From Brevinematales bacterium (lineage in GTDB: Bacteria; Spirochaetota; Brevinematia; Brevinematales; Thermospiraceae), in assembly GCA_026417555.1 (NCBI GenBank), contig JAOADA010000011.1, positions 1 to 46,479 of the forward strand: a stretch of 46,479 nucleotides of DNA. Direction: 5' to 3'. A program made the position numbers and the translations under genes. The notes beneath the pieces were generated by a model that worked only from the letters and a program-made list of their open reading frames with translations, was not told the origin of the DNA and ran no database searches. Shown here piece by piece: positions 1 through 46,479 of the stretch (positions are counted from its first letter, which is position 1; every line of letters begins with the position of its first letter).

Positions 1-131
1 CCCCTCTGGTCTTTTTCCTGTTCTTCCACTTCCACCACCTCTTTTGAAAAACAAGAGCATACAGCCTCCGAAAGAAGCAGGGCTATCAAAAAAGAGCAAA
101 CGTACAGCGAAGGGACATTAGCGTTTCTCAA
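1..131 (-). CDS. N-terminal fragment of a putative lipoprotein (cut by window edge)
   Basis: Only about 43 codons lie in the window and the rest is beyond base 1. Reading leftwards from a TTG codon at 131-129, the frame is open to the edge. It gives a short basic start, a hydrophobic stretch (SLYVCSFLIALLL), then Cys residues in EAVCSC followed by an acidic, Glu-rich segment. This is the usual layout of a lipoprotein signal peptide with the mature N-terminus at a Cys (most likely residue 27). An AGGA motif lies 7 bases upstream of the TTG, which supports that start; no ATG is available in this frame. The gene would be divergent from the peptidase gene at 607. Function unknown. Confidence 0.45.
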   Translation of the reverse strand, partial: MRNANVPSLYVCSFLIALLLSEAVCSCFSKEVVEVEEQEKDQR

Positions 132-407
132 AAACTCTTCCTTTGTTGGCAGAGGTGACAGGTTGAGCATAACGAACAAGATACCCTATTGTAATCTTTG
201 GCGGAAGAGGGGAAGTTGAAATTCTCCACCGTAGCATGAGTGTTGTGTAGTGGCTGAGGTTTTCTTAGGCGGTGATATGCGAAGCACGAAGAGAGCAAAG
301 AGCATTATAGAAGGCAGGAAAGAGAGAATATTTGACTGAAGGGGAAAAATACCCACTGGTAACCTCTTTTTTTATCATAAGCCACGAAAGTGAGATCTTT
401 CTCATAA
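132..407. other. intergenic stretch, possible source of a short plus-strand transcript
   Basis: No convincing protein gene is visible: short frames lack ribosome binding sites. A weak promoter-like pair (TTGAGC at 163-168, TATTGT at 187-192, 18-base spacer) points rightwards, and a terminator-like hairpin sits at 408-445. A small RNA is therefore possible but unproven. Confidence 0.25.
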
Positions 408-445
408 CCTGAGGGTGCTCAAAAGTGACCCCAGAGGTATTTTTT
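408..445 (+). terminator. rho-independent terminator-like hairpin
   Basis: CCT-GA-GGGT (408-416) pairs with ACCC-CAG-AGG (428-437) across a small internal loop. The hairpin is followed by TA and a run of six T (440-445). It lies just upstream of the strong promoter at 451, so it would insulate that promoter from rightward transcription. The gene or RNA it ends is not obvious. Confidence 0.5.
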
Positions 446-450
446 GTATC

Positions 451-479
451 TTGACAAAAAGGGAGGCGGCGGGTATAAT
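451..479 (+). promoter_or_regulatory. perfect sigma70-type promoter for the 607-3222 gene
   Basis: TTGACA at 451-456 and TATAAT at 474-479 are both exact consensus hexamers with the optimal 17-base spacer. Transcription would start near 486, giving a leader of about 120 bases before the ATG at 607. Confidence 0.85.
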
Positions 480-606
480 ACACCGTCACCATTTTCTTTC
501 AGGCAGAGATACCTCCAGACAAGACGTATGTGAAGTGTCTTTTTTTGACTGAGAGAATCCAAAGAAGAGATGGTGCCCACGAAAAAAAACAGGCAAGGTG
601 GTAAAG

Positions 607-3222
607 ATGAGGAGAAGGGCTTTTCTTCGTTATTTTTGGTTGATGATGGGCGTATGTTTCCCCCTCTGGGTGTGGGGGGGACCTCTCTTTCATCGAGACA
701 CAGAGATTCGGGAGGTGCGAACCAAGTATTTTCGTATTCTCTATGCTGCCTCGAGAGAGTACACAGTGTCTCGGTTGGTTGCCATGGCAGATGATATCTA
801 CGAGGAGTGGAAGACAAAATTGGGACTTTCCAAAACCTACCCTTTTCTTGTGGTGATAACCCCAGATAGAGAGACGATGAATGGGATGTTTACTTCTCTT
901 CCGCGAAATACGATTGTTCTTTATGAGTATCTCTCAGATCCTTTGCTTGTGCCTTCTGATGATGCCTTGAAAATTCTCTTTGTTCATGAATTGCTCCATG
1001 CCATTTCCCTCAGTGTCCGAACGGAAATGTGGGATGTTCTCTCCACAGTGATGGGGGATTTCCTCTCTCCTCAGTACCTTCAATTGCCATGGTGGATGAT
1101 TGAAGGGGTGACGGTGAGTGGCGAAAGCTCTGAAGGTCAGGGGAGAGTCAATTCTCCTTCTTATCGGGCTATTCTTGTGCAACACCTTGTTGAAAATCGT
1201 TTTGAGGATTACAGTGATGTGGCACAGATGCGGTTTGGGAAGGCGGGGTATCACTATATCTATGGGGGATTTTTTAGTGCGTATCTTCAAAAAAAGTATG
1301 GTTGGGAAAAATATGGGGCCCTTTTCAGAGAAAGTAGCAAGCGTTTTTGGCCATATAGTTTTGAATCTACTTTCAAGCGGGTGTATGGTATCCCTTTAGA
1401 AAAAGAGTGGGCCTCTTTTCGCTCGAATTTTTTTCTTGAGGTGAGTTCTTCTTCTGTGAGAGAAAAAACTCTCATGGAAGGAAAATCTCTTTTCGTACGG
1501 CGTACTCCTGAAGGAGTGTATCTCATAGACACCGAGAAAGAGAAAATCTATCGTCTTGACTATACCCGGCTCACGTGGAAGGGGAAAGGAAGAGATATAG
1601 CGAGTGATGGAACAACCACAGCTTTTCGATATACCCTTTACAAAGAAGGAAAACCTAGAGATGGGTTTCTCCTCTCCGAGGGAAAAGAAAACACATTTCT
1701 CCCGAGGATACGAGAAATGGATATTCTCGGTGATCTTTCACTCAGGGTTCAGGTTGATGGTTTTGAGAGTCGACTTGTGCTCAAGGAGAAAAATCAGGAG
1801 ATTATTCTCTTGGATTACCACCCGAAGAGACACTACCTCTTTCCTCGTTTTGTGGATAACACACGAGCCGTTTTTGTGATGCAAGTTTCCAACAGACCCT
1901 ATCTCGTTGTTTTAAATGTAACCACAAAGGAGATGCGTTTGTATGATTTCTCTCACTATGAGATCACTTCTCTTTCTGTGAATGGGGACAAGGTGTGGAT
2001 GGCCCTCTATCCTCGGGAGGGCAATACCCTCGGCAGGCTTGGTTTCTTTTCTCTCTCTGAGGAAACGCTTTGGATAGCTACGGAGGAAATGAAAGGGGGA
2101 TGCCATAGTGTAGCCAGTGACGGGAATATCTTGTACGTGGTACGGAGGTTTACGGACACCCAGAGATGTGTGGCTTTAGAAGAGAACGAAGTTCTCAGTG
2201 TACTCAAAGCACACACAGAAAAGAAGGAAGGGGTATCTCTTGCGCTTCCTCCACGAGAAACCCCCCCTTCTTTGCGTGCTTTTTCGAATGGACGGCGATG
2301 GTCAGATCATCTTCCTGGGGTGAGGATACCCATTCTTTATCCTGAGCCTATCCCTCTTCTTTTTGGCTCTCTTCTCTGGAATGCTGGGGTATTTCTCTAT
2401 AATGAGGATCCTCTTCAAGAGAATACGACCTCTGTCCAGGTTGTGTATCTTTCCCCTTGGAAAACGTTTGCGCTTTCGGGAGAATGGCAAAATAGGTATT
2501 GGTACCCCTTTTCTGTGTTTGTTGGGTATGGAGGATATGTTGCTCCTGAGGGGACTTACGGAGAGAATTTCAACGGGGGATTTTCTTATCAATGGGATAT
2601 ATCTTCTCACAACGTAGTTCTTTGGAGAAATAGGATAGGGGTGTCTCGGAGATTTGCTTTTTTTTATACCTCAAGTGTGATATGGGCAATCCAACAAGGA
2701 TACCTTTCTACTCCTTATGATATTTTTCAAGGACCTTTGTTTGTTCAAGGGATGATGGACAATATGGGAAATTATTATGGCTATGGCAATGTTGTTTTTT
2801 CCAAAGAGGGACTTTCTCTTGGACTTCTTGGAGGATGGGGAAATACCTCTTTCTTTTCTCCGGTGGATACTTTGCGGGGATTTCGGCCTCTTGGAGAGAC
2901 TCTCCCAGCTACAGAATCTTCCTATTGGGGAAGATCTCTGTATAACGGTGTGGTAGGAGCCCATGGTTTTTGGGTGCTGCCATTTGGGGTAGAAGCGGGA
3001 TATAAACACCTGCCCATCTATTTTGAATCGGTGGGGATAGTGTTAGGTTCGTATGCCTTGCTTCTTGAAAGGGAAGAAATTCAGCGGGATTTTTATAGCG
3101 GGTATATACAATTCTATGCGAAATGGATAGTTGGATATATCCTTCCTCTCACGACACTCTGGGAGTATCAGTATACCTCAGATGGGTGGTATACTGCCTT
3201 TGGTATTGCCTCAAGTTTTTAG
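607..3222 (+). CDS. exported metallopeptidase-like protein with Omp85-like C-terminal barrel
   Basis: A protein of 871 residues. The ATG at 607 is chosen because AAGGTGG (595-601) sits at proper spacing; the GTG at 598 would overlap that site. The N-terminus is a signal peptide (MRRRAF, then a hydrophobic run ending near WVWGG). Residues of about 25-280 look like a gluzincin zinc peptidase: HELLH gives the HExxH motif and WWMIEG follows as the likely third-ligand helix. The middle (about 285-560) has short beta-rich repeats like a TolB/WD40-type propeller. The last 290 residues alternate aromatic and polar residues, end in Phe and contain LRGF (residues 756-759), resembling the conserved (V/I)RGF motif of BamA/TamA-type barrels. 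I infer an outer-membrane protein with a periplasmic peptidase-like part. Whether the peptidase is active cannot be told from sequence. Confidence 0.7.
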   Translation: MRRRAFLRYFWLMMGVCFPLWVWGGPLFHRDTEIREVRTKYFRILYAASREYTVSRLVAMADDIYEEWKTKLGLSKTYPFLVVITPDRETMNGMFTSLPRNTIVLYEYLSDPLLVPSDDALKILFVHELLHAISLSVRTEMWDVLSTVMGDFLSPQYLQLPWWMIEGVTVSGESSEGQGRVNSPSYRAILVQHLVENRFEDYSDVAQMRFGKAGYHYIYGGFFSAYLQKKYGWEKYGALFRESSKRFWPYSFESTFKRVYGIPLEKEWASFRSNFFLEVSSSSVREKTLMEGKSLFVRRTPEGVYLIDTEKEKIYRLDYTRLTWKGKGRDIASDGTTTAFRYTLYKEGKPRDGFLLSEGKENTFLPRIREMDILGDLSLRVQVDGFESRLVLKEKNQEIILLDYHPKRHYLFPRFVDNTRAVFVMQVSNRPYLVVLNVTTKEMRLYDFSHYEITSLSVNGDKVWMALYPREGNTLGRLGFFSLSEETLWIATEEMKGGCHSVASDGNILYVVRRFTDTQRCVALEENEVLSVLKAHTEKKEGVSLALPPRETPPSLRAFSNGRRWSDHLPGVRIPILYPEPIPLLFGSLLWNAGVFLYNEDPLQENTTSVQVVYLSPWKTFALSGEWQNRYWYPFSVFVGYGGYVAPEGTYGENFNGGFSYQWDISSHNVVLWRNRIGVSRRFAFFYTSSVIWAIQQGYLSTPYDIFQGPLFVQGMMDNMGNYYGYGNVVFSKEGLSLGLLGGWGNTSFFSPVDTLRGFRPLGETLPATESSYWGRSLYNGVVGAHGFWVLPFGVEAGYKHLPIYFESVGIVLGSYALLLEREEIQRDFYSGYIQFYAKWIVGYILPLTTLWEYQYTSDGWYTAFGIASSF

Positions 3223-3287
3223 AGAGAGGAGGATGTGAGATCGAGGAAAAATGTTTAGTCTCTGGTTTGTGAAGAGAGGGTTCCTAT

Positions 3288-3316
3288 TTGCATTTTCTTT
3301 TTTCTCGTTCTATAAT
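3288..3316 (+). promoter_or_regulatory. sigma70-type promoter for the TPR membrane protein gene
   Basis: TTGCAT (3288-3293), 17 bases, then TATAAT (3311-3316). The TTG in the -35 box is in frame with the downstream gene but should be read as promoter, not as a start codon. Confidence 0.7.
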
Positions 3317-3341
3317 AATAGAAATTGATCCACGAGGAACC

Positions 3342-4511
3342 ATGGCAAAAGAGAAAACGAAAACCATTGCAGAGTGGATGAACTGGCTGGGGCGGCTTCT
3401 GAGACGAAAAAGAGTGACAGCACAGGAGGTTTCTCTTCTTGAGGAACTGGAACGAGTGATTGAGGAGCATCCTGATGAACCTCTCCTTGAAAAATGGCTT
3501 GGTTTTGTGTATATCATGATGGGAAAAGAAAAGGATGCTGAACGGGTGCTTTCTCGTTTGGTTCGTGTTTTCCCCTATGATGTAGAGATCCAGAATGCTT
3601 TAGCCTATCTTTTTCTCAAACGAGGGGATACAGAGGGGGCAGTGACACATATCCTGGATGCTTTGTATATGGAGGAAGGACATCCTCTCTTGAAGCGGAA
3701 TCTCGATCTTTTGCGGTCTTTGAGTGATCTTGAGGCATGGTTGGCGACGCATACCTGGACAGATTTTGTTTTTTTTGTTCCTCCCAAGTCTCCCTGGTGG
3801 GAGATGGGGTGGGGGGAGATCTTCGGGCATCCTCTCTTTCGTTGGGGAATGATAGGCGGGCTCGTGGTATTGATGGGGGGAGTGGTTTTTTTCCTGTATC
3901 CTACGCTTATCAATGTGGCACAGAAATACCAACAAATGCGTTATCGGCAGATAGGGAGTGTGGTGGATCAGTACTCTATTCAGGATATTGAAAAACTTGT
4001 TGAGGAAAGGCAGAAATATACTATCAAGCTTACCGAGGAAGAAATTGGCAAAAAGTTTGAGATGATCAAGGATCTTCTTTACGAAGGGAAACGGAATCAA
4101 GCCCTCCTCCTTATTAACGAATTGCTGAATTCTAACGCGAGTGAACAGGTCAAGGAACATGTGCGTATTTTTGAGAGTTTTGTCCCCCTTCCTGATCCTC
4201 GAAAGATAGATTACAACCCTTCCTGTCAGGATGTGTTGCGGACGCCGTTTCTTTACAAAGATGTGTATGTGAGCTGGGTAGGAACGGTAGCCAATCTTTT
4301 TTTCAATCAGAGAAAAGAAACCTCCTTTGACTTATTGATTAACTTTGTGGATGAGGCGACGGTTGAGGGGATGGCAACAATCAAAATGGAAGGTTTTCAG
4401 AGTGATCTTCGCAATGGTCGAAAGGTAAGGGTATTTGGACGTATAGCAGGGATTCAGGTTGATAACAAGATTGTTCTCTTGGATCCCCAGATTCAATACC
4501 TTGATCGATAG
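3342..4511 (+). CDS. TPR-containing membrane protein, function unknown
   Basis: A protein of 389 residues starting at ATG 3342 with GAGGA four to five bases upstream and a good promoter just before it. Residues of about 30-135 hold TPR-like helical pairs (LGFVYIMMGKEKDAERVL, ALAYLFLKRGDTEGAV). One strong transmembrane segment follows near 175-195 (GGLVVLMGGVVFFLYPTLI). The C-terminal half has a helical stretch and then a beta-rich domain at about 300-389 (VYVSWVGTVANLFF, KVRVFGRIAGI) that resembles a small OB-like fold; this is my inference. The layout suggests a cytoplasmic TPR domain anchored in the inner membrane with an outside domain. I recognise no named family. It lies 41 bases before miaB and may be cotranscribed with it. 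Confidence 0.65.
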   Translation: MAKEKTKTIAEWMNWLGRLLRRKRVTAQEVSLLEELERVIEEHPDEPLLEKWLGFVYIMMGKEKDAERVLSRLVRVFPYDVEIQNALAYLFLKRGDTEGAVTHILDALYMEEGHPLLKRNLDLLRSLSDLEAWLATHTWTDFVFFVPPKSPWWEMGWGEIFGHPLFRWGMIGGLVVLMGGVVFFLYPTLINVAQKYQQMRYRQIGSVVDQYSIQDIEKLVEERQKYTIKLTEEEIGKKFEMIKDLLYEGKRNQALLLINELLNSNASEQVKEHVRIFESFVPLPDPRKIDYNPSCQDVLRTPFLYKDVYVSWVGTVANLFFNQRKETSFDLLINFVDEATVEGMATIKMEGFQSDLRNGRKVRVFGRIAGIQVDNKIVLLDPQIQYLDR

Positions 4512-4552
4512 CTCTTTCTTACTTTTCTTGGTAGGGGTGTGAGGAGAAAACT

Positions 4553-5908
4553 ATGTCGAAGTTTCTTATCGAAAACTATGGGTGTCAGATGAATGTTTCT
4601 GAGGCAGAGAGTCTTCGGTCTCTTTTGCATGCCCATGGGTATGAAGAGACAGAGGATCCTAGAGAAGCGGATATTGTGATTCTTCATACGTGTAGTGTGA
4701 GATTGACGGCAGAGGAAAGGATTGTTGGGCGGCTTGGATTTTATCGTGGGCTGCGACAGGAAACAGCCAAAGATCGATACGTAGTCCTGATGGGGTGCAT
4801 GGCACAGCACCGTGGTGAAGAAATGAAGGCCATGTTTCCAGATGTTGTCAAACGGGTGTGGGGGACGTATCACAAGGAAAGGATCCTTGAGGATCTGAGA
4901 CTTCTTGAGAGAGGGAGTGATTTTCTTGAGCTTTCGGAGTATCGTTTTATGGAGGCGACGCCCCAGAGTTCTTCTCCCTTTCGGGCGTATCTTCCTATCA
5001 GTCATGGATGTGACAATTTTTGTAGTTATTGTATTGTGCCAGTGGTACGTGGAAGAGAGGTTCATCGTCCTTTTCGAGAAATTCTTGAGCAGGCCAAGCA
5101 ACTTTTGGAGAAAGGGGTGAAAGAAATCATCCTCCTTGGCCAGAATGTGAATAGTTACCAAGATGGGGGCCACCGTTTTGAGGATGTCCTCGAGACTCTC
5201 GCGGGTAAACTTGCTGTTCCCAGGCTTTCTTTCCTTACATCCCACCCTAGGGACTTCCGAAAGACGATGGCAGAGGTGATAGCGGCGTATCCCTCATGTT
5301 CCAGACTTGTTCATCTCCCCATTCAATCAGGAAATAACCGTATTCTTGCTTTGATGAATCGTCATTACACGAGGGAAGAGTACCTTGAGAAAATCTCATG
5401 GTTGCGGGAGATTCCTGAGGTGGAGATCAGTACGGATGTTTTGGTGGGTTTCCCTGGAGAAACTGAAGAGGAATACCACGAGACACTTCAGGTAGTAGAA
5501 GAGGTGGGATATCTTGAGGCTTTTTGTTATTATTATAATCCCAGGCCAAAGACGAGGGCGGCCAGTATGGAGGATAATACTACCGAAGAGGAGAAACTTG
5601 CTCGCCTTGATAGGCTGATACAGCTTCAGAGGGGTATCCGTCATAAAAGACTTGAAACCTGGATAGGAAAAAAGGATGAAATTCTGATTGAAAGCCGAAG
5701 TAAAAGAGACAACCACGTCTTTTTTGGCATGTCTCGCAGCGGTATTCCTACCTATGTAGAAGCGTTTTGTGATGTGGGAGATATTATTCCTGTTGTGTTT
5801 ACCCACATACGTGGGAGCGGACTGGCTGCCCGCCCCCTTTCCGATGAATTAGTCCTTGCAGGTAGAGATTCCAATGAGTTTGTAAAGAGGACAGAAACCG
5901 ATCATTGA
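4553..5908 (+). CDS. miaB: tRNA-2-methylthio-N6-dimethylallyladenosine synthase MiaB
   Basis: A protein of 451 residues, the normal MiaB length, with GAGGAG ahead of the ATG. It is a radical-SAM methylthiotransferase that adds a methylthio group to i6A37 of tRNAs reading UNN codons. Three Cys in the N-terminal UPF0004 domain (C11 in NYGCQMN, C47 in HTCSVR, C82 in MGCMAQ) bind the auxiliary 4Fe-4S cluster. C153, C157 and C160 in CDNFCSYC form the radical-SAM CxxxCxxC motif, followed by the typical IVPVVRG. The C-terminus (about 375-440) fits a TRAM RNA-binding domain. The last 20 residues are encoded in a region that also encodes the end of the opposing DUF2892 gene. Confidence 0.95.
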   Translation: MSKFLIENYGCQMNVSEAESLRSLLHAHGYEETEDPREADIVILHTCSVRLTAEERIVGRLGFYRGLRQETAKDRYVVLMGCMAQHRGEEMKAMFPDVVKRVWGTYHKERILEDLRLLERGSDFLELSEYRFMEATPQSSSPFRAYLPISHGCDNFCSYCIVPVVRGREVHRPFREILEQAKQLLEKGVKEIILLGQNVNSYQDGGHRFEDVLETLAGKLAVPRLSFLTSHPRDFRKTMAEVIAAYPSCSRLVHLPIQSGNNRILALMNRHYTREEYLEKISWLREIPEVEISTDVLVGFPGETEEEYHETLQVVEEVGYLEAFCYYYNPRPKTRAASMEDNTTEEEKLARLDRLIQLQRGIRHKRLETWIGKKDEILIESRSKRDNHVFFGMSRSGIPTYVEAFCDVGDIIPVVFTHIRGSGLAARPLSDELVLAGRDSNEFVKRTETDH

Positions 5909-6049
5909 AGTGACGATAAACACCACAGCTACCAGAGCACCAATGATCATCCACAGACCGGTAAGTACCTTGAGCACAATGAGAAGGATGATCACAGCGG
6001 CAAGGGTGAGGCGAATGAGCCTATCAAGGGTTCCCATGTTTTTTTCCAT
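5849..6049 (-). CDS. DUF2892 (YgaP-like) small membrane protein
   Basis: A protein of 66 residues with the family pattern: MGTLDRLIRL at the start, two hydrophobic helices around a GLW motif, then GFCPLYKLIGISTCK at the end. DUF2892 proteins are small inner-membrane proteins, some fused to rhodanese domains; their role is poorly known. GGAGGGA lies a few bases before the ATG at 6049 and a good promoter lies upstream. The last 60 bases overlap the 3' end of miaB on the other strand, so no terminator separates the two convergent genes. The two C-terminal Cys are typical of the family. Confidence 0.88.
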   Translation of the reverse strand: MEKNMGTLDRLIRLTLAAVIILLIVLKVLTGLWMIIGALVAVVFIVTSMIGFCPLYKLIGISTCKD

Positions 6050-6076
6050 ATCTTCCCTCCTTATGTTGGGTATCTA

Positions 6077-6105
6077 AACATACACCTTTTTCCGCTTTTT
6101 GTCAA
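6077..6105 (-). promoter_or_regulatory. sigma70-type promoter for the DUF2892 gene
   Basis: On the minus strand, TTGACA (6105-6100), 17 bases, then TATGTT (6082-6077), about 30 bases before the ATG. Confidence 0.65.
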
Positions 6106-6110
6106 AAAAA

Positions 6111-6135
6111 TTTGGATCTTTTGTTATCCAAAAGA
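6111..6135 (-). terminator. candidate terminator after the secretin operon
   Basis: Minus strand: TCTTTTG and CAAAAGA form a perfect 7-bp stem with a 5-base loop, followed by TCCAAA and a long T run (6110-6104). The stem is A+T rich, so the call is moderate. The T run abuts the -35 box of the next gene. Confidence 0.4.
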
Positions 6136-6173
6136 AGCGTCTTTTCCCCAAACGCGGTGGTTTTTGCTGTTTT

Positions 6174-7505
6174 TTAATTGCTCATATCATTTGTGAGCTG
6201 TTGTATCAAGGGAGAGATCGTAGGGGATGGCGAGGGTTGGACGATCTTTGGGACTAACAAAAGGGCCATCTCAGATCGGATCGTCTCTTCTTTTTGATAT
6301 GAGAAGAGGAGCCCCAAGAGAGGTATATCCCCCAAAATCGGGATTCCGATCTTTCGTTTGGTTTTCTCTGTTTTGACCAGTCCTCCAATAACAATGATGT
6401 CTCCTGGACTTGCGAGAACATCACAACGAAGCGAGGTAGTTTGGACCTTTGGGGCTTGGTAGCCAGGAAGGATGGTAACCCATTCGGCACTACTGAGTTC
6501 TACGTAGAGGTTCATCCTGACCTGATTTGATGGGGTGATCATGGGTTTGACAGTGAGTTTGATACCAGCATCGAGAAATTCCAGGGAAAGGTTGTTGGTA
6601 CCAGAGAGATAGGGGAGGCGACTTCCGATGAGAATAGTGGATTCTCCTCGGTTGACAGAGAGGACCTTGGGTTGGGAAATCACCTTGATGTGATTTTTGT
6701 CAAGGGTGGCGGCTATTCCCAGTGAGGCCGTAGTGTTGTCTTTGCTTTCGTTGCCTTTGATACGAAGGACGGAGGTATTGCCTGCCTGTTCTAAAGGGAG
6801 GATATCCAGTTGCCACCTGCCGTCAGAAAAGAGGGCAGACCAATTGACTCCCGCTGACCATTCGTCATCGAGTCTGACCTCAAGGATACGGGTTTCAATT
6901 TCCACCATCTTGGGGAGAGCACAGAGCTGATAGTAAACCTTTTCAACGCGTTCAAGGTTGGCTCGGGTGTCTCTAATCACAAGTTTGGAGCTTGTTTGGT
7001 CAACGCTCATAGTCCCTATGCCTGGGGTGAGAAGAGGTTTGATAAGGGTAGGGAGGTTCTTAAGATCGAGGATAGAGGCGTCATAGACCCGTGTTTCTAC
7101 GTAGTGATTGAGGAGTTCTGAACGGTACTCCTCCTGGGAGAGGATTTTGACAATCTTGCCCTCAGAGAGGTAGTAGAGCCTATACATTTTCATCACCGTT
7201 TTGAAGGCGTCTTTGATCTCGACGTTTTTAAAAGCAATAGTGATAGGCTCGGATATCTTTGGGCTTATCACAAAATTGATTCCCATCTGCATCCCAAAAA
7301 GCTGGAAAACCTCTCGAGGAGGGGTGTTGTTGAATGTGGCAGAGAAACTCCCCTTTTGTTCTTCGATAAGGGGGACATCAATTTGAAACCACTGTTCTGT
7401 TTGTGTGTTTTCTCCACTTCCTGGTGTGGTATAGGGATATTCCTGGGAGAAAACCATGCCGGTTAGCATGACGAAAAGAATGATACCAACCCATCTTTGT
7501 TTCAT
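6174..7505 (-). CDS. gspD: secretin of a type II secretion/type IV pilus-like system (GspD/PilQ)
   Basis: A protein of 443 residues. The ATG at 7505 is preferred because AAGGAG lies six bases upstream; the in-frame TTG at 7511 touches that site. A signal peptide ends near VFSQ. Residues of about 30-100 form an STN/N0-like domain and about 115-172 one N1-type ring domain. About 185-410 is the secretin core, with the signature VIGGLVKTEKTKRKIGIPIL and GDIPLLGLLF. Secretins form the multimeric outer-membrane gate of T2SS and type IV pili. This one is short, with a single N1 domain against the usual two or three in GspD, closer to PilQ/MshL size. It is the last gene of a seven-gene operon and follows the GspC/PilP-like gene by 12 bases. 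Confidence 0.9.
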   Translation of the reverse strand: MKQRWVGIILFVMLTGMVFSQEYPYTTPGSGENTQTEQWFQIDVPLIEEQKGSFSATFNNTPPREVFQLFGMQMGINFVISPKISEPITIAFKNVEIKDAFKTVMKMYRLYYLSEGKIVKILSQEEYRSELLNHYVETRVYDASILDLKNLPTLIKPLLTPGIGTMSVDQTSSKLVIRDTRANLERVEKVYYQLCALPKMVEIETRILEVRLDDEWSAGVNWSALFSDGRWQLDILPLEQAGNTSVLRIKGNESKDNTTASLGIAATLDKNHIKVISQPKVLSVNRGESTILIGSRLPYLSGTNNLSLEFLDAGIKLTVKPMITPSNQVRMNLYVELSSAEWVTILPGYQAPKVQTTSLRCDVLASPGDIIVIGGLVKTEKTKRKIGIPILGDIPLLGLLFSYQKEETIRSEMALLLVPKIVQPSPSPTISPLIQQLTNDMSN

Positions 7506-7517
7506 ATCCAACTCCTT

Positions 7518-8021
7518 TTATTCGAGGGTAAGGCGGATCTGTTCCCCCTGTCTTTCAAGAATCACTGCATCCCCTGTCACTTCTATGACACGGTAACCGT
7601 CAACCATGTCCCCTTTGACAACCGTAAACATTCTCTCCGGGACCATAGGATCCTGAAGAGTGGCAATCATCCGTCCCTGGAGAGTGAGGACAGAGCGAAG
7701 TTGTAAACTCACCCCACGGGGTGGAGGAGGTGAAGGAGAAACTGGAGAGGAGGCAGAAGAAAAACGATTTTTTTGGGGGATGGGTGCGGGAGAGGTTTGC
7801 TCTGTGGCATACTCAAAGATATTTCGAAGGCTTTCGTATTCTATACGCTGGGTCATCCCAGAGGAGGTTCTCTGTCTGGGCACAACCTGACGTGTGGTAG
7901 AAATATCTCTTTCAAAGGTATGCAAAAATTTCTGAAATTGAGGAAAAAAGATAAAGGGCCAGAAAATACCGTTGAAAATGACAAGGAGAAGAGTGAATTG
8001 GGTTTGTTGTTTTTGTGTCAT
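7518..8021 (-). CDS. GspC/PilP-like inner-membrane connector
   Basis: About 167 residues. A transmembrane helix near residues 10-28 (FTLLLVIFNGIFWPFIFF) is followed by a Ser/Pro-rich linker (SPSPPPP). A small beta domain at about 105-167 (SVLTLQGRMIATLQDP, FTVVKGDMVDGYRVIEV) matches the HR/PilP domain that links the inner-membrane platform to the secretin. The ATG at 8021 has GGCGG eight bases upstream. A GTG at 8030 overlaps the stop of the preceding gene as GTGA and is a possible alternative start through translational coupling. The position between the PilO/GspM-like gene and the secretin equals pilP in pilMNOPQ operons. Confidence 0.75.
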   Translation of the reverse strand: MTQKQQTQFTLLLVIFNGIFWPFIFFPQFQKFLHTFERDISTTRQVVPRQRTSSGMTQRIEYESLRNIFEYATEQTSPAPIPQKNRFSSASSPVSPSPPPPRGVSLQLRSVLTLQGRMIATLQDPMVPERMFTVVKGDMVDGYRVIEVTGDAVILERQGEQIRLTLE

Positions 8022-8026
8022 GGTTT

Positions 8027-8515
8027 TCACCGCCTATAATAAATTCGTATGGTCATGGTAGCACTTACCATTCGAGGGGAACGCTCCATAACGAGACTCT
8101 CTATCTGGATGGGAAGCCGAGATCTTTCCAGGATATCAATGAAGCTTGCAATTGAAGAAAACTTTCCATCGAGAGACATTTCTACTGTCATGATCTCTTG
8201 TTTGCCTTCGGTGCGAGTTCCCTTGCTCTGCATGGCAAAACGAGCAATCCCTGAGAACTCAGCAAGAACAGGAAGGTTGGCAATAAAATCTGCCGATGTT
8301 TTGGGATCAAAACCCTCTCGAATGAGATTCTCGTACTCGGTTTTGAGGGCACTGACAGTACGCTTAAGGAAGACAATGTCTCCCGTGTTTTTTTGTTGTT
8401 GTCGAATTGTGGCAAGGTATTGGCTTTCTCGGAAGAAGGAGAAGAAAGAGAAAAGAGTGAGAAGGGCTCCCAGAATCACACTCATGATACCAAGACTTTT
8501 GACAATCTGTTTCAT
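8027..8515 (-). CDS. gspM: GspM/PilO-like platform protein
   Basis: A protein of 162 residues: one N-terminal transmembrane helix (about 8-30), a coiled-coil stretch (about 35-65) and a ferredoxin-like C-terminal domain, as in PilO and GspM. In both systems this protein dimerises with PilN or the C-terminal part of GspL in the inner membrane and periplasm. Its ATG overlaps the stop of the upstream gene as ATGA, so translation is probably coupled. The assignment rests on architecture and gene order more than on invariant residues, because this family is poorly conserved. Confidence 0.75.
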   Translation of the reverse strand: MKQIVKSLGIMSVILGALLTLFSFFSFFRESQYLATIRQQQKNTGDIVFLKRTVSALKTEYENLIREGFDPKTSADFIANLPVLAEFSGIARFAMQSKGTRTEGKQEIMTVEMSLDGKFSSIASFIDILERSRLPIQIESLVMERSPRMVSATMTIRIYYRR

Positions 8516-9981
8516 AGGCGTACCTCAAAAAGAATACGGAACTCTACTTCTGTTTGGGTTTCGTTTCTTTTGACCTCGGCTATGGTGATCCCAGAAAGAT
8601 AGGGTGAATCCAACAAGGCCTTTACAAAGTTTTGTAAGCCTTGGGGAGTTTTGGCCTTGCCTATCATTTCTCCCTTTCCCTTTTGAAAACTGATCTTGTC
8701 TAGGCGGGTGTCTGGAGGGAGGGACTGAGCTATGGAAACAATGACCATTTTGAGGTTTGAGGATTCTATACTGATACTTTGGGCCTCAGAGAGGAGTTGT
8801 TCATAGCGGGCTTTTTCTTGCTGATACTGACGAAGAGTTTGGACAAGTCGAACCTCTTCTACGTGTTTCTCAAGGTCTTCGTCGGAGACGGCCTGGCCAG
8901 AAACGAGGATCTCTTCGGCTTTTTTATAGAGGGTGTATTGGGAATGGGTGATGATCATCCAGGGAGAGAAAAGAAGTCCACACGTGATCACAACGAAACA
9001 GAGAGCAAGCCCCCACTGAACGAGACCATCCCAGAGTAAACGAGAGCGCATCTTGGCGGGAAGTGGGAAAGGTATTCGGTAAGAGGCTCCAAGGGGAGTG
9101 AAAAGGGTGTACATATCCCAATAGTGGGGGGAAAGGGCGGGTGTTTTCAAGAAGCGAGGAGGGGGGGCGGCTCGTTCAGCAAGGATATTGATGCTTTCTA
9201 AAATACCTTCTGAGAAATAGGTTTCTTCCTCTTCCGAGAGGGCCTTGAGGTGGATTTTGACAAGGTAGTTTCCCCCGAGTTTAATATATTCGGTAAAGAA
9301 TTGGGCGAGTTGTTTGAGTTCTGTAGGAAGATGGCGATTTTCTGGAAGAAGTTGGTGCTGGTATTGAACAATCTCTCCCTTTTCTACAATAGCCATAAGG
9401 ATTCTGTGGGTTTGCCAGATCACAATCCCCTCTGCCTGGTCTGATTTTGACGGGATATAGGGGAGGAGGGCCGCATGTCCAATAAAAACAAGCTCGTAGG
9501 GAAGAAGATGGGCTTCTTGGATGATATCATGGTAAAGATGAAGTTCGCTTTTTTTCATGACAGCGGCAAGAATATTCCAGCCAGGAGATCCTGAGAAGTG
9601 GATCCTCGAGAGCACATTGTATCCAATGACAACATCCTGCAAAGAGAGGTGGAAGAGTTTAGAGACCTGCCACTCTACGACTTGGCCAAGTTTCTCTCGA
9701 GGAATATCTGGGAGAGGAAGAAACTGAGATATCACGGAGATTCGACTGATGGTGAGATGGATCCGCTGAACGGGGTGGGTAGCATACTTTTCTAAAAAGC
9801 GTTGGACACTAAAGACGAGACGGTTTTCGTCGTAGAGTGACTCGCTATGGGTATGGATCACGTGTTTCCATGGACCAAGGGAAACAACCTCGAGAATGCG
9901 GAGTTCTTCTCCGATGTCCACCACGGTATGGAGGAGATGGAGTTTCTCTAGGAGGATATACCCTATCCGCTTGAGATTCAT
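8512..9981 (-). CDS. gspL: GspL-type protein: PilM-like and PilN-like domains in one chain
   Basis: A protein of 489 residues. The ATG at 9981 follows AAAGGAG by seven bases and overlaps the preceding stop as ATGA. Residues 1 to about 300 look like the actin/FtsA-like fold of PilM or the GspL cytoplasmic domain (VVDIGEELRILEV, LPYELVFIGHAALLPY). A transmembrane helix lies at about 318-344. The periplasmic tail has a coiled coil and a ferredoxin-like PilN/GspL domain (MVIVSIAQSLPPDTRLDKISF). In type IV pili these parts are separate PilM and PilN proteins; a single chain is the T2SS state. GspL recruits the assembly ATPase GspE, which is not encoded in this window. Confidence 0.82.
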   Translation of the reverse strand: MNLKRIGYILLEKLHLLHTVVDIGEELRILEVVSLGPWKHVIHTHSESLYDENRLVFSVQRFLEKYATHPVQRIHLTISRISVISQFLPLPDIPREKLGQVVEWQVSKLFHLSLQDVVIGYNVLSRIHFSGSPGWNILAAVMKKSELHLYHDIIQEAHLLPYELVFIGHAALLPYIPSKSDQAEGIVIWQTHRILMAIVEKGEIVQYQHQLLPENRHLPTELKQLAQFFTEYIKLGGNYLVKIHLKALSEEEETYFSEGILESINILAERAAPPPRFLKTPALSPHYWDMYTLFTPLGASYRIPFPLPAKMRSRLLWDGLVQWGLALCFVVITCGLLFSPWMIITHSQYTLYKKAEEILVSGQAVSDEDLEKHVEEVRLVQTLRQYQQEKARYEQLLSEAQSISIESSNLKMVIVSIAQSLPPDTRLDKISFQKGKGEMIGKAKTPQGLQNFVKALLDSPYLSGITIAEVKRNETQTEVEFRILFEVRL

Positions 9982-10454
9982 GGGCGGGCTCCTTTCTGCC
10001 ATCCAAGGGAAAACAGACGAGTTTCCTCGAAAGAAATGCCTTTCATCTGAACCCGAAGAATGACATGTGATCTGTTGGTGTAACTGTTTATGGCAACCTC
10101 TGCCTGAAGAGGATAGGTCCATGCCATACCACTCTTGACTTCTCGAAGGCGGAGGGGATCTTTGGTCATGACATAGATTCTCCCGTCATGGGTTTTCCAT
10201 TGCCAATCATTGGTTGTGTCAGCCCATTGGACGGTTTGGAGGCTTATGGTTTCGAGATGGTGCCAGAAAAGGGCACGCGCATTCTTTCCTTTGCTCATGG
10301 TTTCCATCATTCGCAGTTGTATAACAACGATAGTAGTCACAGTAGCCATCACAAGGGCAAAAAGCGTCATAGTCACAAGGAGTTCTGTGAGGGTAAAGCC
10401 TTCAATTTCAAAAAGCCTGTTCATAAGCATAGGAAAAAGCCGTTTCCACTTCAT
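9978..10454 (-). CDS. gspJ: minor pseudopilin, GspJ-like
   Basis: A protein of 158 residues with a class III signal peptide: the leader ends in EIEG, cleaved before FTLTELLVTMTLF, and Glu5 of the mature chain is present, as needed for methylation and assembly. AAAGGA lies eight bases before the ATG at 10454. A shorter start (MNRLFEIEG) is possible but has no clear ribosome site. The position after the GspI-like gene and before gspL fits GspJ, part of the pseudopilus tip complex. It overlaps the upstream gene by 47 bases and the next start by ATGA. Confidence 0.78.
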   Translation of the reverse strand: MKWKRLFPMLMNRLFEIEGFTLTELLVTMTLFALVMATVTTIVVIQLRMMETMSKGKNARALFWHHLETISLQTVQWADTTNDWQWKTHDGRIYVMTKDPLRLREVKSGMAWTYPLQAEVAINSYTNRSHVILRVQMKGISFEETRLFSLGWQKGARP

Positions 10455-10791
10455 ATTGGTTTGTCCTTTGAGATAAGAGGAAAAACCCTCGTATCTTTAC
10501 TAGGCAGAGGTTGGTTTTTGTCCACGTGACATGGATTTCAATGGGAAAGTATCCTAAGTTTGTCCGCCAGAGACCGTCATGCCAATTTGTCCAACTGAGG
10601 GTAGCCTGAGAGAGGCAGAGAAAGCCATTGATCTCTGAGGCGATCTGGTGAAGAGAAGTGGTTCGTTCACGTGTGAGACTGAGAGTTCCAAGTATTCCAA
10701 CAACAGCAAGAATGGATATACTCACAAGAGAAAGAGCCACAAGCACTTCTATGAGGGTAAAACCACTAATCCAATGTTTTGACGATATCAT
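10408..10791 (-). CDS. gspI: minor pseudopilin, GspI-like
   Basis: A protein of 127 residues. The ten-residue leader MISSKHWISG is cleaved before FTLIEVLVALSLVSISILAV, which is the class III signal and transmembrane helix of pseudopilins; FTLIEVLVAL is typical of GspI. The remaining domain is small and Trp-rich. The ATG at 10791 lies inside the end of gspG (26-base overlap), with AGGA seven bases upstream. GspI forms the pseudopilus tip with GspJ and GspK. GspH or a generic minor pilin are alternatives. Confidence 0.75.
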   Translation of the reverse strand: MISSKHWISGFTLIEVLVALSLVSISILAVVGILGTLSLTRERTTSLHQIASEINGFLCLSQATLSWTNWHDGLWRTNLGYFPIEIHVTWTKTNLCLVKIRGFFLLSQRTNQYEVETAFSYAYEQAF

Positions 10792-11140
10792 CCTTTGTTC
10801 CTGCCTTTTTGTCTGGTCCTTTGGAAAGAATCTGGTATCTCCCCTCATGTTCCCTGAGAAGGTAATCCTCACCCCACGGATCTTTGAGGAGTTCTCTGGT
10901 GATATATCCAGCGGAAAGAAGTTCTTCGGGAGAAGAAGGGAGTCTCCCTTCTTCTATCTTAAAGTTGAAGATGGCGATCTGGAACTGGGATATCTCCACC
11001 TCGACTGCTCGACGGGTTGCTGATTCGATAACACCGGTGTAGGCGGCCATACCAATCGTCATTAAGATACCAATGATGGTGAGGACAACAAGAAGCTCGA
11101 GGAGAGTAAACCCCTCAAGGGAAAGGTTTTTGTTCTTCAT
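10766..11140 (-). CDS. gspG: major pseudopilin GspG
   Basis: A protein of 124 residues from ATG 11140 with GAGGTGG just upstream. A short leader ending in LEG is cleaved before FTLLELLVVLTIIGILMTIGMAAY. The C-terminal half has the GspG hallmark: LPSSPEELLSAGYITRELLKDPWG, then YQILSKGPDKKAGTKDDI, corresponding to the DPWG and calcium-binding loop of T2SS major pseudopilins. It is the first gene of the operon and the strongest reason to call this a T2SS-type system rather than a pilus. Confidence 0.92.
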   Translation of the reverse strand: MKNKNLSLEGFTLLELLVVLTIIGILMTIGMAAYTGVIESATRRAVEVEISQFQIAIFNFKIEEGRLPSSPEELLSAGYITRELLKDPWGEDYLLREHEGRYQILSKGPDKKAGTKDDIVKTLD

Positions 11141-11163
11141 ACCCACCTCTTCTGAGCCTCTTC

Positions 11164-11191
11164 ATTATAACACAAAATAGAAAAAAGTAAA
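11164..11191 (-). promoter_or_regulatory. promoter of the pseudopilus/secretin operon
   Basis: Minus strand: TTTACT (11191-11186), 16 bases, then a perfect TATAAT (11169-11164), about 25 bases before the gspG start. Confidence 0.6.
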
Positions 11192-11222
11192 GAGGATCGG
11201 GGAGAATCTTGTGAGTTTTTGC

Positions 11223-11262
11223 AAAAAGCCCTCCACGGTAGGGTAGACCGGGAGGGCTTTTT
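11223..11262 (-). terminator. strong terminator after the alkaline phosphatase gene
   Basis: AAAAAGCCCTCC (11223-11234) pairs with GGAGGGCTTTTT (11251-11262), extended by CGGT/ACCG inside the loop. The hairpin is symmetric and could work in both directions. It lies 20 bases beyond the phosphatase stop and upstream of the gspG promoter, separating the two units. Confidence 0.85.
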
Positions 11263-11283
11263 GTTTTTCAGTAGGAGGTTTTT

Positions 11284-12909
11284 TTATTTGATGAGGTCTA
11301 TGGCATCTTTACTGATATACCATTTCTTGTTGATGTATACACTGACCCCGGGGAGGGTGACAGCTTTGTCGTTAACCAGGGCAATATTTTTGTTTACCGG
11401 GATCTTTACCGTAGTGGGGCCTTTCTTAACCACAAGCACAGGATTTTCGGCATCACTGGCGTCTGTTTCGGCAGTTGCCCCTTTCTTCTGGAATTCGGGG
11501 ATGGCCTCAACGAAGAGACGTTCTGTGGTACTCTTGAGATCTACGCCAAGATAGGCAGCGGTGAGGACGGCAATTTGGGTATTTTCAAGGGTCCCGGTTG
11601 GATGGTCTTTTCTGGGAGAGTATATGAACAGAGGGACATCCTCGCCTGTGTGACCATGGGTAGTCCATCCAATGTAGGAACGCTTGCTGATCATTTTTCC
11701 AACGACGTAATTCAGAGAAGGTGTGGCATTGGTGTAGGCATTCTGGATAGCCTTGACTTCATCATCACTGAGATCAAAGATACCGTAGTAGAAAGCCACA
11801 GTGTTACGAATCTGGTCAGGAGAAGAATTGGCAGAGAGGAGTTTTTCAAGACCTTCTCCACTTCGTTTTGCTACCTTGAGGAACTGGAGGAAATCGTCAA
11901 GTGGCACCTTATCATAGTTATCTGAAGTATCATAGGTTCCAAGGGTGATGCCACCATTTCCGTGGTCGGTCATAACAATAACCACGGTATCTTTATTTTT
12001 TTGGGCAAATTCTTTGGCTACTTTGACAGCGTCATCAAATGCCAGAATATCGTGGATGAGGCCTACGGGATCGTTGGCATGAGAAGCCCAGTCAATCTTG
12101 CTTCCTTCGACCATGAGGACAAAGCCCTTGGGGTTTGAGGACAGGATTTCAAGGGCTTTGGATGTCATTTCAGCAAGCGAGGGCTCGTTGTCTTTGTCTC
12201 GATCAATTTCATAGGCCATGGCTTTTGGAGCGAACATACCCCAGACTTTTTTCTGACCAGAAAGAGAGAGGAGTTGTTTGCGGTTGGTGAGGTAAAAATA
12301 GTTCTTTTGTACCACAGAGAGGAGATCCTCTTTGTCTTTTCGGGCACTGGCAGGGAGAAATTGCCATCCACCACCAAGAACCACATCGAGTCCCGTATAG
12401 ACTTGTTGTTCCAAGATTTCGTCGTAGAGTTTTCTGTCCGTGGAATGAGCCGAATAATCAGCAGGGGTAGCATGAGGAACCTCACAGGTAAACACAAGCC
12501 CTGTGGCTTTTCCGGCGAGTCGTGCAGCCTCGAATACATTGGCAATAGGACGGTTTTCTTGACCTGGAATAATAGCTGGAACCCCAGGCATCCCTACTTT
12601 AGCAGGCATAACCCCAATATTTTTTGTCACGGTTTTGATGCCACACGCGTAGGCTGTTCCCGCGGGGGCTGAGTCGGCAATGGGAGTATCTGAGTTATAG
12701 GTGCGCACAAGCCCACATGCCATATCGTCCATAGCAAGTGGTTTTCCACCGCGGAACCATCGAGCGAGGGTGTATCCCCCCATACTCATCCCATCGGGAA
12801 TAAGTATGATGACATTCTTTACTGGTGTCACTTTCGCAGGAAGATCTGGCAGACTGTATCCCCAGAGATACCCACTAATGACAAGAAAAAACCACATTAA
12901 TCTTTTCAT
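11284..12909 (-). CDS. phoA: exported alkaline phosphatase
   Basis: A protein of 541 residues from ATG 12909, with AAGGAGG six bases upstream. The signal peptide is MKRLMWFFLVISGYLWGYS. It is an alkaline-phosphatase superfamily enzyme that releases phosphate from phosphomonoesters in the periplasm. D39 in IPDGM is a metal ligand and S80 in IADSAPAGTA is the catalytic Ser. VEGSKIDWASHAND and MTDHGNGG carry Asp and His metal ligands, and THGHTGEDVPLF holds the late His ligand. The C-terminal part (about 470-541) is a copper-amine-oxidase-like beta segment (VSVYINKKWYISKDAIDLI). A Pho-type operator upstream supports phosphate-starvation control. The gene is monocistronic, closed by a strong terminator. 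Confidence 0.93.
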   Translation of the reverse strand: MKRLMWFFLVISGYLWGYSLPDLPAKVTPVKNVIILIPDGMSMGGYTLARWFRGGKPLAMDDMACGLVRTYNSDTPIADSAPAGTAYACGIKTVTKNIGVMPAKVGMPGVPAIIPGQENRPIANVFEAARLAGKATGLVFTCEVPHATPADYSAHSTDRKLYDEILEQQVYTGLDVVLGGGWQFLPASARKDKEDLLSVVQKNYFYLTNRKQLLSLSGQKKVWGMFAPKAMAYEIDRDKDNEPSLAEMTSKALEILSSNPKGFVLMVEGSKIDWASHANDPVGLIHDILAFDDAVKVAKEFAQKNKDTVVIVMTDHGNGGITLGTYDTSDNYDKVPLDDFLQFLKVAKRSGEGLEKLLSANSSPDQIRNTVAFYYGIFDLSDDEVKAIQNAYTNATPSLNYVVGKMISKRSYIGWTTHGHTGEDVPLFIYSPRKDHPTGTLENTQIAVLTAAYLGVDLKSTTERLFVEAIPEFQKKGATAETDASDAENPVLVVKKGPTTVKIPVNKNIALVNDKAVTLPGVSVYINKKWYISKDAIDLIK

Positions 12910-12942
12910 CGTTTTCCTCCTTTTCGAAAAGATTTTGGGGAT

Positions 12943-12996
12943 AGGATACAAAAGGATTATGAAAGGGAGATGAATTTTTGATGAAATTTTGGTGAA
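12943..12996 (-). promoter_or_regulatory. Pho-box-like operator (four 11-bp repeats) and -10 box of the phosphatase gene
   Basis: Reading the minus strand, TTCACC, TTCATC, TTCATC and TTCATA begin at exact 11-base steps; the plus-strand starts of the units are 12958, 12969, 12980 and 12991. The separators are five bases and mostly A+T rich. This matches the 11-bp periodicity of PhoB/PhoP direct repeats. Nine bases after the last repeat comes TATCCT (12948-12943), which fits the -10 of an activator-dependent promoter in which the repeats replace the -35 box. Confidence 0.75.
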
Positions 12997-13167
12997 AAAA
13001 ATGTTTGTTTTTTGTGGAGGATGCCTAAAGATTTTTGGATGGAGAGAAGAAATTTCTTTAAGGAGTGTGAGAAAAGCTCTCTTTTTCTTAAAACCCTTCT
13101 CTCTTGCTTTGCCATACCACAAAACTTTTTCTTTTGAGAATAAGGAAGGTCTTTGAGAGGAGAACGT
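12997..13167. other. intergenic stretch between the divergent phosphatase and rpoN units
   Basis: No further gene is seen. The stretch has T-rich tracts and TTGCTT near 13106, but no clear -10 partner. A ribosome site for the small ORF at 13168 lies at its right end. Confidence 0.4.
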
Positions 13168-13344
13168 ATGCTTTTCTCAAGGATCCGAAAGCAAAGAGAA
13201 ATTATCTTACGTGGGGCACGAGGAGGGAAAGTTTTTTCTCATGGAAAGAGAAATGTGACAACACCAGAAAAGGAATGGTTTTGTTCTTTTGAACTTGCAA
13301 AAAAACAAAAAATATGGCATACTTTTTGTAGAGGAAAGAGATGA
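13168..13344 (+). CDS. possible small basic protein coupled to rpoN
   Basis: An open frame of 58 codons from ATG 13168, with GAGGAG six bases upstream, a strong ribosome site. It ends in TGA that overlaps the rpoN start as ATGA, the arrangement used for translational coupling elsewhere in this window. The product is basic (many Lys and Arg) with two Cys and no recognisable domain. Against it: it is short, unlike any family I know, and the promoter-like pair at 13295-13323 lies inside it. It could act only as a leader peptide. Confidence 0.35.
   Translation: MLFSRIRKQREIILRGARGGKVFSHGKRNVTTPEKEWFCSFELAKKQKIWHTFCRGKR
13295..13323 (+). promoter_or_regulatory. candidate rpoN promoter
   Basis: TTGCAA (13295-13300), 17 bases, then CATACT (13318-13323). 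The same hexamers with the same spacing occur before the TPR gene at 20842. Overlapping it, TGGCATACTTTTTGTA resembles a -24/-12 element but has GT in place of the near-invariant GC. Confidence 0.4.
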
Positions 13345-14639
13345 AACCGCAACTTGTCCAGGATCAGCGCCAGATATTGACACCCCTTCTTGTCCAGCAG
13401 ATGGAGATTCTCACACTTCCACTTCCTGAGCTTCGAGAGAAGCTTTTTGAGGAGGCGGAGAGAAATCCTTTTATTAGGCTTGAAAAGCCTCTACCGGGAC
13501 CAGACAAACGGATACCTCGTCGGCAATCGCTTCCTACCGCTCCAGATTTTGTTTTTGAGAATCGAGCCGAGAATCGAGGCATTCTTGATCATGTGGTAGA
13601 ACAGATTCATTTTTTGGGGTGGAATGAGCGAGAGGAGGCCATAGCCCTTCTTCTGCTGACGTCCTTGGATCAGAATGGTTTTTTGCGTCAGGAGGTGGCT
13701 TCATTAGTGGAAGACACAGACTATACCCCTGAAGAGATTGAACACACGCGGCAGAAACTGATGCGATTGGATCCCGAGGGACTAGGGAGTCGTGGTGTGC
13801 TTGAGTTTCTTCTCTTTCAGGCAGAGGAACAGTTTGGCAAGGAGAGTCTGGAGGCAAGGATTTTGCGGGAAACGGCTGACCTTCTTGAAAAGAAACACTA
13901 CACGCAGATGGCTCGGCGTCTTCATGTCTCCTCAGAGGAGGTGGAGGAGGCTATAAAAAACCTCTCTGAATTACGACCTACGCCTGTGACGGGATGGGGT
14001 GAGGCGGCTCTCGCAGTGATTCCAGAAGCCTTTGTGGAAGTGAATGATGATGAGGTGACAATTCGTCTCAACGAATACTATATTCCAGATGTGAGGCTTG
14101 ATCAATTCTATCTTTCCCTTTATGAAAATGATACCCTTCCAAAAGAAGACAAAAAATTTCTTCGTACCAATCTCTCAAGCGCGAAACAGCTGATTGAAAA
14201 CCTCGAGAGCCGCAAAGAGATTGTGTACAAGGTTATCCATGCCATTGTCTCTCATCAGAAGGATTTTTTTACAAAGGGACCGCAATATCAGAAGCCTCTC
14301 AGGCTCCGAGACATTGCTGAGGAGGTAGAGATTCACGAATCTACGGTGAGTCGTGTTGTGAAGGACAAGTATATTCAGGTTGGGGGAAAGATTATTCCAC
14401 TCAAACAGTTTTTTTCCTCTTCTGTCAAGACAGCGAGCCAACAAGAGGTTTCTTCCAAGAGTATTCAGGAGATGATTGTGGCGATGATCGCTCAAGAGGA
14501 CAAAACCGATCCCCTGCGTGATGAGCAAATAGTGAGCATTCTTGCCAACAAAGGTATCAAGGTTTCGCGAAGAACAATCGCCAAATATCGGGGTATTTTG
14601 GGTATTCCACCGGCACATGCCCGAAAAGAAGAGAAATAG
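13341..14639 (+). CDS. rpoN: RNA polymerase sigma-54 factor RpoN
   Basis: A protein of 432 residues, slightly shorter than the usual 450-500. The N-terminal region I (1 to about 48) is Gln/Leu-rich (QLVQDQRQILTPLLVQQMEIL), as needed for activator response. The core-binding domain covers about 90-290. A helix-turn-helix (LRDIAEEVEIHESTVSRVV) lies near 330, and the RpoN box SRRTIAKYR lies at 409-417 and reads the -24 element. The acidic region II is short, which explains the length. The start at ATG 13341 has AGAGG upstream and overlaps the stop of the possible small ORF. It is followed by fapA after nine bases. The nearby sigma54 activator at 16748 is an obvious partner. Confidence 0.96.
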   Translation: MKPQLVQDQRQILTPLLVQQMEILTLPLPELREKLFEEAERNPFIRLEKPLPGPDKRIPRRQSLPTAPDFVFENRAENRGILDHVVEQIHFLGWNEREEAIALLLLTSLDQNGFLRQEVASLVEDTDYTPEEIEHTRQKLMRLDPEGLGSRGVLEFLLFQAEEQFGKESLEARILRETADLLEKKHYTQMARRLHVSSEEVEEAIKNLSELRPTPVTGWGEAALAVIPEAFVEVNDDEVTIRLNEYYIPDVRLDQFYLSLYENDTLPKEDKKFLRTNLSSAKQLIENLESRKEIVYKVIHAIVSHQKDFFTKGPQYQKPLRLRDIAEEVEIHESTVSRVVKDKYIQVGGKIIPLKQFFSSSVKTASQQEVSSKSIQEMIVAMIAQEDKTDPLRDEQIVSILANKGIKVSRRTIAKYRGILGIPPAHARKEEK

Positions 14640-14648
14640 GGAGGGTGT

Positions 14649-16607
14649 ATGGACAGGTTACGAGAGTTGTTAGAGCATGATCAGGTTATGGAAACATCCG
14701 TGGAACAGGGGCCTCAAGAGGTGGAGGTCTTGGCTTTCTCGATTGAAGAAGCCCTCAAGGAGGCGGCCAAAGTCTGGAATACAAGTCTTATCAATCTTGA
14801 GTACGAGATTCTCGAAAGAGGCAAAAGTGGTTTTCTTGGTTTTGGGAGAAAACCGATGCGGGTTTTGGTCAAGAAAACCAAGTCTATTTCTCTGGGGATG
14901 GAGATTTTTTCGGGGAGTGGTGGGGAAGAACCGGAATTTGTTACCAATCAGGATGGTGTTTTTCGGGTTATTCCGAGGACGCGTAGCCTCATGGTCAAGG
15001 TCGAGCCGCCAAAAGGGCAAGGAAAACCTGTAACCTTTGAGATAGCGAAGGCTATTCTGGCGAATAAGGGGATAACAAATTATGACGAAAATCTTTTGCG
15101 GAAGGCCGTGCAACAAGCTTCAGGGACGTGGGTAAAGATTGGGGAACGGGCTCCTACCCCAGCTGATGCCAGAGTCTCTCTTCAGGTGTCTACCGATGAA
15201 ATGAAGGCTTTCATGACAGTAACACGGCCAGAGAAGGGTGGTGGTTTTCCTGAAAATGAGGAGATTATCAACCTTCTCAAAGCTAAAAAGGTGTACTATG
15301 GTATCAAAGAGGAGGCTATCACCCAGGCTTTTGAAAATGAACTCTATAACGTGCCAGTGATTGTGGCAGAGGGAGACTATCCTGAAGATGGCAAGGATGC
15401 CCAGATCAAGTACCACTTCAAAACAGACACAGACAAGGTGGCTGTCAAGGTCAAAGAGGATGGTTCGGTGGACTTTCACGATCTGGATATTGTGCAATCG
15501 GTGGTGGCAGGACAGATTCTTGCTGTGAAAGAACCTCCAACGAAAGCCAAGCCGGGAAAAACCGTGACAGGACGAGTTCTCCCTGCCAGGGATGGCAAGG
15601 ATATACCGATGCTTCCTGGAAATAATAACCATCTTTCCCCTGATGGGATGCAGCTTATTTCGGATATTAATGGTCAGGTTGTCTTCAAAAATGGACGCAT
15701 TCACGTGGAGCCTGTATATGAGGTCAGGGGAGATGTTGGCCCAAGTACAGGGGATGTGAACTTTCCCGGGAATGTGGTTGTGTATGGGAATGTCAACGAC
15801 ACCTTTAAAGTATATGCCGGTGGGAATGTTGAGATCAAGGGTAACGTGGGGAAGGCCAATATCACCGCTGAGGGCAATCTTGTAGTGAGACAAGGTATCC
15901 AGGGGAAAGATGAGGCGAAGATTGTCTGTGCTGGGGACGTGTATGCCAAGTTTGTGGAACGAGCCAGTATTCGGGCAGAAGGGAATGTGATAGTGACAGA
16001 GGCTATTCTTCACAGTGAGGTTTCTAGCAAAAAAAGTATCTTCTGCCAGGGAGGGAGACGTTCTCAGATAGGGGGAGGACGGGTGAGAGCATTTCAAGAG
16101 ATCAATGCCAAGTTTTTGGGAACAGAGGCATATGCGGAGACCATCCTTGAGGCAGGAATAGATCCAGATACAGAGGATAAACTCACCACTCTTCTGGCTC
16201 AAAGGGATAACATCAAGAAACAGTTGCCTGATATTACAAAACAACTCACAAATTATTCTATGATGCTTGCGAGTGGCCCTCTTCCGCCTGAGAAAGAACA
16301 AATCTACAACGATCTCGTCGCGAAACAAAAAGAGTTAAAAGAGATTCTTCAGGAAACAGAGGCTCAGATTGAACAGGCTCAAAAGCATCTTGAAAGTCTC
16401 GCCTCCGAGGCCAAAATCTCAGCCAGTAAAACGGTGTATCCAGGAGTAAAGATCAAGATAAAGAATGCGGTTCTCCAGGTCAAAAGCGATTTTCAATTTG
16501 TGACGTTTTCTTTAGGGGAGGGGGGACAGGTGAAGATCTCTCCCTATGAAAAGACAAAAGGGATGGATGAAACAATCCAAAAAATGACGACCATAAAACG
16601 TAAATAA
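14649..16607 (+). CDS. FapA (DUF342) family protein with N-terminal Jag-N domain
   Basis: A protein of 652 residues, nine bases after rpoN, so cotranscribed. Residues of about 25-75 match a Jag-N/KhpB N-terminal domain (AFSIEEALKEAAKVW, ending in GKSGFLGFGRKPMRVLV). The FapA/DUF342 region spans about 170-500, with its beta-helix-like repeats (VVVYGNVNDTFKVYAGGNVE, ITAEGNLVVRQGIQG). A coiled coil lies at about 510-590. FapA proteins are linked to polar flagellar assembly and membrane targeting in Vibrio and are common in spirochaetes, where their role is not settled. The Jag-N domain suggests RNA or ribosome-linked regulation, but that is inference. No signal peptide or membrane span is visible. 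Confidence 0.85.
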   Translation: MDRLRELLEHDQVMETSVEQGPQEVEVLAFSIEEALKEAAKVWNTSLINLEYEILERGKSGFLGFGRKPMRVLVKKTKSISLGMEIFSGSGGEEPEFVTNQDGVFRVIPRTRSLMVKVEPPKGQGKPVTFEIAKAILANKGITNYDENLLRKAVQQASGTWVKIGERAPTPADARVSLQVSTDEMKAFMTVTRPEKGGGFPENEEIINLLKAKKVYYGIKEEAITQAFENELYNVPVIVAEGDYPEDGKDAQIKYHFKTDTDKVAVKVKEDGSVDFHDLDIVQSVVAGQILAVKEPPTKAKPGKTVTGRVLPARDGKDIPMLPGNNNHLSPDGMQLISDINGQVVFKNGRIHVEPVYEVRGDVGPSTGDVNFPGNVVVYGNVNDTFKVYAGGNVEIKGNVGKANITAEGNLVVRQGIQGKDEAKIVCAGDVYAKFVERASIRAEGNVIVTEAILHSEVSSKKSIFCQGGRRSQIGGGRVRAFQEINAKFLGTEAYAETILEAGIDPDTEDKLTTLLAQRDNIKKQLPDITKQLTNYSMMLASGPLPPEKEQIYNDLVAKQKELKEILQETEAQIEQAQKHLESLASEAKISASKTVYPGVKIKIKNAVLQVKSDFQFVTFSLGEGGQVKISPYEKTKGMDETIQKMTTIKRK

Positions 16608-16662
16608 TTTTCTAGAGGACATTCATTGCCACAGGGCTTCTCTTGTGAGAAGGAGGTTTTGA

Positions 16663-16697
16663 GGGAAAAAGTTTTTTTCCCGCTTGCTTTTTTTTGA
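16663..16697 (+). terminator. terminator after fapA
   Basis: GGGAAAAA (16663-16670) pairs with TTTTTCCC (16674-16681) around a three-base loop, followed by GCTTGC and a run of T. A second hairpin, CTTCTC-TTGT-GAGAAG, lies at 16637-16652. The hairpins separate rpoN-fapA from the activator gene. Confidence 0.5.
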
Positions 16698-16711
16698 GAC
16701 TGTGGTATAAT
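16684..16711 (+). promoter_or_regulatory. promoter of the sigma54 activator gene
   Basis: TTGCTT (16684-16689), 16 bases, then TATAAT (16706-16711). The start codon follows 37 bases later. It overlaps the tail of the preceding terminator. Confidence 0.6.
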
Positions 16712-16747
16712 AAAAAGAGTCGTGTTTTTGGTGGGGAAGGAGAACGC

Positions 16748-17785
16748 ATGGATATTCTACCTGGACTTGAACCGTATTTTCCTGTGCCTGAGCGGGAGGC
16801 ACGGGGGATCATTGACACCATGGAGAAACTTGGGGTTATTGGGTATTCAAAGGCAATTATTCAGACGTTTTTGCAGGCTGAAAAGGCCGCAAAAAGCAAC
16901 GCCAATATTCTCATTGAGGGAGAGAGTGGCACAGGGAAAGAGGTGTTTGCTCAGGCCATTCATGCCCTTAGTCGAAGGAATTATGGTCCCTTTGTCAAGA
17001 TTAACTGTGCAGAGATCCCTGAGATGCTTCTTGAGAGTGAGCTTTTTGGGTATGAGAAGGGTGCTTTTACAGGGGCTCAGAAACGCAAAATTGGAAAGTT
17101 TGAACTTGCCAATCAGGGGACGATTTTTCTAGACGAGATTAGTGAGATGTCTCTTGCCCTGCAAGCCAAGATGCTTCGGGTGATTGAGGACAAAACTATT
17201 TCTAGGGTAGGGGGATTGGAAACCATCCCTGTGGATGTGCGTATTGTGGCAGCCACCAACAGAAAACTCTGGCAGTATGTCAAAGAAGGGAAATTCCGAG
17301 AGGATCTCTATTATCGACTGAATGTAGTTTCTCTGTCTCTTCCACCCCTTCGGCAACGGAAAGAGGACATCCCTCTGCTGATGAACCATTTTCTTCATAT
17401 GTATCAGAGGATAGAGGGGGTGAGTATTCGGCAGGTAGATTCCCAGGTGGTGAGGGCCTTTCTCCAGTATGAATGGTCTGGAAATGTTCGCCAACTCGAA
17501 AATGCTATTCATCATGCTATTATCATGAGTACGGATGATGTGATTTCTTTGGAGGATATTCCAGCTCACATTCTTGAAAAAGAGGCTGTACAGGACACAT
17601 CTCACAAAACTCTTGTTCAGAAGGATGATATTGTAATCACGTCACTTGATCTGAATGAGATGGAAAAACAGCAGATTCTGAAAGCCCTGGATAGTGCTCA
17701 TTGGCGGATTTCTCGGGCGGCTGAGCTTCTGGGGATTCACCGAAATACCCTCACCCAGAAAATGAAACGGTTGGGGATAAAATAG
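16748..17785 (+). CDS. sigma54-dependent transcriptional activator, receiver-less (PspF-like layout)
   Basis: A protein of 345 residues with AAGGAGA before ATG 16748. It is an AAA+ enhancer-binding protein: Walker A GESGTGKE at 58-65, the sigma54-contacting GAFTGA loop at 105-110, Walker B FLDE at 127-130 and the arginine-finger region FREDLYYRLN. The C-terminus is a Fis-type helix-turn-helix (WRISRAAELLGIHRNTL). The N-terminus has only about 30 residues before the AAA+ domain, with no receiver, PAS or GAF domain. Control must therefore come from a separate protein, from its amount or from DNA context. It turns ATP hydrolysis into opening of sigma54 promoters and so works with the rpoN product encoded upstream. 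Its targets cannot be named from the window. Confidence 0.92.
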   Translation: MDILPGLEPYFPVPEREARGIIDTMEKLGVIGYSKAIIQTFLQAEKAAKSNANILIEGESGTGKEVFAQAIHALSRRNYGPFVKINCAEIPEMLLESELFGYEKGAFTGAQKRKIGKFELANQGTIFLDEISEMSLALQAKMLRVIEDKTISRVGGLETIPVDVRIVAATNRKLWQYVKEGKFREDLYYRLNVVSLSLPPLRQRKEDIPLLMNHFLHMYQRIEGVSIRQVDSQVVRAFLQYEWSGNVRQLENAIHHAIIMSTDDVISLEDIPAHILEKEAVQDTSHKTLVQKDDIVITSLDLNEMEKQQILKALDSAHWRISRAAELLGIHRNTLTQKMKRLGIK

Positions 17786-17792
17786 TCCTTTG

Positions 17793-17826
17793 TTTTTTCT
17801 CTTCTTGCGAACCATGAGAGAAAAAA
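17793..17826 (+). terminator. inverted repeat, weak terminator candidate
   Basis: TTTTTTCTCT (17793-17802) pairs with AGAGAAAAAA (17817-17826) around a 14-base loop, just after the activator stop. It is A+T rich and is not followed by a clean T run. Confidence 0.3.
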
Positions 17827-17884
17827 TCTTGTCTTCAGAAGGGGCTTTTCTTTTTTTGTGAAGGAAAGAAGAGGGAGATCACCT

Positions 17885-19768
17885 ATGTGGGAAAAGAACC
17901 GAAAGGGGAGAAAAGAGTGCCACCAGAGGGGGTGTCTTGGGGAGGGATGGTTTTTTCTTCAAAAAGGGGGGGGGAAACACCTCACAGGTTCTGTGACAGT
18001 GGTAGCTCTCGTAGCGGTGACGCTTCTTTTTTTGGTTAGTATGATGATAACTACGTTAGTCCAATCAGGTTTTTTGCAAACCGAGCGTTCTGCCAAAAAG
18101 AACAAAACACGATGGTTTCTTGAAGGACAGATTGCCAAGTGGTTCTCCCAGTGGGAGGAAGGACTCCCCTCTTCAGGAAAGTGGCGATGGGATACCCCTT
18201 CGGGAAAGGGAGAACTGGTATGGGAGATAGGACAGACCAATTGGGTTCTTGAGGCTAAGGGGGGTGAGGGAATCTCTCGGAGTGAGATTGTTCTAGAGGG
18301 GGTGGTTTCTCCCTTGTTTTCTACGACAGTGTTTTGGGTGTATCCCGTAACCTTTTCTCTTCATGCTCCCTGGGAAATACGAGGTTCAGTGGCTCTTTCA
18401 CCGGAGAGTGAGGTGGCGACCAATACCTATGCCTGGCAGATAAAAGGGGGATGTTTGTTGGGAGATGCGCGAGAGGCACGTTTTTTTCCAGCGGTTTCCA
18501 AGACTATTTTGCCTGAGGTATGGGAGAAGAGGGTGGATTTTGGTTCTCTTTGGAGGATAGCCAGACAGATGGTGCGGGAACCATGGCTGATCACAGAGGA
18601 GGGTATGGCTATGGTTCGAGAGATTGTGAATCCCCTTCATCCAGACAAGATATTCTTGGGGAGTGGCAAGACAACATTCTCTTTTCCTTTTCGTTGGCAG
18701 GCACAGATGGGTGTGTACATAAGAAAGAAAAAGGACACCTCAGGGGACTGGAAGGAGTTTCTTTATTATCGTGGGGCTCAGCGGGAACAGGTGGTTGGGG
18801 TGGATGAGGAGAATACCCTTGTGCTTCACCTCTCTCGGGATCCTTATCTTAAGCAAGAGCTTCCTTTGGTAGAGCTTCCCTCTGAGGCATGGGAGAGGCT
18901 TGGGGAGGTTCTTTTAGAGGGAAAAGATACCAGTCTTCTTTCTCGAGAGGAGGAGGTTTGGGCTTTTCGGGTTGGGGGGAGGTATTATTTTGAAGAGAGT
19001 GATTTTGTCTATGAAAAGAGCCAGAAACGGATACGGATTTTCTCCGGTGAGTTTTTTCGGCGTCATGTGATTGATGTGGCTATAGCCAATGGTGTTTCAA
19101 AAGAGTATACTCTTCCTTCGGTGAGGGGAAAAGTGATAGTATATGTGGATGGAGAACGTGTATGGAACTATCGAAGAACCCAAACACGTTTGATTTTTGA
19201 TACTGCCCCATCCCCAGGGAGTCGTATCCAACTTTTGCGTGGTATAGAAGACTTTGCGTTGTATAAGAAACCTCCGACCGCCGAACAGGCTGTTTTTGTT
19301 GATCGAGTAGAACGGTGTGTGGTTTTGGATTTAGAGAATATGGAAAATCTTCCAGAAAATGGTGTGGTGTATGCCACTCTTCCCTTGCTTGTTCGTGGAA
19401 CAGCACGAGAGCCCGTGGCCATTGTAGGAGAAGCCTCTCTGTATGTAGAAAATATTAATCCTCATGGAGGGGCGCCTGTGGTATTGGCTTCCCGGGTAGG
19501 GGTATGGCTGTGGCAGACAGAGAGCTCCCCGAGGATTCTCAAAAACGTAGTAGTGATTTCTCCTTTAGCGGGTCTCTATACGGTGGGAGAGACGTTTGTA
19601 CCGGCCACTGTGGAGGGAGTGGGGATCTTTGCTATTTTTCAGCCGACCAAAGGATTGGATGGATTTATGGAACACACCTTTGTTTCAGGAGCCCTTTCTT
19701 TGAAGGATGTTCCCCTTCTAGAGAAAATGCCTCGTCCCCTTTTTGTTCGACGGCTTTGGCGGCGTTAA
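17885..19768 (+). CDS. large PilX/GspK-like pilus or secretion-associated protein
   Basis: A protein of 627 residues. ATG 17885 follows GAGGGAG by seven bases; the GTG at 17858 has no ribosome site. After about 37 hydrophilic residues comes TGSVTVVALVAVTLLF followed by LVSMMITTLVQS, then a helical stretch (KNKTRWFLEGQIAKWF). This layout matches the PilX/GspK N-terminus, where a Gly-Ser precedes a hydrophobic helix that packs in the filament. The rest is beta-rich and has no family I recognise. It is about twice the length of GspK. The secretion operon at 6.2-11.2 kb lacks a gspK, so this is a candidate for that role, but the link is inference. Its stop shares bases with the carbonic anhydrase stop on the other strand. 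Confidence 0.55.
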   Translation: MWEKNRKGRKECHQRGCLGEGWFFLQKGGGKHLTGSVTVVALVAVTLLFLVSMMITTLVQSGFLQTERSAKKNKTRWFLEGQIAKWFSQWEEGLPSSGKWRWDTPSGKGELVWEIGQTNWVLEAKGGEGISRSEIVLEGVVSPLFSTTVFWVYPVTFSLHAPWEIRGSVALSPESEVATNTYAWQIKGGCLLGDAREARFFPAVSKTILPEVWEKRVDFGSLWRIARQMVREPWLITEEGMAMVREIVNPLHPDKIFLGSGKTTFSFPFRWQAQMGVYIRKKKDTSGDWKEFLYYRGAQREQVVGVDEENTLVLHLSRDPYLKQELPLVELPSEAWERLGEVLLEGKDTSLLSREEEVWAFRVGGRYYFEESDFVYEKSQKRIRIFSGEFFRRHVIDVAIANGVSKEYTLPSVRGKVIVYVDGERVWNYRRTQTRLIFDTAPSPGSRIQLLRGIEDFALYKKPPTAEQAVFVDRVERCVVLDLENMENLPENGVVYATLPLLVRGTAREPVAIVGEASLYVENINPHGGAPVVLASRVGVWLWQTESSPRILKNVVVISPLAGLYTVGETFVPATVEGVGIFAIFQPTKGLDGFMEHTFVSGALSLKDVPLLEKMPRPLFVRRLWRR

Positions 19769-20355
19769 CCACATACCTTGAGATCGAGGATGAGACCGGT
19801 ATAGAGATTGATGATCCACCCATGAAGGTGGATAACCTCTCCTCGTTTTCTTGCCTTGTGAATGAGGGGATGGTGGGAGAGTTCTTTGACTCCCCTGAGG
19901 ACATTCAGTTCTGCCAATCGATCATAGCGCTCTCTTTCTGTGGGGAGCTTCTGGAGTTCAGAAGCATATTTATGGTAGGTTTGATAGACAGGATGGAGCC
20001 ATTTTTTCACAGCGCCTTTTGCCTCGTTATAAAACACCGCCTTTATTCCGCCACAATCGTAATGTCCACAGACGATAATATGTGAGACCTTGAGGGTATC
20101 TATGGCATACTGGAGCACGGTAAAAAAATTTAGGTCTCTGGAGGAGACAATGTTAGCGATATTTCTGTGGATAAAGAGTTCGCCGGGATTGGTTTTTGTG
20201 AAGGTATTCAATGGCATACGGCTATCACAGCAACCGATGAAAAGATACCCCGGTGACTGTCCCTTGGCCAGTTTTTCAAAGTAATGGGGGTCAAGCTGAA
20301 GTTTTTCAGCTACCCATTGTTTGTTGTTTTCGAGTATTTCTTCATATGGTCTCAT
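19765..20355 (-). CDS. beta-carbonic anhydrase
   Basis: A protein of 196 residues from ATG 20355 with GAGG six bases upstream. It hydrates CO2 to bicarbonate in the cytoplasm. Zinc ligands are C43 (in GCCDSRMP), H98 and C101 (in CGHYDCGG), with the D44-R46 catalytic dyad, and PGELFIHRNIAN is the usual third motif. All hallmarks of the beta class are present. It has its own consensus promoter. Bicarbonate is the substrate of the PEP carboxylase encoded at 36.4 kb, so the two may act together, though they are far apart. There is no room for a terminator before the convergent gene. Confidence 0.95.
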   Translation of the reverse strand: MRPYEEILENNKQWVAEKLQLDPHYFEKLAKGQSPGYLFIGCCDSRMPLNTFTKTNPGELFIHRNIANIVSSRDLNFFTVLQYAIDTLKVSHIIVCGHYDCGGIKAVFYNEAKGAVKKWLHPVYQTYHKYASELQKLPTERERYDRLAELNVLRGVKELSHHPLIHKARKRGEVIHLHGWIINLYTGLILDLKVCG

Positions 20356-20379
20356 AAGCTCCCTCTTCTTGATCACCAT

Positions 20380-20408
20380 ATTGTATACCCAAAACGAGAA
20401 TATGTCAA
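20380..20408 (-). promoter_or_regulatory. sigma70-type promoter of the carbonic anhydrase gene
   Basis: Minus strand: TTGACA (20408-20403), 17 bases, TACAAT (20385-20380). Confidence 0.8.
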
Positions 20409-20775
20409 TGAAGAGGAGCCTATGGTGTTGTCTCCGATATGAAGAAGACAGGAACACGCAGAGAGCCCAAGAACCGAAGTTACAAGGTTTTTTGTTTCCA
20501 AGAAAAAGCTCTTGACGTGTATCAAAACAGAGGGATGATTTCTTCTCTTTACACGTGAAGGGTGTTCTTTTGAGAGAAGGGGGAAGCAGGGCAACCCTGT
20601 CTTTTTAAACTATAGAGACTTACAAGCTCTTTTGTTGGGAGTGATGCAGGGAAAAAGGTTGTGAGACGAGGATTCCGAAAAAGAAAAGGAGTATCAGAGA
20701 GAAAATAACGGAACAAATGAAAAGCACCTGAATAGGTTTTGGAGTGAGATAACCCTTTCTCTGGAAAACATCTAC
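20409..20775. other. intergenic stretch with an inverted repeat and a small hairpin
   Basis: No supported protein gene. TTGACG lies at 20512-20517. Inverted arms ACGTGTA (20515-20521) and TACACGT (20550-20556) enclose 28 bases. CAGGG-CAA-CCCTG (20587-20599) is followed by TC and five T (20602-20606), a terminator-like signal. Together these could bound a short plus-strand RNA, but each signal is weak. Confidence 0.3.
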
Positions 20776-20804
20776 TTGCAAAAAAGTTTTTTTTATGCCA
20801 TACT
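20776..20804 (+). promoter_or_regulatory. candidate promoter of the large TPR gene
   Basis: TTGCAA (20776-20781), 17 bases, CATACT (20799-20804), the same hexamer pair and spacing as before rpoN. TATACT at 20806-20811 is an alternative -10 without a good -35. Confidence 0.45.
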
Positions 20805-20841
20805 ATATACTCTATGAGAAAAGCCTTAAGAAGGAGAGACT

Positions 20842-23733
20842 ATGTTCAGGAAGCTGGTATGGATTGGTGGGGTTGTTTTTCCCCTTCTGCTTTTTTCTCA
20901 GACAAGGGATGGAGAGCGCTTCTTTCTCTCAGGTCGTGCAGCTTATCAGGATAGGGCGTATGCACTTGCGATTCGTTTGTTTGATCGTGTTCTTGTTCTC
21001 GATCCCTTTGGAGAGTATGCGGATGATGCGGCGTATTATCGCGTGCTTTCATACTATGAGGATGGAAGGTATCAGCGGGCGATCCAGCTTTTTCATCAGT
21101 TTTTGAGTTTTTATTCTCATTCTCCCTATCGGGAGCATGTGTCTTATTTGTTGATCGAGGCGTATTACCACACTAAACAATGGGATAAGGTGATTCAGCA
21201 GGGAACACTTTTTTTGAGGGCCTATCCCCGGGGTGAGTATACCGATGATGCTCGCTACCTTTTGGGTTCTGTGTATCTTATCCAAGGGAAATATGGTTCG
21301 GCAGTGGAGGAGTTTGCTTTTGTTGCGGGGGATACCAACTCTTCGTTGCGAGAATTGGCCACGTATCGTTTGGGGCTTGCCTATTTCTATGACGGGAATT
21401 ATCGACAGGCCAGGGAGCGAATACAGTCTTTTCTCGTGACGTATCCGAACTCCTCCCTGGTTTTGTATGCCCGTATGCTGTTAGGGAAGTGTGCTTTTGC
21501 GGAGAAAAAATATGCTGAGGCAAAATCCTCTATTATGCAAGTGTTATCCAATGCTCCTGCCTCTCTTGTGGCAGAGGGGATTTATTATCGAGCCATGATT
21601 GATATTGAGACACAAAACTATTCCTCGGCTATAAATTATCTTGCCACATTAGTTCGATATGAGAAAATAGGCTCTCAACCCAATGACTATCGGGAGGATG
21701 GTCTCTACAAACTGGCTTTGCTTTATAAGATGCAACGCCGTTATCAAGAGGCAAAAACTACCCTTGAAGAGCTCATAAAACTCACTAAAAACAAGGAAAC
21801 GCAACTGAAGGCTTCTCTTGAGCTTGCTTCTCTGGCCGTGCTTCTTGCAAAGTATGATGAGGCGAGGGTCGCTTATAAAAAGATTGCTGACCTTGACAAG
21901 GCCTATGTTCCCTTGGCCAAGCAAAAACTTGGAGAATTGTCTTTTCTGGTGAAGGATTTTTCGGAGGCAGAGGGGTATTTTTCTGAGATTCTGGAGAAGT
22001 ATGGGGAGAGTCCCCAGTTTCCGGATGCCCTTTATTGGCGTGCAAGAACACGGGTGGAGCAGGGGCGTTATGAGGAGGCGGTGAAGGATTTTGATCAGTT
22101 TCGCAAACTTTTTCCCACAGCAACTCGTGTCGAAGAGACTATTATGTACACTGGGAATAGTTATGCTGCGATGAAAAAATGGGATGATGCCCTGGTGAGT
22201 TACAACTATCTTTTGCGTAACTATCCTACGAGCCGGTTTGCTGACAGTGCGTACTTGGCTATTGCCTGGGTGTATCTTCAGCGGGGACTGACTCCACGAG
22301 CTGAGGAAACCTACCAGCGGATGGCTTCGGCTTTTCCGAATAGTCCCAAGGCAGCGTTGGCCATCTATAGCCTTGCTTCTCTTCAGTATAATCAGCGTCG
22401 GTATGGAGAGGCGTTAAGCAATTTCGAACAGGTGTATAGACGATACCGTGCTACGTCCTATGCGGGAGAATCGCTGATTAAGGCCGGATGGGTCTATATG
22501 CGACAAGAACGTTTTCGGGATCTTATTCGTTTTTATGAGGGAGCAGATATTGCCTATCTTGATGCTGATCAAAAAGCCTCTTTTTATAATCTTTTGGGAT
22601 GGGCATATTTTCGAGAGGGGAATTATGATAGGGCTATTGCCAACTATCAAACCTCTTCTTCTATAGCCACTAACGAAGCGACTATCCTTGAGAACCAGCT
22701 TTATATTGCCAAGGCTTACTACAACATGGAACAGTATGCCAATGCTATTCGTACGTATGAAGCCTATATCCAGCAGGCATTTCAAGCGAACCGGACAGAG
22801 AATGTGCCGACAGCGTATGCTGAAATGGCTTGGTGTTATCTAAAAATAGGGGAAAAGGCCACAGCAGAGTCTCTTTATCAACAACTTTTAACAGAGTTTC
22901 CAGCGAGTCCAGCCACAGCAGAGGCCATCTTTCGGATGGGAGAATTGGCATACAGTAGCCAGAAGTATGCGGAGGCAGCCCAGCACTATGAGAAACTTCT
23001 TCTTCTTCCACCGAGTGATTTTCAGGCGGCAGCCTATTATTGGTTGGCACGGACGTATCTTCGTCAGGAGAGAAAACTGGATGCCCTTCGTATGTTTGAG
23101 GCGTACGTGGCGAAGTATCCCAGTGGGGATTATCTTCCTGATAGTCTTCTTCAGATAGGCAATCTCTATTTTGGCTTGAATAACTATGAAAAAGCGAGAA
23201 ATGCCTACAATACCCTTATTGGACGGTTTCCCAAGACACCAGATGCAGAGATGGCCAAGGTGCAACTTCGGGAACTCCAGATGGTACAAGAGGCACGGGG
23301 GGATCCAGAACGGTTGTACAAAATCATGGTGAGAGAAAGCAAAACCAAAGAGGCAAAGGCATTGGCACTGGAGAAGCTTGCCAAATTTTATGAGGATAAT
23401 GAGAAAAACAAAGAGGCTATCCAGGCCTATCAAGAGATTGAGGATCTTGAACTTCTGCCAAATGCAGCCCAGGCAGCCTTGAAAATTGGGGATATCCTCG
23501 CCTCTCAGAGGCAATATATTCAGGCAGTCCAGGCGTACAGTCGGGTACTGACAAAATATGAAGAAGAAAGCCTTTATCCCGCGGCTCTCTATGGGATTGG
23601 GGCGGCTTATTTTGGGAATGAACAGTGGGAGTTTGCTCGTCGTTATCTCCGCCAGGTGGTAGAGCGTTATCCCCAATCTTCCCAGGCGAGGGAGGCAGAA
23701 AAGCTTTTGAGTCGGATTCCCTTGGCACAATGA
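20842..23733 (+). CDS. large exported tetratricopeptide-repeat protein
   Basis: A protein of 963 residues with AAGGAG before ATG 20842. The signal peptide MFRKLVWIGGVVFPLLLFSQ probably ends after FSQ, which suggests a periplasmic location with no lipid anchor. Nearly the whole mature chain is TPR units of 34-37 residues with the usual small/large residue pattern (YYRVLSYYEDGRYQRAIQLF, YWLARTYLRQERKLDALRMF). Many repeat ends read YP or FP plus S/T, as in BamD/YbgF-type repeats. It is likely a scaffold for envelope proteins; no enzymatic domain is seen. Its stop overlaps an ATG (ATGA), but the next real gene, ruvB, starts 80 bases on with its own promoter. Confidence 0.85.
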   Translation: MFRKLVWIGGVVFPLLLFSQTRDGERFFLSGRAAYQDRAYALAIRLFDRVLVLDPFGEYADDAAYYRVLSYYEDGRYQRAIQLFHQFLSFYSHSPYREHVSYLLIEAYYHTKQWDKVIQQGTLFLRAYPRGEYTDDARYLLGSVYLIQGKYGSAVEEFAFVAGDTNSSLRELATYRLGLAYFYDGNYRQARERIQSFLVTYPNSSLVLYARMLLGKCAFAEKKYAEAKSSIMQVLSNAPASLVAEGIYYRAMIDIETQNYSSAINYLATLVRYEKIGSQPNDYREDGLYKLALLYKMQRRYQEAKTTLEELIKLTKNKETQLKASLELASLAVLLAKYDEARVAYKKIADLDKAYVPLAKQKLGELSFLVKDFSEAEGYFSEILEKYGESPQFPDALYWRARTRVEQGRYEEAVKDFDQFRKLFPTATRVEETIMYTGNSYAAMKKWDDALVSYNYLLRNYPTSRFADSAYLAIAWVYLQRGLTPRAEETYQRMASAFPNSPKAALAIYSLASLQYNQRRYGEALSNFEQVYRRYRATSYAGESLIKAGWVYMRQERFRDLIRFYEGADIAYLDADQKASFYNLLGWAYFREGNYDRAIANYQTSSSIATNEATILENQLYIAKAYYNMEQYANAIRTYEAYIQQAFQANRTENVPTAYAEMAWCYLKIGEKATAESLYQQLLTEFPASPATAEAIFRMGELAYSSQKYAEAAQHYEKLLLLPPSDFQAAAYYWLARTYLRQERKLDALRMFEAYVAKYPSGDYLPDSLLQIGNLYFGLNNYEKARNAYNTLIGRFPKTPDAEMAKVQLRELQMVQEARGDPERLYKIMVRESKTKEAKALALEKLAKFYEDNEKNKEAIQAYQEIEDLELLPNAAQAALKIGDILASQRQYIQAVQAYSRVLTKYEEESLYPAALYGIGAAYFGNEQWEFARRYLRQVVERYPQSSQAREAEKLLSRIPLAQ

Positions 23734-23763
23734 AGAAGATCCCTTTTCTGGGAGAAAACCTGT

Positions 23764-23792
23764 TTGCACTTCTTGCCTTTCTCCCTTATAAT
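23764..23792 (+). promoter_or_regulatory. promoter of the ruvB operon
   Basis: TTGCAC (23764-23769), 17 bases, TATAAT (23787-23792), 22 bases before the ruvB ATG. Confidence 0.65.
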
Positions 23793-23814
23793 CTATTGAG
23801 GGGAAAGGATACGT

Positions 23815-24843
23815 ATGATAGAAGAAAAAATTACCAAGGGCGATTTTTTGCCTACGGATATGGATGAACCGCTTCGCCCAAAAAGTTTTGCTGACTTTGT
23901 GGGGCAAGATGCGGTGAAGCACAATATTGCTGTCTTTGTTGAAGCAGCCAGGATGCGGGGAAAACAACTTGATCATGTGATTCTCTATGGTCCCCCGGGG
24001 CTTGGGAAAACAACGCTTGCCAAGATTATCGCAAACGAACTTGGGCAAGCTATCAAAATCATTAGTGCTCCTTCTTTGGAGAGGCAGGGAGATCTGATGG
24101 CTCTCCTTACCTCTCTTGAGGACCATGATGTCCTTTTTATCGATGAGATTCATAGGCTCAGACGCCAATTGGAAGAGATCCTTTATTCGGCTATGGAAGA
24201 TTTCAAGGTGGATATTGTGATTGGGGAAGGAACGGGGGCAAAAACACTTCGGATTTCTCTTCCACCATTTACCTTGATTGGGGCAACGACCCGTATGGGG
24301 GATCTTACGGGGCCTCTTCGGTCTCGTTTTGGGATTATTGAGCGTTTTGATTACTATGATGTGGAAAGTCTTGAGAAGATTCTTTCTCGGAGTGCTGGCA
24401 TACTGGGGGTAAAGATCACTCCTGAAGGGATTCATGAGATAGCCCGTCGCTCTCGAGGAACCCCACGTATTGCCAACCGACTTCTGAAGCGAGTGGCGGA
24501 TTTTGCTCTGGTGGAGAAACAGCTTCCGGTGGACAAGGTATTTGCTGATTATGCCCTTCGGCGTCTGGGTGTGGATGAGAAAGGTCTGGATGAGATGGAT
24601 AGACGTATTCTCAGGGTGATCATTGAACAGTATCGAGGGGGACCGGTAGGGCTTTCTGCTTTGGCTGCTTCAGTGAACGAGGAGATGGAAACCATTGAGG
24701 ATGTGTATGAGCCCTTTCTCATCCAGCAGGGGTTTGTTCAACGTACCCCTCGTGGAAGGATCGCTGGACGTTTGGCATATGACCATCTTGGGCTCATGTG
24801 CCCCGAAGAGGAAGGATGGCTTTTTCGAGGAGAGACAAAATGA
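23815..24843 (+). CDS. ruvB: Holliday junction branch-migration helicase RuvB
   Basis: A protein of 342 residues, standard length. RuvB is the hexameric AAA+ motor that, with RuvA, drives branch migration before RuvC resolves the junction. Walker A GPPGLGKT is at 59-66 and Walker B FIDEIHRL near 108-115. ATTRMGDLTGPLRSRFG carries the sensor and arginine-finger region, and the winged-helix C-terminus includes RTPRGRIAGRLAYDHLG. RuvB is often encoded next to ruvA, but here it heads an operon of apparently unrelated genes. Start ATG 23815 has AAAGGA upstream and the stop overlaps the next start as ATGA. Confidence 0.98.
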   Translation: MIEEKITKGDFLPTDMDEPLRPKSFADFVGQDAVKHNIAVFVEAARMRGKQLDHVILYGPPGLGKTTLAKIIANELGQAIKIISAPSLERQGDLMALLTSLEDHDVLFIDEIHRLRRQLEEILYSAMEDFKVDIVIGEGTGAKTLRISLPPFTLIGATTRMGDLTGPLRSRFGIIERFDYYDVESLEKILSRSAGILGVKITPEGIHEIARRSRGTPRIANRLLKRVADFALVEKQLPVDKVFADYALRRLGVDEKGLDEMDRRILRVIIEQYRGGPVGLSALAASVNEEMETIEDVYEPFLIQQGFVQRTPRGRIAGRLAYDHLGLMCPEEEGWLFRGETK

Positions 24844-25403
24844 GACGATCGTATGGGCCACAACTCTGGTTTTATCCCCTTCCTTTGGTTGTGGTAGGGG
24901 CAAGGGTGAGGGAAAAACCAACCTTCACTCCTATTGCTTGGTGTACACCTGTGGAGGATGACCCACCGCTTGTACTTTCTGTCATAGCCAAAGAGCATTA
25001 TATCCTTTCTGAGAGGGAAAAACTTTCTGTCTATTCACTCAATTTTCCGTCAGAAGATCAGATTGTGGCGGCGGATTATTGTGGAATGGTTTCTGGGTAT
25101 ACCCATGACAAATCAACGGTGTTTGAGGTAGAGTATGGGAAGCATGGGGCTCCGTTGATTGTGGGTGCCCCTCTTTCATTGGAATGTCGGGTGAGACAGT
25201 GGCTTGATGTTGGTGAGTCTTGTTGGCTTCTTGTAGGAGAGGTGGTGGAGAGTTATGCCGAGGAAACCCTTCTTCGGGAGGGAAAACCTGATGTTTCTCA
25301 TATGAAACTTCTTGCCTATATCACAAAAAGTGGTGAATATCGTGCGCTTGGAAAGGTAGTTGCACGTGCCCGCCATGTGGGACGACAGTTTCGAAAGGAG
25401 TAG
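24840..25403 (+). CDS. flavin-reductase-like domain protein
   Basis: A protein of 187 residues whose ATG overlaps the ruvB stop (ATGA). The fold matches the flavin reductase-like/FMN-binding split-barrel family: PLPLVVVGARV at the start, FTPIAWCTPVEDDPPLVLSV as the FMN-binding strand, then the LSLECRVRQWLDVGESCWLLVGEVV segment. Relatives use FMN as cofactor or substrate in NAD(P)H-dependent reduction, or serve in oxygenase systems and as Archaeoglobus-type ferric reductases. The substrate cannot be told. It is translationally linked to ruvB and followed by a TldE homologue after three bases. Confidence 0.75.
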   Translation: MRRSYGPQLWFYPLPLVVVGARVREKPTFTPIAWCTPVEDDPPLVLSVIAKEHYILSEREKLSVYSLNFPSEDQIVAADYCGMVSGYTHDKSTVFEVEYGKHGAPLIVGAPLSLECRVRQWLDVGESCWLLVGEVVESYAEETLLREGKPDVSHMKLLAYITKSGEYRALGKVVARARHVGRQFRKE

Positions 25404-25406
25404 GAA

Positions 25407-26735
25407 ATGACGCGACAAGATCTTTCTCATCATGTAGAAGAGGTAGTGAAACGTCTTCCCTATGGAGATGTGTATGCTGAGGCCGGAGAATCCTGGTCTG
25501 TGGATTTTGACATGGATAGGCTCAAGTCCTTGGAAACCAAAGAATATGCGGCTCTTGGGATTCGGGTGTTTGAGAGAACAGAGGACGGAGAGTACCATGT
25601 AGGACAAGGGTTTTGTAATCATGAAGAGGATATTGAGGCTATGGTATCCGCAGCGAGGGAGCAGGCAAAATGGGGGGAGAAGATCATTGTGGATCTGCCT
25701 TCCCAGTCCCTTGTGCCTACTCTTGACACATGGAGGGATGTTTCCCTTGACAAAGAAAAAGCCGTTGCTTGGGGAGAATATTTGATTCAAGAACTCAAGC
25801 ACATTCACAAAAAAAACAAGGTTTTTGTGTCGGTGGATGTTTCGGAGGGGGAGTCCTGGGTTGCCAATACGGCAGGTTTTTTTCACAGTTATCGAGAGCG
25901 TTCATTCTCCCTTTCGTGTGGATTTTCCCATGTGGAAGAGTCTGGGGAACTTGTGTATCTTGGGGAGAGTGATTTCCGTTTTGATATAGATTTTGATTTT
26001 AAACGTTTTGTGGACAAAATGTCCCGCCTTTTTTCCTGGAGTCAGAAAAAGGCAAAAATACCCTCTGGTTACTATCCGGTGATTTTTGCTCCTGAATCGG
26101 TAGAGACCGTGTTGGAACCTCTTCTGATTGCGCTTAATGGGAGTAGCCGTTACAAAAAGATATGTCGGTGGGAAGGTATGGAGGGGGCACAGGTGGCTGA
26201 TCCTCGTTTTACGCTGAGGGATGATCCCTTCTGTCTGGAGGTAGGTGAGGTGTATCCCTTTGATGATGAGGGTGTGGTACCAAAGCCGCTTTCGCTGATT
26301 GAAAAAGGGGTGCTTAAAAACTTTATCTATGATTTGGCCACCGCGAAGCGTCTTGGAACCCATACCACAGGACATGGGCGACGGGCTCCTTCTTCTCTTC
26401 CTCAACCAGAGTTTTCAAGCCTTGTGATAGAGGGGGGGGATATGTCTTTTGATGCCATGATCCGTTCTCTGGATAAGGGGCTTTTGGTTTACAGTACCCT
26501 GGGTGGTGGTATGAGCAATGTGGTGGCAGGGGACTTTTCTGTCAATGTGGAGTTGGGGTTTCTCATTGAGCATGGAGAGATTCGAGGGAGAGTTAAGGAT
26601 ACCATGATTCGGGGCAACAGTTTTGATCTCATCACATCCCTTCTCTTTCTTGGCAAGGAACAAGAGGTGGTGCATGGGATGAAAGTACCAGCCCTGGCCT
26701 TTGATCATGTAAGTGTTACAGGAGAGGAAGAATGA
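25407..26735 (+). CDS. TldE/PmbA family protein
   Basis: A protein of 442 residues with AAAGGAG six bases before ATG 25407. The TldD/PmbA fold is seen in GIRVFERTEDGEYHVG near the N-terminus and in the long C-terminal beta domain (NFIYDLATAKRLGTHTTGHGRR, LLVYSTLGGGMSNVVAGDFSVNVELGF). The zinc-binding HExxxH of the TldD partner is absent, so this is the TldE/PmbA side of the heterodimer that cleaves unfolded peptides or modified-peptide leaders. No TldD gene lies in the window. Whether it works alone or with a distant partner is unknown. Confidence 0.85.
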   Translation: MTRQDLSHHVEEVVKRLPYGDVYAEAGESWSVDFDMDRLKSLETKEYAALGIRVFERTEDGEYHVGQGFCNHEEDIEAMVSAAREQAKWGEKIIVDLPSQSLVPTLDTWRDVSLDKEKAVAWGEYLIQELKHIHKKNKVFVSVDVSEGESWVANTAGFFHSYRERSFSLSCGFSHVEESGELVYLGESDFRFDIDFDFKRFVDKMSRLFSWSQKKAKIPSGYYPVIFAPESVETVLEPLLIALNGSSRYKKICRWEGMEGAQVADPRFTLRDDPFCLEVGEVYPFDDEGVVPKPLSLIEKGVLKNFIYDLATAKRLGTHTTGHGRRAPSSLPQPEFSSLVIEGGDMSFDAMIRSLDKGLLVYSTLGGGMSNVVAGDFSVNVELGFLIEHGEIRGRVKDTMIRGNSFDLITSLLFLGKEQEVVHGMKVPALAFDHVSVTGEEE

Positions 26736-27328
26736 AAAGGATAGAGATGCTCTTGGTAGGGCTTGTGCTTGTAGGATGTGGACAGAGTGTGCGAAAAGAG
26801 GCAGAAAAGGTGTGGTATCTCAAGGGCAACCTTCTCTTGACTACCTCGGAAGGAAAACAGCAGCTTCAAGTGGAAATGTATGGAGAGAAAAACAATTTTT
26901 GGGTGATAGAAGGGAGAGATCCTCTTTTGTCTGGGAGGCTTTTTTGGTTTTTGGCAACGGCCGCTGGGACGAATTATTTTATTTATGACGTTCAGAGACA
27001 ATATCTCTTTTTTGTGGATAGGGAATGGGCCGGTCTTTTTGTGGAGGGGATTCCTCTTTTTCTGGAAAGGGATGAGAGTGATTCTCTGAGAGAGGCCGGT
27101 TGGCTGACTACGTATCAGAAAGGACAATGGCAGGCCACAGTCAAAAAACGTTTCCAGGATGGTATGCCAAGGATTCTTCTTGTCGACGGGGGAGGGGAGA
27201 GGTTTTTCCTTGATTTGCAAAAAATAGAAAAGCGGCCTTATCATATACCGAGATATGATCATGTTTCGTGGAGGGAGGTGCATGTGGTCTCTGGGGGAGG
27301 TATATGGGAGGTGATCTATGAGCAGTAA
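26732..27328 (+). CDS. putative lipoprotein of unknown function
   Basis: A protein of 198 residues; ATG overlaps the preceding stop (ATGA). The signal peptide MKRIEMLLVGLVLVGC has lipobox LVGC with the lipidated Cys at 16. The mature part is rich in beta strands and aromatic residues (VEMYGEKNNFWVIEG, YFIYDVQRQYLFFV), reminiscent of LolA/LolB-like folds. I note this only as a resemblance. It overlaps the next gene by 11 bases. Confidence 0.7.
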   Translation: MKRIEMLLVGLVLVGCGQSVRKEAEKVWYLKGNLLLTTSEGKQQLQVEMYGEKNNFWVIEGRDPLLSGRLFWFLATAAGTNYFIYDVQRQYLFFVDREWAGLFVEGIPLFLERDESDSLREAGWLTTYQKGQWQATVKKRFQDGMPRILLVDGGGERFFLDLQKIEKRPYHIPRYDHVSWREVHVVSGGGIWEVIYEQ

Positions 27329-29018
27329 TCGGGAACGGATTGAGAGTATCCGAGAACGTCTCAAAATGAAGGATCTTTCCGAAGGGGAGAAAAAGGCTCT
27401 TTTTCAGAGATTTGTTGAGGCAGGGGGGGAGGTGATAGATCTCGATGCTGAGGAAAGACGGGCCTTAAAGAAGGCTGTGCGTACGGTAGAGCGAGAGCAG
27501 GCAAGAATACAGAGAGATGGAAAAGAGGCAGAGAAAAAACGCTCCGACGTCATGAAAAAAGCGGAAGAACAAAACCCTGTTTCTCAATGGATTGAACTTA
27601 CAGCCTCTCGTATCACCTGTGCCCTGTTGGGTATGGTGCGCTGGAATGGACGGCAGCTCAAGGAAAACTTTGTAAATTTTCTTCTTTATGATTTCCAGAA
27701 TACCCTTCTTCAGATACGGATGATCTTGGCCTCACTTCTCTACCAAGACAAAGCAATTACTGCTGAGGTGAGGCAGATGATGTTGGCGGATCCTTCGTTT
27801 CCCTTTGGATATGAGTTAATCTACCGCTTGGATAATCTCTATCAAGAGGAGTACTTTCACTTTCTTGCGGAACACAAACTCTCCCCTGATTCGTTTTTTG
27901 AAACGTTGGATGTGCTGAAGGCCATGTACCGTTCGCTTTTTGTGATTCAGAATTATCAAACTTCCTTGAAGTTGGCCCTTGAGAAGGCACTGCGCAAAGA
28001 GGGTGAAATTCGCAGGCTCAATTCTCGCATCACGGATCAGAATATCAAAAGTCTCTCTCTTGCGGTTGATTTTGTGTATGAAAGGGTTATCAATCGTTTT
28101 TATCCTTTGATGGAGTATGCGTATCGCTTGGAGAGACAGAAAAAACGGATGAGTTTTCGTGATTTTTTGGAGATGAAACCCGAAGATGTTCTTGGGTACT
28201 ACACAGATCAATGGCGAGAGGAGATGAAAAAGGCTGTCCAGGAAGAAGCCAAAAAGGCTCAGTCTTCTCAGGCTTCTGAGGCTTCGCTTTTTCCTTTGAC
28301 GGAGGAAGTGGCAAATCACGTCCTCCAAGGGCTTAGTGAATACGTGCAAAAAGGGGTCGCGTTTATTGATGAGAGGATCCATTGGAAAGAAAAACTGATG
28401 GAGTATGAATCAAATCGTAGCCCTCGTAGTGTGTATACAGTCAATGATAAAATTTTTTTGGTAGAGACACTGGTAGAACTGTATGAGAGTGAGTTTTCTT
28501 TTCTTTTTACGAGCAACAAGGTTCAGTATAATTATCTTCTCATTGATGGGAAGCGTGTGGATATAAAGAAAGAACTTCTTGATCTTTACTATCGGATGAT
28601 GCCTCTTCGGGATAGGTTCAATGAGTATCTCAGGATCTTGAAAGAAATTCGGGCAGTTGAAAAGGAAGCGTTTCTCTCTGTGGCTGAGAAGAGCAGTCGG
28701 CTTAATCAGTTTGCCATTCAGCGGAGCCAGATTTCTCGTCAGATTCGTCGCGATCTTCGAGAGATGTTTGAGCAGTATAGCAATAAATGGCTTTTTGTCC
28801 TGAGTCGTGCCGAGAGTGAGATGCCAGTGATTCAAAATATGCAGGACACCCTTTCTTTTGACCGAAAGCTTGAGGGGGATAGATGGGCTCATGGAAGGAC
28901 GATTCGTGAGGCTGTGGAAATGGCATACAGTCTTGCGGATACGATCCATTTTCTTTTGATGGGAGAACTGGGAGGGACCAGTCTCTTGATAGAAAAATCG
29001 CTTTACCTTAAAATATAA
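27318..29018 (+). CDS. coiled-coil cytoplasmic protein of unknown function
   Basis: A protein of 566 residues beginning inside the end of the lipoprotein gene. It is almost wholly helical. A charged N-terminal region (about 1-85, with EREQARIQRDGKEAEKKR) is followed by a mixed domain and long amphipathic helices. An Ala/Ser-rich linker (KAQSSQASEAS) lies near 320. There is no signal peptide or membrane segment. I recognise no family; such large helical proteins are common lineage-specific genes in spirochaetes. Tight linkage to the lipoprotein suggests a shared task. Confidence 0.7.
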   Translation: MSSNRERIESIRERLKMKDLSEGEKKALFQRFVEAGGEVIDLDAEERRALKKAVRTVEREQARIQRDGKEAEKKRSDVMKKAEEQNPVSQWIELTASRITCALLGMVRWNGRQLKENFVNFLLYDFQNTLLQIRMILASLLYQDKAITAEVRQMMLADPSFPFGYELIYRLDNLYQEEYFHFLAEHKLSPDSFFETLDVLKAMYRSLFVIQNYQTSLKLALEKALRKEGEIRRLNSRITDQNIKSLSLAVDFVYERVINRFYPLMEYAYRLERQKKRMSFRDFLEMKPEDVLGYYTDQWREEMKKAVQEEAKKAQSSQASEASLFPLTEEVANHVLQGLSEYVQKGVAFIDERIHWKEKLMEYESNRSPRSVYTVNDKIFLVETLVELYESEFSFLFTSNKVQYNYLLIDGKRVDIKKELLDLYYRMMPLRDRFNEYLRILKEIRAVEKEAFLSVAEKSSRLNQFAIQRSQISRQIRRDLREMFEQYSNKWLFVLSRAESEMPVIQNMQDTLSFDRKLEGDRWAHGRTIREAVEMAYSLADTIHFLLMGELGGTSLLIEKSLYLKI

Positions 29019-29040
29019 CTATCTTATCAAGGAGGTCCTT

Positions 29041-29673
29041 ATGCATCGGTTCACATTGGTGATAATTGGGGCGATTTTCGTAAGTGTATGTTGGGGGTAT
29101 GATACCAAGTATGATCCTATGATGGCTTCTCTTGATGCAAGCCAGAGTAACGTGATCCTTCAGGCTTTGGATTCTCCAGACTATGATCTGGTATGTAGCG
29201 CCTTGAAACGAGTGGGGGAACTTCGTTTGAAAGAGGCGTTGGTCCAGGTCAGAAATCTGGTGAGTGCGGCCAATCCTGGATCTAATCTGGACAAGAGTAT
29301 CCAGGTGGCCAAGATGCGGGATATCTATATCTTAGGGGTGTGGGTCTTGGGGATTATTGGGGATGAGTCTGATGCCAGGATGCTTTCCACCTATCTTCTT
29401 AAGGACGTTTTTGACAAAAACCGTGCCTATGCTCTGATTGGGGCGTTGGGAAACCTTGATTATTCTGTTTCCCGAGAGACGCTTCATGAGTATGCCAAAA
29501 GGGTGGAGGATGAGAGGCTGGCTATCCTGCTTGTGGAATCCTTGGAGAAACTCAATCATAGGGATTCGCTTATTCCCCTCATCCGGCTTCGAGAGAGACC
29601 AATTTTTACGGATGCTTTCAAGGCGAGGGTTGATCAGGCCATCCGATCCATCAAAGAGAAGGGCAAGAAGTAG
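29041..29673 (+). CDS. exported HEAT-repeat-like protein
   Basis: A protein of 210 residues with a very strong ribosome site (AAGGAGGT) before ATG 29041. Signal peptide MHRFTLVIIGAIFVSVCWGY. The mature chain is short paired helices in HEAT style (LDSPDYDLVCSALKRVGELR, YALIGALGNLDYSVSRETL, DERLAILLVESLEKLNHRD). Likely a periplasmic protein-binding scaffold; no catalytic motif. Its stop is followed after one base by the GTG start of the next gene. Confidence 0.7.
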   Translation: MHRFTLVIIGAIFVSVCWGYDTKYDPMMASLDASQSNVILQALDSPDYDLVCSALKRVGELRLKEALVQVRNLVSAANPGSNLDKSIQVAKMRDIYILGVWVLGIIGDESDARMLSTYLLKDVFDKNRAYALIGALGNLDYSVSRETLHEYAKRVEDERLAILLVESLEKLNHRDSLIPLIRLRERPIFTDAFKARVDQAIRSIKEKGKK

Positions 29674-29674
29674 T

Positions 29675-30253
29675 GTGAATGGAGTGGAGGGAAAGACTCT
29701 CCTTCGCCAAACATTTCTTGCCAAAAGGGAAGATCTTTCTCCGTTGCTGAGAGATGAGCTTTCTTCACGGGTGAGAGAGTGGCTGCGGGATTTTCTGTGG
29801 GGGAAGGAGGCTTTTCTCGGTTATTGGCCTATTCGAGGGGAGGTGGATATCCTTCCTTTGATGGAGGAATGGCAAAAGGAAGGGAAAAGGCTTTTTCTTC
29901 CAAGAGTGAAAGGGAAAGAGATAGAAGTGGTGGAAGTGAGGGATCTCTCTCGAGATGTTGCCAGAGGGAGATTTGGTATCCCGGAGCCGGTAGGAGAGAG
30001 AGCTGTTGAGGTTCCCGACGTGATTTTGGTGCCGGGAGTGGTTTTTGATGAGATGGGATTTCGGATAGGGTATGGAGGGGGATTTTATGATAGGTTTTTG
30101 TCTCAACAACCAGCGGCTGAGACGGTGGGAGTAGCCTATCGCTTTCAAATACTTCCCACTCTTCCCCATCACGATGGCGATGTGGCTGTAGAGTCTCTTG
30201 TGTGTGAAGAGGGGTGGATAAAGAGGGGGAAAAGAAGGGCAACCTCTTGTTAA
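29675..30253 (+). CDS. 5-formyltetrahydrofolate cyclo-ligase
   Basis: About 192 residues. The enzyme converts 5-formyl-THF to 5,10-methenyl-THF with ATP. The key motif RIGYGGGFYDRFL near residue 130 is the family signature, and PGVVFDEMGFR precedes it. The N-terminal LLRQTFLAKREDLS and GYWPIRGEVDI fit the substrate-binding part. GTG 29675 is chosen because it immediately follows the HEAT gene stop and gives the normal family length; no ATG is available nearby. A second GTG at 29684 is possible. Confidence 0.9.
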   Translation: MNGVEGKTLLRQTFLAKREDLSPLLRDELSSRVREWLRDFLWGKEAFLGYWPIRGEVDILPLMEEWQKEGKRLFLPRVKGKEIEVVEVRDLSRDVARGRFGIPEPVGERAVEVPDVILVPGVVFDEMGFRIGYGGGFYDRFLSQQPAAETVGVAYRFQILPTLPHHDGDVAVESLVCEEGWIKRGKRRATSC

Positions 30254-30330
30254 AAAACAAGAGCTTTGTTCTGAGAGACACACGATACCGAAACCAAGAG
30301 GAATCAGGGAAACACAAGGAAGGAAGATAT

Positions 30331-31632
30331 ATGCAGGTGTATCATGTGAAACCACATAACAAACCTCTCTATGCGACGGTTCGCGTGCCAGGGTCCAAAA
30401 GTATGAGCAATCGGGCGTTTCTTTTGGCTGCCCTTTCTCCAGAGCCAGTGACCTTGTATCATCTTCTTGAGTCTCAGGATACCATCTATATGGCCAAGGC
30501 TCTTGACAAAGTAGGGATTTTTCTTGATTGGGATACCAAGACCAGAGTAGCTATGGTCAAAGGGGGAAAACGCCCTACCGGGAATCATACCTTTTTTGTA
30601 GGGAACGCTGGGACAGCGATGCGTTTTCTTGTGTCGTATATGGCCCTTGGAGAGGGAGACTTTGTGCTTGATGGGGATGAGCGGATGAGGCAGCGTCCCA
30701 TTGAGGATCTCTTGCGGGCTCTTCGAGAACTAGGGGTTGAGGCCTTCAGCCAAAGGGATAACGGCTGCCCTCCAGTCCTTGTTCGAGGACGGGGGGTGGA
30801 TGGGGGAGTGTGTCATCTTCCTGGAGAACGAAGTAGCCAGTATGTCTCTTCCCTTTTGATGGCATCTCCCCAGTTTTGTCGAGAGACAGAGATTCTTGTG
30901 GAGGGGGACCTGGCCTCCAAGCCGTATGCGGATATGACGATAGCAATGATGGGGCATTTTGGGGTCGAGGTGAAGAAAGAGGGATATACACGATTTTTCA
31001 TACAGCCCCAGGAGTATCGATCTCCCGGGAAGTATGCCATTGAGGCAGATGCTTCGAGTGCGTCGTACTTTCTTGCTATGGTAGCTATTCTTGGGGGAGA
31101 GATCCGGATGGAAGGGGTGGGGAGTGAATCTTTGCAGGGAGATAGTCGGTTTGCTTCGGTTTTGGCACAAATGGGGTGTGAGGTAGAGTATGAAAGCCAG
31201 GCAGTCGTCCTTCGAAGTGATGGAAGACTCAAGGGGATAGAGATCGATCTCAATGATATGCCAGATCTTGTTCCTACCCTTGCGGTTGTAGCCCTGTTTG
31301 CAGAGGGAGAAACAAAAATTCGCAATGTAGCCAATCTACGCATCAAAGAGTGTGATAGGCTCTCTGCGCTTGCAAAAGAGTTTGCCAAGATTGGGGCCGA
31401 GGTAGAAGAAGGGCCGGATTTTCTTGTTGTCCAGGGAAAGAGAACGTACCATGGGGCACAACTCCATACCTATGAGGATCATCGTATGGCCATGGCGTTT
31501 TCTCTCATCGGGCTGAGGGTTGAAGGCGTTGCCATTGAAAATCCGGGGTGTGTTTCCAAGTCTTTTCCAGAGTACTTTGAGTACTTTGAGGCTGTGGTGT
31601 ATGGACAAGGGGAGAGAAAACACGTTCCCTAA
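30331..31632 (+). CDS. aroA: 3-phosphoshikimate 1-carboxyvinyltransferase (EPSP synthase)
   Basis: A protein of 433 residues from ATG 30331 with AAGGAAGG upstream. It joins shikimate-3-phosphate and PEP in the sixth step of the shikimate pathway. PGSKSMSNR (K23, S24, R28) binds the substrates. GNAGTAMRF is the PEP-site loop, DGDERMRQRP follows, and the late RIKECDRLSAL motif is intact. The N-terminal P is replaced in the loop (MRF, where E. coli has MRP). No other aro gene is nearby. The end is followed by the RNase P RNA gene. Confidence 0.96.
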   Translation: MQVYHVKPHNKPLYATVRVPGSKSMSNRAFLLAALSPEPVTLYHLLESQDTIYMAKALDKVGIFLDWDTKTRVAMVKGGKRPTGNHTFFVGNAGTAMRFLVSYMALGEGDFVLDGDERMRQRPIEDLLRALRELGVEAFSQRDNGCPPVLVRGRGVDGGVCHLPGERSSQYVSSLLMASPQFCRETEILVEGDLASKPYADMTIAMMGHFGVEVKKEGYTRFFIQPQEYRSPGKYAIEADASSASYFLAMVAILGGEIRMEGVGSESLQGDSRFASVLAQMGCEVEYESQAVVLRSDGRLKGIEIDLNDMPDLVPTLAVVALFAEGETKIRNVANLRIKECDRLSALAKEFAKIGAEVEEGPDFLVVQGKRTYHGAQLHTYEDHRMAMAFSLIGLRVEGVAIENPGCVSKSFPEYFEYFEAVVYGQGERKHVP

Positions 31633-31664
31633 GCTTGTATGATATGTTTTCTGGGAAAAGATTG

Positions 31665-31670
31665 TATACT
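31665..31670 (+). promoter_or_regulatory. candidate -10 box of RNase P RNA
   Basis: TATACT at 31665-31670 lies about 30 bases before the mature 5' end. No convincing -35 box is seen, so read-through from aroA or 5' processing is also possible. Confidence 0.35.
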
Positions 31671-31697
31671 TTTTTGAAAAATATGTCGATAAAAAAC

Positions 31698-32032
31698 AGG
31701 GTGGGCTGATGGAACGCCTGCGTAAGCGGGAGGAAAGTCTGGGCATCAAAAAGCCACGGACCGGTGAAAAGCCGGATGTCGCAAGACAATGGAAGCGCTA
31801 CAGAAACCAGACCGCCGTCTCTGACGGTAAGGGTGAAAGGGTGGGGTAAGAGCCCACCGTAGGTGACATAAGTCACCTAGCAAGGCATGCCCTCCGTGAT
31901 GCAAGGCCAAATAGGCATCCCCTACTGATGGCTTTTCAGTGGATGCGGGTAGGCCGCTAGAGGAAAGAGGCAACACTTTCCCAAGAGAGATGTTCCATCA
32001 AGACAGAACCCGGCTTATAGGCCCACCCTCTC
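31698..32032 (+). ncRNA. rnpB: RNase P RNA, bacterial class A
   Basis: Catalytic RNA of RNase P, which trims tRNA 5' leaders. Helix P1 forms from GGGTGGGC at the 5' end and GCCCACCC at 32021-32028. The conserved core GAGGAAAGTC is at 31730-31739, GTAAGAGCCCACCG near 31847, and ACAGAACCCGGCTTATAG at 32003-32020 is the universal 3' core. Length of about 335 bases is normal. End positions are estimated from P1. No terminator separates it from the next ORF, whose ribosome site begins eight bases later. Confidence 0.95.
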
Positions 32033-32050
32033 ATAAAAAAGGAGGCAGGT

Positions 32051-32374
32051 ATGGGAGTACTGCCAATTGATTTTCAGGTTCTCTTTTCAAAGTGGGGGGA
32101 GCATTCTGAAGTTGTAGCGAGACAGCAGCACGTAGCCCAATCGGGACAGATACAAGCAAGGGAACAGGCCCATCAAAAAAGCCTTGAAGCTCCCCATACT
32201 GTATCCCCCCTGGATGCGTATGCCCAGGACTTTACCAAAGTCGATCCTGAAGGAAAGGGAACAGCCTCGTATGAAAAGGGAGAAGGCCAACACCCCCGTG
32301 AAGAACATGAACTCTCCCATGGAGAAGCCCCTCTTGAAGAGGGCAAAGGCCAAATCGTCGATATTGTTGATTGA
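32051..32374 (+). CDS. small hydrophilic protein downstream of RNase P RNA
   Basis: A protein of 107 residues with a near-perfect AGGAGG five bases before ATG 32051. The N-terminus MGVLPIDFQVLFSKW is amphipathic. The rest is Glu, Lys, Gln and His rich, predicted disordered (EKGEGQHPREEHELSHGE), ending in a short hydrophobic IVDIVD. No known domain. The absence of a terminator after the RNase P RNA suggests a shared transcript. Strong ribosome site and clean spacing make it likely real. Confidence 0.7.
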   Translation: MGVLPIDFQVLFSKWGEHSEVVARQQHVAQSGQIQAREQAHQKSLEAPHTVSPLDAYAQDFTKVDPEGKGTASYEKGEGQHPREEHELSHGEAPLEEGKGQIVDIVD

Positions 32375-32395
32375 AAGAGACATCGGCGTGTGACT

Positions 32396-32415
32396 GAGAA
32401 GGGAAAACACTTCTC
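32396..32415. terminator. hairpin between convergent genes
   Basis: GAGAAG (32396-32401) pairs with CTTCTC (32410-32415) over an eight-base loop, between the convergent ends at 32374 and 32417. No long T run, so strength is uncertain; it could serve both directions. Confidence 0.4.
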
Positions 32416-32416
32416 C

Positions 32417-33655
32417 CTATTCTTCAAAAGAGGAGGGAAGGTTGTCAAGAAGGGTGGAGAGAGAGGCCTTCTTGTCTTTGGCATGTCCAATAAAGTAGAG
32501 GGTAAAATCCTTTGTACGAAGAAAAGACCCACGATACTCTTCTATGATCCTTTGATAAAAGGCATCCGCGCGTTCGTTGGTGCGAGAGGTTCTCCAGCAG
32601 AGTCCCCCAAAGTGTTTATAGATGGTGTGTATCACTGTAGATCCTATGCCTATACCCTCATAGTCTTGACGGGTGAAGAGCTTGCACATATAGGGGGTTT
32701 GATCTAAAAGATAGACAATAGCTCCCCCTTTGCGGAGACTATCCAGATACACAAGGGGGTGGTAGTGTCGGATACTCTCAAAATAGTTCTGCTTGAGTGT
32801 TTTTTTGAGGGGGGCAAACGCATCTGCGATAGCCTCGAAGAGCCACGTTTCATCAATGGCAGAAAGAGGGTAGGCAGTGATTTGGGGGGGAAGGGCGAGG
32901 TAGGTACCGCTGCCATTCCCAAGGAGTTCTTCGAGGAGTCCTGTGGAGATGCCATCTTTTTGGTGTTGGGGACGAGTGATCTGGACACTATGCCCTGGCC
33001 CAAGTCTTGAAAGAAGATCAAAGGCGGTAGTAACTCGTTTTGCCATTGCCGGTGTGATTTCTTTGGAAAGGATCTTCTTTTGCCAGTCCTGTTGAGAAAG
33101 GATCTCTGTAACAAAACGCCCATGCCTGGTTCGGATGGGGGTATGACCTACGAGGATGAGTTTTTTCGCATGAAGAATGTACACCAGTTCTCTGGCCAAG
33201 AGCAGGCCAGGGATAGTGGTGATAGTGCCCTCTGGGGATATTCCTGCACCGATCAAAAGAGGGATTTTCCCCTCAAGGATAGATTCAATGATGGGAGCCG
33301 TGAAAATAGTATCAACCTCCCACTGGTTTTTTTTCAACGAGGGTTGAAGATGGACGAGTTCTGGAGAACACGAGACAAAAGGGATATGCTCTTTGGTAAG
33401 GGCATGGGAGAGTTTGTCCTGATAGAAACTGAGCGAATCTTTTCTGGTTTCGACAACGATAGGTAGGATGATGCCAGCCTCTTGGACCAAATACCGGATC
33501 TCCTCAACAAAAGAATGGAGCAAAGGCGATGAATAACACAGCCGTGCACTTACCTTGATAACACCTATTTCATGGGGTGGGAGTGTTTTTAACAACGAAA
33601 CCCAATAGTTGGTGGTTTTGAGCCCCAAAGTGTTGATGATGTTTTCAATCCCCAT
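32417..33655 (-). CDS. N-acetylglutamate synthase-like fusion (amino-acid kinase plus NAT domain)
   Basis: A protein of 412 residues. Residues of about 25-240 follow the amino-acid kinase fold of N-acetylglutamate kinase (VIKVSARLC, IPLLIGAGISPEGT, KKLILVGHTPI, and GLLEELLGNGSGTYLAL at the domain end). The glycine-rich first motif is altered (KVSA for the usual KVGG), so kinase activity is doubtful. Residues of about 255-400 match the DUF619-type NAT domain of vertebrate-like and Xanthomonas-type NAGS (VYLLDQTPYMCKLF, QDYEGIGIGSTVIHTI, GLCWRTSRTNERADAFY). It would acetylate glutamate, the first step of arginine synthesis. No other arg gene lies here. It starts three bases after the glycosidase gene and has only a weak ribosome site, so translation may be coupled. 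Confidence 0.8.
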   Translation of the reverse strand: MGIENIINTLGLKTTNYWVSLLKTLPPHEIGVIKVSARLCYSSPLLHSFVEEIRYLVQEAGIILPIVVETRKDSLSFYQDKLSHALTKEHIPFVSCSPELVHLQPSLKKNQWEVDTIFTAPIIESILEGKIPLLIGAGISPEGTITTIPGLLLARELVYILHAKKLILVGHTPIRTRHGRFVTEILSQQDWQKKILSKEITPAMAKRVTTAFDLLSRLGPGHSVQITRPQHQKDGISTGLLEELLGNGSGTYLALPPQITAYPLSAIDETWLFEAIADAFAPLKKTLKQNYFESIRHYHPLVYLDSLRKGGAIVYLLDQTPYMCKLFTRQDYEGIGIGSTVIHTIYKHFGGLCWRTSRTNERADAFYQRIIEEYRGSFLRTKDFTLYFIGHAKDKKASLSTLLDNLPSSFEE

Positions 33656-33658
33656 CGT

Positions 33659-35926
33659 TTATTCCCAAAGGATGAACTCAACACTGTCCAAAGCGGCTTG
33701 ATTGATATTGCCGTTCATGTTGTCATCAAAGGCTGTTTTGACGAGAGATACCGTATGTTTCCCTTTGGTGAGGGAGAGGAGAAGAGAGGAACTGTAACCC
33801 CACTCTGTCCATGTTCCCCGCTGAGGGAAAACAATCACCCCTCGTTCTTGTTTGTCAATGAGGAGGGTGCGTATTCCGCAGCGGTTATCTGTATTGATGG
33901 GGCCATTTCCATTGGCATAACGAAAACGGACAAGGTAAGCACCTGTTTTGGGAATCGTTATCTCAAACGTAGGAGTGATTGTCCCCTCGTTATCCAGGAG
34001 GACATACCCAGTGCCTTTAAAACCTTTGTAACGGTTGGTCGCAAGGGATGTGAGAGAAGGTATATCTTCTATTTCTTGTTGGATGGTGGGGGAAAGAAGC
34101 CAGAGGGGTTTTCCTACACAAGAAGAAAGCACGGCGTTGGAATGATTGGCGATAACAGTGAAGACACCGTGTGGAGAGGGAAGAAGAAATGAGGTTTCTG
34201 TGGTGGTAGCAAGGGGTTTTTGATTGAGAAGCACAGTATAGGAAACCGCTTGTTTGATAGGAGACCACGAAAGGGTGTTGTTACTTATTTTTATTTTTGG
34301 TTCGGCAAGGGCAATATCGTCAGGAGAAACAAGACGGAGAGATTGTTTGGGGCTTGTGCGTTTGAGAGAAATTTCGATGAGATATGTTTCTGGGGTATCT
34401 CCTCGAAGACGGAGAGAGGGGGAAACAGGGTTTCCATTGATTCGCATGGTTTCAATAGTATCTCCTTGCCCCTTCACGATGATAGTGAGCCGACTCTGAC
34501 GAAAAGGAAAATCTTTCAGGGTGAGAGGTCCTCGAATGAAGTCAGGTACCATGGGTTGGAAGAATACCCCATTGTCATCTACCGAGATGCCAAAAAGTAC
34601 CTTGTAAACAAGAGCCAAGTACCCTGCTACAGACCAAAGTTGACGATCAGAATTTACAGCCATTTTGTCCGTATGGCCACGGTCGTAGGAGAAGTTTTCT
34701 TTGTGGGTGCCAAAGAAAGCCGCAGCCCGTGTCATGGCTTTGATGCCAAAATCTACGGCTTCAAGATTTTTGGCCTCTTTTGCAGCGAGGACGTAATAAG
34801 CGTTCACAAATGGCCAGATGCCTTTGTTGTGGTAGTAACCAGTATGGGGTTGTTGTGGCCAGAGACAGACCACACCAAACGGAACCACAGGAATATTCTG
34901 AACCACAGAGGGAGCCTCAGATGGCTCTACGACAGTGGTGAGCACAGCCAAGGCAAGCCCGAGGTTATCCGTTTTGAGAGCTGTCTGAGAGATGGGGAAG
35001 GGATAGATATACCCGCTATAGGTGCCGAGGGTTTGGTTGGCAAAATGAGTTCGAATGGCTTTCTTGAGGCTTTGAGCCCATTCCTCCCATTGTTTGGCTT
35101 CTTGGGGAAAATTGAGTTGTTTGGCCATCCACGCCAGGGTGGAGAGATGATGGTAATGAAGGACACAGGTCGAAAAAGACGATGAGAGATAAATATCAGC
35201 TGGACTCATCCAGGAGGCGTAGCTTTGTTCCCGCCAATCCATAAAAGAAGACTCTCCATAGTAAAGGCCTGTGGTGGGATTGTAGGCAGCATGCCTATCA
35301 GCAAGAGCCGTGTTTTTCATGACCTCATAGGCACGAGAGAGGAAGGTTTTGTCAGCATGCCAGAGGAGGTATTCCTTGGCAGCCAGACTCCACACCACAC
35401 GATCTGAGGAGATTGGCCACGATCCCCCCGTGCCCGTATCTTGAATGATAAATTTTCTTTTCGCATCAACCTTGGCAAAAAGGCTATTGGAAGAGATCTC
35501 TGGGAAAAGAATAGCAAGGGCAAGGTGAATGCTATAGGAAATATCCCGTGTCCAGACACCGTTCCACTTTTCACCAGCCATGAAGGTTTTGTCCGGTCGA
35601 ATATCCAAAAGGGCTTCCTCAAGGGCCATGTTGTACAGAGCAACGAGGAGAGGGCTTTCTGGGGCCTCAAAAGAAGGGAGATGGCTGAGAGAAGAAGAGA
35701 GCTTCCAAACGGTATTTGAGGCGAAATAAGAGATACGAATTTCAGAGGGGCTTTTGGCTATGGCGTATTTTTCTCCCTGACGTACCTCTGTCGAAGTAAC
35801 GGTGAAAGGTTCATTTATAGGATACATGACAGACTCCTTTCCAGGGGTTTTGGTGGGTTGTGGGGATGAGCACGCGACCACAAGACTCACCAGGACACAC
35901 CAAAAAGAGTAGGATACGCTTTTCAT
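33659..35926 (-). CDS. exported six-hairpin-type glycosidase lipoprotein with C-terminal CBM
   Basis: A protein of 755 residues; AAGGAG lies seven bases before ATG 35926. Lipobox LVVAC puts the lipidated Cys at 19. Residues of about 80-490 look like an (alpha/alpha)6 glycosidase barrel of the glucoamylase/trehalase/GDE clan (EKWNGVWTRDISYSIHLAL, FMDWREQSYASWMSPADIY, WPQQPHTGYYHNKGIWPF). The Trp/Asp/Glu-rich motifs fit an active-site cleft, but I cannot name the substrate. A beta region follows, and the last 130 residues (FKGTGYVLLDNEGTITPTFE ... AALDSVEFILW) resemble a CBM6/CBM35 carbohydrate-binding module. Likely a periplasmic or surface enzyme acting on oligosaccharides. Confidence 0.75.
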   Translation of the reverse strand: MKSVSYSFWCVLVSLVVACSSPQPTKTPGKESVMYPINEPFTVTSTEVRQGEKYAIAKSPSEIRISYFASNTVWKLSSSLSHLPSFEAPESPLLVALYNMALEEALLDIRPDKTFMAGEKWNGVWTRDISYSIHLALAILFPEISSNSLFAKVDAKRKFIIQDTGTGGSWPISSDRVVWSLAAKEYLLWHADKTFLSRAYEVMKNTALADRHAAYNPTTGLYYGESSFMDWREQSYASWMSPADIYLSSSFSTCVLHYHHLSTLAWMAKQLNFPQEAKQWEEWAQSLKKAIRTHFANQTLGTYSGYIYPFPISQTALKTDNLGLALAVLTTVVEPSEAPSVVQNIPVVPFGVVCLWPQQPHTGYYHNKGIWPFVNAYYVLAAKEAKNLEAVDFGIKAMTRAAAFFGTHKENFSYDRGHTDKMAVNSDRQLWSVAGYLALVYKVLFGISVDDNGVFFQPMVPDFIRGPLTLKDFPFRQSRLTIIVKGQGDTIETMRINGNPVSPSLRLRGDTPETYLIEISLKRTSPKQSLRLVSPDDIALAEPKIKISNNTLSWSPIKQAVSYTVLLNQKPLATTTETSFLLPSPHGVFTVIANHSNAVLSSCVGKPLWLLSPTIQQEIEDIPSLTSLATNRYKGFKGTGYVLLDNEGTITPTFEITIPKTGAYLVRFRYANGNGPINTDNRCGIRTLLIDKQERGVIVFPQRGTWTEWGYSSSLLLSLTKGKHTVSLVKTAFDDNMNGNINQAALDSVEFILWE

Positions 35927-35958
35927 AACGCTTCTCCTTGGAATTTTTTTCTTCCTTA

Positions 35959-35986
35959 ATTATAAAGAAAAAAGGAAAAATTGCAA
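35959..35986 (-). promoter_or_regulatory. promoter of the glycosidase-NAGS operon
   Basis: Minus strand: TTGCAA (35986-35981), 16 bases, TATAAT (35964-35959), 32 bases before the ATG. Confidence 0.65.
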
Positions 35987-36013
35987 GGCTTGCAGAAAGC
36001 GACGCCCATACTC

Positions 36014-36176
36014 TGGTATAGTGAGGGCGCCTCTTCCCTTTCCTGGAAAAGGTTTTGTGGAGAGTAGCATAGGTGTGCTGGGAGGAAACGCCTCTTGTGC
36101 GTATGCTCGGCCGGTGTGAGGCCATGGTTTTCTTTTCTCTCTTGGTGTTTTGAGTTGGGGAGAAGCCCCTTTATTC
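36014..36176 (+). ncRNA. candidate structured small RNA
   Basis: An extended -10 box (TGG then TATAGT, 36014-36022) precedes a segment with strong pairing. GGCG (36026-36029) with CGCC (36089-36092), then TCTTCCC (36032-36038) with GGGAGGA (36080-36086), make an 11-bp helix with one 2x2 internal loop. Inside lies AGCA/TGCT (36066-36079). Then comes GGCC-N7-GGCC (36109-36123) and a terminator-like GGGG-N5-CCCC-TTTATT (36157-36175). No ORF with a ribosome site fits. It matches no RNA family I know. Confidence 0.35.
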
Positions 36177-36268
36177 AGGGAAGACGTGGAAGGAAGGAGA
36201 GAAGAGGCTTTGTTTCCTTCTGGTTGGAGAAAGAGAGAGGACAAAGAGTTTGTAGTCTACTTGAGGGG
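36177..36268. other. rest of the glycosidase-ppcA gap
   Basis: Purine-rich sequence with an imperfect AAGGAA/TTCCTT inverted repeat; nothing else recognised before the ppcA promoter. Confidence 0.3.
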
Positions 36269-36297
36269 TTGACTTTTTTGATGATCTTCTGTATAAT
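36269..36297 (+). promoter_or_regulatory. promoter of ppcA, with a leader hairpin
   Basis: TTGACT (36269-36274), 17 bases, TATAAT (36292-36297). The expected leader of about 70 bases holds a hairpin, GGACC (36311-36315) with GGTCC (36330-36334), before the ribosome site AAGGAG at 36362. Confidence 0.8.
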
Positions 36298-36375
36298 ACT
36301 GCGGTTTTTTGGACCTTCTTGGCGTGGATGGTCCCCAAAGAACCTCAGCATACAAAAAAACAAGGAGTATAGAAG

Positions 36376-37833
36376 ATGTTTATCCCTCGCTGTATGAGTA
36401 CCCAGCATCCGGACAATGTTCTCTCTCCCTTTTTTGCCGAGCGTCCTCAGATGGGAGGAGAAGATGAGATTCAAGAGGCGTATTATGCCTATTCTCATCT
36501 GGGATGTGATGAACAGATGTGGGATTGTGAGGGAAAGGAAGTGGATGACTATGTGGTGAAGAAGCTTCTCACCAAATATGGTGCCTTCTTTCATGCGAAA
36601 AAACTCGGAGAGGATGTGCGGCTTACGCTTCGTGTTCCCAATCCCCTGGTAGAAAAGGTAGAGGCGAAGGTTCTTCTAGAAACTCTTGAGAGTATTCCTC
36701 GCTCTTTTGATGCGGCAAGACTCTTTTATGGAGAGGATATCACGCCTATTTTTGAGATCATTGTTCCCATGACAACCTCTGCTGATGATCTCAATAGGAT
36801 TTACTATTACTACAAGGATTTTGTGGTGGGGAAACAGGATCTGCCTGTGAGAAAAGGAGATATTACTATCAAGGAATGGATTGGAAATTTCTTTCCTCAG
36901 TCTCTTCAGGTGATTCCCTTGTTTGAGGACAAGGAGCATATTCTTCGGGCGGCAGACATCACCAAAGAGTATCTCAAGGACAAGAAGGTTTCTTCCCAAA
37001 GGGTGTTTATTGCTCGTTCTGATCCAGCGATGAACTATGGGGTGATCAGTGCCGTTCTTCTCAACAAAATTGCTCTCTTGAGGCTTCAGAAGTTTTCAAA
37101 GGAGAGTGGTGTAGCGATCTATCCCATTATTGGGGTGGGTTCAGCCCCTTTTCGGGGAAATCTCAAACCCCACACAATTGAGAGAGTAACTCACGAATAT
37201 TCCAGTGCCTTTACCTTTACTGTGCAATCAGCCTTCAAGTATGATTATGCCCCAGAGGATGTGATAGCCGGTATTCAGGCTTTGAAATCACGCACACCAA
37301 TGCCATTGGCGGAATTTGATGAACAGAGGGCGCTTGATCTCATAGAGAGGTATTCTCAGGAGTATCAGAAACAGATCATGGCTTTGGCTCCCGCTATCAA
37401 CAAAATCGCGCCTTTTGTTCCTAAACGGCGGAAAAGAAAGCTCCATATAGGGCTTTTTGGGTATGCAAGAAAAATGGGGGGAGTTACGCTTCCTCGGGCT
37501 ATTACGTTTACGGCGGCGTTGTATTCGCTTGGGCTTCCTCCGGAACTGTTGGGGATCAATGCTCTTACCTCAGAGGATATCCGATGGCTCAAAGAGGTGT
37601 ACCCCTCTTTCGAGGACGATATGAGGGATGCGCTCACTTTCTATCATCCCTCTTCTGGGATTGTGACTGATGATCTTCGCAAGGCTATTGAGAGGTTGGG
37701 AATCACGTACACCCCTTCTCGAGAGCATCTGGAGGTGTGTGCAGAGATAGCCCAGATGATGAAATCTGATACCCATGAGTTGTTGGTGGAGCATATTGTT
37801 CGGGCAGGAAGTATCAGAAAATTCTTGGGATAG
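36376..37833 (+). CDS. ppcA: phosphoenolpyruvate carboxylase, archaeal type
   Basis: A protein of 485 residues, half the size of the classical bacterial enzyme and typical of the archaeal-type PpcA family. It carboxylates PEP with bicarbonate to oxaloacetate, replenishing the TCA cycle. CMSTQHPDN near the N-terminus is the family signature. IARSDPAMNYG and GVGSAPFRGNL hold active-site residues, and RKRKLHIGLFGYARKMGGV lies in the C-terminal half. ATG 36376 has AAGGAG eight bases upstream; ATG 36394 lacks one. It is probably cotranscribed with the MFS transporter 40 bases downstream. This type is scattered in bacteria (for example Clostridium, Leuconostoc), so transfer in the past is likely. 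Confidence 0.95.
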   Translation: MFIPRCMSTQHPDNVLSPFFAERPQMGGEDEIQEAYYAYSHLGCDEQMWDCEGKEVDDYVVKKLLTKYGAFFHAKKLGEDVRLTLRVPNPLVEKVEAKVLLETLESIPRSFDAARLFYGEDITPIFEIIVPMTTSADDLNRIYYYYKDFVVGKQDLPVRKGDITIKEWIGNFFPQSLQVIPLFEDKEHILRAADITKEYLKDKKVSSQRVFIARSDPAMNYGVISAVLLNKIALLRLQKFSKESGVAIYPIIGVGSAPFRGNLKPHTIERVTHEYSSAFTFTVQSAFKYDYAPEDVIAGIQALKSRTPMPLAEFDEQRALDLIERYSQEYQKQIMALAPAINKIAPFVPKRRKRKLHIGLFGYARKMGGVTLPRAITFTAALYSLGLPPELLGINALTSEDIRWLKEVYPSFEDDMRDALTFYHPSSGIVTDDLRKAIERLGITYTPSREHLEVCAEIAQMMKSDTHELLVEHIVRAGSIRKFLG

Positions 37834-37873
37834 ATGTCAAGCAAAAAATGTGTATAGATGAGGAGGTGTGAAA

Positions 37874-39052
37874 ATGAAACGGTATGGAAGTATTGTGGCC
37901 TCGTTTGTGATTATGCTCTGTTTGGGTAGCGTGTATGCGTGGAGTATTGTGGCGGCTGCGCTTCAGAAGTCATATCAGTATTTGGCTTCGGAAACCCAGC
38001 TTATCTTTGGGGTATTGATTGCGGTTTTTGCTTCTTTTATGATCATTGTTGGCCGATGGGAAAAGAAACTTGGAACGCAGGTCTTGGGGTTCTTTTCGGC
38101 GGTTCTTTTTCTCTCGGGATATCTGGTGGCAGGTTTTTCTCAGGGCAATTTCTGGTTGGTTTTGATAGGGATTGGGGTTTTGGCAGGACTGGGAACGTCT
38201 TTTGGCTATCTGGCTTCTCTTACGGCTCCGGTGAAATGGTTTCCTGAGAAGAAGGGACTCCTGACCGGTATTGCGGCTGGTGGATTTGGGCTTGCTTCCT
38301 TTCTCTTTTCTCAAATAGTAGAGTTCTTGCTTGGGCAGGGATGGGACATTTTGGCTATTTTTCGTGTTGTTGGTGTGGTGTATGGAGGAATTATTCTTGT
38401 ATTTTCTTTCTTTCTTGCTTCTCCGTCGCAAAAAGAGGGCGAAGAAAAGCCTGTCTCAATCAAGGAGTTTCTGTTGAAACCAGCCTTTTTTCAACTGTTT
38501 GCTGGCATGTTGGCAGGAACCTTTGCTGGGCTTCTGGTCATTGGGAGCCTCAAGAGCATTGGTGGGCAGAGTGGGCTATCTCCCCACGTGTTGGTATGGG
38601 GAGTTTCTCTCTTTGCGATCACGAATTTCTTGGGCAGACTCTTCTGGGGATGGTTGAGTGACCACATAGGTGCCCATGTGAGTATTGTGCTGGCTCTTGG
38701 GCTCCAGGCAATAGGGATTGCTTTTCTTGGGATCTCCCCTTTGACACCAGAGGGGTATCTTGCCCTCTCTTCTGTGGTAGGGTTTGGTTTTGGTGGAAAT
38801 TTTGTGTTGTTCGCCCGAGAGACCGCCCACCTCTATGGGGTGAAGAATATGGGACTTGTGTATCCCTACGTTTTTCTTGGGTATGCCCTGGCAGGTATTT
38901 TGGGGCCTCTCACAGGGGGAATGATGTATGATATTTTCAAGAAATATGATTTTGCTATTTATACGGCGTCGGGTATAAGTGTGATTGGGGCCGCGATCTT
39001 TGTAGTGGATTGTGTGGTGAAAAACACAAGGCAAAAGACGCCGTCACTCTGA
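37874..39052 (+). CDS. MFS transporter, oxalate/formate antiporter (OFA)-like
   Basis: A protein of 392 residues with about 12 transmembrane helices. ATG 37874 lies seven bases after AGGAGG; the GTG at 37868 is too close. The N-terminus MKRYGSIVASFVIMLCLGSVYAWSI is characteristic of the OFA family, as are ASLTAPVKWFPEKKGLLTGI in the helix 4-5 region and NFLGRLFWGWLSDHIG between halves. OFA members exchange small carboxylates such as oxalate, formate or lactate. Linkage to PEP carboxylase suggests a carboxylate substrate, but this is inference. A strong terminator follows. Confidence 0.85.
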   Translation: MKRYGSIVASFVIMLCLGSVYAWSIVAAALQKSYQYLASETQLIFGVLIAVFASFMIIVGRWEKKLGTQVLGFFSAVLFLSGYLVAGFSQGNFWLVLIGIGVLAGLGTSFGYLASLTAPVKWFPEKKGLLTGIAAGGFGLASFLFSQIVEFLLGQGWDILAIFRVVGVVYGGIILVFSFFLASPSQKEGEEKPVSIKEFLLKPAFFQLFAGMLAGTFAGLLVIGSLKSIGGQSGLSPHVLVWGVSLFAITNFLGRLFWGWLSDHIGAHVSIVLALGLQAIGIAFLGISPLTPEGYLALSSVVGFGFGGNFVLFARETAHLYGVKNMGLVYPYVFLGYALAGILGPLTGGMMYDIFKKYDFAIYTASGISVIGAAIFVVDCVVKNTRQKTPSL

Positions 39053-39061
39053 GAGAAACCC

Positions 39062-39096
39062 CAGGGGCTGGTTGATGAAACCAGCCCCTGTTTTTT
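39062..39096 (+). terminator. strong terminator after the ppcA-MFS operon
   Basis: CAGGGGCTGGTT (39062-39073) and AACCAGCCCCTG (39079-39090) form a perfect 12-bp stem with a 5-base loop, followed by six T. Confidence 0.95.
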
Positions 39097-39195
39097 GAAG
39101 GAGAAAGGAGGATGGTTCTCTTCACATGACGTCGGGGGTTTTCTGGTTGGGCACCGAAAGAGGAAGCACCTCAGGGAAAATTTTTTGTTTTCTAT

Positions 39196-39225
39196 TTCAC
39201 TTTTTGGTTGTTTTTTGAGTATATT
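39196..39225 (+). promoter_or_regulatory. candidate promoter of the giant gene
   Basis: TTCACT (39196-39201), 18 bases, TATATT (39220-39225). The match is fair rather than strong. GCCGATAC at 39363-39370 resembles a sigma28 -10 box but lacks a matching -35. Confidence 0.4.
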
Positions 39226-39229
39226 ATAC

Positions 39230-39295
39230 GAGGGCAAAGCCGAAAGAGTCGTTTTGCTCTCTTCATGAAAAAGCGGTGGTGTCACGGAGGACACC
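39230..39295 (+). other. structured leader of the giant gene (two hairpins)
   Basis: GAGGGCAAAG (39230-39239) pairs with TTTTGCTCTC (39252-39261), a 10-bp stem with two G-U pairs, right at the expected transcript start. A second hairpin, GGTGTC (39278-39283) with GACACC (39290-39295), follows. Possible cis-regulatory RNA; no known riboswitch class is matched. Confidence 0.4.
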
Positions 39296-39309
39296 CTTTC
39301 TTCTCATCA

Positions 39310-39349
39310 GTAAACGACTTCTATCAAAAAGTAAACTTTCTATCAACAA
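39310..39349 (+). repeat. tandem direct repeat in the leader of the giant gene
   Basis: Two near-identical units, GTAAACGAC-TTCTATCAAAAA (39310-39330) and GTAAACT-TTCTATCAACAA (39331-39349), share GTAAAC and TTCTATCAA. They could be binding sites for a regulator dimer. Confidence 0.6.
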
Positions 39350-39408
39350 GTGGCGGCCGGGTGCCGATACAAAAAAGCAGAAGTGTGGTGAGAAGACAAG
39401 GAGGCGAT

Positions 39409-42400
39409 ATGAGGTCGCGACGGCTTTTTTCTTTGGTTTTGTTGATAGGATGGGCGATACCCCTGTGGGCGGAGTATTTTTTCACGAGTTTTGATGCAGC
39501 GGAACCAGCTATTTTCCAGTACAATTTCACGTACTCTTTGCAAATGGGCTGGCATAATGTAGGAAACAACTATGCGACGGCCTTCACGGCAAGTACCCTT
39601 CGTATCACAGGGCAAGGCAATACCTCTACTTATTTTAATGAATTATATGGCTTTTTTGTGCGCAAAACCAATGTGATGTACACGGCCTCCAAGGAGAATC
39701 CCATAGGGTTTGAGCTCACCCGTACCTATTGTCGCTTGGATCCAGATAGTGGGATAAACCCAGAGTCTGGTCGTATGAGGGAGGCTTTTCAGCTTCTCTG
39801 GGTGCAGCATGACCCGACAGTGGACGCTGCCGGGGAGTATCTTCCCAATGTGGTACACTTCTCAGAACTCTCGCGTCCCCAGCTTGGGACAAACGATGGA
39901 CTCCCCACGGAACCCAATATCCTTCCGCGATCTTTCTGGGCCTCTGATATGGGGTTCACCCGCAATTCGGCCTATTCTTTTTCCAACCTTCGACCACCCG
40001 ATGGGAATGGGATTCATGATCTTTCGGCTCTCTTTTTGTGGGGCTATGATGATAACTGGGGAAAAGATCTTTATGAAGGGACTGGTGGGACGGTGAATCA
40101 TGCCTTTTTTGACAATAACAATGTGGTGCGTTTTCGGGTAACGATTGATGGGGAGTATGCTTATTTCTATGTGAATCCCAACCCCACGGGGACAGCCAAG
40201 ACAGACTATGACGGAACGGCTCGGGGGGCCACCTACTACTCCAACCAGTTTTATTATGTAGGAAGGGTTCCCGTGATGTTTTCCAACAACCTTATCCCTA
40301 TGTTTGGGGTTTCCGATAACCGACCAGATGGGGAGGTGCTCTCGTACTATGTGGATGATATGACGATCCGGACGGTGGGGGCAAGCAATGTGGCTGAGAT
40401 CTCGCCTGTCCAAACGAGGGCAGGGACAACGAATATCCTGAGGATTGCCCTCAAGCCCTGGTTTTCTACGGTCAACGAGGCTGGGGTTCAAGAGGTGTAC
40501 GTGGATTTGCCAGAGAATTTTCTCTCGTTTACAAACTGGACAGCTTTTACCAACCATATAGGGGTTTTCTGGGCGCATACAAACCAAACCATCTTTCGAA
40601 CCTTCGGACGGGTCTATGCTGATCAGAACCCAGCGGCGGGGAGTGTGGCCATTTCGGTCAAAGAGAATGGCAAACGTCTCAAAATCCGTTTCAACGCGGC
40701 TGCTTCGCCGGATGTTTTTCATCCTAATTATACAGGGTTTGGGGGAAGTCTTGCCACTACGCATCAGTATATGATCTATATTGTGGTAAGCAATTTCTTC
40801 ACCTCACCTGTGGCTGATATCAGTGGCAAGACTCTCGAGGTCTATGTGAATAACGAAAAGTATGTGGATACCACGTGGACAGCCAATGCGACAACAGGAC
40901 CAGCACGGGCGTATGCTGGCAATGTGACGGCTTTTAGCGGTTTCTTGGCAGATAACAATACCCTCACCTTTTCTACGGCGAACAATCCAGTAGGGGTAGC
41001 TTCTCTCCGACCTAACTTCACCTATGAGGGAGAATCCAAAACCTGGTTTGTGGATATTGCCGCCAAAAATACCAATGAATCGGCAGACAATAATGCGGAT
41101 ATTGCTCAGGTGGATATCTTTTTCCCGATAGGGTTTGATCTCCAACCGGGGATGTTTTCAAGTGAGCGCCTGACAAATAGCACAAGCTTCTCTTATAACA
41201 GCGCACTTCGTCGTTTGTCGATTTTCTATACCAATGAAAACCGGTATCTGATTGCGGGTTCGGGTATTGATACGATCAGTTTTGTCAATATCTCTACTAC
41301 GAATTTGGATAGTATTCCCCCAGCGGGAACAAACCAGCTCTCAAATTCTCTTGTAGTAGTGAGTTATGCTGCTTTGGCGGGAACGAGCCCTGTCACCAAT
41401 GGGGTGAGTCTCTCCTATCCCTCTCAGAGTTTTCTTATTCGCAAGAAACCCCCCAAGGTACAGGGGGCTATGCTCCCTACTGAGGTGAGCAATACCCTTG
41501 TGAGCAATCAATACACCTATCTCATCCAGAACAAAGCGGACAACCAGGGAAACAATATTCGGCGGCTTCTCATCCGTTTGGACAAGGTGTTTACCAATGT
41601 GGTGAATGTGGTAGCAGATAGACCTGCCGCGATCACTGTTTCAAAAAATATCACCAATGACAATATAACCAATAGTGGTGGCTATTGGTGGATTCTTGTG
41701 GACTATGCAGCAGGGGCAACGAATGTGGCGCGTGGAGAGAGTGCCACGGTGACGTTCTGGGCCTATGACACGGTACCTTCACTCACGAATATAGTGATGG
41801 CGACCAATATCTCGTATGCTGACAACTTCAATGGGGATACATGGATGCCAGCCACAGAGGAACCAACGACGGGGTGGAAAACCGTGTTTTATACCCCTCC
41901 GGCCAATGTACGTTCCTACATTGCAGAACCTCTTAACGAGGATGGACAACTCGATGCTTCATACAACCATCATCGTTATACCGATCGTGAGGACAGTTTC
42001 CTTGTGCGTGTGCGGATCAAAAACTGGGGTGAACCAGAGAATGTTATCCTCAAAGTCCGTGTTACCTTTCCTACAGGGATCACCAATATGGAAAGCGCTA
42101 CCTCGCTTCGCCTTTCTCCTTCGAGTATCAGAACCTATACGACCAATGCAGGATCCAACTGGGTGGCAGAGTTTTTCTATACGAATGCTCCTGTGCTCCC
42201 CGCGGAGGTGGATGATCTGATCTTCTGGGTGAAGGATGATATCCATGCGCCTGTGACCAAGACAATCCAGGTTGAGGCGGCGAACACGACAAATTATGCT
42301 GTTGGAGGGCTTGAAGGAGCAGACAACCTCGATCTTCGTTTCATCTATCCAAGACCCTCCGCCGTAGGGTATGCCATTGTGCCGAATGGTTTTATTGATG

Positions 42401-45400
42401 CCGCAACCAATGAGGCCACGCTGTACTATGCTATCTCCAATACAGGCTTGTACGAGAACCAGATCAAGGAGCTCTATCTCTGGATCAATACGAACTACAT
42501 CACCAATATCCAGTTTGTCTCTTCGAGTTTGGGTGGGAGTTTTACAGGCTTTGTTCCGGATGTACCACCATACTATCGCCTTCAGGTGCAATACTACACC
42601 ACTTTCTATGGGTCTTCCAATGAGCTTCTCACATTCAAAGTGTTTGATCGAGTGGAGAACAGGGCAGAATTTCCGATATATTTCTCCGTTTCGAACGTCC
42701 GTATGTGGAGTAACCAAATGGCGGCGCCCTCTGGGCAGAGCCAAGTGGTGAGGATGATTCCTCCACCGACTTTTTATGCCTATGGGATTGACAGGACGGT
42801 AGCGTATAGACCAACGGCTTCAGGGATCACCAATACGGTTCAGGTTCGTCTTCGTGTTACTAACCTGGGGTGGGGAAGTAACAAACTCCACAAACTTCGC
42901 CTCTGGATTCCAATGGCATTGACCAACCAACTGCAGAGGGTGAGTAATGCCCTCCTTGAGAAAACAAATGAGGCGGGAGGGCCTGTGAGGATTGTGGCTT
43001 CCAACCTGATTGAGGTGAGTTATATTGATGATGGAAGAGAACTTTTGGCAGGGACATCGGATGATATTTTCCTCACCTTTGGGGTGTGGACGAACCAGGC
43101 TGTGGGAGGAAGCTTTCTTTTGGCAGTGGCAAACAATTCACTTGATGAGATGGGTCAGTATCAGTGGACCAACTACTGGACCAATGTGAGTGTTTTGAGT
43201 GGCACCAACGTTTTCACAATTGTTGATCCAGCAAGATTTTATGTCCAACCAACCACCATTGCTACACCAGCAACGAGTGCACGTCTCTCCAACCGTATTG
43301 AAAATGGAAGTGAGGTGTTTGGGCGGCGGGTTCGTCGGGTGGATCTCTTCTTTGATGGTGGGCTTGTGACCAATGTGGATGTGATAGGGGTGGGATCCGG
43401 TGGGACAGCAAGCGTGTTGGGGAGGACCAATGTTCGTGTGGACTATTCACCGGGGATTGATCCCAATAGTGCGCGATGGATCGATGTCCGTGTCTATGAT
43501 AATTGGCTTGAGGGCAATACCAATATGCTGGTGACAGCAAACGTGTGGTATGAGGCAGATCCTTTGGGTACAGGAGAAATCGCACTTGTCAAGGAATCTT
43601 ATACAAATCTTGTGGCTTTTGAAAATCCGGCAGCTTCAGCCCAGGGTGCGGTGGCTCCCTCAGTGGTATGGCAGGATTTTCTTCATACGAACTATACCCT
43701 GACGATTTCGAATACGGGGGAGAGTGGAAACGATATCAAGTGGGTGAAAATTGTGGCTCCTTACTTCATCACGAATATAGAGACCGTTGTCTCCTCGAAG
43801 GGAGGGGTGATTGTCACGTATCCTTCAGAGATACACGTCTATTATACCAATGTGACTTTTGCCTCTGGGGAAGTTGATACCATTACCTGGCGAGGATGGG
43901 ACAATATTGAGACAACAGAGGTATCTGCAAGTTGGCTCCTGGAGGTAAACAACACCCTTGAACCTTCTCTTTTCAGGAGTGTGGGTATTATTCCTGGGTA
44001 TAGTCAGTCGCTCACTATCAAACGTCCTCCCTATCAGGTCAACTTCTATGTGGAATTTACAAACAGTATCAATACGGTAGAACGTACAAAGATGTATTCG
44101 ACAGAGGAGACCAACTGGATCAAGGTAGTGATCAATAACACAGGTTCAACGGGGAATGATATTGTGGCTGTACGTATCCCTATCCCTTCGATTTATGATA
44201 GTGTGGGGGCACCTGAGAATATTTTGGTGACGAATGGCATGGTAGTGACAAGTAGTCGTGGCACACCAGTGATTTCGAATGATAGTGTGTGGGTGGATTA
44301 TAGTGCAAGTCCTCTCTTTCCGATGGAAGGAGATGAGGTAATCATAAGACTCACCGATCGTTTGACCCACACTGAAACCAACCTTCCATGGACGCTTCAG
44401 GCTCGTCTTACCACGACGGCAAACCGCTACAAAGATGCCTCTGTTCAGGTAGGGCAGTCGGCGGTGGCGTCGTATGTGATGCCTTTGCCTCAGGCTGTGG
44501 TGGTGCTTTCACCCTCGGAGATCTATCTTGCTCGTCGTCGTTTCAGGCTTGGGATCATGGTGAGCAATACAGGACGAGGTACAAGCGATATTGATCGCGT
44601 TCAGATTACGTTACCGCCGGCTCTCCAGAGTGGGTTTGGGATCACCAAGGTTTCCAATACCCTTGCCACAGGGACAAATTATGCGGGCGGCGTGCTGACG
44701 CTTGATTATGCGTCTCCTCTTGTGCCTGGGCAGAAAGATGAACTCTACCTTGAGGTTACGAACACCCTGACAGATCTTCAAGATGTCTCTTTTGTGGTTT
44801 CTGTACGAAACTATGCCAAGACGGCTTTGGCGACGGGTCAGAATACGCTTTCTTTCTCTTCTTTGCCTACGTTCTTTGGGTATGTGAACTATGCCGAGGG
44901 GAATCACACCATAGATACAACCACGATAACCAATATCTTCTCCGTGGTGATTGACAATTCTGTGAATACGGCCTTGCGTGTGAGCCGGGCACGGGTGGTA
45001 TTTCCTGATTGGTTTACCAATGGAGATAGTTACCAGAGTGAACGCTATATCACCAATACCAATCGTATCACAGGAAACCCAACCAATATCCTTTTGGAAT
45101 ATGCTTTGGACAATAGACGTATTGTGAGTGGAGATTATGATGTAGTGAATTTCCGTCTCTGGGATGAGAGAAGGATTGGCAATTTCACCAATAGTTTTGA
45201 GGTTTCTGTGGATGATGGACTTGCCCTTTCGGAAGCAGAACGCTGGCTCAAACTCCCTGTTCAGAGTGGCAAGACCAATATCTTCTTCTTCCGTATGCCC
45301 CCAGCGGATGTGGCACAAACCATTGGAACAACAACTATCTATGTGGATACGGAGGTTACTAATACGACTGTTCGAGTAACCAACCGGGCGTTGCTTGATA

Positions 45401-46479
45401 ACCCTGTGGCCATGGCACGGATCATTCTTCCTTTGGGGGTTACCAATATTGGTGGGCTTGTGAGTAGTAAGGGTGCCGATCTCGCTTATGATGCAGTGAC
45501 TCATCGTATCATAGTCGACTATAGGAATATAGGACTCCTTGGAAAGGGCGAAAAAGATGATATCTTCTTTGAGTTTACCAATCTCTATCGTGTGCCAACC
45601 AATGTTTCTTTCATGGTGGAAGTAGCCAATCTCACAAATCTCTCTGAGATGGTCTTTAGTCCTGCGGCGGGAATGAATGGCTCTGTCTCTATGATGAAGG
45701 TCAACTACCCTCCTGTGGCTGTCGAGGGAGGCTTTTATGGTGAGAATAGGGTGTATCTTATCGACACGAATGCCACCCTTGTCTATAGGGTATTGAATCG
45801 TACCTTTGAAAGTGTGGTGACGCAGGTGGTGATCACCTTTGAGAGGGATATTACCAACTACTTTAGTGATATACAGCTTGCCAATACTGTCGCGACTGTG
45901 ACCCGTGCTACGACCAATACCAATCAGTTTATTCTCAGTTATACGACGGCGAATGGTATCAAGCAGGGATATTATGAGGATCTTGTTTTTACTCTTCGCT
46001 ATACACTCACTAACACCGATGTGATTCCTCTCACGACGAGGGTGTGGCTTGAAAAGATAGGGCCAGATGGTACCAATGTCAATGCGTTGAGGGTGTTCAC
46101 CCAAGATCCGGACAAAACCCTTCTCTATATCACCAATGCGAATTGGGGTGTGGTGAGGGGAAGTGTTTTCCCAACCAACAAGACGGTGGCTGTCAAGATT
46201 TATAGTCCGGGTTCTTCGTCGGCACTTCTTGATATTGATGGGAACGTCCTTGCTACCTCTACCCGTGTTCCAGAAGGCACCTATGTGATTCGCAAGATCC
46301 CGGGAGGGCTGTATGATATTGAGTTTTCAGCGCCTTATTATAGAAGTGTGCGTTACCAAACCAATATTGCTCCGAATGCGATTACTGAGATACCTCAGCT
46401 TGCTATGCGCAATGCTCCACTTTTAGGTGGTGAGGAGGCGGTGCAGGTAGTGGAGTGTTATGAGGATACGAACACGATG
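39409..46479 (+). CDS. giant exported repeat protein (3' end beyond window)
   Basis: The frame is open for 2357 codons from ATG 39409 (GGAGG seven to eight bases upstream... spaced by CGAT) to the last base, so the protein is longer still. Signal peptide MRSRRLFSLVLLIGWAIPLWA. Residues of about 25-325 look like a jelly-roll domain ending in YYVDDMTIRTV. From about 330 on, beta-sandwich-like modules of about 125-155 residues repeat. Most begin with a Pro-aromatic stretch, then have an NTG/NLG turn (ISNTGESGNDIKWVKI, VSNTGRGTSDIDRVQI) and a P-x-x-ITNI strand. Module starts lie near 41450, 41899, 42355, 42763, 43228, 43627, 44029, 44488, 44868, 45298 and 45709. Thr-Asn pairs are strikingly frequent. 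The last visible part (GTYVIRKIPGGLYDIEF) is a carboxypeptidase-regulatory-like domain. Likely a surface or periplasmic filamentous protein; no named family recognised. Confidence 0.88.
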   Translation, partial: MRSRRLFSLVLLIGWAIPLWAEYFFTSFDAAEPAIFQYNFTYSLQMGWHNVGNNYATAFTASTLRITGQGNTSTYFNELYGFFVRKTNVMYTASKENPIGFELTRTYCRLDPDSGINPESGRMREAFQLLWVQHDPTVDAAGEYLPNVVHFSELSRPQLGTNDGLPTEPNILPRSFWASDMGFTRNSAYSFSNLRPPDGNGIHDLSALFLWGYDDNWGKDLYEGTGGTVNHAFFDNNNVVRFRVTIDGEYAYFYVNPNPTGTAKTDYDGTARGATYYSNQFYYVGRVPVMFSNNLIPMFGVSDNRPDGEVLSYYVDDMTIRTVGASNVAEISPVQTRAGTTNILRIALKPWFSTVNEAGVQEVYVDLPENFLSFTNWTAFTNHIGVFWAHTNQTIFRTFGRVYADQNPAAGSVAISVKENGKRLKIRFNAAASPDVFHPNYTGFGGSLATTHQYMIYIVVSNFFTSPVADISGKTLEVYVNNEKYVDTTWTANATTGPARAYAGNVTAFSGFLADNNTLTFSTANNPVGVASLRPNFTYEGESKTWFVDIAAKNTNESADNNADIAQVDIFFPIGFDLQPGMFSSERLTNSTSFSYNSALRRLSIFYTNENRYLIAGSGIDTISFVNISTTNLDSIPPAGTNQLSNSLVVVSYAALAGTSPVTNGVSLSYPSQSFLIRKKPPKVQGAMLPTEVSNTLVSNQYTYLIQNKADNQGNNIRRLLIRLDKVFTNVVNVVADRPAAITVSKNITNDNITNSGGYWWILVDYAAGATNVARGESATVTFWAYDTVPSLTNIVMATNISYADNFNGDTWMPATEEPTTGWKTVFYTPPANVRSYIAEPLNEDGQLDASYNHHRYTDREDSFLVRVRIKNWGEPENVILKVRVTFPTGITNMESATSLRLSPSSIRTYTTNAGSNWVAEFFYTNAPVLPAEVDDLIFWVKDDIHAPVTKTIQVEAANTTNYAVGGLEGADNLDLRFIYPRPSAVGYAIVPNGFIDAATNEATLYYAISNTGLYENQIKELYLWINTNYITNIQFVSSSLGGSFTGFVPDVPPYYRLQVQYYTTFYGSSNELLTFKVFDRVENRAEFPIYFSVSNVRMWSNQMAAPSGQSQVVRMIPPPTFYAYGIDRTVAYRPTASGITNTVQVRLRVTNLGWGSNKLHKLRLWIPMALTNQLQRVSNALLEKTNEAGGPVRIVASNLIEVSYIDDGRELLAGTSDDIFLTFGVWTNQAVGGSFLLAVANNSLDEMGQYQWTNYWTNVSVLSGTNVFTIVDPARFYVQPTTIATPATSARLSNRIENGSEVFGRRVRRVDLFFDGGLVTNVDVIGVGSGGTASVLGRTNVRVDYSPGIDPNSARWIDVRVYDNWLEGNTNMLVTANVWYEADPLGTGEIALVKESYTNLVAFENPAASAQGAVAPSVVWQDFLHTNYTLTISNTGESGNDIKWVKIVAPYFITNIETVVSSKGGVIVTYPSEIHVYYTNVTFASGEVDTITWRGWDNIETTEVSASWLLEVNNTLEPSLFRSVGIIPGYSQSLTIKRPPYQVNFYVEFTNSINTVERTKMYSTEETNWIKVVINNTGSTGNDIVAVRIPIPSIYDSVGAPENILVTNGMVVTSSRGTPVISNDSVWVDYSASPLFPMEGDEVIIRLTDRLTHTETNLPWTLQARLTTTANRYKDASVQVGQSAVASYVMPLPQAVVVLSPSEIYLARRRFRLGIMVSNTGRGTSDIDRVQITLPPALQSGFGITKVSNTLATGTNYAGGVLTLDYASPLVPGQKDELYLEVTNTLTDLQDVSFVVSVRNYAKTALATGQNTLSFSSLPTFFGYVNYAEGNHTIDTTTITNIFSVVIDNSVNTALRVSRARVVFPDWFTNGDSYQSERYITNTNRITGNPTNILLEYALDNRRIVSGDYDVVNFRLWDERRIGNFTNSFEVSVDDGLALSEAERWLKLPVQSGKTNIFFFRMPPADVAQTIGTTTIYVDTEVTNTTVRVTNRALLDNPVAMARIILPLGVTNIGGLVSSKGADLAYDAVTHRIIVDYRNIGLLGKGEKDDIFFEFTNLYRVPTNVSFMVEVANLTNLSEMVFSPAAGMNGSVSMMKVNYPPVAVEGGFYGENRVYLIDTNATLVYRVLNRTFESVVTQVVITFERDITNYFSDIQLANTVATVTRATTNTNQFILSYTTANGIKQGYYEDLVFTLRYTLTNTDVIPLTTRVWLEKIGPDGTNVNALRVFTQDPDKTLLYITNANWGVVRGSVFPTNKTVAVKIYSPGSSSALLDIDGNVLATSTRVPEGTYVIRKIPGGLYDIEFSAPYYRSVRYQTNIAPNAITEIPQLAMRNAPLLGGEEAVQVVECYEDTNTM

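Follow-up and report, generated by a model that had tools for sequence, protein, structure and literature searches.

Gene A and the contig end

The window (the whole stretch of DNA analysed, 46,479 nucleotides) is the entire contig C2 of a genome from the order Brevinematales (Spirochaetota), which is 98% complete at 2.04 Mb in 33 contigs. Its last gene, here called gene A, occupies 39409–46479 on the forward strand as a frame of 2357 codons without a stop, with a probability of occurring by chance of ~10^-54 as judged from base composition. The original prediction of an open frame of at least 2357 residues was correct, coordinates included. The mechanically defined open reading frame opens further upstream, at TTG 39208, but the ATG at 39409 is the likely start because a strong Shine-Dalgarno sequence (AAGGAGG) directly precedes it. 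The frame runs off at 46479. Contig C2 stops at this position, so the truncation comes from the assembly and the gene is not broken there. Its last 77 bp are identical to C32:432-508, inside a second copy of gene A, suggesting that assembly ran into a near-identical repeat. The frame is also open in that paralogue, as far as the paralogue's own contig end, and in most relatives. The lost 3' part amounts to ~240 residues. Judged from its sequence, the portion in hand is the front 90% of a predicted giant, lectin-tipped surface protein of uncultured spirochaetes. The closest named relative, Ch60, belongs to the same genus and is 83% identical.

None of the neighbours of gene A is conserved, even within the genus, and plasmid records gave no match for the gene, so there is no sign of plasmid carriage. 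A phosphoenolpyruvate carboxylase of the PEPcase_2 (archaeal) type lies at 36376-37833, just upstream of the MFS gene that neighbours gene A. Elsewhere in the window, two genes are without a Pfam match at E 0.001 (598-3222, 874 aa; 27318-29018, 566 aa), and a dispersed repeat lies near the contig start (1-213), of which bases 65-213 are 94% identical to contig C32 (~C32:10107-10255) and bases 1-49 are 87% identical to another stretch of the same contig.

Domain architecture of protein A

In the predicted protein a Sec signal peptide precedes a domain of ConA-like lectin fold, which is followed by a series of 13 diverged modules of Ig-like type and then by a carboxypeptidase-regulatory-like domain. 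The features, all on the forward strand, are as follows.

39409–39471, forward: Sec signal peptide MRSRRLFSLVLLIGWAIPLWA, residues 1–21 (called by eye from the sequence)
39472–40389, forward: N-terminal ConA/legume-lectin/GH16-like beta-sandwich, residues 22–327 (AlphaFold2 model, VIA-align)
40390–40956, forward: module M0, Ig-like, 189 aa (fold matches, module profiles)
40957–46149, forward: modules M1–M12, diverged Ig-like beta-sandwiches, 129–159 aa each (profile self-comparison, module profiles, fold matches)
40957–41433, forward: M1
41434–41877, forward: M2
41878–42342, forward: M3
42343–42756, forward: M4
42757–43221, forward: M5
43222–43623, forward: M6
43624–44019, forward: M7
44020–44475, forward: M8
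44476–44862, forward: M9
44863–45294, forward: M10
45295–45699, forward: M11
45700–46149, forward: M12
46150–46413 (end approximate), forward: carboxypeptidase-regulatory-like (CnaB-type) domain, residues 2248–2335 (PF13620 sub-threshold, PDB sequence matches, fold)
46414–46479, forward: start of a ZU5-like region, cut by the contig end (by comparison with relatives)

The modules M0–M12 take up residues 328–2247. Windows of a profile built from A orthologues re-match the same chain at 11–12 regularly spaced places, with E down to 2e-17. Structure models were made for residues 22–690 of protein A and for the C-terminal 603 residues of a relative; among M1–M12 only M1, M11 and M12 fall within them, and M2–M10 rest on sequence homology. 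In Foldseek the modules match Ig-like domains found in integrin alpha, PrgB and pilins, and the fold match of M12 lies beside cohesins. For the carboxypeptidase-regulatory-like domain, UafA and scaffoldin are found as sequence matches in the PDB.

The original prediction had described a Thr-Asn-rich, exported chain of at least eleven modules of about 125–155 residues, possibly a new surface or adhesin family. The composition holds (Thr 10.1%, Asn 8.3%), with 69 occurrences of TN against 20 ± 4 in shuffled sequences, and a signal peptide is present. The recurring strand-end motifs are real for ITN, TNI and TNV (10 times each), but the NTG turn occurs only 4 times. Likewise the modular array is real, with 13 modules placed rather than at least eleven, but the lectin-like N-terminus and the C-terminal part have other folds. 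Searches of the whole chain against Pfam and NCBIfam gave nothing except weak CarboxypepD_reg and FixG_C matches, and the CARDB and DUF11 models gave no match at E up to 1 in protein A or its relatives. No model covers the chain, in keeping with a new family, and a profile of the N-domain and first modules finds homologues in 24 of 296 sampled Spirochaetota genomes, spread over 12 families.

The N-domain model has an overall pLDDT of 77, with several loops below 50. In VIA-align it gives Z scores of 11.6–13.2 (rmsd 3.1–4.2, ~180–200 aligned residues), and all 50 matching entries are lectins, glucanases or galectin-like proteins of the ConA-like jelly-roll class, including ERGIC-53, legume lectins and GH16 glucanases. 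A reading of this domain as a GH16 enzyme was dropped because the catalytic motif ExDx(x)E is absent from it in six members. From the modelled fold, a putative adhesive tip is plausible, and to this extent so is the suggested adhesin.

C-terminal region in relatives

The window gene ends before its C-terminal domain (CTD), and the results for this region come from relatives. There, the carboxypeptidase-regulatory-like domain is followed by a ZU5-like domain, which matches ankyrin-B (Z 9.0, residues 334–497 of the relative's C-terminal model), and then by a domain resembling FlgD and the CTDs of the type IX secretion system (T9SS), with which the chain ends. The C-terminal ~80 residues of two relatives (P0002 and P0003) pass the cut-off of FlgD_ig (PF13860). 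The three best structural matches to the C-terminal model include the CTDs of two T9SS components from Porphyromonas: that of PorU (6za2; Z 11.5, rmsd 3.2, 98 aligned, 20% identity) and that of PorZ (5m11; Z 10.8, rmsd 2.3, 89 aligned, 24% identity). On the CTD, the score of the type A tail model TIGR04183 is 19.7 bits, with a cut-off of 23. By resemblance, then, the relatives end in an Ig-like domain of sorting type with a putative sorting role. FlgD_ig-like domains also occur outside the T9SS, as in the control genomes of E. coli and B. subtilis. Two further large proteins of the source genome (G000:C27:57738-59669 and G000:C11:230017-230709, in frames of 1326 and 889 aa) contain several FlgD_ig-like domains, and these may possibly be additional cargo of the same export route.

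Tandem paralogue and age of the array

In a complete genome of the window's genus (G001) and in that of Ch60 (G002), another giant gene, B (~2530–2560 aa), comes after gene A and is collinear with it at ~25% identity; in G001 the gap between them is about 10 nt. Tandem pairs are also found in G033 (2735 and 2910 aa), G061 and G100 of the distant family f20. In the source genome B is mostly absent from the assembly, and its last 161 residues lie on contig C29. The window's genus carries two A-B sets, with 47% protein identity between A1 and A2. Towards the 3' ends of A1 and A2 in G001, nucleotide identity jumps from ~57% to 80–97%, with exact runs of 68–83 bases. The same jump is seen at the 3' ends of B1 and B2, with an exact run of 178, and in M0 (~87% identity). 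Boundaries this sharp suggest that the sorting domain and the region adjoining it have undergone gene conversion. Across the operon copies as a whole (L036/L037, L040/L041), ~50% nucleotide identity is interrupted by sharply bounded near-identical stretches. Two irregularities were noted, a shift of frame in A1 of G002 close to its 3' end (L054:17200-17266) and an in-frame TAG in the B gene of G011 (L028); both are likely assembly errors, though possibly real.

When module profiles built from the order's A proteins are run on a class-level orthologue (G016), the best match is the module at the same position for 12 of 13 modules. In paralogue B the same holds for M0, M1, M4, M5 and M7 in nearly all comparisons, and between class-level relatives the modules at equal positions match each other best. 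The array is thus fixed; it predates the class and, at least for the most part, the split of A and B, in agreement with the earlier view that the modules are diverged and the array old.

This constancy bears on whether A and B are a paired surface-layer system rather than adhesins, a two-component, abundant coat of fixed length like TfsA/TfsB of Tannerella forsythia, whose S-layer consists of two CTD proteins and depends on the T9SS (PMC4175972). Two collinear giants are kept together, module order is conserved between class-level relatives and lengths are near-constant in Brevinematia. However, lengths differ in some other families (2735–2910, 3606 and 4187 aa), the ~2600 aa of A far exceed TfsA and TfsB (133 and 151 kDa without glycans), and a lectin-like tip is untypical of a coat. 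On balance a paired surface layer appears unlikely.

SprA-like proteins and motor searches

The SprA model TIGR04189 has matches in 82 of the 296 genomes, all below cut-off and in frames mostly of ~1900–2000 aa. One relative of 1999 aa scores 165.5 bits in four stretches in profile order (E 1e-48; cut-off 200 bits), and another of 1989 aa reaches E 3e-24, likewise below the 200-bit cut-off. The candidate of the source genome is a 1926-aa protein on contig C27 (G000:C27:259778-265558). It is not recognised by the SprA model in hmmscan at E 0.01, and it aligns nearly whole-length to the protein of G003 (32%) and to that of G061 (E 4e-61); identities to the SprA-like relatives are 24–32%. The N-terminal model SprA_N (PF14349) is silent in 15 genomes, including that of the window. 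Matches to TIGR04189 are present in 21 of the 24 A/B genomes versus 61 of the 272 others (P 2e-10, shared ancestry ignored). The 61 genomes without A/B indicate that the SprA-like proteins are not specific to A/B cargoes. The three A/B genomes without a match are G048, G051 and G146, and the control genomes also gave none. Directly upstream of the SprA-like gene of the source genome is a gene whose 928-aa product has an Omp85 barrel domain and matches a TolB-like propeller weakly (G000:C27:256831-259614; L127:6332-9115), and a 932-aa frame is found near the SprA-like gene in G001 too. For the motor protein GldM, TIGR03517 found no credible match in the A/B genomes (G028 only, E 0.008), and no control genome matched either. 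For both SprA and GldM it is therefore the matches, and not the lack of them, that carry information.

Linkage to a barrel gene

A gene for a PorV/FadL-like outer-membrane barrel, gene C, adjoins B on the downstream side in G003, G004, G006 and G009 and in class-level relatives (G014, G015), and adjoins A directly upstream in the distant family f20 (G033, G061, G100). That C is kept beside A-B in distant lineages, on opposite sides, is an argument for a functional link. Within the window's genus, gene C lies away from A-B, the copy of the source genome being G000:C3:11347-12579. Both A/B and C are present in 18 of the 296 genomes, A/B alone in 6, C alone in 3 and neither in 269, i.e. C is found in 18 of 24 A/B genomes versus 3 of 272 others (Fisher P 6e-21, shared ancestry ignored); several of the genomes that break this pattern are incomplete or fragmented. 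The small genomes of the Brevinematales family f4 are without A/B, C and SprA matches alike. The matches of C to PorV_fam (36.6 bits, cut-off 90) and PorP_fam (up to 34.6 bits, cut-off 90.55) are significant and below cut-off, and TraF_2 is just over cut-off in two members. In G004 the C protein (L105:11938-13644) has a long Thr-Asn-rich repeat tail, absent from other C proteins, that echoes the TN-rich A. The gene after C in some relatives was considered as a further linked component and rejected, as its translation reads as a GlmM-type phosphomutase, a housekeeping neighbour; a phosphomutase homologue near A1 in G001 is probably there by chance.

In Flavobacterium the genes of the 669-kDa SprB and of SprF, a PorP-like barrel of the FadL family, are neighbours, and SprB is secreted together with SprF, which binds it (PMC9143113). 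The arrangement of a giant and a FadL-like barrel gene is the same here, and the lectin-fold N-terminus would stand at the end remote from the anchor. Both features fit long glycan-binding or gliding-type (SprB-like) adhesins with C as an SprF-like carrier. However, the number of modules is fixed, unlike in many repeat adhesins, and a gliding motor was not detected (in a search without a positive control), so that this version is possible but doubtful.

A more sceptical interpretation takes the FlgD-like domain as merely a structural Ig domain, places A and B in the periplasm or on another route, and regards the matches to SprA and C as coincidental members of outer-membrane protein families. 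FlgD_ig is widespread, and every T9SS profile match of SprA and C is below cut-off. However, the linkage of C in two gene orders and its strong co-occurrence with A/B, the SprA homology of relatives with its full-length alignment to the protein of the source genome, and the high rank of the PorU and PorZ CTDs in the structural comparison all speak against it, and this interpretation seems improbable.

Proposed function and comparison with known systems

The favoured reading is that A and B are probably cargo of a T9SS-like exporter, held at the surface with their cognate barrel C, and act as a coat or a long adhesin. The secreted product of gene A, ~2600 residues long, would have two partners, the tandem giant B and the dedicated PorV/PorP-like barrel C. 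Sec would carry A and B into the periplasm, where an SprA/Sov-like outer-membrane translocon would recognise their C-terminal FlgD/T9SS-like domains; a cargo CTD is known to bind PorV loops within the SprA pore (PMC10994853). The C barrel would then receive both proteins and hold them at the surface, with the 13 Ig-like modules as a long stalk pushing the lectin-fold domain outward, and A and B together might form the surface coat or long adhesin. What was observed is the domain layout, the tandem pair, the linkage of C and its co-occurrence with A/B, the likeness of the CTD to those of the T9SS, and distant homologues of SprA within the same set of genomes. We infer the export route, the anchoring, the partnership of A and B and the coat or adhesin role from these observations, which support the guess of a surface protein. 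What ties the system to the T9SS is distant homology and resemblance, and its membership is putative. The tandem paralogue, barrel partner, T9SS-like CTD and SprA-like protein change the picture from that first drawn.

More broadly, part of the Spirochaetota may have a type IX-like export pathway (SprA-like translocon, PorV/PorP-like carrier, CTD cargo), possibly energised differently from the GldLM motor, with the paired lectin-tipped giant as one conserved cargo, making up the cell surface in Brevinematia and in several further families. This is a tentative proposal, rated at somewhat below even. The T9SS has been placed in the Bacteroidota, or at most the FCB phyla, and its genes are said to be absent from other phyla (PMC11285876, PMC4793230). 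A literature search with limited coverage of subscription journals returned no report of a T9SS in Spirochaetota. If the proposal is true, the SprA-like proteins in 82 of 296 genomes, with linked CTD cargo and carrier, extend T9SS-type export to another phylum, spirochaetes gain a way of exporting proteins to their outer surface, and natural variants become available for asking which T9SS parts are indispensable. In free-living and hot-spring spirochaetes, A/B would be a candidate for the main structure of the cell surface.

Compared with SprB-SprF of Flavobacterium johnsoniae, a T9SS type B cargo with its PorP-like barrel, the system described here shares a giant, modular, predicted surface protein that in relatives ends in a putative sorting domain, an adjoining gene for a FadL-like barrel and a putative SprA-like translocon in the genome. 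It differs in having two paralogous giants instead of one, a lectin-fold tip, a CTD that is ambiguous between types A and B, a C protein that weakly resembles both PorV and PorP models, the motor result given above, and its phylum. TfsA/TfsB of Tannerella likewise are two large CTD-bearing surface proteins, T9SS-dependent in that organism, whereas A and B are much larger and have a lectin-like N-domain, and an S-layer here is hypothetical. The stalk modules of CARDB, DUF11 and other Ig-like proteins resemble those of A as serial Ig-like beta-sandwiches with strand ends rich in Asn, Thr and Gly, but the modules of A match no Pfam model of these families at E up to 1, are fixed in order and are strongly diverged. 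Finally, the Ig-like domain of FlgD is recognised in the C-terminal residues of A relatives, but FlgD itself is an assembly protein of the flagellar hook cap, whereas in these relatives the FlgD-like domain ends a giant, putatively exported chain.
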